Source: Alphaproteobacteria bacterium
Lineage (GTDB): Bacteria > Pseudomonadota > Alphaproteobacteria > SMXP01
Direction: 5' to 3'
Length of the DNA: 64,000 bases
NCBI GenBank assembly: GCA_028285305.1
Contig: JANQPV010000044.1
Coordinates: 310,001 to 374,000, forward strand
Shown here piece after piece: positions 1 through 64,000 of this stretch. The stretch's first letter is position 1. The number at the start of each line of letters is the position of its first letter. The notes under the pieces were generated by a model, which saw only the letters and a list, made by a program, of their open reading frames with translations, did no database searches and was not told the DNA's origin. A program made the position numbers and the translations under genes.

Positions 1-39
1 CGTTCGGACTTTTGGCCACAGATTGCTCCTCATTGATTC

Positions 40-148
40 CTCTAGAGCCGTTTTGGTTTCAACGGAATTGCAAAACGGATCCAGACTGCTTGTTTTGCGC
101 GTTTCCGGACGGTGAACCGGACTCCACTTCACCTGGAAACGCTCTAGG
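40..148. repeat. Dispersed palindromic intergenic element, copy 1
   Basis: This stretch has nested inverted repeats. GCGTTTCC at the inner left pairs with GGAAACGC near position 135-142, and GGTGAA pairs with TTCACC inside. A second palindrome is CCGTTTTG (48-55) with CAAAACGG (71-78). CTCTAGAG and CTCTAG lie at the two edges. Read on the minus strand it matches the element at 26878-27030 over an 18-base edge, a 20-base inner block with one mismatch, and a looser tail. Short palindromic mosaic elements of this kind are common in alphaproteobacterial intergenic DNA. No gene was found between 1 and 238. Confidence 0.7.
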
Positions 149-181
149 GTTTAGGCCACAATTTTTACGTCGTAAAGTATG

Positions 182-214
182 TTGACATTGTTAAGATTTG
201 TGTTATCTTAACAA
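182..214 (+). promoter_or_regulatory. Promoter with palindromic operator for the carotenoid oxygenase gene
   Basis: A consensus -35 box TTGACA lies at 182-187, with a possible -10 (TATCTT) at 204-209. Overlapping both is a perfect 10-bp inverted repeat, TTGTTAAGAT (188-197) and ATCTTAACAA (205-214), around a 7-base spacer. A palindrome covering both promoter boxes is typical of a repressor operator, for example of TetR or MarR type. No candidate regulator is next to it in the window, so the regulator may lie upstream of base 1. The family is inferred only from geometry. Confidence 0.6.
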
Positions 215-238
215 CGTCAAGATCAAGAGGAGGCATTT

Positions 239-1783
239 ATGTTAGATCGCCGTGAGTTGATGCAATTGGCCGCCGCCGGAACAGCGAGCACCGTCGCTGC
301 CGGAATGGGGATGACCGTCGCTTTGGCACCGAGCAGCGCCAGGGCTGGAACACCTCTTTCTTCGAGCAAACAATGGATAGAGGCTTTAGGCCGGTCCTTG
401 AGCACAGAGCATGATTATTCCCCTCGCGTTGAGGGCAAAATACCGGCCGACCTGTCGGGGGCGCTCTACCGGAACGGACCCGGCCTTTTTGAAAGGGGAG
501 GCCATCGCAAGGCGCACGTGCTCGATGGGGATGGTATGATCCGCGCGCTCGATCTTCGCGGCGGCACCGCGCGATTTCGCAATCGCTTTGTGCGGACGGA
601 AAAGTATCTGGAGGAAGAAGCCGACGGATCGCTGAAGTATAGCACATGGACCACACGGTCGCCTGGTGGTGCACTTTCAAATCTGGGCGGTGGCGCCATT
701 AAGAGCCAAGCGGGGGTGACGGTCTATTCGGTCGGGAAAGATCTGGTGGCTTTGGATGAGGTGGGAAGTGTCTATACTCTTGATCCTCAATCCCTCGAGA
801 CGACCGGCATGCTTCCCATAGACCCACAGAATCCTCCAGGTGCCTTAAAGGCGCATACGAAATTTGATCCGCAAACGGGCGAATGGCTATTGATGGGTCA
901 AACGGTTGGACGCAAGTTCAAGTTTGAGTTTATGTCCGTCAGCAAAAGGGGCCAACTAAGGTATCACAAGATTATCGAGTCGCCTGCCAATTACTACATT
1001 CATGACTTTGCTATTTCTGAGTCTTATTTCGTGGTCGTGTTGAATCCGGCGGAGTTTTCCCCGTTTGGCTTTTTAGCGGGTATGCGGAGTTTTACTGATA
1101 GTCTGACCTGGCGTCCCGACCAGCCGAACATTGTCTTGCTTGTGCCGCGGGATGCTTCTACTCCCGCCCGGCGTTATGAGGCGCCGGCCGCATTCATGTG
1201 GCATGCTCTTAATGCTTATGAAGCGGGAGACGAAGTCGTTCTCGAGTTTGTGGGGTATGACGAGCCTGATCACTTCATAGGCGATAACCCTCTGTTCAAA
1301 TCGGTTATGATCGGCGAGGAGGGCAATTCCAAATATCCCGGTACCGCTCGGCGGTATCGCATGAATACAAAATCTTTCGACTTGACCGAAGACATCCTGA
1401 GCGACGCCCATCACGAGTTCCCTATGACGTCTACGGATGTGGTGGCTCAACGGCACCGGTTCGGGTATTTCGCTGCCGGTGCGCCGAGCCATTTCTTTGG
1501 ATTGTCACAACTGGTCCGTATGGATATGGAAACCGGTATGCGTGATACCTATGATCATGGGCCGAATGTCTATGTGGGTGAGCCTGTGCACGTACCGGCT
1601 GCCGGGCGCGCCGGTTGGATCCTCCAAGAAGGGCAAGACGGAAACACGGGCAATGGATTTTATGCGATCTTTGCCGCCGATCAGATCTCTGGCGGACCGG
1701 TCGCCCGGATTTTGCTCGACCATCATCTGCCGATTAGCTTCCACGGCCATTGGCGCGCAGACGGGCATGCTGCGGCTGGCTAA
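239..1783 (+). CDS. Carotenoid oxygenase (RPE65/CCD family), Tat-targeted
   Basis: This 514-residue protein belongs to the carotenoid cleavage oxygenase family, non-heme iron enzymes that split carotenoid or related alkenes with O2. The family's four iron ligands appear as His206, His255, His322 and His502 (in FHGHW). The early family block YRNGPGLFERGG with DGDGM is present around residues 77-100. The N-terminus (residues 1-36) has a twin-arginine pair (DRREL) followed by an Ala-rich segment and an ARA-type cleavage site, so it is probably exported folded by Tat. The start is ATG with AAGAGGAGG five bases upstream. The exact substrate cannot be read from sequence; apocarotenoids or stilbene-like phenylpropenes are possible. 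Confidence 0.9.
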   Translation: MLDRRELMQLAAAGTASTVAAGMGMTVALAPSSARAGTPLSSSKQWIEALGRSLSTEHDYSPRVEGKIPADLSGALYRNGPGLFERGGHRKAHVLDGDGMIRALDLRGGTARFRNRFVRTEKYLEEEADGSLKYSTWTTRSPGGALSNLGGGAIKSQAGVTVYSVGKDLVALDEVGSVYTLDPQSLETTGMLPIDPQNPPGALKAHTKFDPQTGEWLLMGQTVGRKFKFEFMSVSKRGQLRYHKIIESPANYYIHDFAISESYFVVVLNPAEFSPFGFLAGMRSFTDSLTWRPDQPNIVLLVPRDASTPARRYEAPAAFMWHALNAYEAGDEVVLEFVGYDEPDHFIGDNPLFKSVMIGEEGNSKYPGTARRYRMNTKSFDLTEDILSDAHHEFPMTSTDVVAQRHRFGYFAAGAPSHFFGLSQLVRMDMETGMRDTYDHGPNVYVGEPVHVPAAGRAGWILQEGQDGNTGNGFYAIFAADQISGGPVARILLDHHLPISFHGHWRADGHAAAG

Positions 1784-1844
1784 TGCCCCCGTTTTGACAG
1801 GTCCTCTTGCTGCGCCTACATATGGTGCAGCAAGGAGGCTTGTT

Positions 1845-2489
1845 ATGCCCGCTGAAAAACTGTTCGTGCGAACCGACTCCATTGAACTCATCCCCGCGGA
1901 GCCGCGGCACGGTGAGCACTTTCCACAATTGACCTACGATACGGATCCGCCGCTCTGGGATTACTTTGTCGGTAAGGATATGGCGCTCCTGGACAAGTGG
2001 ATGCGGCCGATGTGGGCCGCCGAGCGCGGTCTCTTCAGCCACGTCCACTGCACCGTCGCCGTCCAAGACAACGTCGTATTGGGGATCGAAATGGGGTTTG
2101 GGCCGCAGACTCAGGGAGAACACTTTCCGGATACGGTGCAATTGAGCCAGAAAGTACTCAAGCCGAACGAACTGGCAGAGGTGATGAATGCGATGCAATA
2201 TTCCGCTTACATCACACCTCATATTCCTCAAGATGCCTATTATCTCATGCTTTTGTCTGTCGCGCCCGAGGGCCGGAGTAAGGGCGTTGGAGCTAGACTC
2301 TTAGAAAACGCGTTCGATGTGGCCAAAGAAGACGGCTTCAAGTCCGTCCATTTGGACGTGTATGCAGGCAACCCCGCCCTCAAGTTCTACGAACGCCATG
2401 GGATGGATCGGTTGGTGGAGGTCCGCATTCCGTTCCTCGACGAGCAGCACGGCGTGCCCGCCCACTACCGGATGGTCAAGACGTTCTGA
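1845..2489 (+). CDS. GNAT-family N-acetyltransferase
   Basis: The protein has 214 residues and ends in a GNAT acetyltransferase fold. The acetyl-CoA pyrophosphate loop reads GRSKGVGAR near residues 143-151, and the C-terminal NPALKFYERHGM block near 176-187 is the usual alpha4 region. The frame stays open far upstream, but AAGGAGG at 1832-1838 lies six bases before the ATG at 1845, which fixes the start. It follows the carotenoid oxygenase by about 60 bases on the same strand and could be co-transcribed. The acceptor substrate is unknown. Confidence 0.85.
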   Translation: MPAEKLFVRTDSIELIPAEPRHGEHFPQLTYDTDPPLWDYFVGKDMALLDKWMRPMWAAERGLFSHVHCTVAVQDNVVLGIEMGFGPQTQGEHFPDTVQLSQKVLKPNELAEVMNAMQYSAYITPHIPQDAYYLMLLSVAPEGRSKGVGARLLENAFDVAKEDGFKSVHLDVYAGNPALKFYERHGMDRLVEVRIPFLDEQHGVPAHYRMVKTF

Positions 2490-2593
2490 CACAGACGATC
2501 GAACGGCGCGGACTGTGGTGTTGCGCCGGACCCGTGGCCCCATTATCTTGGTGTCGAACACCGCTTCGAGTGTTTCTGAGTTGAGGGGAACTT

Positions 2594-3253
2594 ATGACTC
2601 AATTGACGGGTCCTCGGGTTTTGCCGGCCTCCGGACAGCGGCCCAAACAGCTTGTCGTGCTGTGTCACGGCTACGGTTCGAACGGCGATGACCTGATCCA
2701 GCTTGCGCCCTACTGGCAGCAGGTGCTGCCGGATGCGGTCTTCGTTTCTCCTAATGCGCCGGAGCGGGTTCCGGGCGTTCCCATGGGCTATCAATGGTTC
2801 GGTTTGTCGCGAATGGGACCGGAAGAAATGGCCGCCGGCGTTCAGAAAGCGGCATCGGATCTGAATGGCTTCCTTGATTCTGAACTCTCTCAATACGACC
2901 TAAGCGACAGGGAACTGGCCCTCGTTGGCTTCAGCCAGGGAACGATGATGTCGCTGCATGTGGGATTGCGCCGCGCCGCTGCACCGGCAGCGATCCTAGG
3001 CTTCTCCGGGGCGCTGGCGGCGGCGGACCTATTGGCGGCGGAAAAGACCGTTAACCCTCCCATAATGCTCATTCATGGGGACCGGGATCCAATGATCCCG
3101 CACGAGGCGATGTTCGACGCGGTGGCTCGCTTGTCGGAGGTGGACCTTAAGGTTCAATGGCACCTTTCAGAAGGTGTCGAACACTCGATTGGGCCGGACG
3201 GGCTCGAAATTGGTGGCCGTTTTTTGGCAGATGGTTTTCGGGGTCGCCTTTGA
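2594..3253 (+). CDS. Alpha/beta-hydrolase, phospholipase/carboxylesterase family
   Basis: This 219-residue cytosolic hydrolase has the short-form carboxylesterase layout (AB hydrolase family 2). The oxyanion region is CHGYGSNGDD near residues 24-33. The nucleophile is Ser114 in GFSQG, the acid is probably Asp165 in HGDRDPMIP, and the base is His197. The length is normal for the family, which hydrolyses short acyl esters, lysophospholipids or acyl-protein thioesters. A GAGGGG Shine-Dalgarno sits five bases before the ATG. Confidence 0.9.
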   Translation: MTQLTGPRVLPASGQRPKQLVVLCHGYGSNGDDLIQLAPYWQQVLPDAVFVSPNAPERVPGVPMGYQWFGLSRMGPEEMAAGVQKAASDLNGFLDSELSQYDLSDRELALVGFSQGTMMSLHVGLRRAAAPAAILGFSGALAAADLLAAEKTVNPPIMLIHGDRDPMIPHEAMFDAVARLSEVDLKVQWHLSEGVEHSIGPDGLEIGGRFLADGFRGRL

Positions 3254-3280
3254 GAGGAAATCGGCTAATATTCAACTATT

Positions 3281-3371
3281 GAGTCACACCAACGTCACAC
3301 GGAATCGCGTAGTGTGACTCACACATTGGGGTCCTTATGGCACGGGACAGAACGGCACTTTCCGCCCCAAT
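3281..3371. other. Intergenic DNA with two inverted repeats
   Basis: GAGTCACAC (3281-3289) is perfectly complementary to GTGTGACTC (3312-3320), and ATTGGGG (3325-3331) to CCCCAAT (3365-3371). Neither is followed by a T-run, so these are not standard intrinsic terminators. They lie in the 263-base gap between the esterase and the HNH gene, both on the plus strand, and could structure the leader of the latter. Confidence 0.4.
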
Positions 3372-3516
3372 TTAAATGCGGCGGACGCGCCCAAACCGAT
3401 AGGAACTTTGGTCGACGCGGACCTTGGAATTTTGAGTGGGTTCCCCACTTTAGGGGTGATGCTTGAGGAACAAGGCTAAGTTGATCTAGGAAAGGAACCG
3501 AAGCGGGAGGCAACGC

Positions 3517-4086
3517 GTGAACGTAAGAGTAACACCGAGCCCAAATCCGGAATCGTGCCCGGCGCTTGTTCTGAACGCGGACTACCGTCCCCTCAGCTAC
3601 TACCCGCTGTCTTTGTGGTCCTGGCAAGACACCATCAAGGCTGTCTTTATGGATCGAGTGAATATCGTCGCTGAATACGATCAGTATGTGCATTCCCCAA
3701 GTTTTCAAATGAAACTGCCGAGTGTGGTTTCGCTGAAAGACTATGTGAGCCATGAACGCCGGCCGGCGTTCACACGGTTCAACGTGTTCTTGCGCGATAA
3801 GTTCTCGTGCCAGTATTGCGGCGCAAAGTCGGATCTGACCTTTGATCATATCGTTCCCAGATCGCTCGGCGGGAAGACCACGTGGCAAAATGTAGTCACC
3901 GCGTGTGCGCCTTGTAATCTGCGCAAGGCGAACAAGCTGCCGTCCGTGTGCGGTATGCATCCGGCGACTACGCCGGTCCGGCCGAATATGCACATGCTGC
4001 ATGAAAACGGGCGGGCCTTTCCACCCAACTATCTGCATGAAAGTTGGATGGACTTTCTCTATTGGGATAGTGAGCTGGAGCCTTAA
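3517..4086 (+). CDS. HNH endonuclease family protein
   Basis: The 189-residue protein carries a C-terminal HNH nuclease module held by a zinc knuckle: Cys98 and Cys101 (CQYC) pair with Cys130 and Cys133 (CAPC). The catalytic Asp110-His111 (DHIVPRS) and Asn125 lie between them. The N-terminal NADYRPLSYYPLSLWSWQDTI block is typical of a stand-alone HNH family widespread in alphaproteobacterial chromosomes whose role is poorly defined. The start is GTG, supported by GGGAGG six bases upstream. It is not linked to a visible restriction or phage module. Confidence 0.9.
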   Translation: MNVRVTPSPNPESCPALVLNADYRPLSYYPLSLWSWQDTIKAVFMDRVNIVAEYDQYVHSPSFQMKLPSVVSLKDYVSHERRPAFTRFNVFLRDKFSCQYCGAKSDLTFDHIVPRSLGGKTTWQNVVTACAPCNLRKANKLPSVCGMHPATTPVRPNMHMLHENGRAFPPNYLHESWMDFLYWDSELEP

Positions 4087-4107
4087 GCGTGCTGGCCGGG
4101 TCTGTGC

Positions 4108-4626
4108 CTAGCGGATCCCGATATTCGCCAGATCGTACACCAAGTCTGATTTGTTCCGTACGCCGATGATCGCGGGGCCTGAATTGGCACGCCAGTCGGT
4201 TTCGACGGGCGTCACGCGGGTCCATTCCGAAGTGCAGGTGCGGTGGAGGATGCGCCATTCGCCGCCGCGCCGCTCGTACTTGTCCAGATACCGGCCGGCG
4301 GAGAGCTGGTCCATGGGTTGTCCGTCCACGTCATAGCGATAGTATCCGGTCCAGTGAAGCTCGCCGGTGGCGGTGTCGCCGTCCACATCAATGAGGAAAT
4401 TCGAGTTGGTGTGGTGGGTGGAGGTCCATCCTTTCAAAAAGCCCATCACCCAGTCGACATACTCGGGCGCCGAGCCTTTAAAGATGCCGTGATCGTCCGT
4501 GCCGTCCGGCCAATAAACGGTTTCGAGAAGCTCTCTGTCCAGACGGTCACAGGCTCTGGAATATGTCCATGACAAGTCCATGATGTCTTGGCGGTCTAGA
4601 AAGACCTCCATGCGTTCGTTAGCCAT
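4108..4626 (-). CDS. SnoaL/NTF2-like domain protein
   Basis: This 172-residue protein has the features of the SnoaL-like cone fold: an N-terminal helix (RQDIMDLSWTYSRACDRLD), a YWPDGTDDHG segment, and a C-terminal strand with GEWRILHRTCTSEW. Members act as small hydroxylating, dehydrating or isomerising enzymes or ligand-binding proteins. An ATG exists 15 bases further upstream, but GGAGGA lies just ahead of the ATG at 4626, so the shorter form is preferred. The gene sits downstream of the broken toxin gene on the same strand. Its substrate is unknown. Confidence 0.8.
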   Translation of the reverse strand: MANERMEVFLDRQDIMDLSWTYSRACDRLDRELLETVYWPDGTDDHGIFKGSAPEYVDWVMGFLKGWTSTHHTNSNFLIDVDGDTATGELHWTGYYRYDVDGQPMDQLSAGRYLDKYERRGGEWRILHRTCTSEWTRVTPVETDWRANSGPAIIGVRNKSDLVYDLANIGIR

Positions 4627-4666
4627 TGCTGCTTCCTCCACATTAAATGGGAACCATAGGTTCTCG

Positions 4667-4945
4667 TTACGGGTATTGTCGGCGTTCGTGCAAGATCGAA
4701 TTGATTTCTATCAGTGTCTCATCCTTTATGCGATAGACTGCAATATACGGTATTCCGGCAATAGAGAATTCTCTAGTGTCCTGCACTCTGCCGGGGCGGC
4801 CGATAAGAGGGAATGTCTCGAGGATTCTTATAGCTTGTAAGATCCGTGCAAGGTACTCATTCGCCTTTGCGGTGCTATATTCCTAAACATACTCGTGGAT
4901 CTTGTCGAGATCTGCGACTGCCGTGGCAGTAAAGCTAATATTCAA
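4667..4945 (-). pseudogene. ParE/RelE-type toxin interrupted by an in-frame amber codon
   Basis: Translating the minus strand from a TTG at 4945 gives a 92-codon ParE/RelE-like frame. It begins NISFTATAVADLDKIHEYV, has FPLIGRPGR in the middle, and ends in the family-typical IPYIAVYRIKD and INSILHERRQYP. Codon 21 is TAG (4883-4885). No frameshift is present, and the remaining 71 codons are open and well conserved in character. The TTG overlaps the last codons of the upstream antitoxin gene, the coupling usual in such operons. A single base change would explain the stop. The product is therefore probably an inactive 20-residue peptide, unless the stop is suppressed or misread. Confidence 0.8.
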
Positions 4946-5120
4946 GGCCGAATCTTTTCCAAACCAGGTGAGACGGAACTGTCATCTCTGGTTGACGGTT
5001 TGCTTCTTTCAAGGCCGCCTCGATCTTCCGTTCTTTCCACTTCAAGTATTCCGCATCCGTGGAGGGTGTTGTCGGCTGAATAAGCTCTTCGAGGCTTGGC
5101 TTGTCTTCGATCTTGCCCAT
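4935..5120 (-). CDS. Antitoxin-like protein of a ParE/RelE-type module
   Basis: This 61-residue acidic/basic protein has a helical centre (AEYLKWKERKIEAALKEANRQ) and a C-terminal segment (VPSHLVWKRFGLEY) like those of small antitoxins paired with ParE/RelE toxins. AAGG lies about seven bases before the ATG. It is 35 bases downstream of coq7 on the same strand and overlaps the toxin frame by 11 bases. It is intact while its partner is broken, which suggests a decaying or disarmed module. No separate DNA-binding domain is obvious. Confidence 0.65.
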   Translation of the reverse strand: MGKIEDKPSLEELIQPTTPSTDAEYLKWKERKIEAALKEANRQPEMTVPSHLVWKRFGLEY

Positions 5121-5155
5121 GTTTGGACCTTATCCGAAACTAGTTCGTTTGACCA

Positions 5156-5728
5156 CTAAACCTTCTCCGACACTTTGATGGCAAAGCGGCAGGCGGCTTT
5201 GATGGCGCCGGAGAGGAGCGGATAGCCGGGGGTCTCTTCGGCTCCGCGCTCAAGGGCGGTGGCGCGGTGAGCGGCTTCGTCCTCTCGGAATTCTGAAACC
5301 ACCTCTTTCAGTTCTGGATCTTTGTATGTGTCCAGAGCTTTTTCCTGATCGGCGTAGTGTTCATCGATCACCTCTTCGACGGCGGCCGTGCAGGCCATGG
5401 CGGCCTTCTCGCCCATAAGGGCCGTTGCGGCACCGAGGGCATACCCGGCCGCATTCCAAACGGGCGCAAGCGCGGTGGGGCGGACCCGCCGCTCATTGAT
5501 CAGCCTGTCAAAGGTCTCCAGGTGTTCTTTTTCCTGGTCGGCCATGTGGCGGATTTCTTTGGCCGTGCCCCTAGTGCGGGCTCTGTTCTTGAACACCGCC
5601 ATTTGACCTTTGTAGATCTGAACGGCCCCGTACTCACCTGCATGATCCACACGGATCATTTCCTCAAGCCGCTTTTCGGTCGAAACACCGGGGAGTTGAT
5701 CTCGCGTGATCTTCTTTCGCTCTACCAT
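5156..5728 (-). CDS. coq7: Demethoxyubiquinone hydroxylase (Coq7 family)
   Basis: The protein has 190 residues, normal for Coq7, a ferritin-like di-iron monooxygenase that hydroxylates demethoxyubiquinone late in ubiquinone synthesis at the membrane face. The di-iron ligands are visible as Glu32 (HAGEYGA), Glu66 with His69 (QEKEH), Glu118, and Glu151 with His154 (EAAH). The hydrophobic helix around residues 88-105 fits membrane association. It lies just downstream of the DsbB-like gene on the same strand. Alphaproteobacteria use either Coq7 or UbiF-type enzymes for this step. Confidence 0.95.
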   Translation of the reverse strand: MVERKKITRDQLPGVSTEKRLEEMIRVDHAGEYGAVQIYKGQMAVFKNRARTRGTAKEIRHMADQEKEHLETFDRLINERRVRPTALAPVWNAAGYALGAATALMGEKAAMACTAAVEEVIDEHYADQEKALDTYKDPELKEVVSEFREDEAAHRATALERGAEETPGYPLLSGAIKAACRFAIKVSEKV

Positions 5729-5755
5729 CTGTCTACTGCGACGTCCTATGCAAAG

Positions 5756-6325
5756 TTATGTCGACTGCCGGCTTTGGACTGGTAAAACCCCTTCGAGCCG
5801 TTTTCTGCCGGTCAGGCCAAGCCAAAGAATGGCCAGACTTCCTGCAAGAGATATAAGGAAATTGTACCCTGCCATCGAGATCCCTGCCAAGGTCCAGGCG
5901 GCTTTGTCGCAGGGGACCACGTTCTTCTGCGTCTGAAGGCTTTCGAGCAGGTTTTCAGCCGAAACGGTTCCCGGCGCTGCAGCGCCCGCCGAACAGGAGG
6001 CGGGGCCTTCCCACCAGCCATATTCGACGCCCGCGTGATGACCCGCCACACCGGCGCTCCAGGCAAATGCAAGCGCCAATACCGCATAAAACAGGATTGT
6101 CACGCCGCGCACGGGAGTCTTTAGGAATGCGATAAGCGCCAAAACACTGAGCCCGAGAATGACCCAGTGGACTTCGCGCTGCACGAGACACAGATCACAG
6201 GGCGCAAGCCCGCCGATTCTCTCAAAGGCGTGAGCACCGGCCAAGAGCCCCGCGCTGAGAGCAAAGGTAGCGGCCGGGAGCCAGATGATTGGCGGCGGAT
6301 CGATCGTGCGAAGTTTATCCCACAT
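5756..6325 (-). CDS. DsbB-family disulfide bond formation protein
   Basis: This 189-residue inner-membrane protein has four predicted transmembrane segments and the DsbB cysteine pattern. Cys43-x-x-Cys46 (APCDLC) is in the first periplasmic loop, and Cys111 and Cys139 are in the long second periplasmic loop. DsbB-type proteins pass electrons from a periplasmic thioredoxin-fold oxidase to ubiquinone. It is upstream of coq7 with a gap of about 27 bases, so the two may share a transcript. Confidence 0.9.
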   Translation of the reverse strand: MWDKLRTIDPPPIIWLPAATFALSAGLLAGAHAFERIGGLAPCDLCLVQREVHWVILGLSVLALIAFLKTPVRGVTILFYAVLALAFAWSAGVAGHHAGVEYGWWEGPASCSAGAAAPGTVSAENLLESLQTQKNVVPCDKAAWTLAGISMAGYNFLISLAGSLAILWLGLTGRKRLEGVLPVQSRQST

Positions 6326-6355
6326 ATCTATCAGATTAGCGCAAACGGCCTCGAA

Positions 6356-7060
6356 CTAGAAGAGCCCCGTGAGCCAATCCGAAAACACGGTTAGGGCGGC
6401 TGTGCCAACCGTTGCGAGCATTAGAATCCATAAGGAGCCGATAAGGGTGCCGAGGATCATCAGTATGCCGTCTTTCTCGATAAAGCCGAGAGCCATAAGA
6501 GCGACCGCGAAGCCTGGAACCGTGTTTGTGCCCGGAAGCGGAATCATGATTGAGGCCGAGAACACAAGAATGAAGACGCCCAAAATGCGCTCTGCGGGAC
6601 CGATCGTTAGAAATGTCAGGCGTGGCTTGCTGAAGACTTCGAACCATCTCAGATAGGGTTTCGCCCGCACGGCCATGTTCCGAAAACTCTCGGTGGCAAA
6701 GGACCTGTTCTTGGCAAAGTCGGGCAGCCAAAGTCTGTGACGTCCGATAATGATTTGTGCCGCGACAAAAACAAGGGGCAGCGAGACCGCCTGCGGCACG
6801 CCGTAAAGAAAGGGAATGCAGCATGGGATTGCTAAGATGAGCAGTAAAAAGCCAAAGGCTCTGTCTTCGAGCGCGGCGGTTAGATCGCCGATTGTCATGC
6901 GCTCGGTGGGTGTGCTCTCGCCGATCTCAACGAGCAAATCCGAAATACTCGATTTCTCAGTCGATTCTTCCATCGCCTCGGTTTGCGCTGTTTCTCCTTC
7001 AATACTCATGAGGTCAGCGGTGTTCGACGCGCGATGCGTCGTCGTTTGAGAGGTGTCCAT
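6356..7060 (-). CDS. ExoD-family membrane protein
   Basis: The 234-residue protein matches the ExoD family of polytopic membrane proteins named for an exopolysaccharide phenotype in rhizobia. After a Glu/Ser/Thr-rich cytoplasmic start there is the family block ISDLLVEIGESTPTERMTIGDL, then GFLLLILAIPCCIPFLYGVPQAV and further hydrophobic helices. The biochemical role of the family is unresolved. An internal ATG at 7009 is an alternative start; no strong ribosome site separates the two. Confidence 0.85.
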   Translation of the reverse strand: MDTSQTTTHRASNTADLMSIEGETAQTEAMEESTEKSSISDLLVEIGESTPTERMTIGDLTAALEDRAFGFLLLILAIPCCIPFLYGVPQAVSLPLVFVAAQIIIGRHRLWLPDFAKNRSFATESFRNMAVRAKPYLRWFEVFSKPRLTFLTIGPAERILGVFILVFSASIMIPLPGTNTVPGFAVALMALGFIEKDGILMILGTLIGSLWILMLATVGTAALTVFSDWLTGLF

Positions 7061-7245
7061 TGGGTGCGTTACTCGTGTCAGACCGGAACAATCGGGGTGC
7101 GCGAAAGTTAATGTTCTGAGAACAGTTTAAGACAAGGCTTTTAACAAATCTCTTCATAGGCTTTTCAAATCAAACCAATAATAAGGAAATTTGAAGACGG
7201 CAGCGACGGGACAGCCCTTATGCGGTGGAATGACGCGGCCTTCCG

Positions 7246-7273
7246 TTGACCTTCCAGGCGAATTGAGTATGAT
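7246..7273 (+). promoter_or_regulatory. Sigma-70-type promoter for tRNA-Leu
   Basis: TTGACC (7246-7251) and TATGAT (7268-7273) are separated by 16 bases, close to the housekeeping consensus. The box pair ends 82 bases before the mature tRNA-Leu, leaving a short 5' leader for RNase P removal. Confidence 0.65.
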
Positions 7274-7355
7274 CCGCGCTCTTTCCGGGAGCCAAATGTG
7301 GCTCTTGTGTCTTGTTAGGTGTGTCCGGCACGTCAAACGGCGGATGGACCTCATT

Positions 7356-7442
7356 GCGGATGTGGCGGAATTGGTAGACGCGCCAGACTCAAAATCTGGT
7401 TCCGGCAACGGAGTGGGAGTTCGATTCTCCCCATCCGCACCA
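7356..7442 (+). tRNA. tRNA-Leu (anticodon CAA), CCA encoded
   Basis: A complete class II tRNA can be folded. The acceptor arm GCGGATG pairs with CATCCGC. The anticodon stem CCAGA/TCTGG encloses the loop CTCAAAA with anticodon CAA. There is a long variable arm as expected for leucine, and a T-arm GGGAG-TTCGATT-CTCCC. The discriminator A at 7439 is followed by a genomic CCA at 7440-7442. No duplicated tRNA 3' end indicating an integrated element was seen downstream. Confidence 0.97.
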
Positions 7443-7524
7443 GTAACCCGAATTTCCAAGACGCTGATTGATGGTTGGGCTGTACTACGAGCCGTGCAAA
7501 TCAGCCTGCAGAGGAAAAAAGTCT

Positions 7525-7803
7525 CTAGCTTGCTTTTTGGTGTTTGAAGGGGGCTTGGTGGTTGTGGGGAGCGCGCCTCGCCGGATTGGCGCCAACGGGC
7601 TGGCGGACCACGAGCGTCGACGGTTGCGCTTCGAACTTCTGGAGCTTGTCTGCGACGCACTCCATTTCCACGCCGCAGCGTTCGCACTTACAGAAGAACT
7701 TACCGGTGACCGGAACTTCAGGTCGATCTGTCTCTCCGTGACACTCGAACAATGAATTCAGGTGACCACATCTTGAACATTGTTGGCCGTAAAACTGCCG
7801 CAC
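7525..7803 (-). CDS. Small cysteine-rich protein, possible zinc ribbon
   Basis: This 92-residue frame has paired cysteines (CSRC near residue 9, CKCERC near residue 38, plus single Cys and His residues) that could form one or two zinc-binding knuckles. The C-terminal third is basic and Pro/His-rich. The start would be GTG at 7803, with AAGGGG five bases upstream. I do not recognise the family. It faces the tRNA-Leu gene. Confidence 0.5.
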   Translation of the reverse strand: MRQFYGQQCSRCGHLNSLFECHGETDRPEVPVTGKFFCKCERCGVEMECVADKLQKFEAQPSTLVVRQPVGANPARRAPHNHQAPFKHQKAS

Positions 7804-8393
7804 GTTTTCCCCTTGATTTACTTGCTCTCAAGAGCCCCAAGGCATTGTCAAAAAAATGTGACAGAGATTTGCCGACGTTTCAAGCAGGGTTGAAATGTTT
7901 TTCGCGACGTCGCGCGGCAGTTGCATTGGTTCGATGCAAAACTATCATAAATGACTTCGTTTTGGTCAGACCGATCCCTAATGGGTGTTCCGGACAGGCC
8001 TTTTGAATCCCGCCCGGTTCATCCGTGTACGTGTTCTGTTGGTTCACGCTGTAGTTGAAGGAACGGCGCAAAAGCACAACTTTTGAGAGAGGATAGGCTA
8101 ACCAAGACCGGCGCTTCGATTGGCGCGTCCGTCCGTTTGAGAAATGGTCCGAACCTTGCGACGGAAACATTCGAAATCGCTCATGTTCGGGGACGGGGCA
8201 CAATCTGTTTTCTGCCGCAAAGTCTATCTGCCTTGATCCCGTTCCAGTCGCGCCACAAAACGGACCCAATATTCCTGTTGCGTGCGCGGGAACGCAGGCG
8301 AAACGAGGTAAATCAGGGGGTCACTAGGGCTTGATGAACACTCAGAGCGCGCATATGGTCCCCGTGAAAAATTCCAAGGATTGGAGCTCATCT
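7804..8393. other. 590-base stretch without a convincing gene
   Basis: It lies between the cysteine-rich protein and the secreted protein gene, which are transcribed away from each other. Open frames here have no recognisable motifs and no good ribosome sites. It presumably contains both promoters; I see no clear structural RNA. Confidence 0.5.
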
Positions 8394-8879
8394 ATGAAAC
8401 TGCTTACTTCACTTGCTGCCCTCGCTTTTTTGGCCGCTTCGTCCGTTGCATTTGCACAAAGCTCCAATCAAGCATCGTCCTCTCAGCCAGCGGCTAATAG
8501 TTCCGGCGGCGGAGGCGGCGTCAGTTTATTTGGCGGTGGACGGAAATATGTTTGTGGTTGGCGCGTTACGGGCCCTAAAAACCAGCCGAATACGGTTTTT
8601 CACCTGCGTGATCACAAAATGAAGGAGGGAGACAATGTCCGTGTGACGGTCAAAAACGAAGGTCCGGGCTTTGTGATGCTGGCCTTCGGAAACGGTCAAA
8701 CGACGCGAGAGTTCATCTCTCCTGGCAGTGCTGCGGTCTATACGGTGCCTAAGACCGCAAAACGGGTGCTGTTGTTGGTGCCGAGCAATAGCGATTCAAA
8801 CACGGCCCAAGGTGTTGTTCAATGCAAAGGCCGGGGCTGTGCCGATCAGGACGAGTGTTTGACGCCCGCGAGCGGCTAA
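8394..8879 (+). CDS. Secreted protein of unknown function
   Basis: The 161-residue product has a clear Sec signal peptide (KLLTSLAALAFLAASSVAFA), a Ser/Gln/Gly-rich linker with a five-Gly run, and a compact domain with four cysteines (one near its start, three in the C-terminal QCKGRGCADQDEC part) that could form disulfides. The frame is open upstream, but the ATG at 8394 places the signal peptide at the N-terminus and has GGAG nine bases before it. I do not recognise the domain. A strong terminator follows, so it is probably monocistronic. Confidence 0.75.
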   Translation: MKLLTSLAALAFLAASSVAFAQSSNQASSSQPAANSSGGGGGVSLFGGGRKYVCGWRVTGPKNQPNTVFHLRDHKMKEGDNVRVTVKNEGPGFVMLAFGNGQTTREFISPGSAAVYTVPKTAKRVLLLVPSNSDSNTAQGVVQCKGRGCADQDECLTPASG

Positions 8880-8915
8880 ACCCTCACCTTTCCACGCGAT
8901 TAGATGGTATAAATA

Positions 8916-8949
8916 TCCCCGCCTGGGTCTCCGAGCGGGGATTTTTGTT
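8916..8949 (+). terminator. Intrinsic terminator after the secreted protein gene
   Basis: TCCCCGC (8916-8922) pairs with GCGGGGA (8935-8941) around a 12-base loop and is followed directly by TTTTTGTTT. The position 37 bases after the stop codon fits rho-independent termination of the upstream gene. Confidence 0.9.
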
Positions 8950-8996
8950 TCCCGAGACTACATTGTCTCGATTACGGGTCTCCGAGATTTCAATCT

Positions 8997-9545
8997 ATGA
9001 CGTCTTTAGGATTTCAATCCGTCCTTTCCTTTTGGTTCGATCCGGCCAATACAAAGTCGTGGTTCAAAAAAGACGAAGAATTCGATCGTTTGATTGCTGA
9101 GCAGTTTGGTGAAATTCACGCTGCTGCTGCGCGCGGTGAACTTTGGACGTGGCGAGAGAAACCGGAAGGCCGTTTGGCCGAAGTTATCGTCTTGGATCAG
9201 TTTTCGCGGAATATGTTTCGCGGCGATCGCCGTTCCTTCGCTTTCGATTCCCTCGCGCTTGTGCTGGCGCAAGAGGCGATTGCTCAAGGTACTGACAAAT
9301 CCCTTGATCCAGACCGGCGGCAATTCCTCTACATGCCCTTCATGCACAGCGAGTCCTTAAAGGTACACGAACGAGCGGTCGAACTCTTTGGTAGTCTTGA
9401 GGCGGAAGATAACTTGCGATATGAACTCCGGCATTTGGAAATCCTCAAACGGTTCGGACGTTATCCGCATCGCAACGAAATTCTGGGCCGGTCTTCGACC
9501 ACCGAAGAACTTGCTTTTCTGTCGCAGCCCGGCTCTGCTTTCTAG
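8997..9545 (+). CDS. DUF924 family protein
   Basis: This 182-residue protein has the DUF924 signature: LSFWFDPANTKSWFKKDEEFD near the N-terminus, LAEVIVLDQFSRNMFRGD in the middle (residues 60-78) and a helical DRRQFLYMPFMHSES block. The family is an all-helical, TPR-like cytosolic fold with no established activity. Only a weak ribosome site precedes the ATG. Confidence 0.9.
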   Translation: MTSLGFQSVLSFWFDPANTKSWFKKDEEFDRLIAEQFGEIHAAAARGELWTWREKPEGRLAEVIVLDQFSRNMFRGDRRSFAFDSLALVLAQEAIAQGTDKSLDPDRRQFLYMPFMHSESLKVHERAVELFGSLEAEDNLRYELRHLEILKRFGRYPHRNEILGRSSTTEELAFLSQPGSAF

Positions 9546-9628
9546 TTAAAAGTCTGTCGCGTGAACGTGATTGGGACGTGAGGGCGTGCCGATGATATTT
9601 AGGTGTATCGGATCTAGGAGATACGCCT

Positions 9629-10483
9629 ATGACTCACTCGGTGCTTCGCTCAGTGTTCCTTTCGATTGTTGCTCTGTCTCTCATGGCGCTTGCGCCTGCG
9701 CTTGAGCGGCTTGCCGTGGCCGAGTCCAAATTGGTTGACCCTGTTTGGGACGTCTTCGAGGCCGACTCCAACATCGAGGTGGATCATTCGGCCTGGACGG
9801 CCTTTCTTCAAACCTATGTGACAACCGATGCAGAAGGGATCAATCGGGTTGCCTATGCTGATGTAACGAATACGGATCAAACAGCACTTGATGATTATCT
9901 TACCGACTTACAGAGTGTGGACCCGCGGCGTCTGAACCGGAACGAACAACTGGCCTACTGGACGAATCTGTACAATGCGCGGACGGTCGATCTGATCCTT
10001 GAGTATTACCCTGTTAAGTCGATCAGAGAGATAAAGTTCGGGCTCTTTAGCACAGGCCCATGGGGCGAGCCCCTGATGACAGTGATTGGGAAAGACCTCA
10101 GCCTCAATCACATCGAAAGCGGCATTGTTCGCCCGATCTGGGATGAGCCTCGGATCCACTACACCTTCAACTGCGCGGCCTTGGGTTGCCCCAACTTGGG
10201 CAAAGAAGCCTACCGGGGTGCAACAATCGAGAGGCAGATGGAAGAGGCGGCAAACGCCTATGTGAACCATTCACGTGGTGTGGCCTTTGATGAAGACGGC
10301 GAATTGATCCTTTCAAAAATCTATGCTTGGTACAGAGAAGATTATGGCGAGGGCAAAGAGGGAGTCCTAAGCCACATCAAAAAATATCTTCCGGCCGATA
10401 CAGCGGCGCTCGTTCGCGAGCGAGGCAAAGTGGACAGCTACGCCTACGATTGGGACCTCAATGATGCGGCAACAGCGGAATAG
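9629..10483 (+). CDS. DUF547 domain protein, exported
   Basis: The 284-residue product starts with a hydrophobic signal sequence (about residues 1-30) and carries a DUF547 domain. Its hallmarks are LNRNEQLAYWTNLYNARTVDLIL, the HIESGIVRP segment and HYTFNCAALGCPNLGKEAY. The domain is thought to be related to the transglutaminase/NlpC-like papain fold, with Cys and His as candidate active residues, but its function is not established. CTAGGAG lies eight bases before the ATG. It converges on a radical SAM gene 11 bases away. Confidence 0.85.
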   Translation: MTHSVLRSVFLSIVALSLMALAPALERLAVAESKLVDPVWDVFEADSNIEVDHSAWTAFLQTYVTTDAEGINRVAYADVTNTDQTALDDYLTDLQSVDPRRLNRNEQLAYWTNLYNARTVDLILEYYPVKSIREIKFGLFSTGPWGEPLMTVIGKDLSLNHIESGIVRPIWDEPRIHYTFNCAALGCPNLGKEAYRGATIERQMEEAANAYVNHSRGVAFDEDGELILSKIYAWYREDYGEGKEGVLSHIKKYLPADTAALVRERGKVDSYAYDWDLNDAATAE

Positions 10484-10494
10484 GCGCACCGCGA

Positions 10495-11871
10495 TCATTC
10501 GCTCTTCAGGAACGCCAGCCGTTCTTTTTCGGCTTTGAGAGTTCCCTTGAGTCTTTTCGTTTTCAGCTTCTCGGCAGGTTGGGGAAGAGGGGTCCATGTC
10601 CGGCCGTGTTGGTCTTTTACTGTTTGGGTGATGAAAGTATCCCGTTTTGCGTTATGGACGCACATGGAGATGGGACCATCCCGGGTCATGGTCATGAACA
10701 CACATGCCTCACAGCGGTCTCGGGAGAGGGTGCGGGCATCCATGAAGTTGTGAATGTAGAAAGTTAGCTTGCTGATCTTTCCTCGTGACCTCAATAAGCC
10801 TGGTATGAGCGCGCGCACTTTCCTGCCGGCGGTCTTGACCAGGAGGGGAAGGATTTTGGGGTGGCGTAAACATGCTTTTGTCACGCGCCCTGCCGCCTTT
10901 CCCAGTTTCTTGCGGTCCAAATAGGTGTTCTCGAGCTCGCTGAAGATCTTTTCCAAGAGCATAGGCTCGTCGAAAAGGGGTGTCACCGTTGTTCCTGAGA
11001 CTAGGCACGCGGTGTAGGCATTACACTCGGGATGGCCGACTTGCGGGCGTGTTGCCCATAGGTCGGCACTGGCCGCTGCATTTACCGCTTCTTTCACACA
11101 GGAGATCGAGACGCTTCCGTCTGACTGTCCAAGGACACCGCGTCCGGTCTCGGCTTGCAGCTGAAAGGAGCACAGGTGAATATCATGAGCCTGTTGAAGG
11201 AAGAAGCCACACAGATCTTGGATCTGAGCTGCATTTCCATCGAATACCGTGGTGTTGAACAATATGTCGAGGCCCAGTCCCTTTGCACGCGAGATATAGT
11301 CCAGACGCAGGGCATTTAGTTCCATCTCTGTTCGAAAGCCTGAACGCTCCTGCGTGAGATCGACATGAAAGGCGACATCTCTCAGTCCGGCGCTTGCTAA
11401 TCGTTTCAATAGGGGACGCGTCGCGCGAATACCATTCGTAAACAAGGATGTGGCGAGTCCGCGGGATGCGGTGTAGGCGACGATTTGCTCCAGTTCGTCG
11501 TGGTCTCTGAGAGTGGGGTCGCCGCCCGTGATTTGAACATTTGTATGCGGACCATAGTCGTGAACGATGCGATCGATGCGCCGGAATATTTCTACGAGAG
11601 GCAAGTCGAGCACGGCCTCGGACTGGTCGGACAGATAGCATAGTGTGCAATCCAGATTGCAGCGTTGGGTGACTTCGAGCGCTACACACCCCATGGCGAA
11701 GTGACGCCCCGCCATTTGCAATGGAGAATCCAGATTGTGACGGACCAGGGCTTGGTGAAGTTGATGCCGGTGATTGTGTTCTTGTGGCCGTTTTGCGTGA
11801 ACCGGCCAGGCGCGGATTTCAGATGGTGAGAGACCATCACCTTTTCCGTTTCCCTTGCCCATGAGTTCCAC
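10495..11871 (-). CDS. Radical SAM enzyme with C-terminal cysteine motif
   Basis: The 458-residue protein has the radical SAM cluster motif Cys71-x3-Cys75-x2-Cys78 (TQRCNLDCTLCY), followed by the GGDPTLRDHDE glycine-rich SAM motif. The C-terminal part has a second cysteine set, Cys387-x2-Cys390-x13-Cys404, in EACVFMTMTRDGPISMC followed by VHNAKRD. This could hold an auxiliary cluster or a zinc ion. The substrate is unknown. The longest form starts at GTG 11871; an ATG at 11862 is an alternative. It is convergent with the DUF547 gene; whether they share a pathway is not clear from sequence alone. Confidence 0.85.
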   Translation of the reverse strand: MELMGKGNGKGDGLSPSEIRAWPVHAKRPQEHNHRHQLHQALVRHNLDSPLQMAGRHFAMGCVALEVTQRCNLDCTLCYLSDQSEAVLDLPLVEIFRRIDRIVHDYGPHTNVQITGGDPTLRDHDELEQIVAYTASRGLATSLFTNGIRATRPLLKRLASAGLRDVAFHVDLTQERSGFRTEMELNALRLDYISRAKGLGLDILFNTTVFDGNAAQIQDLCGFFLQQAHDIHLCSFQLQAETGRGVLGQSDGSVSISCVKEAVNAAASADLWATRPQVGHPECNAYTACLVSGTTVTPLFDEPMLLEKIFSELENTYLDRKKLGKAAGRVTKACLRHPKILPLLVKTAGRKVRALIPGLLRSRGKISKLTFYIHNFMDARTLSRDRCEACVFMTMTRDGPISMCVHNAKRDTFITQTVKDQHGRTWTPLPQPAEKLKTKRLKGTLKAEKERLAFLKSE

Positions 11872-12053
11872 TCACCATTGACGATGTTCAAACGCTAGTC
11901 GGCAGGTTCTTTCGGGGCAAATGAACGCTTTTCACGTTTTCGTTTGCAAGTCATTGTCGGCCATGTCCGGAAGTCATGGCTGCTTGTTCGGATGCCCTCA
12001 AGACAAGTGTGCGGGAAGCGTGTAGATGGGCGCAAACGGGAGATTGAGCCAGC

Positions 12054-12839
12054 ATGAGTGAAGAGAGTGTCTATCGTCTTGAAGGGGACGGAATAATCCC
12101 CAACAGACTTTCCGCGGGTCCTTGGAATCCGGACTTCCAACACGGCGGTGGTCCGGCTGCGTTGTTTGCCAGGGCTGCTGAGACCATTGAGAGCAGGGTC
12201 CCCATGCGGGTGGCGCGGCTGACCATTGACCTCTTGCGGCCGGTGCCTGTCGCGCCCTTGGAGCTTAAGAGCGAAGTCGTCCGTGAAGGCTCGAAGATCC
12301 AATTGTGTGCTCTGTCTCTGCGTCATTCTGGAAAGGATGTCGCCCGAGCCAGCGCTCTCAAAATTCGTGTGACCAAAGACGAATCGGCGGGTGCCGAGAT
12401 TGCTGTCGAGGATTCGCTCGATGTTCCGCTCTTTAATCAGTTTGAAACGGATCGCAGAACCGAAGGCCGGTCTGATTTTCAAAAAGTCATTGAGCGGCGT
12501 AATGCTGTCGGAGGGTTTACGGTGCCCGGACCGGGGGCGTGTTGGATCCGCGTCCAGTTGCCGTTGATCGAAGGTGAGGCCAACAGTCCCTTGATGCGGG
12601 CGGCTGTAACGTCGGACTTTTGTAACGCCACATCGTCCGTATTGGACGTAGAGAAGTGGAGTTTCATCAATGCGGACGTTTCCTTGAGTCTGACGCGCGA
12701 GCCCGTCGGCGACTGGATTCTTCTAAACGCCGTCAGTTGGATGAGTGCAGACGGTGTGGGCATGGCGAGCGGCCGGTTGGCGGATGAGACCGGCTATTTC
12801 GGCCGTGCTTTACAGAACTTGGTTCTCGAGCCGCGATAG
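12054..12839 (+). CDS. Thioesterase-family protein (TesB-like hot-dog)
   Basis: This 261-residue protein resembles the acyl-CoA thioesterase II-like group with two tandem hot-dog domains. The first domain contains WNPDFQHGGGPAALFARAAE and ARLTIDLLRPVPVAPLELKSEVVREG. The second contains NADVSLSLTREPVGDWILLN and ADGVGMASGRLADETGYFGRALQNL. Such proteins hydrolyse acyl-CoA esters, although the catalytic residues of this subgroup are not obvious here. No partner operon is evident. Confidence 0.8.
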   Translation: MSEESVYRLEGDGIIPNRLSAGPWNPDFQHGGGPAALFARAAETIESRVPMRVARLTIDLLRPVPVAPLELKSEVVREGSKIQLCALSLRHSGKDVARASALKIRVTKDESAGAEIAVEDSLDVPLFNQFETDRRTEGRSDFQKVIERRNAVGGFTVPGPGACWIRVQLPLIEGEANSPLMRAAVTSDFCNATSSVLDVEKWSFINADVSLSLTREPVGDWILLNAVSWMSADGVGMASGRLADETGYFGRALQNLVLEPR

Positions 12840-12874
12840 GCTCGGCGATCCCACAGCGGGGTCGAGCGCCCACG

Positions 12875-13888
12875 CTAGAACAGGCGAACGATCGATTTCC
12901 CAAAGTTCATACCCGCCAGCATATCGCAGAATGCTTGCGGTGTGTTTTCAAGTCCATCCGTGATGTGATCGAAACTTGCGAGCTTGCCCTCCTGGAGCCA
13001 TCCCGTGATTTCTGCGAGGATGGCGGGAGCGTCCTCAACATAATCAGAGAACATAAAGCCGCGCATCATCGCCCGTTTGGTGACCAATTCCCAAATGTTT
13101 CGGATGCCGGGAGCCGTTTGATCTGTATCGTAAGATGACACGGACCCGCACAGGGCAATGCGGGCGAATTCTTTAAGGTTGCCCGCTGCGGCGCTGAGCA
13201 GCTCGCCGCCCACGTTATCGAAGTAAACATCGATACCATCTGGGAACGCATCTTTGACCAAACGGTCTAGCGGCGCACTGGTCTTGTAGTTTATTGCGGC
13301 GTCCAACCCGACTGCGTCTACCAACCAACTGCATTTCTCCTGCGTGCTCGCCGTCCCAACGACGCGGGCTCCCTTGAGCTTGGCAATTTGGCCAGCGACG
13401 GTTCCCACTGCGCTGGCGGCGGCCGAGACGAGGACGTCCTCGCCCGCTTTGACCTCTCCGACATTGAGCATACCCAGATGTGCGGTGATTCCTGTCGGGC
13501 CAAGTACCCCTGCAAAGTAATAAAGGGGCATGTTTGCGGGATTATCTATAGGGATTGTGATGTCCGATCCGTTGGTGATGACATAGTCTTGCCAGGATGA
13601 CCGGGCGAGAATCTGGGTTCCTTTTGGGAAGGATGGCGCCTTGCTTTCCACGACTTCTCCGAGCGTGATGCTCATGGCGGGTTCGCCGAGGGGCATGGCC
13701 GCAAGGTAGTTATCGCTCGCGCCCTCCTGCATCCATTGGCGGAACCCCGCGTCCAAAGAAAAGTACTGGTTGCGGAGGAGGAATTCTCCGTCGCGCACGG
13801 GGCGCAATTCTGTCTCAGTCACTTGAAAGTTCGACGGTTTGATTGGACCGCGAGGGTAAGAAGCGAGAAGAACTTGACGGTTTTTCAT
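12875..13888 (-). CDS. NADP-dependent MDR oxidoreductase (leukotriene B4 dehydrogenase/CurA-like)
   Basis: The 337-residue protein matches the zinc-free medium-chain reductase group that includes alkenal/one reductases and curcumin reductase. The N-terminus (LASYPRGPIKPSNFQVTETELRPVRDGEFLLRNQYFSLD) is typical. The nucleotide site reads VSAAASAVGTVAGQIAKLKGARVVGTAS near residues 153-180. No structural zinc cysteines are present. It probably reduces an activated carbon-carbon double bond with NADPH. Confidence 0.9.
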   Translation of the reverse strand: MKNRQVLLASYPRGPIKPSNFQVTETELRPVRDGEFLLRNQYFSLDAGFRQWMQEGASDNYLAAMPLGEPAMSITLGEVVESKAPSFPKGTQILARSSWQDYVITNGSDITIPIDNPANMPLYYFAGVLGPTGITAHLGMLNVGEVKAGEDVLVSAAASAVGTVAGQIAKLKGARVVGTASTQEKCSWLVDAVGLDAAINYKTSAPLDRLVKDAFPDGIDVYFDNVGGELLSAAAGNLKEFARIALCGSVSSYDTDQTAPGIRNIWELVTKRAMMRGFMFSDYVEDAPAILAEITGWLQEGKLASFDHITDGLENTPQAFCDMLAGMNFGKSIVRLF

Positions 13889-14002
13889 AGCCTGCCTGCG
13901 ATTCCGATTGAGGGAGCCTCAGTCTTAGGCCGAATTGGGGGCTGGGCTCAAGCCGAGTAAACGCTTCTCTATTTCCTCTTTGTCAAGATCAGTGGGCGAG
14001 AT

Positions 14003-14452
14003 CTACTTCAAATAGCCTTCCAGCTTTTCGAGGACTTCGCCCCAACCGCCGCGCCGGTCTTCTGGCGAGTCCTGCTCGTTCAAAAGTGTCAGTTTATCCG
14101 TCACGACCAATTGGCATCCATCTCTTTGTTCTGAGAACTCAAGAGATATGATGGAAGCAGAAATCAGTGTGTGGCTTTTCGATATACGTTCCGAGTTGAT
14201 GATATGCGTGCCCGGGACAATATCCAGATAGCGGGAGTCCTCAATGTAGGGTTCTTCACCCTCGGGGCCGAAGACGATCCTTTTTGTCCCGCCCACTTCA
14301 AAAGCGTGTTCCTCGACGGCGCCGGACCACCCATTGTCGCCCGGGCAGCACCACTGCTGGAGAGCTTCGGTGCTTTGCCAAGCCGCGAAAACATCCTCGA
14401 CGGACGCACCTAAAGTGCGTGTGAGTTGAATCGTTTCGTGGATCAAAGTCAT
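14003..14452 (-). CDS. SRPBCC/AHSA1-like domain protein
   Basis: This 149-residue protein has the AHSA1-like START-fold pattern: IQLTRTLGASVEDVFAAWQSTEALQQWCCPGDNG, followed by a VGGTKRIVFGPEGEEPYIEDSRYLDIVPGTHI centre and a C-terminal RRGGWGEVLEKLEGYLK helix. Such proteins bind small hydrophobic ligands. It is translated from an ATG that overlaps the stop of the ArsR-type regulator by four bases, a very common two-gene unit. Confidence 0.9.
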   Translation of the reverse strand: MTLIHETIQLTRTLGASVEDVFAAWQSTEALQQWCCPGDNGWSGAVEEHAFEVGGTKRIVFGPEGEEPYIEDSRYLDIVPGTHIINSERISKSHTLISASIISLEFSEQRDGCQLVVTDKLTLLNEQDSPEDRRGGWGEVLEKLEGYLK

Positions 14453-14769
14453 TTGTCACCTCCCTTGTTGAGGTACTTCTCCAAGCTGTCGAGTTTGCGT
14501 TCCCACCCCTTGCGCCGGTCTTCCAGCCATCGTTCGATGAGTTTCATTTTGTCTTCTCCAATCTCGCACATTCGTACACGGCCTATCTTTTGAGTGCGGA
14601 CAAGACCGACACCTTCCAACACCGCAATATGTTGATGCACCGCGGACAGTGACATGTCGAACGGTTCGGAAAGCTCCGACATGGAGGCCTGACCGGCGGA
14701 CAAGCGCTCGACGATTTGCCGTCGCGTTGGATCGGCGAGTGCGGTAAAGAGTTGGTCGATTTCGTTCAT
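14449..14769 (-). CDS. ArsR-family transcriptional regulator
   Basis: This 106-residue winged-helix protein has LFTALADPTRRQIVERLSAGQASMSELSEPFDMSLSAVHQHIAVLEGVGLV, the canonical ArsR/HTH_5 region, and no metal-binding cysteines, as in regulators paired with SRPBCC proteins. It is the first gene of the pair, and a palindrome overlaps its own start codon, which suggests autorepression. Confidence 0.92.
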   Translation of the reverse strand: MNEIDQLFTALADPTRRQIVERLSAGQASMSELSEPFDMSLSAVHQHIAVLEGVGLVRTQKIGRVRMCEIGEDKMKLIERWLEDRRKGWERKLDSLEKYLNKGGDK

Positions 14770-14797
14770 AATACTTTAGTTAGCACTTAAGTATTAT
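14768..14797. promoter_or_regulatory. Palindromic operator at the ArsR start
   Basis: ATAATACTT (14768-14776) and AAGTATTAT (14789-14797) form a perfect 9-bp inverted repeat that includes the first bases of the regulator's start codon. On the minus strand TTGACA lies at its outer edge (14797-14802). The position fits autoregulation of the ArsR-SRPBCC unit. Confidence 0.6.
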
Positions 14798-14856
14798 GTC
14801 AACAACAAACCTGCGTCAACACTTTACGCAATGCTGTGTACGTTCCGTTTTTCGAG

Positions 14857-16344
14857 TTATTCCGCCGGGGTCGGTTTGGGGTCCGTGGGCTTCTTGGCAA
14901 ATGCGACTTCAGGTGTAGGGATAATGCCGCTATTGCGCGACTTTAGCTGCTTGATGATGTCGTCGTGTCGGGCGTTATCGATCCGGTATTTGGAGCAACA
15001 CCAGACCGAGACCACGGCAAATCCGCAGACGATCGGTCCGTACAAGAGCGCCAGCCAAACAATCTTGTCCGGCGGAATGTCTGAGGGCAGAATATTCTGC
15101 CCTTTTGGCCATGCAATCAGATCCAAAGCGATGCCGGCCACGAACTTGCCCAATCCGGTGGTCGCCTTCGATGAGAATGTCAGGGCACCATAGAACACGC
15201 CTTCTTGGCGCTTACCGGATTCTAATTCGTGCTCGTCGGCAATGTCGCCAATCATAGAGGGAGATGTCACGAGGGCTTGCATCGTGCCGATCATTTGTAC
15301 GAAGCGAAAGACCATGAGCGTGATAAGCAGTGAATTCGATCCGGCTGGCGGCAGCCATCCTGCCAAGTAAAGGAGAATGGGGATGACTTGCCAAAGGGCC
15401 CACCAAGCGATCGCTGCCATGATGATGGGTTTCTTGTCGAATCGACGGTGAAGGGCGCGAGTCAGGAAGGAGCCAACAAGAAATCCCGCCGTACCAATTA
15501 TGATGAGAAAAAAGAGCCTTTCGCTTTCGAGCTCCCAGATATAGCTGCCGACATAGAGGGCCAGTGCGGTGTCGACCCCCACCATGACGAATAGAATCAA
15601 GACGCCGGAGAAGAACCAACGAAACGAATGGTTCTGGAAGGCGCTGACGACATCTTTGACAAACCCGAAAAGGCCCGGTTCATCCGTGTCGCCGGGTTTC
15701 GACAACCGAGGAATGAGATGATGTGTTCCGCGTGCGCACCAAAGCATTGTTCCCACCATGATGAGAGCTAAAGATGCCGCATAGGGCGGGTAGGCACCCG
15801 CATTCCATTGGCCTTCCTCGCCGGCGAAGAAGACCAAAAAGGCCAGAATGTAGACGGCGGCCTGGCCGGCAACGCCCAACCCTAATCGGAATTGGGCAAT
15901 ACTCGTCCGCTCCGTGTAGTGTTGGCTGAGCTCCGCACCCATGGACGCGTGGGGCACATGGAACAAGGTCAGCGCCACCCGGGCGCCGATGCCAAAGATT
16001 GTCAGCCATAGGAATAAACCGATTTGGCCGAGGCCCGCCGGGGGCGCGAACACAAGAAAAAATGTTATCGCCAAGGGAATGATTGAAACGTACATGAAGG
16101 GGTGTCGGCGACCCCATTTCGATTTCCAGCGATCAGAGATTGAACCCACAAGAGGGTCGGTGACAGCATCGGACATAAGACCGATGAGAAGGGCCAGACC
16201 CGCCAAAGACCCTGACAAGCCCAAGAGCTGGTTGTAGTAAAACAGCAGAAAGAAGCCGAATGCATAGTTCTTAATGCTCTCGGCGACCTGGCCGACGCCA
16301 TAGGAGACTTTCTCATTGAGCGTGAGGGGCCGGTCGTCGGTCAA
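14857..16344 (-). CDS. GPH-family sugar:cation symporter (MFS)
   Basis: This membrane transporter of about 495 residues matches the glycoside-pentoside-hexuronide family. It has NEKVSYGVGQVAESIKNYAFGFFLLFYYNQLLGLSGSLAG at the N-terminus and the DPLVGSISDRWKSKWGRRHPFMY loop after helix 2, plus about twelve hydrophobic segments. The frame can be read from a TTG at 16392, but AAGGAG (16352-16357) lies seven bases before a TTG at 16344, which fits the usual family start better. The substrate cannot be assigned. Confidence 0.85.
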   Translation of the reverse strand: MTDDRPLTLNEKVSYGVGQVAESIKNYAFGFFLLFYYNQLLGLSGSLAGLALLIGLMSDAVTDPLVGSISDRWKSKWGRRHPFMYVSIIPLAITFFLVFAPPAGLGQIGLFLWLTIFGIGARVALTLFHVPHASMGAELSQHYTERTSIAQFRLGLGVAGQAAVYILAFLVFFAGEEGQWNAGAYPPYAASLALIMVGTMLWCARGTHHLIPRLSKPGDTDEPGLFGFVKDVVSAFQNHSFRWFFSGVLILFVMVGVDTALALYVGSYIWELESERLFFLIIIGTAGFLVGSFLTRALHRRFDKKPIIMAAIAWWALWQVIPILLYLAGWLPPAGSNSLLITLMVFRFVQMIGTMQALVTSPSMIGDIADEHELESGKRQEGVFYGALTFSSKATTGLGKFVAGIALDLIAWPKGQNILPSDIPPDKIVWLALLYGPIVCGFAVVSVWCCSKYRIDNARHDDIIKQLKSRNSGIIPTPEVAFAKKPTDPKPTPAE

Positions 16345-16435
16345 AATTGGACTCCTTGAGACGTACTTTTCGGCATCCTCTTCATTTCGCAATCCGTGTG
16401 CAAGGTGGATTTACACTCAGGCACTGTCGCCGGTA

Positions 16436-16735
16436 TCAGCGAAAATGGTCGGACCAGGTCGAAAGTGTATCTCGCAGAACTTTTGCGTTCACAGAATAAA
16501 GCCTTTCTCTGCCGCGTTTGCTCGCTCTCAGCAGACCTGAATTGACCAATGTTGAGAGGTGGCGACTGATGGTCGGCCAGGAACACTCGAAGCGGTTGGC
16601 GATTTCGCCTGCGGTGCATTCTTTTCGAAAATGAACCGACAAAAGGATCTGGCGTCGTGCGGGGTGGGAGAGGGCTGCGAATACCCGGTCTGCGGTTTCG
16701 AGCTCTGCGATCCCCTTTGGTTGGCTATCCGACAT
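16436..16735 (-). CDS. ArsR-family transcriptional regulator
   Basis: This roughly 99-residue winged-helix regulator contains ADRVFAALSHPARRQILLSVHFRKECTAGEIANRFECSWPTISRHLSTLVNSGLL. The ATG at 16735 lies inside the end of the upstream monooxygenase-like gene (11-base overlap), so the two are translationally coupled; a longer form from 16777 is less likely. The paired palindromes upstream of the operon are the likely binding sites. Confidence 0.88.
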   Translation of the reverse strand: MSDSQPKGIAELETADRVFAALSHPARRQILLSVHFRKECTAGEIANRFECSWPTISRHLSTLVNSGLLRASKRGRERLYSVNAKVLRDTLSTWSDHFR

Positions 16736-17048
16736 GGAACTCTGTAACGTGAGGGAACTCCATGTTTGGTTTTCCATCGCGGACTTCGCACAATTGATCC
16801 ATCGGCTCCCAGATGGCCATGACTTCAGGATGTTGGTGTGCGCGCTCGGCGGCGCCTTCCTTCCACTCGAAGATCTCGAAATAGATGGGCTGTCCGGTAT
16901 CTTGCTCGTGACCTTTGAAGTGCTGAGGGGGTCGGTTGGTCACGAGTTCAAGCCGTTCAAGTGTTGGCCAATGGTTCTTCAGTAAAACCTCGAACTTTTC
17001 TTCGTTCCCTGAGGAGACCCTGTAATTGCAGATCACGATCGAAGTCAT
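16725..17048 (-). CDS. Antibiotic biosynthesis monooxygenase-like (dimeric alpha-beta barrel) protein
   Basis: This 107-residue single-domain protein looks like the ABM/Dabb fold. It begins SIVICNYRVSSGNEEKFEVLLKNHWPTLERLELV, has a central YFEIFEWKEGAAERAHQHPEVMAIWEPM strand-helix, and ends in a short acidic strand. Members include heme-degrading or quinol monooxygenases and stress proteins; the activity here is not determined. It is the first gene of an operon with an ArsR-type regulator, so it may respond to a ligand of that regulator. Confidence 0.75.
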   Translation of the reverse strand: MTSIVICNYRVSSGNEEKFEVLLKNHWPTLERLELVTNRPPQHFKGHEQDTGQPIYFEIFEWKEGAAERAHQHPEVMAIWEPMDQLCEVRDGKPNMEFPHVTEFHVG

Positions 17049-17060
17049 GTTTCTTGTCCT

Positions 17061-17121
17061 TATATTTAGCGACTGCGCTAAATATACTGGTATCTTTAAT
17101 ATTTAGCAAGCTCGCTAATAA
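17061..17121. promoter_or_regulatory. Tandem palindromic operators upstream of the ABM-ArsR operon
   Basis: The first site is a perfect inverted repeat with 11-bp arms, TATATTTAGCG (17061-17071) and CGCTAAATATA (17076-17086), around ACTG. A second, imperfect copy has TATTTAGC (17100-17107) and GCTAATA (17114-17120). The shared half-site TATTTAGC and the spacing of about 39 bases suggest two regulator dimers on one promoter, most simply the ArsR protein encoded in the operon. Confidence 0.75.
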
Positions 17122-17357
17122 TTTGGGGTTCTGAGACTGTTTGCCCTCTCAGACGGCAAGAGGCATTTCAGTGCCTGAATTATGGGACACAAAAGCAAAA
17201 GATGGCGCGGGCGTCATTTTCGCTGGTGAGGGCGGGCAAAATAGAGTAGAACTAGCACCCACTGTTGGGGAGAGGGCCCGGCGTCGGCAATCGGTTTTTC
17301 ACCAGGCCTTAAGGCAAATCCGATTAAGGGTCGTGAGCCAAATCCAGAGGATAGAAG

Positions 17358-18638
17358 ATGAGCATCGCTGAAGACCAAAGTCTCCCTGAAGAAGAATTCG
17401 TTCCCATGAGCACGCCGGAGGTGGACCCTTGGTCCTTGCCGCTGGAAGAAATCGACATGAGCTATGGCCCTCTCTTTCGAGATCAAAAGCATTTCGAATA
17501 CTTCCGCCGTCTGCGTCAGGAGGACCCGGTCCACTTGTATGAGAAGAATCCGGATATCGGACCCTATTGGTCGATTACAAAGTACAAAGACATTATGGAA
17601 GTGGATACCAACCACAAAGTCTTTTCGTCCGAGCCTTCCATTGTATTGATCGATGAGATCTTGCAGGAACAGCAGGCGCCTATGTTCATCGCGATGGATG
17701 AACCCAAGCACGGTATTCAGAGGAAAACCGTCTCCCCGGCTGTGACACCCTTTCGATTGAGCGAGTTGGAAGGCCTTATCCGTGAGCGGACATCGAGTGT
17801 TCTTGACGGACTGCCGATCGGTAAGCCGTTCAATTGGGTCGATGAGGTCTCGATCGAACTTACAACGCGCATGCTTGCAACTCTTTTTGACTTTCCGTTT
17901 GAGGACCGCCGTAAGCTGACCTTTTGGTCTGATATCGCAACATCGCCTCCCGGCCTCATTTGGTCGGAAGAAGAGCGGATGGAGCATTTGCTGGAGTGTT
18001 TGAACACGTTCACCACGCTCTTCAAGGACCGCCAATTCGAAGGAAATGAAAGCCAGGACTTTATTTCCTTGCTGGCGAATAGTCCGGATACCCGGGATAT
18101 GGACGGGGTCGAACTCTTAGGCAATCTGATCCTTTTGATCGTTGGGGGCAACGATACCACGCGGAACTCCATGTCGGGCGGTGTTTGGTTCATGCACCAA
18201 AATCCGGATCAATTCGCAAAGCTGAAGAACGATCCGAGCCTCATTCCCAATGCGGTTTCCGAGATCATCCGCTATCAGACGCCGTTGTCTTATATGCGGC
18301 GTACCGCCTTAGAAGATGTAGAGATTGGCGGTAAGCTGATCAAAAAAGGCGACAAGATTGCCATGTGGTATGCCTCCGGCAATCGGGATGAAGACGAAAT
18401 CGAAAATCCAGACGATTTCATTATCGACCGGCCCAATGCGCGTCATCATATGGCGTTCGGCTACGGCATCCATCGCTGCCTCGGGAACCGGGTAGCCGAA
18501 GCTCAACTGCGGATCGTTTGGGAAGAGATCCTAGAGCGCTTTGAGCGGCTGGAAGTCATCGGTGAACCGGAGCGGCTGGAAAACAGTTTCGTGCACGGCA
18601 TTACCGACTTGCAAGTCGTGTTGCATCCCAAGCAGTAA
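17358..18638 (+). CDS. Cytochrome P450, CYP153-like alkane/fatty-acid terminal hydroxylase
   Basis: The 426-residue soluble P450 has the heme loop FGYGIHRCLG with Cys374 as iron ligand, the I-helix GGNDTT at 263-268 and the ExxR helix Glu302-Arg305. Segments such as LLIVGGNDTTRNSMSGG, MWYASGNRDE and VHGITDLQVVL closely resemble CYP153 proteins, bacterial omega-hydroxylases of alkanes, fatty acids and some terpenes. Members need a ferredoxin and ferredoxin reductase, neither of which is adjacent here. The product would be a primary alcohol, a possible substrate of the PQQ dehydrogenase at 57-59 kb. Confidence 0.93.
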   Translation: MSIAEDQSLPEEEFVPMSTPEVDPWSLPLEEIDMSYGPLFRDQKHFEYFRRLRQEDPVHLYEKNPDIGPYWSITKYKDIMEVDTNHKVFSSEPSIVLIDEILQEQQAPMFIAMDEPKHGIQRKTVSPAVTPFRLSELEGLIRERTSSVLDGLPIGKPFNWVDEVSIELTTRMLATLFDFPFEDRRKLTFWSDIATSPPGLIWSEEERMEHLLECLNTFTTLFKDRQFEGNESQDFISLLANSPDTRDMDGVELLGNLILLIVGGNDTTRNSMSGGVWFMHQNPDQFAKLKNDPSLIPNAVSEIIRYQTPLSYMRRTALEDVEIGGKLIKKGDKIAMWYASGNRDEDEIENPDDFIIDRPNARHHMAFGYGIHRCLGNRVAEAQLRIVWEEILERFERLEVIGEPERLENSFVHGITDLQVVLHPKQ

Positions 18639-18639
18639 C

Positions 18640-19518
18640 TCACGTCAATGACGTCTCGAAGAGAGCCAGCAGGCGGGACCAGGCCCGTTCCGCCTGTGCT
18701 TCGTTGTAGACGCGGGAGTCCGGGGGGCACCAGCCATGCAGCGCGCCCTCATAGACCTCTATCTCTGCTGGCAGTCCGGCCTTGTCATATTCCGTGCGCA
18801 GAATTTTCTTCGTTTCCGGTTCCTTTTCGTCGTCATTCTCCGCTATCGCAAAGAGGAAACTTGCCTTCATTTGCGGGATGAGGAGATGCGGACTGTCGGG
18901 GCCGTCGACGACAAGGCGCCCGCCATGAAAGGAGGCGCCGGCTCCGATCCGGTCCGGCACAGCTGCGGCGGTGAACATCGTGAACGGGCCGCCCATGCAA
19001 TAGCCCATTACGCCCATCTGCCGTGATGTATCCACCGCAGGCTGAGCGTCCAAAAACTGAACAAGAGCCCCGGCATCGCTCATCGTTGTTTGCTTGGACA
19101 ATGCCATCGCGAGGGGAAGGACAATGTCCCGGGTCTCTTGGTCCTGGAAGCTGGCGCCTTCAGCGACGACAGGCGCCTTTGCTTCTCGGTAATAGGGATT
19201 GATCACAAGGACCGCATATCCAGATTGGGCCAGCCGCTTTGCCATTGCACGAAACGCAGGGCGCAAACTCAAAACATCTGGCCAGATGATGACGCCCGGG
19301 TGTTTTCCGTTTGCCGGATGAACGAAATAGCAGTCTGCTGTGCCGTCGGGCGTGGGAACGTTGACTTCGGATTCCGTTACTTCGGCTGCGTTTGCGGGGA
19401 CGGGGAGCATGAGCGCCAGTGTGGCGGCGGCTGAGCCCGATGTAAACGTCCGTCGTGAGAGCTGCCCCGTTTTCTCCAAATAGGCATTGGCGTCTTCTAC
19501 CGTTTTTTCGTTGCACAT
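18640..19518 (-). CDS. Dienelactone hydrolase family protein, Tat-targeted
   Basis: This roughly 292-residue alpha/beta-hydrolase has the dienelactone hydrolase triad: a Cys nucleophile in GVMGYCMGG, Asp in AIAENDDE and His in ALHGWC. The N-terminus contains SRRTFTSGSAAATLALMLPVPANA, a twin-arginine signal preceded by an unusually long polar region, so the enzyme is probably periplasmic. ATG 19518 is chosen because a GGGGGAG ribosome site precedes it. It converges on the P450 gene with one base between stop codons. Confidence 0.88.
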   Translation of the reverse strand: MCNEKTVEDANAYLEKTGQLSRRTFTSGSAAATLALMLPVPANAAEVTESEVNVPTPDGTADCYFVHPANGKHPGVIIWPDVLSLRPAFRAMAKRLAQSGYAVLVINPYYREAKAPVVAEGASFQDQETRDIVLPLAMALSKQTTMSDAGALVQFLDAQPAVDTSRQMGVMGYCMGGPFTMFTAAAVPDRIGAGASFHGGRLVVDGPDSPHLLIPQMKASFLFAIAENDDEKEPETKKILRTEYDKAGLPAEIEVYEGALHGWCPPDSRVYNEAQAERAWSRLLALFETSLT

Positions 19519-19630
19519 GATTTTCTCCCCCTTGAAGCTCAAGCTATGCTGCTAAATTGGTCGATCTAACTCAAGTGGGAAAGACCGCTGAAGCCGTCCG
19601 TCGCGAAAAAGTGTTTCCAAAAAGAAGCGT

Positions 19631-22600
19631 TCAAACTCTCCTCAAATCCAAAGTCAGAGGATAGTCGGGATGAGGCGTGTACGGTGTGATTGTCGTTCCT
19701 TCCGGGGAATGACCGAACGGAACGAATCTTGATTTCAATCGGCTTTCCGCTTCGCGGTCGTTGATCGGACGGAGCTCCGAGTTGCGCCCGCCGGGATGGC
19801 CAGTATAGATCGTGCACCCGGCAACCGCCCGTGCGTTATATCTGTCATAGACATCGAATGTGAGAGGGGTGTGTGCCGGGATCGTAGGATGGAGACAATA
19901 ACCGGGCAACCACGTGCGATAGCGTATGCCAGCGACTTGAGTGTCGCCTCTCTCTGTCCTCTGCAGAGGCAGCTTGTGGGTGTTGCACAGGACGGCATAC
20001 CGATCGCTCAGTTCGCCGCGCACTTGAACTTGAACTCTGTCGAGAGAGGCATCGACAAATCGTGATGTGCCCGACGGTACGTTTTCTTCGCCGAGGACAG
20101 GCCACGGTTCCAGCGCGGCCCTGATCTCCAGCTCGACCCCTTCGTGCGCGAGACGCCCGAGCACCGGAAAGCGAAACTCAAACTGAGGCTCGAACCAAGC
20201 CGCGTGAAACTCGGTGCCCAGATGACGGCTGAGATCGCCAAGAACAGCCAAGAAGTCTTGCCACACAAAGTGCGGCAAAAGGAAACGATCGTGCAGATGG
20301 GTCCCGAAGCGAATGAGGTGTTCTGTGTACGGTCTTTCCCAAAAGCGAGCAATCAAGGCTTTCAACAGAAGTTGCTGTGCCAAGCTCATGCGGGGATGTG
20401 GCGGCATTTCGAAACCACGAAACTCAACCAGTCCCAATCGGCCCGCGGGTCCGTCCGGGGAATAGAGTTTATCGATGCAGATTTCCGCCCGGTGCGTGTT
20501 CCCCGTTACATCCACAAGAAGATTGCGGAAAAGTCGGTCGGTCAGCCAAGGCGGAATCGTCTGCTCACTGTCTGAAAATGGATCAGGCACTTGATTGAGG
20601 GCGATCTCCATTTCATACAAGGTTTCATCGCGCGCCTCATCTAGCCTCGGGGCTTGGCTTGTCGGTCCAATAAAGATGCCGGAGAATAAGTAGCTGAGAG
20701 AGGGGTGGTTCTGCCAATAGCGGATTAAGGAGCCCAAAAGGTCCGGACGCCGCAAGAAGGGGCTGTCTTCAGGCACGGCTGCGCCAAGCACCATATGATT
20801 TCCACCGCCCGATCCGGTGCGGCGGCCGTCTACGGAATAGGTGGACGCATCAAGGCCCAGAGACCGCGCGGCGTCATACAAAGTCTCAGTAATTTCCACC
20901 TGTTCCTGCCAGTTGGCCGCCGGGTGAATGTTGACTTCCAGAACCCCCGGGTCGGGCGTGACTTTGATCAGGCCGAGACGCGTATCTGGGGGCGGAGGAT
21001 AACCTTCGATATGGACCGGCATTTGAAGCCTTTCTGCGGTGTCTTCGATTGCGTTGATCAAATCGACGAACTCTTCCGCAGACTGCACAGGCGGAAGGAA
21101 AACGCACAAGCGGCCGTTTCGCGGTTCAATGGTTAGCGCAGTGCGGATGGCGAAGCCGCCGGCGGAAAAGATCTCCCCAGGTTGAATGTCATCATAGGCG
21201 ATCCAATCGTCTTCCTCTCCGATTGGAAGCCAATCGGCCGGTGCGCCCGATGGTGCGCCGGCCGGGTGTGGTGCATATGAAGTTCCGTTTGCAAACCCGT
21301 TTAGGGGATCCGATGTCATTGTCTGAAATCTGGGGCCGTCGCTCTGCCAGGGTCGCCGACGTTCGAAGGGGTCACGGGGAATGACATGGGGGTATTCGTG
21401 ATCAGGTATGTATCTCAATGAACTCAAAGGGAGACGAAATCCCGCGGGACTGTCGCCGGGCTTGAGAAACAGAAACCCGCGCCGGGTGCGCCATTTTTCG
21501 CTATGCCATCGGAACCGAGTCCGTCCGGCCATCCGGTGGCGGCTTTGTTGGGCCTGGATGGGAAGAACGAAAGAGGCGGGTGTGTTGAGGCCGCGATCGA
21601 AGACGGAAGCCAGGCCAGCGCGCTCGACCGGGTCTTCCAACCGGTTGTCGGAGGGATCAAGATTGGGTGCGAGTTGACGCTCGCGAAGTAAGTACTCGGC
21701 TGCGTCCTCATAGGCAGGTGTAACGAAGTCCCTGTCGATGAGGAGTTCGTCGCACAGTCCATGGATGAAGCGCTCGGCTTCCGCGTGAGTGGCGGGCTGG
21801 GCCATTCCTGACTCAGGCGCGATGAGCGAGCCGTTCTGCCAGAGGGGTGAACCATCGCGCCGCCAATAGAGACTGAAAGCCCATCGGGGCAAGGGTTCGC
21901 CGGGATACCATTTTCCTTGGCCATAATGGAGAACTCCGCCTGGCGCGAAAGCGTCTCTCAGCTTGCGGATCAGCTTGTCTGCATAGTCCCTTTTTGTTGG
22001 TCCCGTTGCGTCAATGGTCCATTCGGGCGCGTCACGGTCATCTGCGGCAAGAAATGTGGGCTCGCCCCCTATGGTCAGCCGAACATCTCCTTGACGCAGT
22101 CTCTCATCGACCTTCTGGCCTGCCTGATAGATTTGCTTCCATTCGTGTTCTGAGTATGGAAGCGATACGCGCGGGGTTTCCGTGATGCGTGTGACTCTCA
22201 TGTCGAATGAAAAGTCCACGTTGCACTCGCCGATGGCACCGGAAATGGGGGCCGCGCTTTGCGGTGCGGGCGTTGCCGCAAGGGGGATGTGACCTTCACC
22301 GGCGAACAGACCTGACGTCGGGTCCAATCCGACCCATCCTGCGCCGGGAAGGAATGCTTCCGTCCAAGCATGAAGGTCGGTGAAGTCTGCTTCGGGACCC
22401 ATTGGTCCGTCGATCGGAACTTCGTCGGCCTTGAGCTGAATCAAATAGCCTGACACAAACCGTGCGGCGATCCCGAGATGGCGCAAGACATGCACCAACA
22501 GCCAGGCGCTGTCCCTGCAAGAGCCCGAACGCTTTGAAAGCGTTTCTTCAGGTGTCTGAACACCAGGCTCCATGCGGATTAAATACCTGACCTCTCGCTC

Positions 22601-23056
22601 GATTTGTTGATTCAAATCAACCAAAAAGTCAACAGTTCTTGATCTGTTGACGTTGATCGCCGCAACGAAATCTTCAAAGAGCGGGCCTTGATAACCCGTC
22701 TCTAGATAAGGTGAAAGATCTTGCTCGAGACTTGCATCGTAGACGAATGGAAAATCTTCTGCGTGTTCTTCGAGAAAGAAGTTGAAAGGGTCAATGGACT
22801 CGATTCTTGCGAGCAGGTCGACCTCAATTTTGAGGTGATCAATTTTGTCTGGGAAAACGAATCTCGCCAGATAATTCCCAAACGGATCTTGTTGCCAATT
22901 TACATAATGCTCCTTTGGTGAAACTTGAAGGGCGTAACTTTGGATCGGAGTCTTGCAATGTGGTGCCGGACGCAGGCGAACAGATTGAGGGCCCACGGAC
23001 ACATGTCGATCGTATGTGTAGGACGTCGAGTGCGTTAACGCTGTCACAATTGTCAC
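19631..23056 (-). CDS. Large transglutaminase-like protein with C-terminal DUF2126
   Basis: The protein of about 1,141 residues starts with the bacterial transglutaminase N-terminal beta domain (SVGPQSVRLRPAPHCKTPIQSY). A transglutaminase-like protease core follows with Cys180 (SGSCRDSAW), His229 (DLHAWTEAF) and Asp245 (GLDPTSG). The long remainder is DUF2126 (GGEPTFLAADDRDAPEWTIDA, SVDGRRTGSGGGNHMVLG, FRGFEMPPHPRMSLAQQLLLKAL). GTG 23056 is chosen because MTIVTALTHSTSYTYDR then aligns with the usual family start and AGGAAG lies six bases upstream. It diverges from the ATP-grasp gene, and together they form the Anbu-type gene neighbourhood. Confidence 0.92.
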   Translation of the reverse strand: MTIVTALTHSTSYTYDRHVSVGPQSVRLRPAPHCKTPIQSYALQVSPKEHYVNWQQDPFGNYLARFVFPDKIDHLKIEVDLLARIESIDPFNFFLEEHAEDFPFVYDASLEQDLSPYLETGYQGPLFEDFVAAINVNRSRTVDFLVDLNQQIEREVRYLIRMEPGVQTPEETLSKRSGSCRDSAWLLVHVLRHLGIAARFVSGYLIQLKADEVPIDGPMGPEADFTDLHAWTEAFLPGAGWVGLDPTSGLFAGEGHIPLAATPAPQSAAPISGAIGECNVDFSFDMRVTRITETPRVSLPYSEHEWKQIYQAGQKVDERLRQGDVRLTIGGEPTFLAADDRDAPEWTIDATGPTKRDYADKLIRKLRDAFAPGGVLHYGQGKWYPGEPLPRWAFSLYWRRDGSPLWQNGSLIAPESGMAQPATHAEAERFIHGLCDELLIDRDFVTPAYEDAAEYLLRERQLAPNLDPSDNRLEDPVERAGLASVFDRGLNTPASFVLPIQAQQSRHRMAGRTRFRWHSEKWRTRRGFLFLKPGDSPAGFRLPLSSLRYIPDHEYPHVIPRDPFERRRPWQSDGPRFQTMTSDPLNGFANGTSYAPHPAGAPSGAPADWLPIGEEDDWIAYDDIQPGEIFSAGGFAIRTALTIEPRNGRLCVFLPPVQSAEEFVDLINAIEDTAERLQMPVHIEGYPPPPDTRLGLIKVTPDPGVLEVNIHPAANWQEQVEITETLYDAARSLGLDASTYSVDGRRTGSGGGNHMVLGAAVPEDSPFLRRPDLLGSLIRYWQNHPSLSYLFSGIFIGPTSQAPRLDEARDETLYEMEIALNQVPDPFSDSEQTIPPWLTDRLFRNLLVDVTGNTHRAEICIDKLYSPDGPAGRLGLVEFRGFEMPPHPRMSLAQQLLLKALIARFWERPYTEHLIRFGTHLHDRFLLPHFVWQDFLAVLGDLSRHLGTEFHAAWFEPQFEFRFPVLGRLAHEGVELEIRAALEPWPVLGEENVPSGTSRFVDASLDRVQVQVRGELSDRYAVLCNTHKLPLQRTERGDTQVAGIRYRTWLPGYCLHPTIPAHTPLTFDVYDRYNARAVAGCTIYTGHPGGRNSELRPINDREAESRLKSRFVPFGHSPEGTTITPYTPHPDYPLTLDLRRV

Positions 23057-23356
23057 GAAAGACTTCCTCATAAACTGAACAGAAAAGGAGGCGGGCATGA
23101 CCGCCGTGCGAGACTATCTTCAGCATTTGACCGCCAAGCAATACTCCTTGCATTCGGAATGGGCAGGGATGAACAAGCCGAAAGCTTGCGGTCAGAATTG
23201 CCCAATGTTTGATCAGGCTTGGCAGATTCTTCATCGAACGTCGACAATCGGGGCTCGCCCAAAATCCGATCTTAACTTTGTGAGACATGGCCGAATGACG
23301 CTGTGCAACATACGCTGAGAGAAGTTTATCCTTAAACAAAGAGCAGGAGTGAGATT
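23057..23356. other. Divergent intergenic region of the Anbu locus
   Basis: This 300-base gap separates the transglutaminase (minus) and ATP-grasp (plus) genes and should hold both promoters. On the plus strand a strong AAAAGGAGG site precedes an ATG at 23097 that opens a 73-codon frame with no recognised features. I do not call it a gene. Confidence 0.4.
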
Positions 23357-24856
23357 GTGACGCTTGGAACCGGCATACCGAAGGAGGGGGATCTAACAGG
23401 TGTGTCCGCGTCGTCAAAAGTGCACAACGTTTCGAAGTCTTCGTATGACGGTGCCTTTAATGAAATGCGTTCGAACGGTCAGATCCGCAATCTCTATGAA
23501 AATGTTCACCGCTGGATCAACGAGCAAGGGGTCGGAACCCTCCTTTCTAAGACTGAGGAGGCCGAAGCCCTCTTTCGCAGAATTGGCATTACGTTTGCGG
23601 TTTATGGAGCAAATAGTGACCCGGAGCGTTTGATTCCCTTCGATCTTGTTCCCAGGATCTTTGACGCAAGCGAGTGGGAGCGGCTCAGTCAGGGCGTAGC
23701 GCAGAGAGCTCTGGCGTTGAATGCATTCCTGAAAGATGTCTACTCAAACGGGGAGATCTTAAAAGCGGGTATTGTGCCAGAAAGTGCTGTGAGCCACTCA
23801 GCCGGATATCTTGATCTCATGAAGGACTTTAATCCGCCGGGAGATGTTTACACGCACATCGTTGGGACCGATTTGGTTCGTACTTCGCGTGATACGTTCC
23901 TGGTGCTGGAGGATAATTGCCGGACTCCGTCGGGCGTTTCTTACATGCTTGAAAATCGGGAAATCATGGTACGGATGTTTCCCGAGCTTGTTGCCGGCGA
24001 TGCCATTCAGCCCGTGAACTCTTATCCGCAGTTGTTGCGGCGAGCACTGGAATGGGTGAAGCCGGCCAAATGTGGCGGACGTCCATCCATCGTGTTGCTC
24101 AGCCCGGGACCTTACAACAGCGCCTATTATGAGCACTCGTTTCTGGCGGACGAAATGGGCATTGATGTTGTTGAAGGGGCTGATCTTTTTGTCGATGGCG
24201 ATCTTGTGTGGATGCGGACGACGGAGGGGCCGCGACGGGTTGATGTGATTTATCGCCGGATCGACGATGATTTTTTGGATCCGGCTCAGTTTAACCCTGA
24301 GTCCGTGTTGGGTGTACGCAATCTTATGGACGCCTACAAAGCAGGCGGTGTTACCATCGCAAACGCCCCTGGAACCGGGATTGCCGATAACAAAGCCATC
24401 TATCCGTACGTACCGGATATGATCCGATTCTATTTAGGCGAGGAGCCTCTCTTAGACAATGTTGAAACGTGGCGATGTTCCGAGCCCAGTCAATGCCAAC
24501 ATGTAATTGAAAATTTGAGTGATCTGGTGGTGAAGCGGGTGGATGGATCGGGAGGGTACGGCATGCTGATCGGCCCAAAGGCGACAGCTCAAGAAAAGCA
24601 GGACTTCGTAGAGAGACTCAGGCGGAAACCGGAGGACTTTATCGCACAGCCGACACTCGCGCTGTCCACATGCCCGGTCTTGGTTGAGGAAGGTTTGGCT
24701 CCCCGCCATGTGGATTTTCGACCCTTTGCAATTGTTGGAGATGGCGTGGAACTGGTGCCCGGCGGCTTGACCCGAGTTGCTCTGAAGGATGGGTCCTTGG
24801 TGGTCAATTCCAGTCAAGGCGGGGGCGTGAAAGACACATGGGTCTTGGCTTCTTAG
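23357..24856 (+). CDS. Circularly permuted ATP-grasp protein (DUF404/DUF407)
   Basis: The 499-residue protein matches the circularly permuted ATP-grasp type 2 family: RIGITFAVYGANSDPERLIPFDLVPRIF, LVRTSRDTFLVLEDNCRTPSGVSYMLENRE, a Tyr-rich SPGPYNSAYYEHSFLADEMG segment, and VKRVDGSGGYGMLIGPKAT. The family is predicted to ligate an amine or amino acid to a carboxylate using ATP. GTG 23357 has AGGAG seven bases upstream. The alpha-E gene follows 23 bases later, so they are probably one transcript. Confidence 0.93.
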   Translation: MTLGTGIPKEGDLTGVSASSKVHNVSKSSYDGAFNEMRSNGQIRNLYENVHRWINEQGVGTLLSKTEEAEALFRRIGITFAVYGANSDPERLIPFDLVPRIFDASEWERLSQGVAQRALALNAFLKDVYSNGEILKAGIVPESAVSHSAGYLDLMKDFNPPGDVYTHIVGTDLVRTSRDTFLVLEDNCRTPSGVSYMLENREIMVRMFPELVAGDAIQPVNSYPQLLRRALEWVKPAKCGGRPSIVLLSPGPYNSAYYEHSFLADEMGIDVVEGADLFVDGDLVWMRTTEGPRRVDVIYRRIDDDFLDPAQFNPESVLGVRNLMDAYKAGGVTIANAPGTGIADNKAIYPYVPDMIRFYLGEEPLLDNVETWRCSEPSQCQHVIENLSDLVVKRVDGSGGYGMLIGPKATAQEKQDFVERLRRKPEDFIAQPTLALSTCPVLVEEGLAPRHVDFRPFAIVGDGVELVPGGLTRVALKDGSLVVNSSQGGGVKDTWVLAS

Positions 24857-24879
24857 TTGTTCGCCTGCGTTAGATCATT

Positions 24880-25863
24880 GTGCTTAGCCGAACCGCAGAA
24901 AATCTCTATTGGATCTCCAGATATATGGAGAGGGCGGAACATACAGCGCGCCTCGTTGGTATGGCTTACCGCATGTCGGGACTGAAGGGCACATTTGGCG
25001 GAGAGACGTCGGAGTGGCACAGCATTCTTGACAGCTTGGGGTCCTTGCACCGCTTTGCGCCATCGGATTTAGACATTAATCAGCACAATGTTGCTCGATT
25101 TCTTATTCTCGATACGAATAACCCTTCAAGTGTGACTTGTTGCTTTGAGCAAGCTCGCCAAAACGCCAAAAGCAATCGTGCGGCCCTTTCGAGAGAAGTT
25201 TGGGAAGTGATCAACAGCGCTTGGGGGGACATACGGGTGATCTCGCAAGAAACCGTTTTCGGTGCAGCGCTGCCCACGCTGTTGGACTTGGTGATCCGGA
25301 CGGTGGCACTTTACCGAGGAACAATTGATGGATCGATCTTGCGGGACGATCGCTATGATTTTCTCCAGTTGGGCATTATGATCGAGCGTGCCGACAATGT
25401 GGCGCGCCTTCTTGATGTCTGTAATCAACGGGAAAAGAAGATCGCACAATCTGGTGACAAGGGCACGACTCATCATTGGATGACAGCTCTTCATGCGACA
25501 AGCTCAGTTCGAGCGTATTATGCATTATATAAAGATGATGTGTGTGCTGATCGGGTTTCCGACTTTTTTGTCTCTAATCGCGTCAATCCGCGTTCGCTGT
25601 ACTTCTGTGTCAAAAGTGTTGCCGTGCATCTGGTGCATTTAGAAGACAGATACCAGTTTCGGCCAGCGTGCTTGGGAAATGCAGAAGCGCTGCTTTCCTT
25701 CATTCAACAGGAGCCGGGAGGAGAGGGCCGTGCCAACGGGCTGACCGATTTTCTTGCTCGCTTTGTAGGCCTGAACGCAGCCCTCTCGGATCAAATTGCG
25801 CACGCTTTCGGGTTTCGGGATGCCAAAGGCGGCGTTGGGCCGGCTTCGGTGCTAGAGGGATGA
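24880..25863 (+). CDS. Alpha-E domain protein (DUF403)
   Basis: This 327-residue, almost entirely helical protein begins LSRTAENLYWISRYMERAEHTARLV, the signature of the bacterial alpha-E family, and contains YDFLQLGIMIERADNVARLLDV. These proteins are nearly always encoded next to circularly permuted ATP-grasp and transglutaminase-like genes. They are presumed to assist peptide synthesis or transfer, but no activity is established. The start is GTG, giving the same LSRTAEN N-terminus as the family. Confidence 0.93.
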   Translation: MLSRTAENLYWISRYMERAEHTARLVGMAYRMSGLKGTFGGETSEWHSILDSLGSLHRFAPSDLDINQHNVARFLILDTNNPSSVTCCFEQARQNAKSNRAALSREVWEVINSAWGDIRVISQETVFGAALPTLLDLVIRTVALYRGTIDGSILRDDRYDFLQLGIMIERADNVARLLDVCNQREKKIAQSGDKGTTHHWMTALHATSSVRAYYALYKDDVCADRVSDFFVSNRVNPRSLYFCVKSVAVHLVHLEDRYQFRPACLGNAEALLSFIQQEPGGEGRANGLTDFLARFVGLNAALSDQIAHAFGFRDAKGGVGPASVLEG

Positions 25864-26143
25864 CCAATATTTGTGCAGATTGATCCGATTGCGGCCGCTG
25901 GGGTGCATTTAGGATCATAAGGGCGCCTCTTTGTGGATAAGAGGGACTTTTCCGTTCGATCTTAAGATTCTTTCATCTGGCCGAGCTAGATACCCCTTAG
26001 AATTTTGGGGACATGTGGCTGGGAGCGTTGGCGCACGATGAGAATCTTTTTAAGTTCGAGCGGCAGCGTGCATCATTAAGACAGATTTGGTAGGGGAGAT
26101 GTCCGGAGCCATATACTCGTACTGGAGGGGCGAGCAGAACAAG

Positions 26144-26881
26144 ATGACTTATTGCGTTGCGCTTAAGCTCAAAGCGGGCCTCATCATGCTGTCCGATACG
26201 CGGACGAATGCGGGTATCGACAACGTATCCCAGTTTACCAAGATGTTCACGTGGCAGTGGCCCGATGACCGTGCAATCTGTCTGATGACGTCGGGCAATT
26301 TGTCGATTACGCAAAGCGTGATTAGTTTGCTTCAAGATAACATCGACAATCCGAAACCCGACATTAAGACACTTCAGAATGCTGAAACAATGTACCAGGT
26401 TGCCGAGATAGTCGGCGATGCGATGAAGTATGTGCAAGGACGGTTCGGCCCCGGCATCGGCGCGGCTGGTGAGGATTCTAGCGCATCGATTATCATCAGT
26501 GGTCAGAGGATCGGAGGCATTCCTAGATTGTTCTTGGTTTATACGTCCGGCAATTTCATTGAAACCACGCCGGATACCTGCTTTTTCCAGATTGGCGAGC
26601 ACAAATATGGCAAGCCCATCTTGGATCGGGTGATCAACTATGACACGTCTATCGAAGACGGTGTTATCGCGGCGCTGTTGTCGATGGATTCTACGCTTCG
26701 ATCCAACCTTTCAGTCGGAATGCCGTTGGATTTCGCCGTCATCCGTACAGATACCTATCGCTTTGAAGTCAAAAAACGGATTGAAGCAGACGATGAGAGT
26801 TTTCACCAACTGAGCCATGCCTGGTCGGATGCGCTGAAAAGCGGATTTAACCAAGTGCGGGGAATGTCCGTTTACCCCTAG
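26144..26881 (+). CDS. Anbu proteasome-like peptidase
   Basis: The 245-residue Ntn-hydrolase matches Anbu, the HslV/proteasome beta-subunit relative. Its start MTYCVALKLKAGLIMLSDTRTNAGIDNVSQFTKMF is nearly diagnostic, with Thr2 as the expected N-terminal nucleophile after Met removal. An upstream ATG and TTG in frame would add residues before this Thr, so ATG 26144 is preferred. Anbu assembles into open rings or spirals, and its natural substrates are not established. It follows the alpha-E gene by 280 bases. Its TAG stop lies in the first bases of a dispersed palindromic element. Confidence 0.92.
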   Translation: MTYCVALKLKAGLIMLSDTRTNAGIDNVSQFTKMFTWQWPDDRAICLMTSGNLSITQSVISLLQDNIDNPKPDIKTLQNAETMYQVAEIVGDAMKYVQGRFGPGIGAAGEDSSASIIISGQRIGGIPRLFLVYTSGNFIETTPDTCFFQIGEHKYGKPILDRVINYDTSIEDGVIAALLSMDSTLRSNLSVGMPLDFAVIRTDTYRFEVKKRIEADDESFHQLSHAWSDALKSGFNQVRGMSVYP

Positions 26882-27030
26882 AGCGTTTCCAGGTGTGAGC
26901 TTGAGAGTCGATTGATCAATCGACCAAGCGAACGGAATCGTTCGGCGCGAGTGCGCCTCACCACCGTCAGGAAACGCGCAAGACAAAGAACCTGGAGCCC
27001 TTTTGCGTTTTGGTCACAACCACAATGGTT
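26878..27030. repeat. Dispersed palindromic intergenic element, copy 2
   Basis: The element begins CTAGAGCGTTTCCAGGTG, identical to the minus-strand reading of copy 1 at 40-148, and its inner block CACCGTCAGGAAACGCGCAA differs from copy 1 at one base. GCGTTTCC pairs with GGAAACGC. In place of the short loop of copy 1 it carries about 65 extra bases that include a perfect 18-bp palindrome, GTCGATTGATCAATCGAC (26907-26924). It fills nearly all the space between the converging Anbu and WYL-regulator genes and may act as a two-way terminator. Confidence 0.7.
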
Positions 27031-27037
27031 CCAGGAC

Positions 27038-27733
27038 TTACCTCTGGGGACCGTACTGGCTTTCCAATTGGCGTAGGAATGTGTGGAGTGAGCGCTCAGG
27101 GACGAGTGCGTACGTCCGATTTGCAGACAAGAGCTCGGCCATGCGGTCGATTCGAAACATGCGGAAGTCTTCCCGCATCTCACACCATGCGACGAGCGTC
27201 CACACCTTGCCCCAAAACCATAGACCGAGGGGTTCTACAGCCCGGGACGTGCTTTGGCCTTTCTCGTCCTGATATTCAAAGCTCAAAACTTCTCTTTCAT
27301 CAATCGCATGTTCGATGAAATCGATCCGCTCTCTGAGGGCCTTTGTCATGGTCATTGGCGGTGCAAAGATTTTCGTATTGCCCACGCGGGCACGCTCGCC
27401 TTCCGGCACGACGGCCTCGATCTTGACGAGGGCCTCTTCTGCCGCAATGGCCATGGCCGAACCGCCCCATGCTTTGACCATGCGGGCACCAGCCACGAGG
27501 GCTACGATTTCGTCTCTGGTGAACATGAGGGGCGGCAGATCGAAGCCACTTCGCATGATGTAGCCAATTCCAGCCTCACCGTCGATGGGGACGCCGGTGG
27601 ATTGCAGATCGGCAATATCGCGGTAAATGGTTCGCTCAGAAACCTCTAGTTTCTCGGCTAGCTTTGCGGCGGTGATGAGCCGGCCGCCTCTAAGATATTG
27701 GACAATCTGAAAAAGCCGGTCGGCACGCCGCAT
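27038..27733 (-). CDS. YafY-type transcriptional regulator (HTH_11 + WYL)
   Basis: This 231-residue regulator has an N-terminal helix-turn-helix (RADRLFQIVQYLRGGRLITAAKLAEKLEVSERTIYRDI) and a WYL sensor domain in its second half (REVLSFEYQDEKGQSTSRAVEPLGLWFWGKVWTLVAWCEMREDFRMFRIDRM). YafY-type proteins commonly control a neighbouring small gene. Here the VOC protein gene lies 17 bases upstream in the same transcript direction, and it is the obvious candidate target. Confidence 0.92.
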   Translation of the reverse strand: MRRADRLFQIVQYLRGGRLITAAKLAEKLEVSERTIYRDIADLQSTGVPIDGEAGIGYIMRSGFDLPPLMFTRDEIVALVAGARMVKAWGGSAMAIAAEEALVKIEAVVPEGERARVGNTKIFAPPMTMTKALRERIDFIEHAIDEREVLSFEYQDEKGQSTSRAVEPLGLWFWGKVWTLVAWCEMREDFRMFRIDRMAELLSANRTYALVPERSLHTFLRQLESQYGPQR

Positions 27734-27750
27734 AAGCCAAGCCTGTATCG

Positions 27751-28131
27751 TTAGTTCTCAGCCACCTTAAATACACCCACGGAGTTACCCTCCGTGTCGA
27801 TGGCATAAAAGAATGAGCCAGCGGGGATTGTGATAACATCGGAGACGACTTCGCCGCCAGCCTTTTCAACCCGGCCCATGGCATCCTTCAGCTCAGAGAA
27901 GACCGCAAGATGAGCCGTAATGCCTTCTCCCTTCGTCGCCGGCGTGCCGGGATACAAATGACCGGCCGCACCGGTTCCGCCGGGATAGGGCAGCATCACC
28001 ATGGGGTTTGGTCCCGTCGTGTCGTCCTGAAGCGGTGCCTCAAGGACAATCTCGTAGAATTTCTTTGCGCGCTCCATATCGCTGACGGGGATTTCCGCCC
28101 AGACGAGGCGGTTGGGATATTGTTCAGACAT
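27751..28131 (-). CDS. VOC (glyoxalase/dioxygenase-fold) protein
   Basis: The 126-residue protein begins PNRLVWAEIPVSDMERAKKFYEIVL, the standard opening of the vicinal oxygen chelate fold. It carries a second beta-alpha unit with AVFSELKDAMGRVEKAGGEVVSD and ends in DTEGNSVGVFKVAEN. VOC proteins of this size bind metals and small electrophiles or antibiotics, but activity cannot be assigned. It is the first gene of a likely operon with the WYL regulator. Confidence 0.9.
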   Translation of the reverse strand: MSEQYPNRLVWAEIPVSDMERAKKFYEIVLEAPLQDDTTGPNPMVMLPYPGGTGAAGHLYPGTPATKGEGITAHLAVFSELKDAMGRVEKAGGEVVSDVITIPAGSFFYAIDTEGNSVGVFKVAEN

Positions 28132-28266
28132 TCGTGTGCTCCTTTTTTTGACTTGGTGTCTGAAAGGTATGTCACACGGCTCCTGACAGCTTCATGTCAG
28201 GAGTGGCTTGTCGCATTGACCTCAGTCTTTCGGCCGAACTTGTAGACCTTGAGACAAATCGTACCG

Positions 28267-29121
28267 CTACTCTCGAAAAAAGGGCCGGTCGCCGGCAATC
28301 GTAACGCGCTGCATTTTGCGCACTTGTGGGAAATAATCGGATGCGGCGTAATGTTGGCAGGCTCTATTGTCCCAAAAGGCAATTGAGTTCTTCTTCCAGC
28401 GGAACCGGCACTGGTATTCGGGAATGCTGGCACGACGATAAAGATAGTCGAGCAGCTCGTCGCTTTCTTCTTTCTCCATTCCCTTGATGTGGTCTGTGAA
28501 GCCCACATTGACATAGAGGCCGTTGCGTCCGGTTTCGGGGTGTGTGCGCACCACCGGATGCTCTTGGGAGGGATGGCGGGCGCGGATCTCCGGGTGTTTC
28601 TCTTTTGGGTAAAGACGCCCAAAGTTCTTCATGTAGTCGTGAAAGGCGGTCAGCCCACAGACTTTATCTTTCATATCGTCCGGCAGTCCGTCAAAGGCGG
28701 CATACATGTCGCAAAACAGGGTGTCGCCGCCGACGTCAGGCACTTCAACGGCGCGGAGGATCGAGCCCAGCGAGGGCTTAGGCCGCCAAGTTACGTCGCT
28801 GTGCCAGGCGTTTTCCCTGCCTTTGCTGTCCGGGCCGTGGGCGATGTGTAGCACCTCGGGGTGTTCCTGGTCTTTCGGTGTGAGCGGATGAATTTCCAAG
28901 TCGCCAAAGCACTTCGCGAAGGCGATGTGTTGGGCGGGAGTGATGTCCTGATCCCGAAAGAAGATGACCTTGTGCTCCAACAAGGCGGTTTTGATTTGGG
29001 AAAGCATTTCATCACTGGGTAGGTGACGGAGATCGATCCCGCTGATTTCGGCACCGATCGTCGGGCTGAGTTTTTCAATTCGAAGACTTGCCGCCGATTG
29101 CGTGTGTGATTGAATGTTCAT
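28267..29121 (-). CDS. TauD/TfdA-family Fe(II)/2-oxoglutarate dioxygenase
   Basis: The protein of about 284 residues shows the TauD fold: KLSPTIGAEISGIDLRHLPSDE at the N-terminus, HKVIFFRDQDITPAQHIAFAKCFGDLEIHP, the iron ligands in WHSDVTW (His-x-Asp) and a distal His in CQHYAASDY, then Arg in MQRVTIAGDRP for 2-oxoglutarate. The second ATG (29121) is preferred because GGGAG lies ahead of it. Members hydroxylate taurine, alkyl sulfates, phenoxyacids and similar compounds. It heads in the same direction as a SnoaL-like gene and a CoA-transferase gene just upstream. Confidence 0.92.
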   Translation of the reverse strand: MNIQSHTQSAASLRIEKLSPTIGAEISGIDLRHLPSDEMLSQIKTALLEHKVIFFRDQDITPAQHIAFAKCFGDLEIHPLTPKDQEHPEVLHIAHGPDSKGRENAWHSDVTWRPKPSLGSILRAVEVPDVGGDTLFCDMYAAFDGLPDDMKDKVCGLTAFHDYMKNFGRLYPKEKHPEIRARHPSQEHPVVRTHPETGRNGLYVNVGFTDHIKGMEKEESDELLDYLYRRASIPEYQCRFRWKKNSIAFWDNRACQHYAASDYFPQVRKMQRVTIAGDRPFFRE

Positions 29122-29181
29122 GGCGTCTCCCATCTTGCCGGTTCCCGTCTGTTCACAAACATAAGCGTTGCCACCTTTTGA

Positions 29182-29622
29182 CTAAGGACTCAGCCCGGCG
29201 GCCTGTACATCCTCCGGCAGCCAGGTCTCGTGAATGTGCATCCATTTGAACGGTTTCTGCTTGGCCAGGACCACCGTTGTTAGCCGGCCATTGTTCGGTC
29301 TCGCTGAGGACTTGGCTGCCCACTGCCATTCCGTGTACGTGGCAACGACGTGTTCTCCGAGATCATGGACAAGCGTGACATCCCGAATTTCAACCTTAAA
29401 CGGGGGATTCGAGCCCAAGGCGGCTTCGAACATGGAGAGCAGGCCTTCTCGGTCCAGATGGTTGGCGTCGGGCGATATGAAGATCAAGTCGTCGTCCAAA
29501 CGAGGTGCGAAATACGCGCCCAATTCTTCCTCAGATGCAGTACCGCTAAACCAGCGGGTAAAGAAGGCGTGGACATCTTCCACTTCGCGCCGCACTGCAT
29601 GCTCGAGCTCATCTTGGGTCAT
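29182..29622 (-). CDS. SnoaL-like/DUF4440-type protein
   Basis: The 146-residue protein has an NTF2-like layout: an N-terminal helical part (ELEHAVRREVEDVHAFFTRWFSG), LDDDLIFISPDANHLDREGLLSMFEAALG in the centre, and C-terminal strands VVATYTEWQWAAKSSARPNNGRLTTVVL and WMHIHETWLPED. The catalytic role is unknown. Its start codon is one base after the CoA-transferase stop, so these two are clearly co-transcribed. Confidence 0.8.
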   Translation of the reverse strand: MTQDELEHAVRREVEDVHAFFTRWFSGTASEEELGAYFAPRLDDDLIFISPDANHLDREGLLSMFEAALGSNPPFKVEIRDVTLVHDLGEHVVATYTEWQWAAKSSARPNNGRLTTVVLAKQKPFKWMHIHETWLPEDVQAAGLSP

Positions 29623-29623
29623 C

Positions 29624-30802
29624 TTAAGAGAGGTCCCGCTTCAGACCGGCTTCGGTCAGGATTTCGTCCGTGTGCTCGCCAATTTCAGGCGGGTCATAGC
29701 GAATTGTGCTGGGTGACTTGGCGAAACGGAGACCAGGCTTCATGGCGCGGTAGGTGCCTTCGCCGTCGAGTTCGCGCTCTTCGAAGAGGGTCTCCTTGAG
29801 TTGGGGGTCGTCAAAGATTTTGTTGGGCTCATTGGCGATCATGGCCGGGATCGAATGCTCTGCACACAAGTGTAGCCATTCTTCAGTTGTGTGCGTGGCT
29901 GCTGCCTCGTCCATCATGGCGTAATACTCCTTAACCCGGCCTGCGCTGTCAGCTTGGGAGGTAAAGCGCTCACTATTGTACGCGTCCGGAATACCGCCGA
30001 GCTCCAAAAACTTGGCCGATTGTTCCTGGCTGGCCGGCAACATCGCCAAATAGCCGTCTTTGGTCTTATAGGGCCGGCGGTTGGGGGTAATGGTCGTGGT
30101 CATCCCAAAGCGCCCTGTGGCGGGTTTGAATGTTTCTCCATAGAGGTGTTCCGCCATAATGAACCCTGTGAACGTCTCCAGCATTGGGACACAGACATAT
30201 TGACCTTCGCCAGTTTGTTCTTTGTGCCGGAGCGCCGCCATCGCGGCAATTGCGGTAAACAACCCGCACGTCTTGTCGGCAACAATGCTTGGCAGCGGCC
30301 GCAAGGGAAGGCTTGGATCAACAAGTGTGCTGAGGCCGCAGGCGCCGCTGGCCGCCTGGATCAAATCGTCGAAGGCTTGACGGCCTGCATAGGGTCCTGC
30401 GGGATCGTAACCCATCGCCTCAACGTAGACGATATCGGGTTTCACCTTGACGACGTCGTCGTAGGCAAAGCCCAATCGAGCAATGGAGGAGGGCCGCATG
30501 TTGTGGATGAATATATCGCCGGTTTTTACCAGATCGCGAAGGGTTTCTTTTCCTTCCTCAGACTTGAGATCGAGCGCGACGGATCTTTTGTTGCGATTGA
30601 GTGCCACAAAGACCGGACCCATGGTGGGCGAGTTGGGGGCTTTGCCGCTGCCTCGCCGTTGACGGTCGCCGCCCGGTTCTTCGACTTTGATGATATCGGC
30701 ACCCAAGTCTCCCAAGGTTTGGGTGGCGTAAGGGCCTAAGACAAACTGGGTGAGGTCAATGACCCGAACCCCCTGAAGAGGGCCCTTATTGGTGTTCGTC
30801 AT
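29624..30802 (-). CDS. CaiB/BaiF-family CoA-transferase
   Basis: The protein of about 392 residues matches family III CoA-transferases, which move CoA between acyl-CoA and a free carboxylic acid through an aspartyl-CoA thioester. Visible family blocks are GVRVIDLTQFVLGPYATQTLGDLGADIIKVEEPGGD, FVALNRNKRSVALDLKSEEGK and GYDPAGPYAGRQAFDDLIQAASG. The frame continues upstream, but ATG 30802 gives the usual family N-terminus. Together with the TauD and SnoaL-like genes it suggests an activation-type catabolic pathway; the acid activated is unknown. Confidence 0.92.
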   Translation of the reverse strand: MTNTNKGPLQGVRVIDLTQFVLGPYATQTLGDLGADIIKVEEPGGDRQRRGSGKAPNSPTMGPVFVALNRNKRSVALDLKSEEGKETLRDLVKTGDIFIHNMRPSSIARLGFAYDDVVKVKPDIVYVEAMGYDPAGPYAGRQAFDDLIQAASGACGLSTLVDPSLPLRPLPSIVADKTCGLFTAIAAMAALRHKEQTGEGQYVCVPMLETFTGFIMAEHLYGETFKPATGRFGMTTTITPNRRPYKTKDGYLAMLPASQEQSAKFLELGGIPDAYNSERFTSQADSAGRVKEYYAMMDEAAATHTTEEWLHLCAEHSIPAMIANEPNKIFDDPQLKETLFEERELDGEGTYRAMKPGLRFAKSPSTIRYDPPEIGEHTDEILTEAGLKRDLS

Positions 30803-31022
30803 TGGAATTCTTTCGGTCTTTATTGGTGTCGGCCGGTACTTTATCTGGGCCATTAGTGAATGCAATCGGGGAAGTTCATTATCGGCGAGGATACCTTGAC
30901 CCGCGCGGCGCGAGCGTTTACAAGCCCGCTTTCGGCGTTCACCGGCCGTTTGCGACCAGTTGGACGTGTGGGTCGGCCCCGCCACGGCGGATCTTCATCC
31001 TTCGATTTAGAGGTTTAAAACA

Positions 31023-31316
31023 ATGTCCCGTTTGTGCGAGCTTACCGGAAAGCGGCCGATCACTGGTCACAATGTCAGCCACGCAAATAACAAGACGAAA
31101 CGGCGTTTTTTGCCGAACTTGTGCAATGTAACGCTGGAGAGCGACGCGCTTGGCCGATCCTTTTCCATGCGCGTGTCGGCAAGCGCCTTGCGCAGTGTCG
31201 ATAAGATTGGTGGCTTGGACCTGTTTCTCCTAAAAGCACGTGATGAAACGCTCCCGGAACGGGCTCTTAAAATCAAAAAGGAAGTCCAACGGGCGGGACA
31301 GGACGCAGGCGCATAA
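31023..31316 (+). CDS. rpmB: 50S ribosomal protein L28
   Basis: The 97-residue basic protein has the L28 signature: [35 protein letters not shown], followed by [24 protein letters not shown]. The C-terminal extension is typical of alphaproteobacterial L28, about 20 residues longer than that of E. coli. AGAGG precedes the ATG by about ten bases. It is upstream of the VUT-type transporter on the same strand. Confidence 0.97.
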
Positions 31317-31464
31317 AGCCCTCTCTCGCAAACGGCTTCTCCGCACGGCGTCATATTTGCACCACCCTTTGTCATGTATCAATCTGGCGCGCTCGTCGTG
31401 TCCGGGACTTTGGATTTCGGACCTTCTCCGCGCCGTGTGAGTGACACAGATTGGATGGTGCGTT

Positions 31465-32175
31465 ATGGCGGTTGATGCGTATCCCGCGACGGTTAAGGTA
31501 AACAAACCCCGACGTCGAGGCTTGCTCGATCAAATCGGCGCGTCAATTCTATTCATTTTGCGTCTTATACTGCCCCTGGTTTTTTTGGGATCCGTCTTCC
31601 TCCTTGCCGACCTGAACAGTTGGCAATCGGTTTACTTTCTTGACCCGTTTTTTGAAGAGGAGCTCGCCCCTTTCCGGCCGGGCGAGTGGCTCAAGGCCGG
31701 CCACCTCATCTTTCCACTGACTTATTTTGTTATCCATCTCACCAACCGGCGTTATGGTCCCAATCTATGCGTTGGTTTGGTTAGTGTATTCTGGTTGGCG
31801 ACGGCCGGATCAATCGTATGGGATCAATATGTTTCGGATCTCATTTATGTTGACATCACGCAAATCAACACCCGGACCGTTCTGGCATTTGCCATGGGAG
31901 TGATTGTTTCGCAGGCGATGGCCATCTGGGTCTATGAAGTCACGCGTGGGCACCCTTGGTGGCGCGCCCCTTTGATGGCTTCGCTTTGGGCATCGGGCAC
32001 GTTCTGTCTCATCTTCTTTGTTGGCGCATTTTATGGGAGTGATTTGGTTTGGGTGAATCGAATGATCACCTACTTCGCGCTCATGGTTGGTACCGCAATT
32101 ATTATGCTGGTCCCTTATTTCCTTCTGAAGTTTCTAATACGGCCGGTCAAAGGCACAGGATACGTTCCCGATTAA
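31465..32175 (+). CDS. VUT-family membrane protein (queuosine precursor transporter-like)
   Basis: The roughly 236-residue protein has six to seven hydrophobic segments. It resembles the VUT (vitamin uptake-like, YhhQ) family, which includes transporters of queuosine precursors, through GHLIFPLTYFVIHLTNRRYGPNLCVGLV near residues 75-103. The match is weaker than for other genes here, so the substrate is left open. ATG 31465 gives a normal positive-inside N-terminus; the frame also runs upstream. It converges on cobT. Confidence 0.6.
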   Translation: MAVDAYPATVKVNKPRRRGLLDQIGASILFILRLILPLVFLGSVFLLADLNSWQSVYFLDPFFEEELAPFRPGEWLKAGHLIFPLTYFVIHLTNRRYGPNLCVGLVSVFWLATAGSIVWDQYVSDLIYVDITQINTRTVLAFAMGVIVSQAMAIWVYEVTRGHPWWRAPLMASLWASGTFCLIFFVGAFYGSDLVWVNRMITYFALMVGTAIIMLVPYFLLKFLIRPVKGTGYVPD

Positions 32176-32220
32176 GCGGGTTGCTGCGACCCATTCAGAT
32201 TGGGGGGAAGGCGGCTTGTG

Positions 32221-34107
32221 TTAGCCCACAAGTGCAGAACGCCGTACAGCCCTGGGGTTGGCCGTCCGTGATTGTGCCGGGGCGTGTTGTTCTTCGAACA
32301 GTTCGGCCAATTGCTCAATTATCGTTCCGCCGAGCTGCTCCGCGTCCACGATCGTCACTGCGCGTTCGTAATAGCGCGTGACGTCATGACCGATGCCAAT
32401 CGCAATGAGTTCAACCGGAGACAGACTTTCGATATAGGCGATGACTTCGCGCAGGTGTTTTTCCAAATAGTTTCCTGCATTGACGGACAGCGTTGAATCG
32501 TCCACCGGGGCACCATCTGAAATAACCATCAATATGCGGCGCGTTTCCTGTCGTGCGATGAGGCGATTGTGCGCCCATATGAGGGCTTCGCCGTCAATGT
32601 TCTCTTTCAATAGGCCTTCGCGCATCATCAGGCCGAGGCTTTTGCGGGCGCGGCGCCACGGGGCATCCGCCGGCTTGTAGATAATGTGACGCAGGTCGTT
32701 CAAACGGCCCGGCGAAGGCGGTTTTCCGTTTGCCAACCATTGTTCTCGGCTTTGACCGCCTTTCCAGGCTTTTGTTGTAAAGCCCAAGATCTCCACTTTA
32801 ACGTTGCAGCGTTCAAGAGTGCGCGCCAAGATATCGGCGCACATGGCTGCGACCGTGATGGGCCGGCCCCTCATTGATCCTGAATTGTCCAATAGGAGCG
32901 TGACCACCGTGTCACGGAATTCGATGTCGTTTTCGACTTTAAAGGATAGGGGATGCAGCGGGTCCGTCAGTACGCGTGTTAAACGCGAAGTGTCCAGGAT
33001 TCCTTCTTCCAGGTCGAATTCCCACGAGCGGTTTTGCTGTGCCATCAATCGCCGCTGCAACTTGTTTGCAAGGCGCGAAACAACGCCCTGGAGAGTGTTC
33101 AACTGCTGATCCAAATATTGACGTAAACGAGAGAGCTCATCCGGATCGCACAACTCGTCCGCCATGATGGTTTCGTCATTTGCGGTTGTGTAGATCTTAT
33201 AAGCGGACTGGTTCTTTCCATCCGGAAAGTGGTCAGGACGCCAAGGCTGCTCGCCCTCCATCATGTCGTCGCTGTCGGCCGCCTGCATTTGATCGTCGGC
33301 TTCGATTTCGACAGCTTCTTCGTCGCCGGGCTCGCCGTCTGCTTCGCTCAGCTCCATTTGCTCCGTCGTCGTACCCTCTGGTTGCTGATCGCTGCCGGCG
33401 TCTCCGTCGTCCGAGTTTTCTCCCGACTCGGCTTCTTGGTCATCGGACTCGTCACCGGACTCATCGTTGATGTCTCCGATCTCGTCACCGAGATCGAGGT
33501 CCGTCAAGAGTTGGTGACAAAGCTTGGCAAACGCCTCTTGATCGTGCATGCAATTCAGCAACTGGGCGAGGGTATCTCCTGCTTTATCTTCGATGGAGGG
33601 GCGGATCATTTCGACCATGTCTTGGGCGATTTGAGGAGGCCGTTGACCCGTTAGCCGCTCACGGACCAACATCCCCAATACTTCGGCGAGAGGAACGTCT
33701 TGACGATCCTCCATACGTCCGAACCCCTTGTCTTCACATTCTTTTTCAAGGATGGCGGAGATATTCTTTCCCACACCTTTCATCGCGCGTGTTCCGATAC
33801 TTTCTATTCGGGCACGTTCTACAGCGGTAAACAAGGCACGCGCTTGTTGACCCTGGGGCAAGTACTTTTGATTTGTGCTTTCGTCGTGATGGGCCAGCCA
33901 GAGCGCATATCCGTCTGCTTGTCCCCTTAGGCGGCACAATTCGGCCGGGTCCATATCCCGAGGTGGCTGGGGAAGTTTGGCCGATGTTCCGCGCAAGGAT
34001 GGCGGTTCCGTACCGAAGGTGACCTCCAGTTCAGGCTCTTGCGCCATTGCCCGCGTTGTTTGTGACAATGCGGTTTTAAACGGCTGACTTTGGTCTTGAT
34101 TGCTCAT
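32221..34107 (-). CDS. cobT: Cobaltochelatase subunit CobT
   Basis: The 628-residue protein is CobT of the aerobic cobalamin pathway. With CobS it forms the AAA+/VWA chaperone that helps CobN insert cobalt into hydrogenobyrinic acid diamide. After an N-terminal helical region there is a long acidic stretch (about residues 205-290). A C-terminal VWA domain follows, with its metal site DNSGSMRG and [11 protein letters not shown]. It is 65 bases downstream of cobS on the same strand. CobN is not in the window. Confidence 0.96.
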
Positions 34108-34172
34108 GTCAAGGTGTTCGGTTTGTCTTTTCTCGAACCGAAGTTCTGCTTACGGTTCATTTGGACGCCAAG

Positions 34173-35165
34173 CTACGAGATGCTGACCTGAGTTGCCGCT
34201 TCCGGGAGGTCCTCGCCGAAACACCGTTGGTAGAATTCGGCAACTGTCGGGCGTTCTAACTCGTCGCACTTGTTCACAAATGTAACGCGAAACGCATGAC
34301 CGATGTCGCCAAATATCTCTGCATTTTGCGCCCAGGTTAGCACCGTTCTAGGGCTCATAACCGTGGAAAGGTCGCCATTCATGAAAGCGTTCCGGGAGAG
34401 ATCGGCGACGCGGACCATGGCGGAAATTACTTCGCGTCCTTCATCGGTATTGTAGGACGGACACTTAGCCAAAATGATGTCCGTTTCCATATCATGCTCT
34501 AGATAATTCAGTGTCGTGACGATGCTCCACCTGTCCATTTGGCCTTGGTTCAGCTGCTGGGTGCCGTGATAGAGCCCTGTTGTGTCGCCCAGCCCGATTG
34601 TGTTCGTCGTGGAGAACAAACGAAAGGACGGGTGGGGACGAATGACGCGGTTTTGATCCAGAAGGGTTAATTTGCCTTGGACTTCGAGAACACGCTGAAT
34701 GACGAACATGACATCGGGGCGTCCGGCGTCGTACTCATCGAAGACAAGGGCAACAGGGTTCTGCAAACACCAGGGCAATATCCCTTCGCGAAACTCGGTG
34801 ACCTGTTTTCCCTCGCGAAGAACGATGGCGTCCTTGCCTACTAAATCAATGCGGCTGATGTGGCTGTCCAAATTGATGCGCAGACAAGGCCAGTTCAAGC
34901 GCGCTGCCACTTGCTCGATATGCGTCGATTTTCCCGTGCCGTGAAATCCCTGGATCATCACACGCCGATTGTGTTTAAAGCCCGCCAAAATCGCCAACGT
35001 GGTATCGCGATCGAAGCGGTAGGTGTCGTCAAAATCGGGCACGTACTCGTTCGGTTCGGAAAATGCGGGAACCATCATGTCGACATCGATCCCGAACGTC
35101 TCTTTCGCTGATATCTCTGTGTCGGGCACCAGGTGTTCCCCAGACCCATTCATCATTTTTTCCAT
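34173..35165 (-). CDS. cobS: Cobaltochelatase subunit CobS (AAA+ ATPase)
   Basis: The 330-residue AAA+ protein has Walker A GFHGTGKS at 73-80 and Walker [17 protein letters not shown], plus a sensor region [32 protein letters not shown] that is nearly diagnostic for CobS. It partners with CobT, encoded directly downstream. The order J-domain gene, cobS, cobT is common in alphaproteobacteria. Confidence 0.96.
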
Positions 35166-35313
35166 TGATGCGCTTTTCTTAGTCCTGAATTTGTGCAGGT
35201 TTTCTAAGGATTTGTTGCCCCAGGGAAACCGTCAGACGGTACTCTTAAACAAAGTCAAGCTGGACGCCAAGGGCCTGTTCAAGGCGCAAAGCAATAAATG
35301 AGACGGGTTCGCG

Positions 35314-36006
35314 CTATTCGCGTGAGAAGCTTGACGATTTGAGAACCTGGTATGCTTTTATGACTTGGCGCAGGCGCTCGACCGTCGTTGTGTCGCCGCC
35401 ATTTGTATCCGGGTGAAAGCGCTTTACGAGCTCTTTGTATCGGTTCTTGATATCGTCGAAACTTGCCGTATCGGTCAGCCCCATCGTTTCCAGGGCCTCC
35501 TTTTGAAGCTTTGTCAGCGTCCTTTTCGGCCGCGCGGCCGGATCTGTGCCCGGGTCTCCGTCAAACAAGTTATAGGTGTCCGCGAAGCGACCCAATCCGC
35601 TTATCTTTCGCCGCTCTTCGAAGCCAGCGGTGCGGGAGGGTTTCGGTGCGCTCTGAGCTTCTTTTCCGTGTATTTTCGGGTCGCCGAATTGCCAGGTTGG
35701 TCGGTGGCCGGTCTTGTTTTTCTCGACGAAGTCGTTGATCTGATCCTCGTCCATTTCCTTGAAGTAATTCCAGGATTTGTTGAATTCACGAACATGTTCC
35801 AGGCAAAAGTACTGAAACTCGCCCGGCTTTTTGCCAGTGGGGGCGCGATGCTCCCCTTTCGCCTCGCAGCCCTCCCAAGCACAAACCCGTTTGGTCGTGC
35901 TGGGTGCTTGTTTCTTCTTTTTGCGCGTGCCACCCGTTTTCTCTTCCGGTGGGCGGACACGAATATCGAAGCCCAGCCTTGGCTTATAAGAATAATCGCC
36001 ACTCAT
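35314..36006 (-). CDS. J-domain (DnaJ-like) protein
   Basis: This roughly 230-residue protein carries a C-terminal J domain with the HPD motif (YKELVKRFHPDTNGGD), where most DnaJ proteins have it N-terminal. The N-terminal half contains CAWEGCEAKGEHRAPTGKKPGEFQYFCLEHVREFNKSWNYF, with Cys and His residues that may bind zinc. ATG 36006 starts the conserved SGDYSYKPRLGFDIRVRP region. It is transcribed away from bolA and precedes cobS. It is probably a co-chaperone for DnaK on specific clients. Confidence 0.88.
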   Translation of the reverse strand: MSGDYSYKPRLGFDIRVRPPEEKTGGTRKKKKQAPSTTKRVCAWEGCEAKGEHRAPTGKKPGEFQYFCLEHVREFNKSWNYFKEMDEDQINDFVEKNKTGHRPTWQFGDPKIHGKEAQSAPKPSRTAGFEERRKISGLGRFADTYNLFDGDPGTDPAARPKRTLTKLQKEALETMGLTDTASFDDIKNRYKELVKRFHPDTNGGDTTTVERLRQVIKAYQVLKSSSFSRE

Positions 36007-36142
36007 CGTATGATTATGAAGTCCCCCTGGACAAGACTCAAGCAGAGCCTTTGCTTGACAAAACCGAAAAGAGGTACACAGCTGAAATCCACTCAGATGC
36101 ACCTTAAGCATGATTCTGGTAGTTCAATTTCAAAGCGTAAAC

Positions 36143-36445
36143 ATGACCGTTAAAGAAACTATTTCAAGAAAACTTTCCGCCGCACTTGCCCCCTCGTTCT
36201 TGTCTGTCGAAGACGAGTCTCACCTGCACAGTGGTCACGTTGGTGCCAAGCCTGAAGGTGAGACACATTTTCGCGTCGTCATCGTTTCCCAACACTTTGT
36301 TGGGTTGAGCCGCGTGGAGCGCCATCGATTGGTAAGCGGCGTGCTGAAAGAGGAGCTTGCAGGACCCGTTCATGCCTTGGCGCTCAAAACACAAAGTCCG
36401 GAAGAACATGCAAATTCTCAAAAATCGAGTGACCCTACAACCTAA
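36143..36445 (+). CDS. bolA: BolA-family protein
   Basis: The 100-residue protein has the BolA fold signature HSGHVGAKPEGETHFRVVIVSQHFVGLSRVERHRLVSGVLKEEL-GPVHALALKT. BolA proteins work with monothiol glutaredoxins in iron-sulfur trafficking and also bind DNA. ATG 36143 is chosen because VKETISRKL is the usual N-terminal helix. Its stop codon overlaps the stop of the convergent CorC-like gene. Confidence 0.92.
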   Translation: MTVKETISRKLSAALAPSFLSVEDESHLHSGHVGAKPEGETHFRVVIVSQHFVGLSRVERHRLVSGVLKEELAGPVHALALKTQSPEEHANSQKSSDPTT

Positions 36446-37800
36446 TTTCGTGCCTCCGCAAGCGGTTCTGGCATCGGTGATGCACCTCCCGTGCGAGGAG
36501 GTGTAATCCGAATGGCTGTGATCTGGTTCTTAAAACGCCGCAAGATTTCAAAGCGATATCCGTAATAGCTGAATTGTTGGCCTGGAGAGGGAATGGTTTG
36601 AGCTTCGTGGATCACTAGCCCTGCGATGGTATTGGCCTCTTCATCCGGTAAATCCCATTCCATCGCCCGGTTTAAATCGCGAATCGTCACAAACCCATCT
36701 ACGTTGACGGTTCCGTTTGGTTGCGGACGAACCCCCGTCATGGCCGGATCGTGCTCATCAAGAATGTCGCCGACAATCTCCTCTAGGATGTCCTCAAGAG
36801 TGACGAGACCCATGAGCGCCCCGTATTCATCGATCACGAGGGCGAAGTGGCGTTTCTCGGCTTGAAACGCTCTCAATTGATCTGTGAGCGTAGTTGTTTC
36901 AGGCACGAACCACGGTTCGGTCAACAACGATCTGACGTCAATCTCACTTGGCGGTTGATCAGTGGTTTTGAGGACCTTTAGAATATCTTTGGCGTGGAGA
37001 ATGCCGATGATGTTTTCTTGGTTGTCCTCCCAAAAGGGGATGCGCGTATGAACGCTCGTGATGACCTGGTCGACAATTTCATCCGCTGGAAGATCAATGT
37101 CGAGCATGTTTATGTTCTTGCGATGAACCATAACTTCGTCCACCGTGAGATCCTTTAGATCGAGAATTCCCCCCAGCATATCTCGGTCTTGTTTGACGAT
37201 TGTCTGCTCTTGATGATGCAGATCGATTGTGCCGCGGATCTCTTCGTGTGCAGAAATTGACAGATCGTCGGATTTACCGGTCACCAGAGCGAGTGTTTGA
37301 GTGACGATGAGGCGCACGGTCATGACGAAGGGCGCAAAGGCGGCTACAGCGATTCGGATCATCGGGGCGACGAACATGGCAGCCCGCTCCGGATTCATGA
37401 TCGCCCAGGTTTTGGGGAGAACTTCTGCGAAGATCAGGACCAACACCGTCATGACCAGAGTGGCGAGCGCAACGCCTGAATTCCCAAGAAGGGCGGTGAA
37501 CAGACTGGTGGCAAGGGCAGTGGCCAAGATATTGACAAGATTGTTGCCAAGGAGGATGGCACCAATCAGCCGTTCCCTGTCATTCGTCAGCTGATTAACG
37601 ATCACGGCGCGTTTGCGGCCGTCCCGCTCGAACTGGAGCATGCGAGCCCGTGATGTTGCCGTCAGAGCGGTTTCAGAACCTGAGAAAAATCCCGACATGA
37701 CAAGGAGACCCGCGATCGCGCCGGCCGTTATGCCGATTTCCAAGAGGCTCAACGATGCCGCCGTCGTTGCTGCTTGGGTAATTTCAGAGAGTTCATCCAT
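36442..37800 (-). CDS. CNNM/CorC-HlyC family membrane protein
   Basis: This protein of about 452 residues has an N-terminal DUF21/CNNM transmembrane domain (GLLVMSGFFSGSETALTATSRARMLQFERDG), two CBS domains (VMVHRKNINMLDIDLPADE and FALVIDEYGALMGLVTLEDILEEIVGDI) and a C-terminal CorC/HlyC transporter-associated domain. The family is linked to Mg2+ and Co2+ homeostasis and is often annotated as hemolysin. It is the third gene after aroK and aroB; aroB ends only a few bases before its ATG at 37800. Confidence 0.92.
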   Translation of the reverse strand: MDELSEITQAATTAASLSLLEIGITAGAIAGLLVMSGFFSGSETALTATSRARMLQFERDGRKRAVIVNQLTNDRERLIGAILLGNNLVNILATALATSLFTALLGNSGVALATLVMTVLVLIFAEVLPKTWAIMNPERAAMFVAPMIRIAVAAFAPFVMTVRLIVTQTLALVTGKSDDLSISAHEEIRGTIDLHHQEQTIVKQDRDMLGGILDLKDLTVDEVMVHRKNINMLDIDLPADEIVDQVITSVHTRIPFWEDNQENIIGILHAKDILKVLKTTDQPPSEIDVRSLLTEPWFVPETTTLTDQLRAFQAEKRHFALVIDEYGALMGLVTLEDILEEIVGDILDEHDPAMTGVRPQPNGTVNVDGFVTIRDLNRAMEWDLPDEEANTIAGLVIHEAQTIPSPGQQFSYYGYRFEILRRFKNQITAIRITPPRTGGASPMPEPLAEARN

Positions 37801-37805
37801 GCTGG

Positions 37806-38963
37806 TCAAGGATGTGTTCGACTAACATCATCAAGCTTTCGGGTGAGAAATTGGACTAGTGCGCTTTCTTCGACCGACTTGTCAATGATCGTCTCACCAA
37901 TCTGTTTCATAAGAATAAATGTCAGCCGGCCGTCTTGGACTTTTTTGTCTTGGTACATATGGTGAATGAGCGTTTCCACAGATAGATGTGTTTGTGGGAT
38001 GTCCGCGAGCGACATCTTCATGCGACGGGTTTCCAGATGAGCCTCGATGCGCTCCCGGTCTGTGCTGCTGCATAATCCCAATTCTTCTGAGAAGCCGGCC
38101 GCCAGCGCCATACCTATTGATACGGCTTCGCCATGCAACAGCTCGGGCGTGTAACCGGTTATCGCCTCCAATGCATGACCAAATGTGTGTCCGAAGTTCA
38201 AAAGGGCCCGAACGTTGTCTTCGCGTTCGTCGCGGGCGACGATATCAGCCTTGATTGCGCAAGATCTGCGCACGGCTTGGATTACATCCATGGGACTTGA
38301 GGTGTTCACCATGGTCGCCGGGGAATCCAGCCAATCGAAGAACTCTGAATCGCAAATCAGACCGTATTTGACCACCTCAGCGTAGCCCGCCTTGAATTCG
38401 TTTTCCGGCAGCGTGCGAAGTACTCCGATGTCGCACAACACCATCAGAGGCTGATAGAACGAACCGATCAGGTTCTTTCCTTGTGGACTGTTTATGGCGG
38501 TCTTTCCGCCGACGGATGAGTCGACTTGGGAGAGCAGAGTTGTTGGAATCTGGATGAACCCAACGCCCCGGCGCAGGATCGATGCCGCAAATCCCGTAAG
38601 ATCTCCGATGACCCCGCCGCCAAAGGCAAGTATGGCATCGCTGCGCTCTACGCCAAGGTCCAACAGTCGCTCCGTGAGGGTCTGGAGGTGTTCGTAGGAT
38701 TTGGTTTGTTCTCCGGGCGGCAGGATTATTGTTTCGGTGCTGACGTTAGCGTCGTTCAGGGATTCCACTAAGTCCTCTAAGTGAAGGGGGGCGACGTTCT
38801 CGTCGGTTACAATGACCGTTTTGGGCCGCTTCAATTTGGGCGCGATCAGTGTCCCGGCTTGTTGCAACACTCCATCGTCCACATAAATCGGATATGTGCG
38901 CTCTCCCAGATTGACTATAATGGGAGCGGCCGGTGCGGCGCGCGTTCGTGAGGACTTTGTCAT
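37806..38963 (-). CDS. aroB: 3-dehydroquinate synthase
   Basis: The 385-residue protein matches AroB, the NAD+ and metal-dependent second enzyme of the shikimate pathway. It has LAFGGGVIGDLTGFAASILRRGVGFIQIPTTLLSQVDSSVGGKTAINSPQGKNLIGSFYQP and the metal-binding LNFGHTFGHALE motif. The length is normal. It lies 13 bases after aroK and directly before the CorC-like gene, the standard alphaproteobacterial operon. Confidence 0.97.
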   Translation of the reverse strand: MTKSSRTRAAPAAPIIVNLGERTYPIYVDDGVLQQAGTLIAPKLKRPKTVIVTDENVAPLHLEDLVESLNDANVSTETIILPPGEQTKSYEHLQTLTERLLDLGVERSDAILAFGGGVIGDLTGFAASILRRGVGFIQIPTTLLSQVDSSVGGKTAINSPQGKNLIGSFYQPLMVLCDIGVLRTLPENEFKAGYAEVVKYGLICDSEFFDWLDSPATMVNTSSPMDVIQAVRRSCAIKADIVARDEREDNVRALLNFGHTFGHALEAITGYTPELLHGEAVSIGMALAAGFSEELGLCSSTDRERIEAHLETRRMKMSLADIPQTHLSVETLIHHMYQDKKVQDGRLTFILMKQIGETIIDKSVEESALVQFLTRKLDDVSRTHP

Positions 38964-38976
38964 TTGTCGGTCGACG

Positions 38977-39522
38977 TCATATTTGGATTGATTCGCAGTA
39001 TTCGTTTAGACCCTGTAAAACTGCGTTGATCGTCTCTCTTTGGGGACGATCGACGCTTTCTACGGTAATGTGAGCCTTGGCGTAAACAGGGTAGCGCGCG
39101 CTCATAAGTTCGCGGAGAACTTCTGTCGGATTCTTTTCGTTAAGCAAAGGGCGATGGTTTCTCTTCGCGACCCGTTTGGTCAGTGTTTGCAGGTCCGCCT
39201 TTAGCCAGATCGATATGGCTTGGGATTGGATCAGCTCTCTTGTGTCAGGGTCCATATAGGCGCCGCCGCCCGTTGCTAAAACATGCGGGGGGTCTTTCAG
39301 CAATCTTGCAATCACTCTCTTTTCCCCGCGCCGAAACTCTTGCTCGCCGTGAGTCTGAAAGATTTCTGAAATCGAGAGGCCTGCCGCCTTTTCGATCTCC
39401 TCGTCTGCATCGACGAAAGGCAATCTCAGCTCAGTTGCCAGTCGGCGCCCGACCGTCGATTTGCCGGCTCCCATCAGCCCGACCAAGACGATGGATTTTG
39501 TGCACTTTTTCCTATTGATCAT
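38977..39522 (-). CDS. aroK: Shikimate kinase
   Basis: The 181-residue P-loop kinase has Walker A LVGLMGAGKSTVGRRLA, the shikimate-binding DADEEIEKAAGLSISEIF segment with FRRGEKRVI, and the GGGAYMDPDTRELI block. It phosphorylates shikimate at the 3-hydroxyl. It is the first gene of the aroK-aroB-CorC operon and is divergent from a small membrane protein gene and xerD. Confidence 0.97.
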   Translation of the reverse strand: MINRKKCTKSIVLVGLMGAGKSTVGRRLATELRLPFVDADEEIEKAAGLSISEIFQTHGEQEFRRGEKRVIARLLKDPPHVLATGGGAYMDPDTRELIQSQAISIWLKADLQTLTKRVAKRNHRPLLNEKNPTEVLRELMSARYPVYAKAHITVESVDRPQRETINAVLQGLNEYCESIQI

Positions 39523-39751
39523 CTCACTTTGGACAAAACTTCTTCCATTTCAGCTGTTTAGCATGGAATTTCATCGATCTTGAATTGTTTGGCGAATACC
39601 TTCACCATTTCCTCGGATTAGGCTATGGGTTGGCCCGTCAACCGTGTGCGCGAGCTTTGAGTGTGGGCACGTCTTTTCTTCCAGGTGATCATTGGTTCGG
39701 GTTTCACCGGTTTCGGTCGATGGGTGTGTTTGGCGTGGGGAGAGATGCCTA

Positions 39752-39895
39752 ATGAAGGGATTTGGTTTAGGACTTATCGTTGTTCTTGTTGCAACTGCCG
39801 CGGGCTTAGGCGGGCTGGCCATCATGAGCTCTCAGATTGAACCACCTGAACGCGCGCTCAGACATGTCCTTGAGGACTCCCGCTTTCCCCAATAA
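39752..39895 (+). CDS. Small single-pass membrane protein (47 residues)
   Basis: The frame codes for a short protein with one transmembrane helix (GLGLIVVLVATAAGLGGLAIM) and a polar tail ending EDSRFPQ. GGGGAGAG seven bases before the ATG is a good ribosome site, which supports a real gene. It sits between aroK and xerD, 46 bases upstream of xerD. I recall similar short membrane frames next to xerD in related genomes but cannot verify this. Confidence 0.55.
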   Translation: MKGFGLGLIVVLVATAAGLGGLAIMSSQIEPPERALRHVLEDSRFPQ

Positions 39896-39941
39896 TCATC
39901 GCGTTAACAGAGTGTTCATTTGAGCCGGGCTTGTTTGGGCC

Positions 39942-40862
39942 ATGTCCGATGATCGCCTCATCAACCTCTTTCTCGATATGATGACTGTCGAGCGGGGTGC
40001 CGCCGTAAACACAATCTCCGCTTATCGGCGTGATCTGGCCGATTTGTCGTCGTACTTGAAACCTCAAAGCACTAGCTTAGCGAAATGCTCAAGTCACCAT
40101 ATCAGCGGATACATTGCTTCACTGTCAAAACGGGGACTTGCTCCGGCCAGCCTCAATCGCAAGATGTCGTCTCTGCGCCGGTTCTTCAGATTTGTTTATG
40201 TGGAGGGTGTGCGGGCTGATAATCCATGTTCGCTGCTCCAGTCGCCGAGAACAGAACAGAAGCTGCCAAACTCGCTCACTCAATCAGATGTGGACAAACT
40301 CCTGGCTTATGCGGCCAACGATGAAAGTCCGGCGGGGGTGCGCTTGAGCTGCCTTTTGGAAGTACTTTACGCAACCGGTCTGCGCGTAAGTGAATTGGTG
40401 TCGTTGCCCCTAAGTGCGGTCATCCAGGATCCCCAGTTTTTGGTTATCAAAGGCAAGGGCGAGAAGGAGCGTTTGGTTCCCTTAACATCCGCGGCACGGT
40501 TAGGCATCCGCGGTTTTCTTCCCATCAGGGCACAAGAGATTGAGAATTATTCGGAAGCTCAAGTGGCTCGCGCCGGCAACTTCTTGTTTTGTTCGCGTGC
40601 CAAGTCGGGGCACCTGACACGGCAACGTTTTGGACAAACTCTGAAGGCTTGCGCTTTTGCGGCGGGACTAGATGGTGCCAAGATATCGCCGCACACGCTG
40701 CGCCATGCGTTCGCGACGCACTTGCTCGAAAATGGGGCAGATCTGCGAAGCGTCCAACAGCTATTGGGGCACGCGGATATCTCGACGACCCAGGTCTACA
40801 CTCATATTCTCGATGCCCGCCTGCGTCAGCTGGTGTTCGAGCGGCATCCGCTTGCGACCTAA
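39942..40862 (+). CDS. xerD: Site-specific tyrosine recombinase XerD
   Basis: The 306-residue recombinase has an N-terminal core-binding domain (ISAYRRDLADLSSYL, SLNRKMSSLRRFFRFVYVEGVRADNP). Its catalytic domain shows all active residues: Arg in ATGLRVSEL, Lys in KGKGEKER, His-x-x-Arg in HTLRHAFATHLL, His in LGHADISTTQ and the Tyr nucleophile in VYTHI. The length is typical of XerD, which acts with XerC at dif to resolve chromosome dimers. The chromosomal context argues against a phage integrase. Confidence 0.95.
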   Translation: MSDDRLINLFLDMMTVERGAAVNTISAYRRDLADLSSYLKPQSTSLAKCSSHHISGYIASLSKRGLAPASLNRKMSSLRRFFRFVYVEGVRADNPCSLLQSPRTEQKLPNSLTQSDVDKLLAYAANDESPAGVRLSCLLEVLYATGLRVSELVSLPLSAVIQDPQFLVIKGKGEKERLVPLTSAARLGIRGFLPIRAQEIENYSEAQVARAGNFLFCSRAKSGHLTRQRFGQTLKACAFAAGLDGAKISPHTLRHAFATHLLENGADLRSVQQLLGHADISTTQVYTHILDARLRQLVFERHPLAT

Positions 40863-40992
40863 TCCTGTCCGACTGCATTGCTTGCGCGTTACAAGTGGTC
40901 AACGGAGAAGCTGCCCGAGTTGACTCTCGCCGTGCGCGAACCTAGGTATTGGCAAATTTTTTGCAGTTTTTTCGCCCAGATTGGAGATCTTC

Positions 40993-41985
40993 ATGAGCTT
41001 TACCAAGGTTGAGCCCGCTCCCGTGCGGTTATGCCGCTCTCAGTTGTTCGTTCCTTGCGTTCGGCCCGCCCTCTTTGAGAAAGCGGCGAGCGGCCCAGCG
41101 GATGTCATTTCGCTCGACTTGGAGGATTCGGTCGCACCGAACGACAAGCCTCAAGCACGCGAGAATCTGATCCAAGCCCTCAACGACGTCGACTTTGGAG
41201 AAAAGACCATCTCTATGCGTATCAACGGACTGGATACGCATTGGTGCTATCGGGATGTAATCGATGTAATCGCCAAGGGCGGCGAGCGCCTGGACTTGAT
41301 CATGATCCCTAAGGTGGGGTGCGCCGCAGATATCTATGCGATCGACATGCTTATCACCCAAGTTGAAATGGAAATTGGGCGAAAGAAGCCCGTAAAGCTG
41401 GAAGTCATTATAGAAAGTGCGGCCGGCCTGGAGAACATCGTTGAAATCGCCGGTGCGAGCCCACGGCTCGATGCGCTTCACTTCGGCGCGGCCGATTATG
41501 CCGCCTCGACCGGCATGAGAACGACAAACATCGGTGGCCCCAATCCGGATTATGTCATTCTGACAGATCCGGACGCACAGGAGTCCAGGGATATTCACTG
41601 GCAAGATCTGTGGCATTATCCCATGATGCGGATGGTGGCGGCGGCGCGCATGCACGGATTGCGGCCCATCGATGGTCCGTTTGGGAATTACAGTGATCCC
41701 GACGGCTTCCGCGCCCATGGCAACCGTTCGGCTATATTGGGCTGTGAAGGGAAATGGGCGATCCATCCAAGTCAAGTCGGATTGGCGAATGAAATCTTTA
41801 CCCCCCCGGCTGATGAAGTTGAGAAAGCGGAAAAGATTGTCGCGGAAATGACAAAAGGTCAGTCCGAAGGATTTGGAGCGGTTTCCTTGGATGGAGGCCT
41901 TATTGACGCGGCGTCTATCCGGCAGGCCGAAAACATCGTTCGTCAGATGGACATGATCCGGAAAGCAGAGACTGCGCGCAAATGA
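40993..41985 (+). CDS. CoA-ester lyase, L-malyl-CoA/beta-methylmalyl-CoA lyase-like
   Basis: The 330-residue TIM-barrel protein belongs to the HpcH/CitE group. RSQLFVPCVRPALFEKAASGPADVISLDLEDSVAP, the SMRINGLDTHWCYRDV segment, EVIIESAAGLENI and GCEGKWAIHPSQVGLANEIF resemble malyl-CoA lyase (Mcl1). That enzyme splits malyl-CoA into acetyl-CoA and glyoxylate, and methylmalyl-CoA into propionyl-CoA and glyoxylate, in the ethylmalonyl-CoA pathway. GGAG six bases before ATG 40993 decides the start. It is followed by accA, so it may support C2 and fatty-acid carbon flow. Confidence 0.88.
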   Translation: MSFTKVEPAPVRLCRSQLFVPCVRPALFEKAASGPADVISLDLEDSVAPNDKPQARENLIQALNDVDFGEKTISMRINGLDTHWCYRDVIDVIAKGGERLDLIMIPKVGCAADIYAIDMLITQVEMEIGRKKPVKLEVIIESAAGLENIVEIAGASPRLDALHFGAADYAASTGMRTTNIGGPNPDYVILTDPDAQESRDIHWQDLWHYPMMRMVAAARMHGLRPIDGPFGNYSDPDGFRAHGNRSAILGCEGKWAIHPSQVGLANEIFTPPADEVEKAEKIVAEMTKGQSEGFGAVSLDGGLIDAASIRQAENIVRQMDMIRKAETARK

Positions 41986-42062
41986 GATTAGAGATTAACG
42001 TGTGAAGGGAGAGGGTGCTTCCGACTGTGGCGCTAAACTGGTCCGCAGGCTGAAGGTTCTAA

Positions 42063-43037
42063 GTGCCGATGGTAACACAGTCATATTTGGACTTTGAATC
42101 ACAGATCGCCGAGCTCGAAGGCAAGATCCAGGATCTTCGCCAAGTCGATACGGACGGAACGACGGTCAACATTGACGATGAAATCAAGCGTCTTGAGAAC
42201 AAAGTCGGCAATCTGCTGAAAGATACGTACGCGAAGCTCTCGCCTTGGCAAAAAACGCTTGTGTCGAGACACCCCAATCGACCGCACTTCCAAGATTATA
42301 TAGAAGTCTTGATCGAAGACTTCACCCCCCTTGCCGGCGACAGATTATACGGAGAGGATAAGGCTATCATTGCCGGCCTCGGCCGCTTTAAGGGACGGTC
42401 TGTTGCGATTATCGGTCAAGAGAAGGGGCATGACACCGAATCTCGGTTGAAGCACAATTTCGGTATGGCTGAACCGGAGGGCTATAGAAAAGCGATTCGT
42501 ATAATGAAGATGGCCGAAGACTTTGATCTGCCGGTCCTTACCCTTGCCGATACGCCTGGCGCGTATCCGGGGATCGGGGCCGAAGAAAGAGGCCAAGCGG
42601 AAGCCATCGCCCGCTCAACACAAATGTGCCTTAAGCTTGGTGTGCCAATCATTTCCGTTATCATCGGGGAGGGAATGTCGGGGGGTGCCGTCTCTATTGC
42701 TACGGCAAACCGCGTCTATATGCTGGAACACTCCATATACTCGGTGATTTCGCCCGAAGCTTGCTCATCGATCTTATGGCGCTCAGCGGATCGGGCCAAA
42801 GATGCGGCGGCGGGTATGAAATTGACCGCCCAGCATCTTCATGAACTCAATGTGATTGATGATATCATTCCGGAACCGGTTGGCGGCGCGCACAGAGCTC
42901 CAACGGAAACCATCCAGAAGACGGGAGACGTTGTCGAGGCATCGCTCAACGAGTTCGCCAGCTTCACGGATGATCAGCTTCGACATCAACGGCGAGAAAA
43001 GTTCTTGGCGATTGGTCGAACCGAGTTTGGCAATTAA
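42063..43037 (+). CDS. accA: Acetyl-CoA carboxylase carboxyltransferase subunit alpha
   Basis: The 324-residue protein matches AccA: YLDFESQIAELEGKIQDLR at the N-terminus, KTLVSRHPNRPHFQDYIEVLIEDFTPLAGDRLYGEDKAIIAGL, and TLADTPGAYPGIGAEERGQAEAIA. It transfers the carboxyl group from biotin to acetyl-CoA with AccD. The start is GTG 42063; an in-frame ATG six bases later is possible. AccD is not in the window. Confidence 0.97.
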   Translation: MPMVTQSYLDFESQIAELEGKIQDLRQVDTDGTTVNIDDEIKRLENKVGNLLKDTYAKLSPWQKTLVSRHPNRPHFQDYIEVLIEDFTPLAGDRLYGEDKAIIAGLGRFKGRSVAIIGQEKGHDTESRLKHNFGMAEPEGYRKAIRIMKMAEDFDLPVLTLADTPGAYPGIGAEERGQAEAIARSTQMCLKLGVPIISVIIGEGMSGGAVSIATANRVYMLEHSIYSVISPEACSSILWRSADRAKDAAAGMKLTAQHLHELNVIDDIIPEPVGGAHRAPTETIQKTGDVVEASLNEFASFTDDQLRHQRREKFLAIGRTEFGN

Positions 43038-43105
43038 GCTCTTGCGCCTGGCCCCGTGATCCCGCTAATCAAGCTCATCGAGTTGAATTGCAGGGATGGG
43101 CATTC

Positions 43106-43534
43106 ATGACGCGGAATTTGGTCTTGGTAGCTTTGGTGGCGTCTTTTACGGCCACGCAGGCTGTGGCTCTTGATGTTGCTGGTCTATGGTTGACGCCAGA
43201 CGGGGCCTCTCATGTGGAGATCGCGGATTGTGGAGACGGTACGCCGTGCGGATCGGTCTCTTGGATCGATCCTGCCGCGACCGATGCGACCAGGGATGAG
43301 AATAATCCGGATGAAACGTTGCGTTCGCGGCCGCTTATCGGTTTGGAGATCTTACAGGGATTTGAGCGCAAAGATGATCGCTGGCGGGGGGGAACGATCT
43401 ATGACCCCGAAGACGGCCGGTCTTATGGCTCGCGTCTGAAAAGCAAGGACGACGGTACACTCGAAGTTAAAGGGTGTATAGGTCCCATTTGCCAGACACA
43501 GATTTGGACACCTGTCTCAGAACCTGCTCCCTAG
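43106..43534 (+). CDS. DUF2147 secreted protein
   Basis: This roughly 142-residue protein has a Sec signal peptide ([19 protein letters not shown]) and a DUF2147 domain: [70 protein letters not shown] and [14 protein letters not shown]. It is a small periplasmic beta-barrel-like fold of unknown role with four conserved cysteines. Its TAG stop is read in CTAG, which also gives the stop of the convergent secA. Confidence 0.9.
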
Positions 43535-46269
43535 GCGCTGACGGCAAATGCTGGATTGCCATGGCAGTGTTTGTACTTTTTTCCTGAACCGCATGGGCAG
43601 GGCGCATTTCTGGAGACCTTGCCCCAAGTAGATGGGTCGTTGGGATTGATCGGTACATCCTTGGGCCGCGCGAACGTTCCAGATCCGTTTGCGGCCCGGG
43701 GATCCATCTCGTTTTCGCCAGTGTTCGGATCGGCGTGCACTTCTTGCATGTCGATGGCTTGAGGCTCGATAATCGGTGGCGGGGCCTCCTTCACCAATTG
43801 GACTTGCGCCAGATGTCGGGAAGTATCTGTGCGAAGACGATGCAATAAGTTTTCGAACATCGAAAACGCTTCCGTCTTGTATTCGTTTAACGGATTTCTT
43901 TGGCCATGGGCTCGCAATCCGATTGTCGCTCTCAGATGATCGAGCTGAGCAAGATGTTCCCGCCAGTTTGTATCGATCGTCTGCAATAGGATACTCTTCT
44001 CCAGATAACGCATTGTGTCGGGACCAAATTCCATGGCTCGATCGGCCATCATCTTGTCAACGGCTTCCGATGCCCGACCGCGAATCTCTTCGTCTGCAAT
44101 GCCTTCTTCTTGAGCCCAGTCCTTGACGGGTAAATCAAGGCCAAATGTCTCTTTTAGTTCGGTCGCAAGCCCTTCGGAATCCCATTGTTCCGCATACGCT
44201 TTTTCCGGAATGTGCTGAGCTACGAGATCGTCGACCAACTGGTGGCGCATGTCTTGGACAACTTCGTTCACGTTCTCGGCGCTCATTATGTCGACGCGCT
44301 GTTCGAAGATCGCTTTGCGCTGATCGTTCATGACGTCATCGTATTTGAGCAAGTTCTTGCGGACATCAAAGTTTCGCACTTCTACCTTTTGTTGGGCCTT
44401 CTCGAGAGCACGATTGATCCAGGGGTGCACGATCGCTTCGCCTTCTTCGAGCCCCAGTTTCTGAAGCATTCCGTCCAGGCGATCGGAGCCAAAAATGCGC
44501 ATTAGGTCGTCTTGCAGGCTCAAGTAAAACTTGGACCGGCCTGGGTCCCCTTGTCGTCCCGTGCGGCCACGCAGTTGGTTATCGATGCGCCGGCTTTCGT
44601 GACGTTCCGTACCAATGACATAAAGGCCGCCGGCATCCAGGCTCTCTTGCTTCTTGGCGGCAACGTCGGCAGTGATCTTCTCTTTTTTGGCGTCGCGGTC
44701 TGGCCCCTCGGGCATATCGCCAAGTTCTTCGCCGAGGCGCATATCCAAGTTACCGCCAAGTTGAATATCAGTGCCGCGGCCGGCCATGTTCGTGGCAATT
44801 GTCACTGCACCCGGAACGCCCGCTTGAGCGATGATCTGCGCTTCTTGCTCATGGTATCTGGCGTTCAGAACATTGTGCTTGATCTTGCGCTTCTTCAGCA
44901 TCTTGGACAAGAGCTCGGACTTCTCGATACTGACGGTGCCGACCAAGATCGGCTGTTTGTTTTTGTTGCATTCTTCGATTTCCATCAGGATCGCTTCGTA
45001 TTTTTCTTCCGCGGTCCGATAAATCTCGTCGTCTTCATCAATGCGAACGATCGGGAGATTGGTTGGAATGTCAACGACATGAAGCCCATAAATCTCATCG
45101 AACTCGGCAGCTTCGGTCATTGCAGTCCCGGTCATGCCCGCCAATTTGTCATAGAGCCGGAAATAGTTTTGGAACGTCACGGAGGCAAGGGTTTGGTTTT
45201 CAGGCTGAATGGCCGTGCCTTCTTTTGCCTCAAGGGCTTGATGCAAGCCGTCCGAGTACCGACGGCCTTCCATCATGCGGCCGGTGAACTCGTCAATGAT
45301 AACCACTTGGTCGTTTCTGACAATGTAGTCGGTGTCTCTCTGAAACAGCGTATGCGCGCGAAGACCCTGATTGACGTGGTGGACAATCGTCACGTTGGCA
45401 ACATCGTAGAGGCTGTCGCCTTCGAGCATGTCGCGTTCCTTGAGCAGTTGTTCGACGTGTTCGTTGCCTTCTTCGGTCAGCGTAACGTTTTTTGCTTTCT
45501 CATCGATCTCGTAGTCTTCTTCAATCAGATGAGGAATGATCTTGTCGACGGTTCGGTAGAGTTCCGACTGATCCGCAAGTGCGCCGGAAATGATCAACGG
45601 CGTGCGGGCCTCATCCACGAGGATTGAGTCCACTTCGTCGACGATTGCAAAGTAATGACCGCGTTGAACCATTGCGTCCAACTCCGGTTTCATATTGTCG
45701 CGAAGATAATCGAAACCGAACTCGTTGTTGGTTCCATAGGTGACATCGGCCGCGTACGCCGCTTTTCGTTCTTCGTCGCTTAGCCCGTGGATGATACAGC
45801 CAACGCTTAACCCCAAGAATTCATAGATCTGACCCATCCACTCTGCGTCGCGCTGTGCCAAATAGTCGTTGACGGTGACAACGTGGACGCCCCGCTGTGT
45901 GAGGGCGTTGAGATAGACCGCCAACGTGGCGACAAGAGTTTTACCTTCACCCGTTCTCATTTCGGAGATTTTTCCGGCGTGCAGAACCATGCCTCCCAGC
46001 AGTTGCACATCATAGTGACGCTGGCCCAAGGTCCGTTTGGCGCCTTCCCGCACCGTCGCAAAGGCCTCGGGAAGGAGTTGATCTAGAGTTTCTCCCTCCT
46101 TGTACCGCTCTCTTAGGGTCTCTGTTTTGGCCCTTAATTCTTCATCCGTGAGCTTTTCCCAATCCGGTTCCAAAGCGTTGATCGCGTCGACTTGACCGCT
46201 CAATTTCTTAACGTAGCGGTCGTTGGCTGTTCCAAAGAGACGCTTTGCGACTTTGTCTAAACCGAGCAT
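43531..46269 (-). CDS. secA: Preprotein translocase ATPase SecA
   Basis: The 912-residue protein is full-length SecA, the motor of Sec protein export. It has MRTGEGKTL (Walker A), the DEAD-type [15 protein letters not shown], the [27 protein letters not shown] preprotein-binding start, [13 protein letters not shown] and a C-terminal zinc motif [14 protein letters not shown]. It is divergent from the PpiC-type gene, with a candidate promoter at 46414-46442. Confidence 0.98.
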
Positions 46270-46608
46270 GTAATCCGTCCTATTGCCCTTATGGTCACTA
46301 AATCAATACCGGGCCCGCCAGCGTTGGGGCAAGTCCCTCGAATTTATGGGAAAATCGCATAGTGTGGCGAACGTCATTAGAGCCCGGTGCGACCTCGAAC
46401 CGGGATAGTGTGGTAGATAAGAGGGCCTGATTGTGTTGTCAACGCGATCACCGCCTGCGAGTGTTCTGCCAAATGAAGGATTGGCCACTAAAATCGCCGC
46501 CAAAGTTAGCGAAAGTGTCATTCTTCGGCGTTCGCCTTTAAGAAGAGTTTACCCAAGTCTCGGAGGATGGCGCAGAGCGAGATCAGGGTCCAAAGCCGGG
46601 AAAGTTCA
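46270..46608. other. Divergent secA/isomerase intergenic region
   Basis: This 339-base region has no convincing gene. It holds the candidate secA promoter and, within the presumed secA leader, a perfect 6-bp stem CCCGGT (46383-46388) and ACCGGG (46399-46404) with a 10-base loop. No SecM-like leader peptide is evident. Confidence 0.5.
46414..46442 (-). promoter_or_regulatory. Candidate secA promoter
   Basis: On the minus strand a perfect TTGACA (46442-46437) is followed after 17 bases by TATCTA (46419-46414). The box pair lies about 145 bases upstream of the secA start codon, leaving a leader with one clear hairpin. Confidence 0.55.
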
Positions 46609-47505
46609 ATGAATTTATCTGCCTATAAGGTGCCTGTCGCCACGATTCTCCTTTTCTCTGGTGTCATCGCCTTTATCTACTCGACCTTGCACACTCCCCA
46701 AAGCGAGGGCGAACTCGTTGATATGTATGTCGAAGAGGTTCCTGACCAGAGGCCCGATATCGTTGCCTATGTGAACGGAGATCCGATTTTCGTCTCCGAC
46801 GTTCTGGCTCTCTCTGAGAACAAGAACTTGGTACTGTCCGGGGAAGAAGTTTCGAAGGGCCGCGCGATCGTACACGAGCTGGTGGATGAACTGATTCGTC
46901 AGAAGCTTTTGAGTGATGAGGCAAGGCGCCGAAACCTTCAGGGTGAGAACGAAGTTCAGAGCGCCATGAAGTTGGCACAAGCTCAAGTGCTATCGGAATA
47001 TGTGCTGCAGCAGGAAGTGGATGCCGCCGTTTCGGAGCGCGCCCTCCAGCAGCTCTACAATGATGAGGCTACCCGGATGGAACTCTCTGAGGAAATCCGT
47101 GTGCGGCATATACTGGTGGATACCAAAGACTTTGCCGATCTTCTTGTCGTTAAGCTCAACGCCGGTGTGGCTTTTGAGGAAATTGCCGAGAAGTTCTCGA
47201 TCGATACACCTACTGCGGTCAAGGGCGGGGATCTGGGGTATCTCACGCGCGGCGATATGTTGGCGGAATTCTCAGAAGTTGCCTTCTCTTTGCCCGTTGG
47301 GTCGCGCTCTGAACCTTTCAACACCGAATATGGTTGGCATATTGTCATGGTCGAGGACCGCCGCCAATCGCAGTTTGCGACATATGACGAGTTGCGGCCA
47401 AAGTTGGCGCGGTACCGAACTTACAGAATCATCGACGAATTGGTGAGCCGCCTGCGGAACGATGCACAGGTGGAATACATTTTGCCGCCGCCCGCCGCAG
47501 GCTGA
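46609..47505 (+). CDS. Peptidylprolyl isomerase, parvulin/PpiC type (periplasmic)
   Basis: The roughly 298-residue protein has an N-terminal membrane anchor (VPVATILLFSGVIAFIYSTL) and a periplasmic part. It has a SurA-like helical region (DELIRQKLLSDEARRRN) and a parvulin domain (IRVRHILVDTKDFADLL, FSIDTPTAVKGGDLGYLTRGDMLAEFSEVAFSLPVG, YGWHIVMVEDRR). It should act as an envelope folding factor, fitting its place beside secA. A longer frame starts at 46567, but ATG 46609 places the anchor at the N-terminus. Confidence 0.92.
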   Translation: MNLSAYKVPVATILLFSGVIAFIYSTLHTPQSEGELVDMYVEEVPDQRPDIVAYVNGDPIFVSDVLALSENKNLVLSGEEVSKGRAIVHELVDELIRQKLLSDEARRRNLQGENEVQSAMKLAQAQVLSEYVLQQEVDAAVSERALQQLYNDEATRMELSEEIRVRHILVDTKDFADLLVVKLNAGVAFEEIAEKFSIDTPTAVKGGDLGYLTRGDMLAEFSEVAFSLPVGSRSEPFNTEYGWHIVMVEDRRQSQFATYDELRPKLARYRTYRIIDELVSRLRNDAQVEYILPPPAAG

Positions 47506-47614
47506 CTCATTGGTTGAGCTTCCCCGAAGCCTCGCTCTTGGGATCAGACGGGGACCATGATTCTCTTTTGATCCTTGCCACACCTGGTTTATGGTGGCGG
47601 CTTTTGGATGAGCT

Positions 47615-48868
47615 ATGGATCCGCTGCCCAAATCTCCTCTGGCGCCTGAACGCTTTCCGGACATGCCCGAGATTGCCGGTGTCGAGCTGAAAACAGGCCG
47701 CACAGGGATGAAGTACAAAGACCGGGACGATCTCTTGTTGATGCACTTGCCAGCGGGAACGAGTGCGGCGGGGGTCTTTACCAAATCCCAGACGGCGAGT
47801 GCGCCCGTGCTCTGGTGCCGGTCGCTCATCGACCCCAAAGGTGGAGCCGCTGAGGGTGGGCGGCTGGTTGTCGTCAATGCAGGAAACGCAAACGCATTCA
47901 CCGGCAGTTTCGGTGTGGATGAGGTTACGGCGACTGTGAAAGCAGGGGCCAAGGCGATCGCGTGCGCGGAAGAACAAGTCTTCGTTGCCTCGACTGGGGT
48001 TATCGGTGAAACCATGCCGCCTGACACGATCGCTCATGTGCTGACCGAACGCGCCGCCGTAAACGACACGGACGATTGGTTTGCGGCCGCCAAAGCGATC
48101 ATGACAACGGACACCTATCCCAAAGGTGCGTTCGCGGAAACCGAGATTGGAGGCGCTGTCATCAAAATAGCGGGGATTGCGAAGGGCTCGGGCATGATTG
48201 CCCCTGATATGGCGACCATGTTGTCGTTCATCGTGACGGATGCCCGTATCCCATCGTCGGTCCTCCAAGAGATGTTGAGCGAAGACGCGCAAACGAGTTT
48301 TAATGCGATCACCGTCGACAGTGATACGTCAACCAGCGACACAGTTCTTCTTTTCGCAGCTGGGACCGCCGGCGATCATCCGGACGTGACGTCCTTGTCG
48401 GATACCCATCTGAGGGCATTTCGCGGAACCCTCCAATCGGTTCTGCGCGATCTTGCGCACCAAATCGTTCGGGACGGCGAGGGGGCGACCAAGTTCATCG
48501 AGATTCAGGTGAGAGGAGCGACAACAACAGATTCGGCTCGAAAGATCGGCATGGCGATCGCAAACTCACCGCTCGTCAAGACAGCGATTGCCGGTGAAGA
48601 CGCCAATTGGGGCCGGGTGGTCATGGCGGTTGGCAAGGCGGGTGAGCCGGCAAACCGCGATCGGATCGCCATTTGGTTCGGTGGGCACCGGGTGGCGAAA
48701 GACGGTGTGGCCGATCCCAACTTTGACGAAACGGTCGTCGATGCGCACCTAAAGGGGACCGAAATCCTCCTCGAAGTGGATGTGGGTGTCGGCCGGCATG
48801 CCGCCACTGTTTGGACCTGCGATCTGACACATGGTTACATTTCGATTAATGCCGACTACAGATCTTAA
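47615..48868 (+). CDS. argJ: Bifunctional glutamate N-acetyltransferase/amino-acid acetyltransferase
   Basis: The 417-residue protein is ArgJ of arginine biosynthesis, which recycles the acetyl group from N-acetylornithine to glutamate. The self-cleavage site is intact: GSGMIAPDMA-TMLSFIVTDA, with Thr201 becoming the nucleophile of the beta chain. The family block MAIANSPLVKTAIAGEDANWGRVVMAVGKAG is present. The length is normal. mutT follows after 54 bases. Confidence 0.97.
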   Translation: MDPLPKSPLAPERFPDMPEIAGVELKTGRTGMKYKDRDDLLLMHLPAGTSAAGVFTKSQTASAPVLWCRSLIDPKGGAAEGGRLVVVNAGNANAFTGSFGVDEVTATVKAGAKAIACAEEQVFVASTGVIGETMPPDTIAHVLTERAAVNDTDDWFAAAKAIMTTDTYPKGAFAETEIGGAVIKIAGIAKGSGMIAPDMATMLSFIVTDARIPSSVLQEMLSEDAQTSFNAITVDSDTSTSDTVLLFAAGTAGDHPDVTSLSDTHLRAFRGTLQSVLRDLAHQIVRDGEGATKFIEIQVRGATTTDSARKIGMAIANSPLVKTAIAGEDANWGRVVMAVGKAGEPANRDRIAIWFGGHRVAKDGVADPNFDETVVDAHLKGTEILLEVDVGVGRHAATVWTCDLTHGYISINADYRS

Positions 48869-48922
48869 CGGGGAATTATAAGTTCGATGGCATCTTTTCC
48901 GATACTTGAAGGGTGACTTGTC

Positions 48923-49324
48923 TTGAAGGTTCTCTTCGTCGCTGCTTGTGCGCTGATTGACGCCGATCGACGGGTCTTGTTGGCGCAACGTCCGGAAGGC
49001 AAATCCATGGCCGGTCTGTGGGAGTTTCCGGGCGGCAAGATCGAAGACGGAGAACGTCCGGAAGAGACGGTGATCCGTGAGCTGAAGGAAGAGCTGTCTG
49101 TGGAGATTCCCGAGCCTTGTCTTTCGCCTTACGTGTTCGCGTCTCATACGTATGATGACTTTCATCTGGTCATGCCACTCTTTTTGTGCCGCAAATGGCA
49201 AGGTCAGATTATTCCGCGCGAGGGCCAAGAAATCGCGTGGGTCAGGGCCAATAAATTGTCTTCGTACGCAATGCCGGCGGCCGATGAGCCCTTAGTGGCT
49301 CACTTGAGAGACTTGTTGTTGTGA
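48923..49324 (+). CDS. mutT: 8-oxo-dGTP diphosphatase MutT
   Basis: This 133-residue Nudix hydrolase has the complete Nudix box, GGKIEDGERPEETVIRELKEEL, after LLAQRPEGKSMAGLWEFP, the usual MutT arrangement. It cleaves 8-oxo-dGTP to keep oxidised guanine out of DNA. The start is TTG, with AAGGG nine bases upstream. Confidence 0.93.
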   Translation: MKVLFVAACALIDADRRVLLAQRPEGKSMAGLWEFPGGKIEDGERPEETVIRELKEELSVEIPEPCLSPYVFASHTYDDFHLVMPLFLCRKWQGQIIPREGQEIAWVRANKLSSYAMPAADEPLVAHLRDLLL

Positions 49325-49335
49325 GGGTGGTGAGT

Positions 49336-49518
49336 ATGAGTGAGTTTATGAAGCGCATTTGGGATCAATCCCAGAGCTTTTGCAAGAATGTCGACGGTGC
49401 CACGGCAATCGAGTACGCCATTATGGCCGGCGGTATTGGCCTTGTTGTCGTTCTGGCGACAACGACGATTGGTGCCAATCTTAAGGGTACGTTCACAGCT
49501 GTCGGCGCTGGATTTTAG
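49336..49518 (+). CDS. flp: Flp-type IVb pilin
   Basis: The 60-residue protein has a short basic leader and DGATAIEYAIMAGGIGLVVVLATTTIG, the class IVb prepilin signature with the essential Glu before Tyr. The prepilin peptidase would cut within GATAIEY-type sequence near the Gly. Only the pilin is here; no tad/cpa secretion genes are in the window. It is 11 bases after mutT and its stop overlaps the stop of the convergent methyltransferase. Confidence 0.92.
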   Translation: MSEFMKRIWDQSQSFCKNVDGATAIEYAIMAGGIGLVVVLATTTIGANLKGTFTAVGAGF

Positions 49519-50417
49519 GTCTCGTCTTCAACTTTTATTTCTTTGCTTTTCAAAGCGTCCGCCAGCCTGACTTTTGCGCTGCCGGGGCGTAACGGTTTTT
49601 GTTGGGATTCATGGGGTGCCCATCCCGTTAAATGAATGATATCAAACGTCGCTTCAACTTTGCCTTCTTTGTTCGTGAATCGGTTGGTGTAGATCTCCAT
49701 CATCCGAAAGAAGGTCTTCCGTCTCAAGAATGTCTTGCGCCGGTCCTTGAGTGCAGTCGTCCAGCCCATAGCGCGTAGATCTTGGAGGAGGGCGATGGGC
49801 GACGCATAGGCGACTTCGATCCTATCCACGTCGGTCACGGGGAGGGCAAATCCGGCCCGCTGTAGAAGGCCGCCCATATCGCGCACATCTGCAAACGGGC
49901 TGACACGGGGGGAGATGCCGCCTTCCAGTTCACTTTCGGCTTCGAGGAATGCGGTCCGCAGTTCGTGTAAGGTTTCGCCGCCGAGCAGGGCAGCCATAAA
50001 CAGACCGTCCGGCTTCAACGCGAGGCGCATCTGTGCGAGGGCGCCTGGCAGATCATTGACGGAGTGGAGCGAGAGGATGCTCAAGATCAGGTCTAAGGAG
50101 CCTGCCCCAAATGGCAGGGTTTCCTCATCGGCGATAAGACCTAGAGCGCCCTCGTTGCGGCCAGGCGTACGCAGATCCAAGCGGATCAGCCTCTCAGCAT
50201 CCTTGTCATGTAGGTTTTGAAAGAGGTTCTCCAAATGCGGTCCGTCCGTGCTGCAAACGGCCGCCCGAGGAAAGGATCTGTTTACGGCGGTCAGCCGATC
50301 GACCATATCCTCGGTTGTTCGTGTAAAGAGGAAGCCATTCTCGGGGACAAGGGGGCCGGCCCTGAGGGCTCGTTTTCGTACGAGGCTGCGGTCGAATATT
50401 TCGGGAGTCGATGACAT
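49515..50417 (-). CDS. SAM-dependent methyltransferase (BioC/NDUFAF5-like)
   Basis: This roughly 300-residue protein matches the alphaproteobacterial methyltransferase group related to BioC and mitochondrial NDUFAF5: IFDRSLVRKRALRA, the short TLPFGAGSLDLILSILSLHSVNDLPGALAQMRLALKPDGLFMAALLGGETL methyltransferase core, and a C-terminal FTNKEGKVEATFDIIHLTGWAPHESQQKPLRPGSA. NDUFAF5 hydroxylates a complex I subunit, so a methyl target is not certain. ATG 50417 is used; the frame extends upstream. It is divergent from cutA. Confidence 0.88.
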   Translation of the reverse strand: MSSTPEIFDRSLVRKRALRAGPLVPENGFLFTRTTEDMVDRLTAVNRSFPRAAVCSTDGPHLENLFQNLHDKDAERLIRLDLRTPGRNEGALGLIADEETLPFGAGSLDLILSILSLHSVNDLPGALAQMRLALKPDGLFMAALLGGETLHELRTAFLEAESELEGGISPRVSPFADVRDMGGLLQRAGFALPVTDVDRIEVAYASPIALLQDLRAMGWTTALKDRRKTFLRRKTFFRMMEIYTNRFTNKEGKVEATFDIIHLTGWAPHESQQKPLRPGSAKVRLADALKSKEIKVEDET

Positions 50418-50468
50418 AGTCCGGATGTAAGCGTCCCTGGTCAAAATCGCAAAGCAAAGGTCAAATAT

Positions 50469-50798
50469 ATGAGCGGGTATCAACTGGTCTACATAACAAC
50501 ATCCAGCGAAGAGGAAGCCGAGCTCATCGGCCGATCCCTCGTCGAACGGCGCCTTGCGGCCTGTGTGAATATTCTTCACCCGATGCGGAGCCTGTATTGG
50601 TGGGACGGCGAAATCGAGGAAGGACGGGAGACCGTTCTGATTGCAAAAACCGTTTCAGGCAATGTTTCGGCATTGACCGGAGAGGTTAATCGCCTCCATT
50701 CTTACGAATGTCCATGCGTGGCGGTGCTCGATATCCGCCCAGACGTTGGGAATGGTGAGTATTTAAAATGGATCGCGAACCAAGCGGTTCCCCTTTAG
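50469..50798 (+). CDS. cutA: Divalent cation tolerance protein CutA
   Basis: The 109-residue protein has the CutA1 fold: VYITTSSEEEAELIGRSLVERRLAACVNILHPMRSLYWWDGEIEEGRETVLIAKT and HSYECPCVAVLDI. It forms trimers related to PII proteins and is associated with copper tolerance, though the mechanism is debated. The comF gene begins inside its last 31 bases. Confidence 0.95.
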   Translation: MSGYQLVYITTSSEEEAELIGRSLVERRLAACVNILHPMRSLYWWDGEIEEGRETVLIAKTVSGNVSALTGEVNRLHSYECPCVAVLDIRPDVGNGEYLKWIANQAVPL

Positions 50799-51601
50799 CG
50801 GAGTCTCCTCGCTTCAATATTGCACGCCCTTTCAGCTACGGGCGGGCGGCTGGCCGTGCTCTGAAGGCAGGGAAGGCCGTTCTTGACGTTTTGCTGCCGC
50901 CTCAATGTCCGATCACCGGGGAGTTGGTCGATCGACCTGGAGCCTTGTCCGGCAAAGGCTGGGCTCAACTCCAATTTATTGAGGCTCCCCAATGTGGCCG
51001 CTGCGGGCTGCCGTTTCCCTATGATCCTGCGCCAGATGTTTCCGTGCTCTGTGGAAACTGCGCCCGAAAAGAGCCCGTTTACGATCTTGCCCGCGCGCCG
51101 CTGGTTTATGACGACATCAGCGCGCGTTTGATCTTGCGGTTCAAGTACGGAGACCGGACGGACGGCGTGGCGCAGTTTTGTCGTTGGATGAAAGAGGCGG
51201 GGCGTGAGCTTTGGAGTGAGCATGATGTTCTTGTTCCGGTGCCGCTCCACTACGGCCGTCTTGTGCGCCGACGGTTTAATCAAGCCGCCGTTTTGGCGTC
51301 CGGCCTGGCGAAGACCACCGGGCTGACTTCGGATCCGGTCCTCATTAAGCGCCGGCGCGCAACGCCCCAACAAAAGGGTCTCGGGTATCGGGCGCGCCAC
51401 CGCAACGTGCAAGGGGCTTTTACGATTGAGAAAAAGCGCCATGCGGGTGTGCGGGGCGGGCGATTCGTCCTGGTTGATGACGTGCTGACGAGCGGGGCAA
51501 CACTTGAGGCGTGTGCGCGGCTGCTGAAAGGACACGGTGCGCAAAAAGTCTCCGTTGTCACCATCGCCCGGGTTGTGTCGGAGCAAAAGATTCCGATATG
51601 A
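50768..51601 (+). CDS. comF: ComF-family amidophosphoribosyltransferase-like protein
   Basis: The 277-residue protein has an N-terminal zinc-ribbon-like part (PPQCPIT, APQCGRCGLPF, VLCGNCARKEP) and a C-terminal PRTase fold with FVLVDDVLTSGATLEACARLL. ComF is needed for DNA uptake in competent bacteria. In alphaproteobacteria it is regularly found beside grxC and a carbon-nitrogen hydrolase, as here. Confidence 0.92.
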   Translation: MDREPSGSPLAESPRFNIARPFSYGRAAGRALKAGKAVLDVLLPPQCPITGELVDRPGALSGKGWAQLQFIEAPQCGRCGLPFPYDPAPDVSVLCGNCARKEPVYDLARAPLVYDDISARLILRFKYGDRTDGVAQFCRWMKEAGRELWSEHDVLVPVPLHYGRLVRRRFNQAAVLASGLAKTTGLTSDPVLIKRRRATPQQKGLGYRARHRNVQGAFTIEKKRHAGVRGGRFVLVDDVLTSGATLEACARLLKGHGAQKVSVVTIARVVSEQKIPI

Positions 51602-51616
51602 CGTTTTTCCAACAGG

Positions 51617-51886
51617 ATGAAAATGATGAAGCGGGTAACGATTTATACGCGCGATTGGTGCGGGTTTTGTGCCGCGGCGCTTATGCTCCTCAAGAAGAAG
51701 GAGGTTGCGTTCGAAGAGATCAACGCGACGGGCGACCAGGTGTTGCGAACCGAAATGATCGAGCGTTCGGGGGGCGGCAATACCTATCCCCAGATCTTCA
51801 TCGGGGACGATCATATCGGCGGGTGCGATCAACTCTATGACTTAGATGCGTCCGGGGAATTGGACCGAATGCTGGGACTGGCTTGA
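51617..51886 (+). CDS. grxC: Glutaredoxin 3 with a CGFC active site
   Basis: The 89-residue protein is a small glutaredoxin: VTIYTRDWCGFCAAALMLLKKKEVAFEEI, the NTYPQIFI cis-Pro loop and IGGCDQLYDLDASGELD for glutathione binding. The dithiol centre is CGFC where CPYC is usual, which should shift redox potential. ATG 51617 is followed by in-frame ATGs at 51623 and 51626 that could also start. It is 15 bases after comF and nine before the amidohydrolase gene. Confidence 0.93.
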   Translation: MKMMKRVTIYTRDWCGFCAAALMLLKKKEVAFEEINATGDQVLRTEMIERSGGGNTYPQIFIGDDHIGGCDQLYDLDASGELDRMLGLA

Positions 51887-51895
51887 GGAAACTTC

Positions 51896-52732
51896 ATGAG
51901 CTCAAAATTTCGTGTTGCGTGCGTTCAGATGCGCACCGGCAAAGACATCAAGAGAAACATCGAACAGGCGTCCGATCTGATCCGGGCGGCTTCGGACAAG
52001 GGGGCGTCGTTTATCGCGACACCCGAAACTACCCATTATATGGAGCTTGGGGGAAAAGAGCTCTTTACCAACACAAAGGAGCAGGCAAAGGATTTGGGCC
52101 TTAAGCGTTTTCGCGAATTGGCAACCGAACTCGATGTCCACCTGCTCATTGGATCGCTGACCATAAAATTGTCCAAGGATAAGGTTGCGAACCGCTCATT
52201 CTTGATCAGCAATAAAGGAGAGATTCTAGCAACTTACGACAAAGTGCACATGTTCGACGTGCAGCTTGAGTCCGGGGAATCCTACCAAGAGTCCAAAAAT
52301 TTCAAGCCCGGTAAACGCGCCGTTGTGGCTGATATCCCAGGCGCGAGCGTGGGACTAAGTGTCTGTTACGACTTAAGATTTCCTTATCTATACCGGGCGC
52401 TTGCCCAAGCTGGGGCGCAGATCCTGACCATCCCGTCGGCCTTTACCCAAACCACCGGCGAGGCCCATTGGCACATTCTACTGCGGGCTCGGGCGATTGA
52501 GACTGGATGCTATGTGATGGCGCCGGCTCAAGGGGGAACCCATGAAAATGGGCGGAAAACCTATGGGCACAGCGTGATCGTGGATCCTTGGGGAGAAGTC
52601 TTGGCCGAAGCGTCGAACGATCCCGGCGTGATTTGGGCGGACATTCAGCTTGAGCGGGTGTCTCAAGTGCGGGCGCAGATCCCGTCATTACGCCACGATC
52701 GGGAGATTGTGGCGCCGGCCGCCGCCCTTTAG
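51896..52732 (+). CDS. Carbon-nitrogen hydrolase (Nit/omega-amidase-like)
   Basis: The 278-residue nitrilase-superfamily protein has its triad visible as Glu in ATPETTHY, Lys in TYDKVHMFDV and Cys in GLSVCYDLRFPYLYR. This subgroup resembles Nit1/Nit2, which hydrolyse deaminated glutathione or alpha-ketoglutaramate. It is probably metabolite repair rather than nitrile use. It is in a likely operon with grxC. Confidence 0.92.
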   Translation: MSSKFRVACVQMRTGKDIKRNIEQASDLIRAASDKGASFIATPETTHYMELGGKELFTNTKEQAKDLGLKRFRELATELDVHLLIGSLTIKLSKDKVANRSFLISNKGEILATYDKVHMFDVQLESGESYQESKNFKPGKRAVVADIPGASVGLSVCYDLRFPYLYRALAQAGAQILTIPSAFTQTTGEAHWHILLRARAIETGCYVMAPAQGGTHENGRKTYGHSVIVDPWGEVLAEASNDPGVIWADIQLERVSQVRAQIPSLRHDREIVAPAAAL

Positions 52733-52852
52733 CACTCTTTGCAAAGGATTGCCAAAATGCGGAATTGTCCCCATATTGAGGTCAGGTATTCGGCTTACGA
52801 TCTGTTAAGGGGCTTCGAAGGAAACTAGCAGTCCCAGTTGCATTAGGTGCTT

Positions 52853-53296
52853 ATGATCAAATATTCGCTCATTTGCGAGAACGACCACGAGTTTGAAGCG
52901 TGGTTCCAGAACAGTGAAGCTTACGACAAGCTGGCGAAGCTCAACCAGCTTGAATGCACTGTGTGCGGCACGAATGCGGTCACTAAGGCCATCATGGCGC
53001 CTAATATCGGCACCAAAGGCAACAAGAAACAGGATGTCACGCCGGCGACTCAAGCCAAGGCGAAACAAGCCATGTTTACCGCCGTGGCCGCACAGGTGCG
53101 CGACTATGTCGAGAAGAACTTCGATGATGTGGGCAAGGATTTTCCCGAAGAAGCTCGCAAGATCCATTACGGAGAATCGGAAGAGCGCGGCATCTACGGG
53201 GAGGCCACGCCCGTTGATGCCAAAGAACTCATCGATGAAGGGATCGACGTTGTCCCTCTGCCCGCAGACGAGAAAGACAAAGAGTCCGTGAACTGA
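52853..53296 (+). CDS. DUF1178 protein
   Basis: The 147-residue protein has the DUF1178 pattern: a zinc-ribbon-like start (IKYSLICENDHEFEAWFQNSEAYDKL, then LECTVCGTNAVTKAIMAPNI), a helical AAQVRDYVEKNFDDVGKDFPEEARKIHYGESEERGIYGEATPVDAKELIDEGI centre and a short acidic tail. It is found downstream of grxC and the Nit-like gene in many alphaproteobacteria. The function is unknown. Confidence 0.92.
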   Translation: MIKYSLICENDHEFEAWFQNSEAYDKLAKLNQLECTVCGTNAVTKAIMAPNIGTKGNKKQDVTPATQAKAKQAMFTAVAAQVRDYVEKNFDDVGKDFPEEARKIHYGESEERGIYGEATPVDAKELIDEGIDVVPLPADEKDKESVN

Positions 53297-53759
53297 GGGG
53301 GTGTTCGAGACTTTCTGCCCTGTGTTCTCTTAATAACGTCCAATTCCGCAGTGAAGCGTTTGGCTGTGCATATTCGCCCTTCGGGTACGGATTGTTCCTT
53401 AGGGCCATCAGGACTTCCAATTGGGTTGTGTCACCGATTGGCTGATAGGTGCTGTTATTGGCAGAAGGAAGTCGCAAAATCACATAGAACTTTGCTTTGC
53501 CGCAAACGGTGCTTCCGAATTTCGTCGGGTACGGACCTAACGCAAGTCTACAATTGAAGCCGGATTTCAGTAGAGCGCAATGCGGCTTGTTTCAAATGCG
53601 CTTGCTCCACGGAAATCTGCTGTGCTCAGGGTGGGTGAGATCGCAGGATTTAACAGTATTCGGGAATTGTGTTAAGCATCTGTCGATCAGCCGTACGACT
53701 GACCGATTGCCTTGGCTTCTTCGGCCCGGCCATCCATTTAACACTATTGGAAATAGTAT
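53297..53759. other. 463-base stretch without a convincing gene
   Basis: It lies between the DUF1178 gene and the EF-hand lipoprotein gene, which converge. Short open frames here lack ribosome sites and motifs. I see no tRNA-like or insertion-sequence structure. It may be degraded DNA at the left border of a small islet. Confidence 0.5.
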
Positions 53760-54092
53760 TCAGGGCATGCCACATTCTTCTTCTTGGTGACTTTCTCCCT
53801 GAGAGGCCAATAATGTCCAGGTTTTTTGTAATGAAGCTTTTGCTTCTGCGCGACTAACCTTTCCGTCACCGTCCAAATCAAATTCGGGTGGATACTCTAT
53901 CACTGTCGCGATCAAATAGCGTCCGTCCTGCGATGACTCAACTACTAAGTTTGGCTTATTTTGCGCTTCTTCCGGATATGGCTCAACGCCTCGAACTGCT
54001 GAACATCCGCCCAATAAGGGCACAAGTACGACCGCCACCAGTTTTCCCAATTGCAAACAAGCAGGCTTGAGACGATTCTTATTGTCAATCAT
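53760..54092 (-). CDS. Putative lipoprotein with an EF-hand calcium-binding loop
   Basis: The 110-residue protein has a lipoprotein signal (LVAVVLVPLLGGC, with the lipobox Cys at residue 30). It carries one canonical 12-residue EF-hand loop at 72-83 (DLDGDGKVSRAE) with acidic residues at 72, 74, 76 and 83. A single EF-hand suggests dimerisation or a partner. No family is recognised. Codon use appears less GC-rich than the core genes. Confidence 0.75.
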   Translation of the reverse strand: MIDNKNRLKPACLQLGKLVAVVLVPLLGGCSAVRGVEPYPEEAQNKPNLVVESSQDGRYLIATVIEYPPEFDLDGDGKVSRAEAKASLQKTWTLLASQGESHQEEECGMP

Positions 54093-54181
54093 TTTGTGAC
54101 TTTAGTATTGCTTCAGATTGGTCGCCAATTTCCAGAATTGGACATAGTGTGAAGGGAAGCGATAATCTTCGTCAAATGGAT

Positions 54182-54538
54182 CTACTTTTTTTCCGGAGTA
54201 TCATTCGTCTTCATAAACGGGCCAAATATTATCGCCAGGAGAATTATGACTCCCCAGAATGCTAGTTCAAATTGAAGTTTCCAAGCCAAATATGATCCGA
54301 ATGAGCTGCTAATTAACTTCTGAATTCCTACCCATATTGACCAAACAAACGCACTTCCAAGAAAGAAAACTGCTAGAAACAGTATGCCAGATACGATAGC
54401 GCTAAAGTGTCTCTTCGTAACTATCAGCATCCAAACTATGGCTGCACCACCTATTTGAACTAAAGTATATGCGGTGCTGGCCGCAGTTATGTTTCGATTG
54501 TTCAGAAATTCGATTATTTGGTCGAGCATAGTATCCAC
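54182..54538 (-). CDS. Small polytopic membrane protein, unknown
   Basis: The 118-residue protein has four hydrophobic segments: TAYTLVQIGGAAIVWMLIV, ISGILFLAVFFLGSAFVWSIWV, an amphipathic stretch, and LAFWGVIILLAIIFGPF. It ends in a charged tail. The AT content is visibly higher than in neighbouring core genes, which suggests a recent acquisition. I do not recognise the family. It is on the same strand as the lipoprotein gene, about 90 bases upstream. Confidence 0.6.
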   Translation of the reverse strand: MDTMLDQIIEFLNNRNITAASTAYTLVQIGGAAIVWMLIVTKRHFSAIVSGILFLAVFFLGSAFVWSIWVGIQKLISSSFGSYLAWKLQFELAFWGVIILLAIIFGPFMKTNDTPEKK

Positions 54539-54806
54539 CGAAACGAAAATTGCGAAGTCTACTATGACTTCGAGTGTGACAATTTGTTATACTTATGCAA
54601 GGCATTCCGACGATCCTACCTCCATTCGAATCTTTTTGCACTATTACAAATACTGCTAAGTCCACGACAAACGATTGCCGCTCCCGAAGGTGGTTCGGAC
54701 AGTGTATCGTCGTAGCGGCAAAACCTTTTATGAGCGATATACGACGTTAGGGCCTGTGAAATCTCGTCCAATTCAGCGATGGCGGATCGCGCCACGATCG
54801 TCCGCC

Positions 54807-55478
54807 CTACGAACTTGCCACGGCTTCCCCCTCCGCCGCCTTCAGCTCACTGAGGGATTGGAGCAAGATTTGATAGGCAGACATCAGGAACAGTGCGGCC
54901 ATGGCGGCGGCGACGATTAGATCGGGCCAGGCGGTGCCGGTGATCGCCACCGCCCCCGCCGCTCCGATCACGGCTACATTGCCGATGGCGTCATTGCGGC
55001 TGCACAGCCAGACGGAGCGCACATTGGCATCGCCGTTACGGTAGCTCATCAACAGCATCACGCTTAGGACATTGGCGGCAAGGGCGAGGGCGCCGATGAG
55101 ACCCATGGTTTGGGCGACAGGTTCCGGATTGGTGAACACCTGATAAGCTGTTGTGCCCAGGATCCCCAGCCCCATGAGGGTGAGGGACGCGCTTTTGATC
55201 AAGGCTGTCCGCGCGCGCCAGGCGGCGGACTTTCCGATGGCCCAAAAGCTCAAGGCATAGGTGAGGGAATCGGCCAGGAAATCGAGCGCGTCGGTTTTGA
55301 GGGCTTGGGATTGCGCGGCGAAGCCAGCGCTCATCTCCACCACGAACATGGTGGCATTGATGGCAATGATCGCGATCAGCACACGCTTATAGGCGGGGTC
55401 CATCCCTTCAAATTCGAGGGTGGCGCCACAACAGGCGCCCGCTGTTTCCTCAGGTTTTTCCACGTTTGCGGCTTTCAT
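54807..55478 (-). CDS. Cation diffusion facilitator-type metal exporter
   Basis: The 223-residue protein has about six transmembrane helices and the CDF metal site pattern: KTDALDFLADSLTYALSFWAIG in helix 2 with two Asp residues, and CSRNDAIGNVAVIGAAGAV in helix 5. The N-terminal Cys pair (GACCGATLEFEG) may capture metal. There is no long C-terminal cytoplasmic domain, as in the short CDF group. It is under a MerR-type promoter shared with the divergent regulator gene, so it probably exports zinc, cadmium or a similar divalent ion. Confidence 0.88.
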   Translation of the reverse strand: MKAANVEKPEETAGACCGATLEFEGMDPAYKRVLIAIIAINATMFVVEMSAGFAAQSQALKTDALDFLADSLTYALSFWAIGKSAAWRARTALIKSASLTLMGLGILGTTAYQVFTNPEPVAQTMGLIGALALAANVLSVMLLMSYRNGDANVRSVWLCSRNDAIGNVAVIGAAGAVAITGTAWPDLIVAAAMAALFLMSAYQILLQSLSELKAAEGEAVASS

Positions 55479-55505
55479 GCCTGTTCTTGAAACACTATAG
55501 ATCTT

Positions 55506-55536
55506 AACCTAGTACCTCTAGTAACTATAGGTTCAA
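55506..55536 (-). promoter_or_regulatory. MerR-type promoter and operator for the metal exporter
   Basis: Reading toward the exporter, TTGAAC (55536-55531) and TAGGTT (55511-55506) are separated by 19 bases, the overlong spacer that MerR proteins correct by twisting DNA. In the spacer is a dyad, ACCTCTAG-TAA-CTATAGGT (55514-55532), with seven of eight base pairs matching. This is strong evidence for control by the MerR protein encoded next to it. Confidence 0.88.
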
Positions 55537-55550
55537 GAGGAAAATACATT

Positions 55551-55976
55551 ATGAACCGAGGAATCGGCATTGGTGCATTGGCCAAACAAGCGGGGACCAA
55601 GGTCCCCACCGTTCGGTACTACGAACAAATTGGTTTGCTGCCTGAGCCCGATCGGACGGCGGGCAACCAACGGCGCTACAGCCAAGACCACGTCTCCCGG
55701 CTTGCCTTTATTCGCCACAGCCGCGATCTAGGCTTCACCCTTGAGGCTATTCGGGATCTTTTGGCGTTGGTCGATACGCCCGATCAGCCTTGCGAAGTGG
55801 CGGACCAGATCGCACGGCGGCAGATTGAGGATATCGATGTTCGTATCCGCCAGCTCACTGCGCTGCGCACGGAGCTGCTGCACATGGTGGATCAATGCGC
55901 CGGAGGCAAGATTGAAACGTGCCGTGTCATCGAAGTCCTGTCCGATCACGGCCAATGCGGCGTCGATGTGCACTGA
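55551..55976 (+). CDS. MerR-family metal-responsive regulator
   Basis: The 141-residue protein has the MerR winged helix (GIGALAKQAGTKVPTVRYYEQIGLLPEPDRTAGNQRRY) and a dimerisation helix. Cysteines Cys81, Cys116 and Cys124, plus Cys136 in the tail, match positions used for metal by ZntR, CadR and PbrR; a Cys at 81 points to a divalent metal rather than copper(I). It is divergent from the CDF exporter gene with the operator between them. Confidence 0.93.
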   Translation: MNRGIGIGALAKQAGTKVPTVRYYEQIGLLPEPDRTAGNQRRYSQDHVSRLAFIRHSRDLGFTLEAIRDLLALVDTPDQPCEVADQIARRQIEDIDVRIRQLTALRTELLHMVDQCAGGKIETCRVIEVLSDHGQCGVDVH

Positions 55977-56092
55977 AGGTCCCTCTCTTGAACTCATGTG
56001 TGTCAAGCGCGTAGCGGGCGATGATTGACGACTTGTTCATAGACGTTGTGCAGGTTGCCAGTTGACCGTGTTCAAAGCTTAATTGGTGTCAG

Positions 56093-57085
56093 ATGCCTGA
56101 TGACTTAAGACCCAAAACCTCGCCTTTCGATGTGGCGATTGATATCGGGGGAACCACAACACGGATACTCTGTATCGACGGCGAGAGTGGCCAAGAGAAG
56201 CTCGTGCGCCTGGACTCGCAAAAGATACGCTCCGTACAAGATGTAGTGGACGGTGTTGCTTCACTCGTCGACCTGGGATCTATTGGAACCGTTGCTATCG
56301 GGGCTGCGGGACCAACGAAGGATGGAACGGTTGAGCTGACAAACTTGCCGTGGACTATTCAGCAGTCGGAATTTGAGCGACTCGTTCCGGGTGCGCGCAT
56401 ATCTATCATGAACGATATGGAAGCGTTGGCGTACGGCGCGGTCGATCCTGTTGACGAAACCTCTCTGCGCAGCGGCAGCGCGTCGCCCAATGGCGCAAAG
56501 GTAATTCTTGCTCCGGGAACGGGGCTCGGTGTTGCGGCGATCGTTTGGCATGATCAAGCCGCCGTGATTGTGAGCACGGAAGCCGGCCATGTTTCCCTTG
56601 CCCCGATTGATGCCTTGACTGCCGCTTTGGTCACCGACTTTGAGGTGTCCGGGGTGCGCGCAACTTATGAACGGGTGCTTTCCGGACCAGGCCTCGCGCG
56701 CATCTTCTCCTATCTTGTCCGTGCCGAGGGAACAGGGGACGACACGCCGTTACCCGACCCCAAAGTCATCGTCCAGGCGGCGAGCAATGATCCTGCAGGG
56801 CTTGAAGCGCGGGCGATCCAAGCGTTTTGGGCCGTGCTCGCGTCCTATGCCGGAGACTTGGCGCTCGTCTTCAAAGCCACCGGCGGCGTCTTCCTCGCGG
56901 GCAACATCGTCAACTCGACCTATCAGATGATCGATAGGACCGATTTTGTTCAAGCGTTTGAGGACAAGGACCCGATGGAATCGCTTGTTCAAGACATTCC
57001 GGTCAATATTCTGCACGCCGAGGAACCAGTCCTCGCCGGTTTGACCGCCTTTTTGAAGTCGGAGCGAGGGACGAAGCCCGAATGA
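56093..57085 (+). CDS. glk: Glucokinase (Glk family)
   Basis: The 330-residue protein matches bacterial Glk rather than the ROK type: DIGGTTTRI near residues 17-25 (phosphate 1), MNDMEALAYGA, VILAPGTGLGVAAIVW (phosphate 2/adenosine region) and STEAGHVSLAP with the catalytic glucose-binding residues. It phosphorylates glucose at C6 with ATP. The C-terminal ATGGVFLAGNIV is typical. No other sugar genes are adjacent. Confidence 0.92.
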   Translation: MPDDLRPKTSPFDVAIDIGGTTTRILCIDGESGQEKLVRLDSQKIRSVQDVVDGVASLVDLGSIGTVAIGAAGPTKDGTVELTNLPWTIQQSEFERLVPGARISIMNDMEALAYGAVDPVDETSLRSGSASPNGAKVILAPGTGLGVAAIVWHDQAAVIVSTEAGHVSLAPIDALTAALVTDFEVSGVRATYERVLSGPGLARIFSYLVRAEGTGDDTPLPDPKVIVQAASNDPAGLEARAIQAFWAVLASYAGDLALVFKATGGVFLAGNIVNSTYQMIDRTDFVQAFEDKDPMESLVQDIPVNILHAEEPVLAGLTAFLKSERGTKPE

Positions 57086-57131
57086 CACCGTGGACGGTTT
57101 GCGGAGCGCAAATGCGCCCCGCGCCATTCGC

Positions 57132-59504
57132 TCACTCTCCGGCGTTGGTGACCCGCGCGGCCTCCTTTTGCTGCTTGTCGTAGTCGCGGCGGGCTTGGGT
57201 CACAACATAAGCTTGGATGGCTTTGACATCGTCTTTGTTCAGAACATCGGCAAAACTGTCCATGCCTTGAGCTTTCAGCATGCCGCCAAGAACGATGTCT
57301 TCATACGCTTCATGGATTTCAGGAGGAGAATAGCGCAGATCCGCATAGTCGTAATTGCCCACCGCATAAAACCCGTGGCAGACCGCGCAAGTGCGCCGGT
57401 AAAGCTGTTCGCCGTGCTTTAATTGAGCTGCGTCCACTTCAATGGCAGGGGGCTCCGGGATCAGCTCGTCGCTTTTGCTCGGTTGAGGCGGCACTTCGGG
57501 ATCTCCGTCGAGCTTGAACACAAGGATGCGGCCGTTATTGCCATACCTGTGCACGGCCGCGCTGTTGTTCCGTGTGTTGACGGCCGCACCGCCGCCCCAG
57601 CCGGCCATGACGGCAACATATTGCTCGCCGTCAATGAGATAGGTAATCGGCGGTGCGATGATGCCAGTCTTCGCGTCGATGCTCTTTAAGATCTGGCCGC
57701 TTTCCGCGTTGATTGCCAAAAAGCGCCCATTGCCGGTGCCTTGAAAAACGAGATTTCCTGCGGTGGTGAGGAGTCCGCCATTCACGGTCGTGTCGTGGGC
57801 GATCTGCCAGCGCGGTTTGCCTGCGATTGGGTCCCAGGCTTTGAGCGAACCGATGCCTGCCAGTTGATCCGGGCCGATATTGAGTTCTGCCATGACGGCA
57901 TCCACACCTTCACCGACGCCGGCAAAGTCGTTGCCCGTGTTCCAAGTTCTGGGATTGTACACGAAGTTTTGGTCATGGCTGTAGAAGAAGCTCTCTTCAT
58001 GGACGGGCAGGTAGACCAGTTGTGTCATGGGGCTGTAGGCCATCGGATGCCAATTGTGTCCGCCGGCCGGTCCGGGGAAGATCTCTCTGGTGCGTTCTTT
58101 GTACGAATACTCTGGGTTTTCGACGGGCCGTCCGGTTTCCATGTCCACATGGGTGGCCCACGTCACCTTGGTGTAGGGTTCGGCGCGAAGGAGTTCGCCG
58201 TTGGTCCGGTCAATGACATAAAAGAAGCCATTTTTGGGAGCTTGCATAATCACTTTGCGGGGTCGGCCGTCGACAACAAGTTCTGCCAGGATCATGTGCT
58301 GTGTGGCCGTGTAATCCCAATTGTCGCCCGGCGTCGTTTGGTAATGCCAGGCGAGGCGGCCCGTGTCCGGATTGAGGGCGATGATGGAGGACAAATAAAG
58401 ATTATCGCCGCCGCCGGGGGAGCGCTCCCACCGGGTCCAGGGGGAGCCGTTGCCGACACCGACATACAGAAGATTAAGCTCCGGGTCATGGGCCATGGAG
58501 TCCCAAGCGGTTCCGCCGCCGCCGACTTCCCACCATTTATGTTCGGTGCCGCCAGTGGACCAGGTCTTGAGCGCTTCGACCATTTCGGGATGTTCCGGCT
58601 CGTCGCTGGGATTGCCGGGCACGGTGTAAAAGCGCCAAACCTGTTCGCCGGTACCTGCGTCATAGGCGGTTATATATCCGCGCACGCCGTATTCGGCGCC
58701 GCCATTGCCGATGATCACCTTGTCATTCACGACGCGGGGCGCGCCGGTAATGGTGTAGAATTTCTCCCGGTTCGTTGTCTGAACGTCCCATTCGACTTTG
58801 CCGGTCTGGGCATTGAGGGCGATCAGGCGTCCGTCTAAGCTGCCCACATAGACACGGCCTTTCCAGACCGCAACGCCTCGGTTGACCACGTCACAGCAGG
58901 CGCGCCGGCCCCATTCGCCGGGCACTTCCGGATCGTAGGTCCAGATCTCTTCGCCCGTCTTGGCGTTGACGGCGTAGACTTTGCTCCAGGAGCCGGTCGT
59001 GTACATGATGCCGTCGACGACAATGGGAGAAGCTTCGAGGCCCCGGATCGTGTTCGTCTCATAAGACCAGGCGAGCCCTAAGCGGTCCACATTCTTCGTT
59101 GTGATCTTGGCGAGGGGGGAGAAACGCTGTTCGGAATAGGTGCGGCCATGGGCGAGCCAGCTTTCCGCCTCGGCTTTGATGACCCGGTCCCGGTCAATCT
59201 GGCCTTCATCTCCCTCGGCGGGTGTTGTTTCCGTCGTTTTGGCCGGGGTCGCTTTTGTGTCCGCCGCCGCTGCCGTCTCTGCTTCTACCGCCGGTTCTGC
59301 GGTTTCCCCATCCAATTGGGCCGCGGCGAGGGGCGCCGTTTCGCCGTCCGTTGATGCAGCTGGCTCGCTTGCGGGCTGGGTTTGCGTGACTGACGTGTAA
59401 TCGCTCCCACCGTCATTGGAGCCTGTGGTGGCGAGCCCGATAAAGGGCACGGCGAAGAGAGCGATGACCAACGCTCCGACAATCCAACCCGTATTGTTTG
59501 ACAT
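57132..59504 (-). CDS. PQQ-dependent alcohol dehydrogenase with cytochrome c domain (quinohemoprotein)
   Basis: The 790-residue protein has an eight-bladed PQQ propeller followed by a cytochrome c domain. Adjacent Cys203-Cys204 (RACCDVV) form the disulfide beside PQQ. Asp397 in DNWDYT is the likely catalytic base, and Thr399 stands where lanthanide-type enzymes have Asp, so calcium is predicted. The heme motif is CAVCH at 706-710. Residues 1-28 form a membrane anchor or signal, followed by about 70 Ala/Thr/Glu/Pro-rich residues. GGGAGG precedes the ATG. It oxidises primary alcohols in the periplasm. Confidence 0.95.
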   Translation of the reverse strand: MSNNTGWIVGALVIALFAVPFIGLATTGSNDGGSDYTSVTQTQPASEPAASTDGETAPLAAAQLDGETAEPAVEAETAAAADTKATPAKTTETTPAEGDEGQIDRDRVIKAEAESWLAHGRTYSEQRFSPLAKITTKNVDRLGLAWSYETNTIRGLEASPIVVDGIMYTTGSWSKVYAVNAKTGEEIWTYDPEVPGEWGRRACCDVVNRGVAVWKGRVYVGSLDGRLIALNAQTGKVEWDVQTTNREKFYTITGAPRVVNDKVIIGNGGAEYGVRGYITAYDAGTGEQVWRFYTVPGNPSDEPEHPEMVEALKTWSTGGTEHKWWEVGGGGTAWDSMAHDPELNLLYVGVGNGSPWTRWERSPGGGDNLYLSSIIALNPDTGRLAWHYQTTPGDNWDYTATQHMILAELVVDGRPRKVIMQAPKNGFFYVIDRTNGELLRAEPYTKVTWATHVDMETGRPVENPEYSYKERTREIFPGPAGGHNWHPMAYSPMTQLVYLPVHEESFFYSHDQNFVYNPRTWNTGNDFAGVGEGVDAVMAELNIGPDQLAGIGSLKAWDPIAGKPRWQIAHDTTVNGGLLTTAGNLVFQGTGNGRFLAINAESGQILKSIDAKTGIIAPPITYLIDGEQYVAVMAGWGGGAAVNTRNNSAAVHRYGNNGRILVFKLDGDPEVPPQPSKSDELIPEPPAIEVDAAQLKHGEQLYRRTCAVCHGFYAVGNYDYADLRYSPPEIHEAYEDIVLGGMLKAQGMDSFADVLNKDDVKAIQAYVVTQARRDYDKQQKEAARVTNAGE

Positions 59505-59690
59505 GAATTTCCTCCCAATTGTGTTCTACGCCGCAGCGCGTTTCTGGAAGTTTTAGTCATGGTTCGCACGGGAGTCTAATGTTTCGGGGCGTCGCTGCGT
59601 CATGGGACTTCTCGTTCTGGATGTGTGGTGGTTGATGGCTCTTTCATCCTGAAGTAGTGTTTTGAGAGCAAGAAGCGCGTGGGGGACCTC

Positions 59691-60671
59691 ATGGACGTGG
59701 AGCGCCGGTTTCATTTCAAGCGTTTGGAAAAACTGGAGAGATGGCTTCGTAAGCGGGACATCGTTCAAGCTGGCGACTATCAACGTTTCGTGGACGAACA
59801 AGTCTTAGGCCTCGCGACACGGCTTGCCGTACCTTATGATCCTCCCAGTTGGGGACTCACCCATCGGCCAGCGGACGGTAACGCATTAATGGGGGCGGAT
59901 GCATTTTCGTCCTCAACGCAGATTGCGATCGATGTGAACCGCGAGTTGAGCGAGCGGGCAGGTCGTCATCTTCCTCTCTATTTGGGAGCGCTTGTCATCA
60001 GTGTGCTTATCGTCATGGGTGCGCTCTATGTAGATTTCCAAATCCTTAATGAGTTTTGGACGCGCGCGATGTTTCCCGATTTTGCGCGCGAACTGGCGGA
60101 CACGTTCGGGGGATCTGCTTTCGCAAAATCGCTGCAGGTTGTGTTCGCCACTTTGGCTTTTCACTTCTTTCTCAGTAGTCTGGGCCCTTGGGGACGCAAG
60201 ATTTTTGTGGGCTTTGTGTTCATTGTCTCTCTTCTGATCGTTTTGGGATTGGGATTCTTGAACGCGGGCGTAACGAACCCCAATGCGAGCACTGAAGCGC
60301 CGACTTCGCGTTCTCTGGAAGATGTGCTTGGTGCACTCGGACTTTCGGGCGAAGAGGAGGCGGTGGAGGAAGACGATTTTTCCGATCGCGTCACTGCGAC
60401 CTATGAAGACCTGCAGAGTGTGGCGTGGATCCTCGTGCCCAGTGTGGTATTTTTGGTCGTCACCAGCATTGCCGCTCTCTTCACACAGGCGGCAGAATCC
60501 AATGCACGAAACATCGTCCGCGCATTGGAGTACCGGGAACGGCGGCGGCTTACCAGAGAGTTTGAGGAAATGTCGTTGTGTAAGGCGGTCATCGACCGCT
60601 TGGCCGGCTCCGGATACGACGACGATGATTTCTTGATCGAAGACCTGAGCTCCGACGGCGATCAAGGATAG
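59691..60671 (+). CDS. Membrane protein of unknown function, paired with a VWA protein
   Basis: The roughly 326-residue protein has a charged N-terminal region of about 95 residues and four transmembrane segments: LPLYLGALVISVLIVMGALYV, VVFATLAFHFFLSSL, FVGFVFIVSLLIVLGLGFL and AWILVPSVVFLVVTSIAALF. An acidic loop (GEEEAVEEDDFSD) lies between the third and fourth. The C-terminus is cytoplasmic and charged. ATG 59691 is preferred because GGGGGA lies just ahead of it. The next gene starts two bases after its stop, so the two are tightly coupled. No family is recognised. Confidence 0.75.
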   Translation: MDVERRFHFKRLEKLERWLRKRDIVQAGDYQRFVDEQVLGLATRLAVPYDPPSWGLTHRPADGNALMGADAFSSSTQIAIDVNRELSERAGRHLPLYLGALVISVLIVMGALYVDFQILNEFWTRAMFPDFARELADTFGGSAFAKSLQVVFATLAFHFFLSSLGPWGRKIFVGFVFIVSLLIVLGLGFLNAGVTNPNASTEAPTSRSLEDVLGALGLSGEEEAVEEDDFSDRVTATYEDLQSVAWILVPSVVFLVVTSIAALFTQAAESNARNIVRALEYRERRRLTREFEEMSLCKAVIDRLAGSGYDDDDFLIEDLSSDGDQG

Positions 60672-60673
60672 AT

Positions 60674-61366
60674 ATGTCTAATCTAATTCGCGCGCTATGC
60701 ATGTTTCTGTGCGGAGTGTTTGTGGGACCCGCTGCAGCCGAGGAAGGCGAGGCGGTCCCGATACGTCTCGTCATTGGTCTCGACCTTTCAAAGAGCAATC
60801 CTCTGACGGAAAACCAAGCTTATGCGGGTAAGCTTGCGGACTTTGTCGCAGAGGAAATTGATGGGCTGAGGTTGGGCGCCGAGGTGCAGATCCGGACATT
60901 TGGCGTGTCCGACGCCACGCGCAATACGTTGCGCATCGATGAGCAAGTGACTTTGCGCAATCCGCCCAGCGCGATCTCTGCCGCCGTCAAGAAACTCGTT
61001 TCGAGCATCCCGGCACTTGTGTCTTCGGGAAGGCTGGAGGCTCAAGACGCGACCAACATCGTTGGCTTTCTGCGCACGAGCGTCCAAAGCATAGGAGAAT
61101 GCCAAACACCCACACGCTTTATTCTTCTGACGGATGGGCTGGAAGACTCCGAGTATGGCCGGTTGACGGGCTCCGGCGGCGCCTTGACTTCGCCCGTGTT
61201 TAAACCGCCCAAAGACAAGCGCTACAAATGCGATGAGCTTTTGTTCTTAGGGATCGGGCAGGGCCTTGCGAGTCAGAGCGAACGCGACCGCCTCGCGCAG
61301 ATCTGGCGGGAGTGGGTCGCCCACAGCGCGCCGTTCAAGGCGTTCACGCCGTTGCAAGATTGGTGA
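60674..61366 (+). CDS. Exported von Willebrand factor A-like protein
   Basis: The 230-residue protein has a signal peptide (about residues 1-22) and a VWA-type fold. The metal-ion site DLSKS has Asp37, Ser39 and Ser41 spaced as DxSxS, and FILLTDGLEDSEYG supplies the later Asp. Cysteines at CQTP and KCDEL could form a disulfide. VWA domains bind partner proteins through the bound metal ion. The natural partner may be the upstream membrane protein, whose stop is two bases before this start (AAGGA as ribosome site). Confidence 0.78.
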   Translation: MSNLIRALCMFLCGVFVGPAAAEEGEAVPIRLVIGLDLSKSNPLTENQAYAGKLADFVAEEIDGLRLGAEVQIRTFGVSDATRNTLRIDEQVTLRNPPSAISAAVKKLVSSIPALVSSGRLEAQDATNIVGFLRTSVQSIGECQTPTRFILLTDGLEDSEYGRLTGSGGALTSPVFKPPKDKRYKCDELLFLGIGQGLASQSERDRLAQIWREWVAHSAPFKAFTPLQDW

Positions 61367-61429
61367 AATGGGTAGGTTCGTCGAGCCCACTCGGCGTGCG
61401 GCTGGAAGATTGTTTCCAGTCAACACTTG

Positions 61430-61597
61430 TCATCCCCGAACGCCCGAAGGGCGTGTCGGGGATCCAGGATCCCGGGTGTTTTTGAATATGCATAATACGG
61501 AGCGTCCTGGATTCCAGATCCAACACTCGCGCTCCAAAAGACTTTGTCTTTTGGGCTCGTGAGCTTGTCCCGGACTGCGATCCGGGGTCTGGAATGA
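61430..61597. repeat. Compound palindromic intergenic element
   Basis: The element is a chain of inverted repeats. ATCCCCGA (61432-61439) pairs with TCGGGGAT (61456-61463) around an inner ACGCCC/GGGCGT hairpin. CCAAAAGAC (61534-61542) pairs with GTCTTTTGG (61546-61554), and a CCGGACT/ATCCGG-type segment lies at the right edge. Edges of the TCATCCCCGA and TCTGGAATGA type are common in alphaproteobacterial intergenic repeats. It lies directly downstream of the VWA gene, against the thioesterase relic. Confidence 0.65.
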
Positions 61598-61603
61598 AAG
61601 GTG

Positions 61604-61745
61604 CTAAGCTTTCACCACCTTCCAAAGGCTGGAGGCTGAGAGGACAGTCTTGCCGCCCACCCGGAACAGCGCTTTTACAAAGACGATCTCGCGGGTCTTG
61701 CGAGTGACTGAGGGTACGCAATCAACAAACTCATCGGAAGTGTCG
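61604..61745 (-). pseudogene. 3' relic of a second PaaI-type thioesterase gene
   Basis: Read on the minus strand, this DNA encodes EFVDCVPSVTRKTREIVFVK then ALFRVGGKTVLSASSLWKVVKA and a TAG stop. It aligns with the C-terminal residues of the intact thioesterase encoded at 62690-63151 (LIECVPAVTRKTREIIFVK, then GLFRVGGEPVLSASSLWKVV). The match fades upstream of about 61745, with no start codon or N-terminal half, so only about the last 45 codons remain. It is a direct repeat of the intact gene's end, 950 bases away. Confidence 0.8.
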
Positions 61746-61954
61746 AGCCCAAAACTGCCGTTCGTAGATGAATGGGAATCGCGCGATGAGTAGTATTTTC
61801 TTTGGTGTTCTTAAGACTGAACTTTTTGTTTCGCGTGTAACGGCGGTCCGAAAAGTGCTACGCAAGCGGAGCTATTGTCCGGGTGAGTAGTTGGGTCAGT
61901 TCATGACAAATTGGTACGTCTAAAATCGATCGAACCTTGCTTATTGCAGAAGCA

Positions 61955-62608
61955 TTATTGTTCCCCTTTTTCCTTCGTTGATGGCTGTTCAGTCGACCCT
62001 CGATCTACCTCACCTTGGGTCACATAGTTCGATAGTTCCGGATATTTCGCCAAAAGGCTCTTTACCTTCTTCTCCTGTTTGCCGGCCATTACTCTTGCTG
62101 CGAAATCAGCTGCGAAGTCTTGGGCAAGATCATCAATTTGATTATTGTGATTGGAATCATTGAAGAAAATGGATGCGTGGCTGAATAACTCACCTGGCAA
62201 TCCGGCGGAAATATATTTGCCTTCGCGTTCATCGCCATACTCATTGGTTGCTCCGACAATGACTGCAATTTCGCCATGACCATAGCAGTGTCCAGATGCC
62301 GTGCGCTCTGATAAGACTGATATGACTACGTCAGGGTAGAAATTGCTCGCGACGGCCGCGGGCTCATCTTTGACGGGAATATCTAAGAGTTCGAACGCTG
62401 ATTTCATTTTAGACGTGATCGTTTCCGGGTTTGTCCAGCAATTTCCATTCGCGAGATTATCGATGTGTATGTAGATACCTTGAACCAGTCCCATCGTTGC
62501 GTCCATGTCGAGGAAAGTCGCGTTTGACTCTTGCGCGAGAGCGCCTCCAGTATTTGTCAACGCGAATAGTGCAACCATAACGGTAAGGAGAGTTTTTCGA
62601 GTGTGCAT
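61955..62608 (-). CDS. Secreted protein of unknown function
   Basis: The roughly 217-residue product has a Sec signal peptide (KTLLTVMVALFALTNTGGALAQE) and a mature domain with two cysteines and a Lys/Glu-rich C-terminus. It includes DVVISVLSERTASGHCYGHGEIAVIVG and SIFFNDSNHNNQIDDLAQDFAADFAARVM. ATG 62608 is preferred since the signal peptide follows it. The base composition looks less GC-rich than in flanking genes. It is flanked on both sides by thioesterase sequences. The family is not recognised. Confidence 0.7.
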   Translation of the reverse strand: MHTRKTLLTVMVALFALTNTGGALAQESNATFLDMDATMGLVQGIYIHIDNLANGNCWTNPETITSKMKSAFELLDIPVKDEPAAVASNFYPDVVISVLSERTASGHCYGHGEIAVIVGATNEYGDEREGKYISAGLPGELFSHASIFFNDSNHNNQIDDLAQDFAADFAARVMAGKQEKKVKSLLAKYPELSNYVTQGEVDRGSTEQPSTKEKGEQ

Positions 62609-62689
62609 TGTTTGTCTCGGGAAGGTGCGTCTGCGGTTCAACCTATCGAAAGATTGAACTCGCATAAAGCCTCAATTCGGTTTCGAGCT

Positions 62690-63151
62690 CTAAGACCCTT
62701 TGACCACCTTCCAAAGGCTCGAGGCCGAGAGCACCGGCTCGCCGCCCACCCGGAACAGCCCCTTCACAAAGATGATCTCCCGGGTTTTGCGCGTAACGGC
62801 GGGGACGCATTCAATCAGGTCGCCCACTCGAGCCGAGCCTAAAAAATCCGTGTGTTGACTGATGGTAACAGCGGAATTGGGAGTGACGGCCAACCACACG
62901 GCCCAGCCGAGGGTGGCGTCCGCAAAAGTCATTAGGAGGCCAGGTTCGCCGTTTCCTTGTCCGTCGCAGTGGCGCTCATCCAGTTTGATGGCGTAGTGAA
63001 CTTGGTCCCCGGCCTTGCGATAGAACATGGGACCGATATGGGCCTCAAACGGATCGTAGAGGGGGGAGGGGGTCCAGCCCTCCGGGGCCGGAACATCCGA
63101 GCGCCCGGGCGGGTAAAGATCTGCGGGCGGGTTCAGGAGTGGATCACTCAT
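62690..63151 (-). CDS. Hot-dog thioesterase (PaaI-like)
   Basis: The 153-residue protein has an acyl-CoA thioesterase hot-dog fold: LYDPFEAHIGPMFYRKAGDQVHYAIKLDERHCDGQGNGEPGLLMTFADATLGWAVWLAV, then VGDLIECVPAVTRKTREIIFVKGLFRVGG. In the PaaI subgroup a conserved Gly-rich loop and Asp near the helix are part of the active site. Its ATG overlaps the end of the upstream thioesterase gene by eight bases, so both are translated together. A 3' copy of it is present at 61604-61745. Confidence 0.88.
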   Translation of the reverse strand: MSDPLLNPPADLYPPGRSDVPAPEGWTPSPLYDPFEAHIGPMFYRKAGDQVHYAIKLDERHCDGQGNGEPGLLMTFADATLGWAVWLAVTPNSAVTISQHTDFLGSARVGDLIECVPAVTRKTREIIFVKGLFRVGGEPVLSASSLWKVVKGS

Positions 63152-63506
63152 CGGTTGCCTCCACCGCGTAAAGGCCGTTCGCGGTCATCACGGTGCGCTC
63201 GCCTGAGGTTAGTTTTGCGGAAACGAAAACAAGCGCGTTCGTTTGCCGAGTGATCTCGGCCGTGCATGCAATCGTTTCACCCTTCCGCGCGCCAGAGATG
63301 AAATCACAATTGAGGGAGATGCAAGCGCCGACTTCGCCTTCCAGGCTGGCTGAGACTGCGCGCCGACAGACCAGCTCAGCCAGGGTCATGGACATGCCGC
63401 CATGGATGCTGCCGCCGCCGTTGAGGTGTTCCGACGCGACCTGGAACGAGAACGGTTCACCAAGGGCGGGAGGGGTCACGCCCACATACTCAAAATATCC
63501 GCTCAC
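63144..63506 (-). CDS. Hot-dog thioesterase (PaaI family)
   Basis: The 120-residue protein has the PaaI core HLNGGGSIHGGMSMTLAELVCRRAV, with the HGG-like loop and acidic residue of the active site, and SLNCDFISGARKGETIACTAEITRQTNALVFVSAKL. It probably hydrolyses aromatic or medium-chain acyl-CoA. It is the first gene of a two-gene thioesterase operon. It is divergent from yjbQ, with about 80 bases between. Confidence 0.9.
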   Translation of the reverse strand: MSGYFEYVGVTPPALGEPFSFQVASEHLNGGGSIHGGMSMTLAELVCRRAVSASLEGEVGACISLNCDFISGARKGETIACTAEITRQTNALVFVSAKLTSGERTVMTANGLYAVEATDE

Positions 63507-63585
63507 TTTTTTCCTCGTTCAGGCTTGAATGCTTTGCGCGTACCTTCATCAGACTCTAAAAGAGAGCGCAAGAGACCAAAACCGA

Positions 63586-64000
63586 ATGAAACAGTCCCAC
63601 ACAACACTCACGATCGAGACACGAGGACCAGGCCTCACGGACATCACGGATGACGTTGCCGCCTGGTGCTCGGGCCAAGACATCAGCGATGGCCTCTTAA
63701 CTCTATTCATTCGCCACACAACGGCGAGCCTAGTCATCCAGGAAAATGCCGATCCTGATGTTCTGCGGGACCTTCAAGACTTCTTTGCCGCTCTCGCCCC
63801 TCAGACAGGATCCTACCGCCACCGGACAGAGGGTCCCGACGACATGCCCTCGCACATCAAGTCAGCCTTGACAGCCTCCCATTTGAGCCTGCCAATGGTG
63901 GGCGGAACATTGGCGCTGGGCACCTGGCAAGGGATCTACGTGTTTGAACATCGGGACCGGCCCCACAGACGCAACGTGATAGCGCAGCTCATGGGCGATT
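63586..64000 (+). CDS. yjbQ: YjbQ family protein (UPF0047), cut by the window end
   Basis: An ATG at 63586 opens a frame that runs off the window after 138 codons. It encodes the UPF0047/YjbQ fold: LFIRHTTASLVIQENADPDVLRDLQDFF, YRHRTEGPDDMPSHIKSALTASHLSLPMVGGTLALGTWQGIYVFEHRDRPHRR. The His and Glu residues form a metal site, and weak thiamine-phosphate synthase activity has been reported for the family. The usual length is about 140, so only a few residues are missing. Confidence 0.93.
   Translation, partial: MKQSHTTLTIETRGPGLTDITDDVAAWCSGQDISDGLLTLFIRHTTASLVIQENADPDVLRDLQDFFAALAPQTGSYRHRTEGPDDMPSHIKSALTASHLSLPMVGGTLALGTWQGIYVFEHRDRPHRRNVIAQLMGD

Follow-up and report, generated by a model that had tools for sequence, protein, structure and literature searches.

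The window, a stretch of 64,000 nucleotides, carries a small toxin–antitoxin pair whose toxin frame is interrupted by a stop codon. The question is whether this module has lost its toxin and kept the antidote, or whether the stop is an error or a codon that is still read. A preliminary description had reported an amber codon at toxin codon 21 beside an open antitoxin frame. Direct reading of positions 4667–5120 confirmed both, and placed the two frames on the minus strand, which that description had not given. The features of the locus are as follows.

5120–4935, minus strand: antitoxin gene, 61 aa, ATG start, intact (ORF reading)
4667–4945, minus strand: ParE/RelE-superfamily toxin frame, 92 codons plus TAA, a pseudogene by one nonsense codon (ORF reading, PF05016)
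4883–4885, minus strand: in-frame TAG, toxin codon 21, with 71 codons remaining after it (direct reading)
4935–4945, minus strand: 11-base overlap of the antitoxin end and the toxin start (sequence reading)
5156–5728, minus strand: coq7-like gene, 35 bases upstream of the antitoxin, context outside the module (named from its translation)

The toxin frame and its relatives

The toxin frame starts with TTG at 4943–4945, codes from 4945 to 4670 and ends with TAA at 4667–4669. Read with X at codon 21, it matches the Pfam profile ParE_toxin (PF05016) from position 1 to 89 of 89 with 64 bits (E 2e-17; cut-off 23 bits), and the profile TIGR02385 (RelE/StbE) with 34.3 bits (cut-off 27.9). Given these two matches above their cut-offs, the resemblance is not due to chance. 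The end-to-end match also bears out the earlier statement that the frame stays open for 71 codons beyond the TAG and keeps its family motifs; the TAG is the only lesion in the frame, and every motif 3' of it is retained. By whole-domain match above the curated cut-off the frame belongs to PF05016; it is not an open frame able to yield the toxin, given the TAG at codon 21 and no CTA-anticodon tRNA found. Among solved structures, it matches the ParE chains of 5cw7/5czf and the RelE/StbE toxin of 7etr (E 7e-7 to 5e-5), whose genes are intact, whereas the window frame carries the TAG. The source genome holds five other ParE copies, and one further match to the toxin query, 32% identical, was found in it.

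A search with the antitoxin over 385 genomes gave matches in four other genomes of the class, three of them directly upstream of a ParE frame (L011, L012 and L013; 50%, 39% and 32% identical, respectively); the fourth (L014), a weak match inside a long frame, was left out of the count. In L012 and L013 the pair is intact, and their toxins are 50% and 43% identical to that of the window. In both, the TTG start of the toxin overlaps the antitoxin stop as it does here. The locus thus has the type II layout of a small antitoxin gene overlapping its toxin gene, here by 11 bases, and the overlap described previously as normal proves to be shared by homologous pairs elsewhere. The position aligned to codon 21 is G in L012 and A in L013, a sense codon in each, indicating that the residue is not conserved. 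In L011, from the same class, an intact antitoxin stands beside a toxin whose match ends after 49 residues. Across these four pairs, the antitoxin is open in 4/4 and the toxin broken in 2/4. No close relative of the locus was found in the collections searched.

The window antitoxin has no match above threshold in Pfam or NCBIfam, and its three homologues have none in Pfam; the searches thus linked it neither to ParD nor to another named antitoxin family. When aligned, the four antitoxins form a family of about 61–65 aa with a conserved Y-L-x-W and a C-terminal W, for which Pfam has no entry. This antitoxin family without a database name, now with four aligned members, is a side result of the study. 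No second copy of the antitoxin was found in the source genome. That the antitoxin protects against the other ParE toxins of its own genome was considered and rejected, given the five other copies, the sole further query match at 32% identity and an antitoxin without paralogue.

To place the interruption among similar cases, we assembled the stop-bearing matches of two PF05016 scans together with those of G417 and G487 from another search. One locus, L102 (G084), was left out: its stop falls where the domain ends and is probably the natural terminus. This left six unrelated ParE genes as comparators (L047, L103, L104, L105, L106 and L107), which come from five other genomes and are interrupted by an in-frame stop. 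In all of them (6/6) the gene is preceded by an open ORF whose size and position are those expected of an antitoxin gene. Such a recurrence makes a broken toxin behind an open antitoxin-sized frame an ordinary pattern. Among the roughly 150 best matches listed in each of the two family-wide scans, five and two had an in-frame stop, the window included both times, which gives a rough rate of at most a few percent of the matches listed.

In the window as in each comparator, the stop falls within about codons 14–30 of the toxin (n = 7, a small sample, with the interval chosen post hoc). Alignment by eye puts three of these stops at a conserved Tyr codon, which a single change can turn into a stop. 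An alignment of 31 homologues predicts that about 36% of nonsense mutations would fall in codons 1–31. An artefact of search detection was rejected as the source of this clustering: scores for pieces of intact homologues indicate that late breaks should be about as detectable as early ones. Selection for antitoxin-only modules, or for toxin at very low readthrough doses, would offer an alternative to mere decay as the cause of these early stops; in our judgement it is very improbable.

Translation at the TAG

tRNA genes were typed with ARAGORN on 44 of the 46 tRNA-family matches, spread over 44 loci of a genome that is 95% complete. A CTA anticodon occurs in none of those typed. This is strong but not absolute evidence, given the completeness of the genome, and it answers the call of the preliminary description for a check on suppressor tRNAs; recoding through such a tRNA was accordingly rejected. 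The RNA around the TAG shows no unusual fold (z -0.28), in agreement with the earlier remark that nothing nearby hints at recoding. Restart 3' of the TAG was also rejected, as no later in-frame start yields the whole domain. As a separate observation, locus L087 (G000:C43:11150-11550) holds three adjacent tRNA-Leu genes with anticodons gag, cag and taa. At 75–77 bases they are shorter than the genome's other tRNA-Leu genes (85–87 bases), have lower family scores and perhaps lack the long variable arm.

A low dose of full-length toxin made by reading through or recoding the TAG would agree with the complete preservation of the frame beyond it, and a stop codon with G as the next base can leak to some extent, which counts for this reading. 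However, neither the tRNAs recovered nor the RNA structure lends it a means, the two intact relatives carry a sense codon here, and among the comparator genes the stop is variously TAA, TAG or TGA and differs in position. We therefore regard readthrough as extremely improbable.

Genomic site

The coq7-like gene is part of a conserved HNH/coq7/dsbB synteny, with gene names taken from reading the translations. In the family relatives G001 and G003, the HNH endonuclease gene and coq7 are adjacent, with no toxin–antitoxin pair between them. The G+C content of the module is 0.47–0.49, against 0.54–0.61 for the flanking genes, which fits acquisition. Judged from gene order and base composition, acquisition of the module by the source lineage would be the simplest reading of the site. 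Next to the module is an ORF of 177 aa with a SnoaL-like look (4108–4641). G003 has no such ORF between HNH and coq7, and here it may have come with the module or on its own. A plasmid origin was rejected, no plasmid matching the locus DNA or the antitoxin, as were a viral origin, the antitoxin having no match in viral contigs, and membership of a defence system, with no PADLOC match.

Discussion

These results lead us to propose a putative course of events. The locus is very probably a horizontally acquired chromosomal type II module whose toxin was later lost by a single nonsense mutation at codon 21. Initially, a module of a ParE-family toxin and a small unnamed antitoxin would have been acquired between conserved housekeeping genes. 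Afterwards, the nonsense mutation would have abolished the toxin. Initiation at the TTG would now give only a peptide of 20 residues, and the later start codons lie too far 3' for a whole domain, so that no active toxin is expected. The antitoxin is still encoded, and is probably transcribed by readthrough from coq7. Its retention can be understood from the asymmetry of the two losses: the antitoxin cannot be lost without harm while the toxin is alive, but the toxin can be lost at no cost. The antitoxin frame has most likely stayed open for one of three reasons: it does no harm, it was orphaned only recently, or it is of slight use. The first description, of a toxin silenced by one nonsense codon while its antitoxin remains whole, is upheld by the intact orthologous pairs, the six like comparators and the lack of a TAG-reading tRNA among those typed. 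That the loss was recent is plausible, as may be judged from a single lesion and the retention of all downstream family motifs.

Two further explanations have to be weighed against decay of the toxin. If the stop were a base-call or assembly error, the pair would be intact in the organism. The lesion is indeed a single substitution in an otherwise well-kept frame, as a base-call error would also give, and the assembly consists of 77 contigs. On the other hand, single-base errors within one given gene of 92 codons are rare a priori, and other genomes repeatedly show in-frame stops of this kind, in every case behind an open ORF the size of an antitoxin gene; we consider an error unlikely. The antitoxin might instead be retained to neutralise ParE toxins that arrive on plasmids or phages. 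Such anti-addiction has been proposed for orphan antitoxins and demonstrated for CcdA of Erwinia chrysanthemi (PMC7354431, PMC7192599), and orphan antitoxins are abundant in Klebsiella, with 2253 occurrences (PMC7192599). The intact ORF, with the W/Y/L positions common to its relatives conserved, would suit this role; however, an antitoxin orphaned only recently would appear intact in any case. Moreover, searches of plasmids and viral contigs found no related antitoxin, and the genome has no second copy. The earlier suggestion of an anti-addiction antitoxin kept by the host thus gained no positive evidence, and we hold it to be quite unlikely.

In summary, decay of the toxin accounts best for this locus, and the case is an ordinary one with published precedents. 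Chromosomal toxin–antitoxin systems are known to decay by deletion or nonsense mutations (PMC7167474), and the window adds one more example in which the toxin is the first to go and the antidote stays. Two systems cited in PMC7354431 come close to it. In the parDE locus of Caulobacter crescentus, where parE is a pseudogene, a ParE-family toxin has likewise decayed and left the antitoxin mateless; that antitoxin is a named ParD, whereas the family of the window antitoxin is small and has no match in Pfam. In yacAB of Shigella flexneri, the yacB toxin is broken by a premature stop beside an intact antitoxin, much as in the window; there the lesion is a frameshift on a plasmid, whereas here it is an in-frame nonsense codon on a long contig of chromosomal type.
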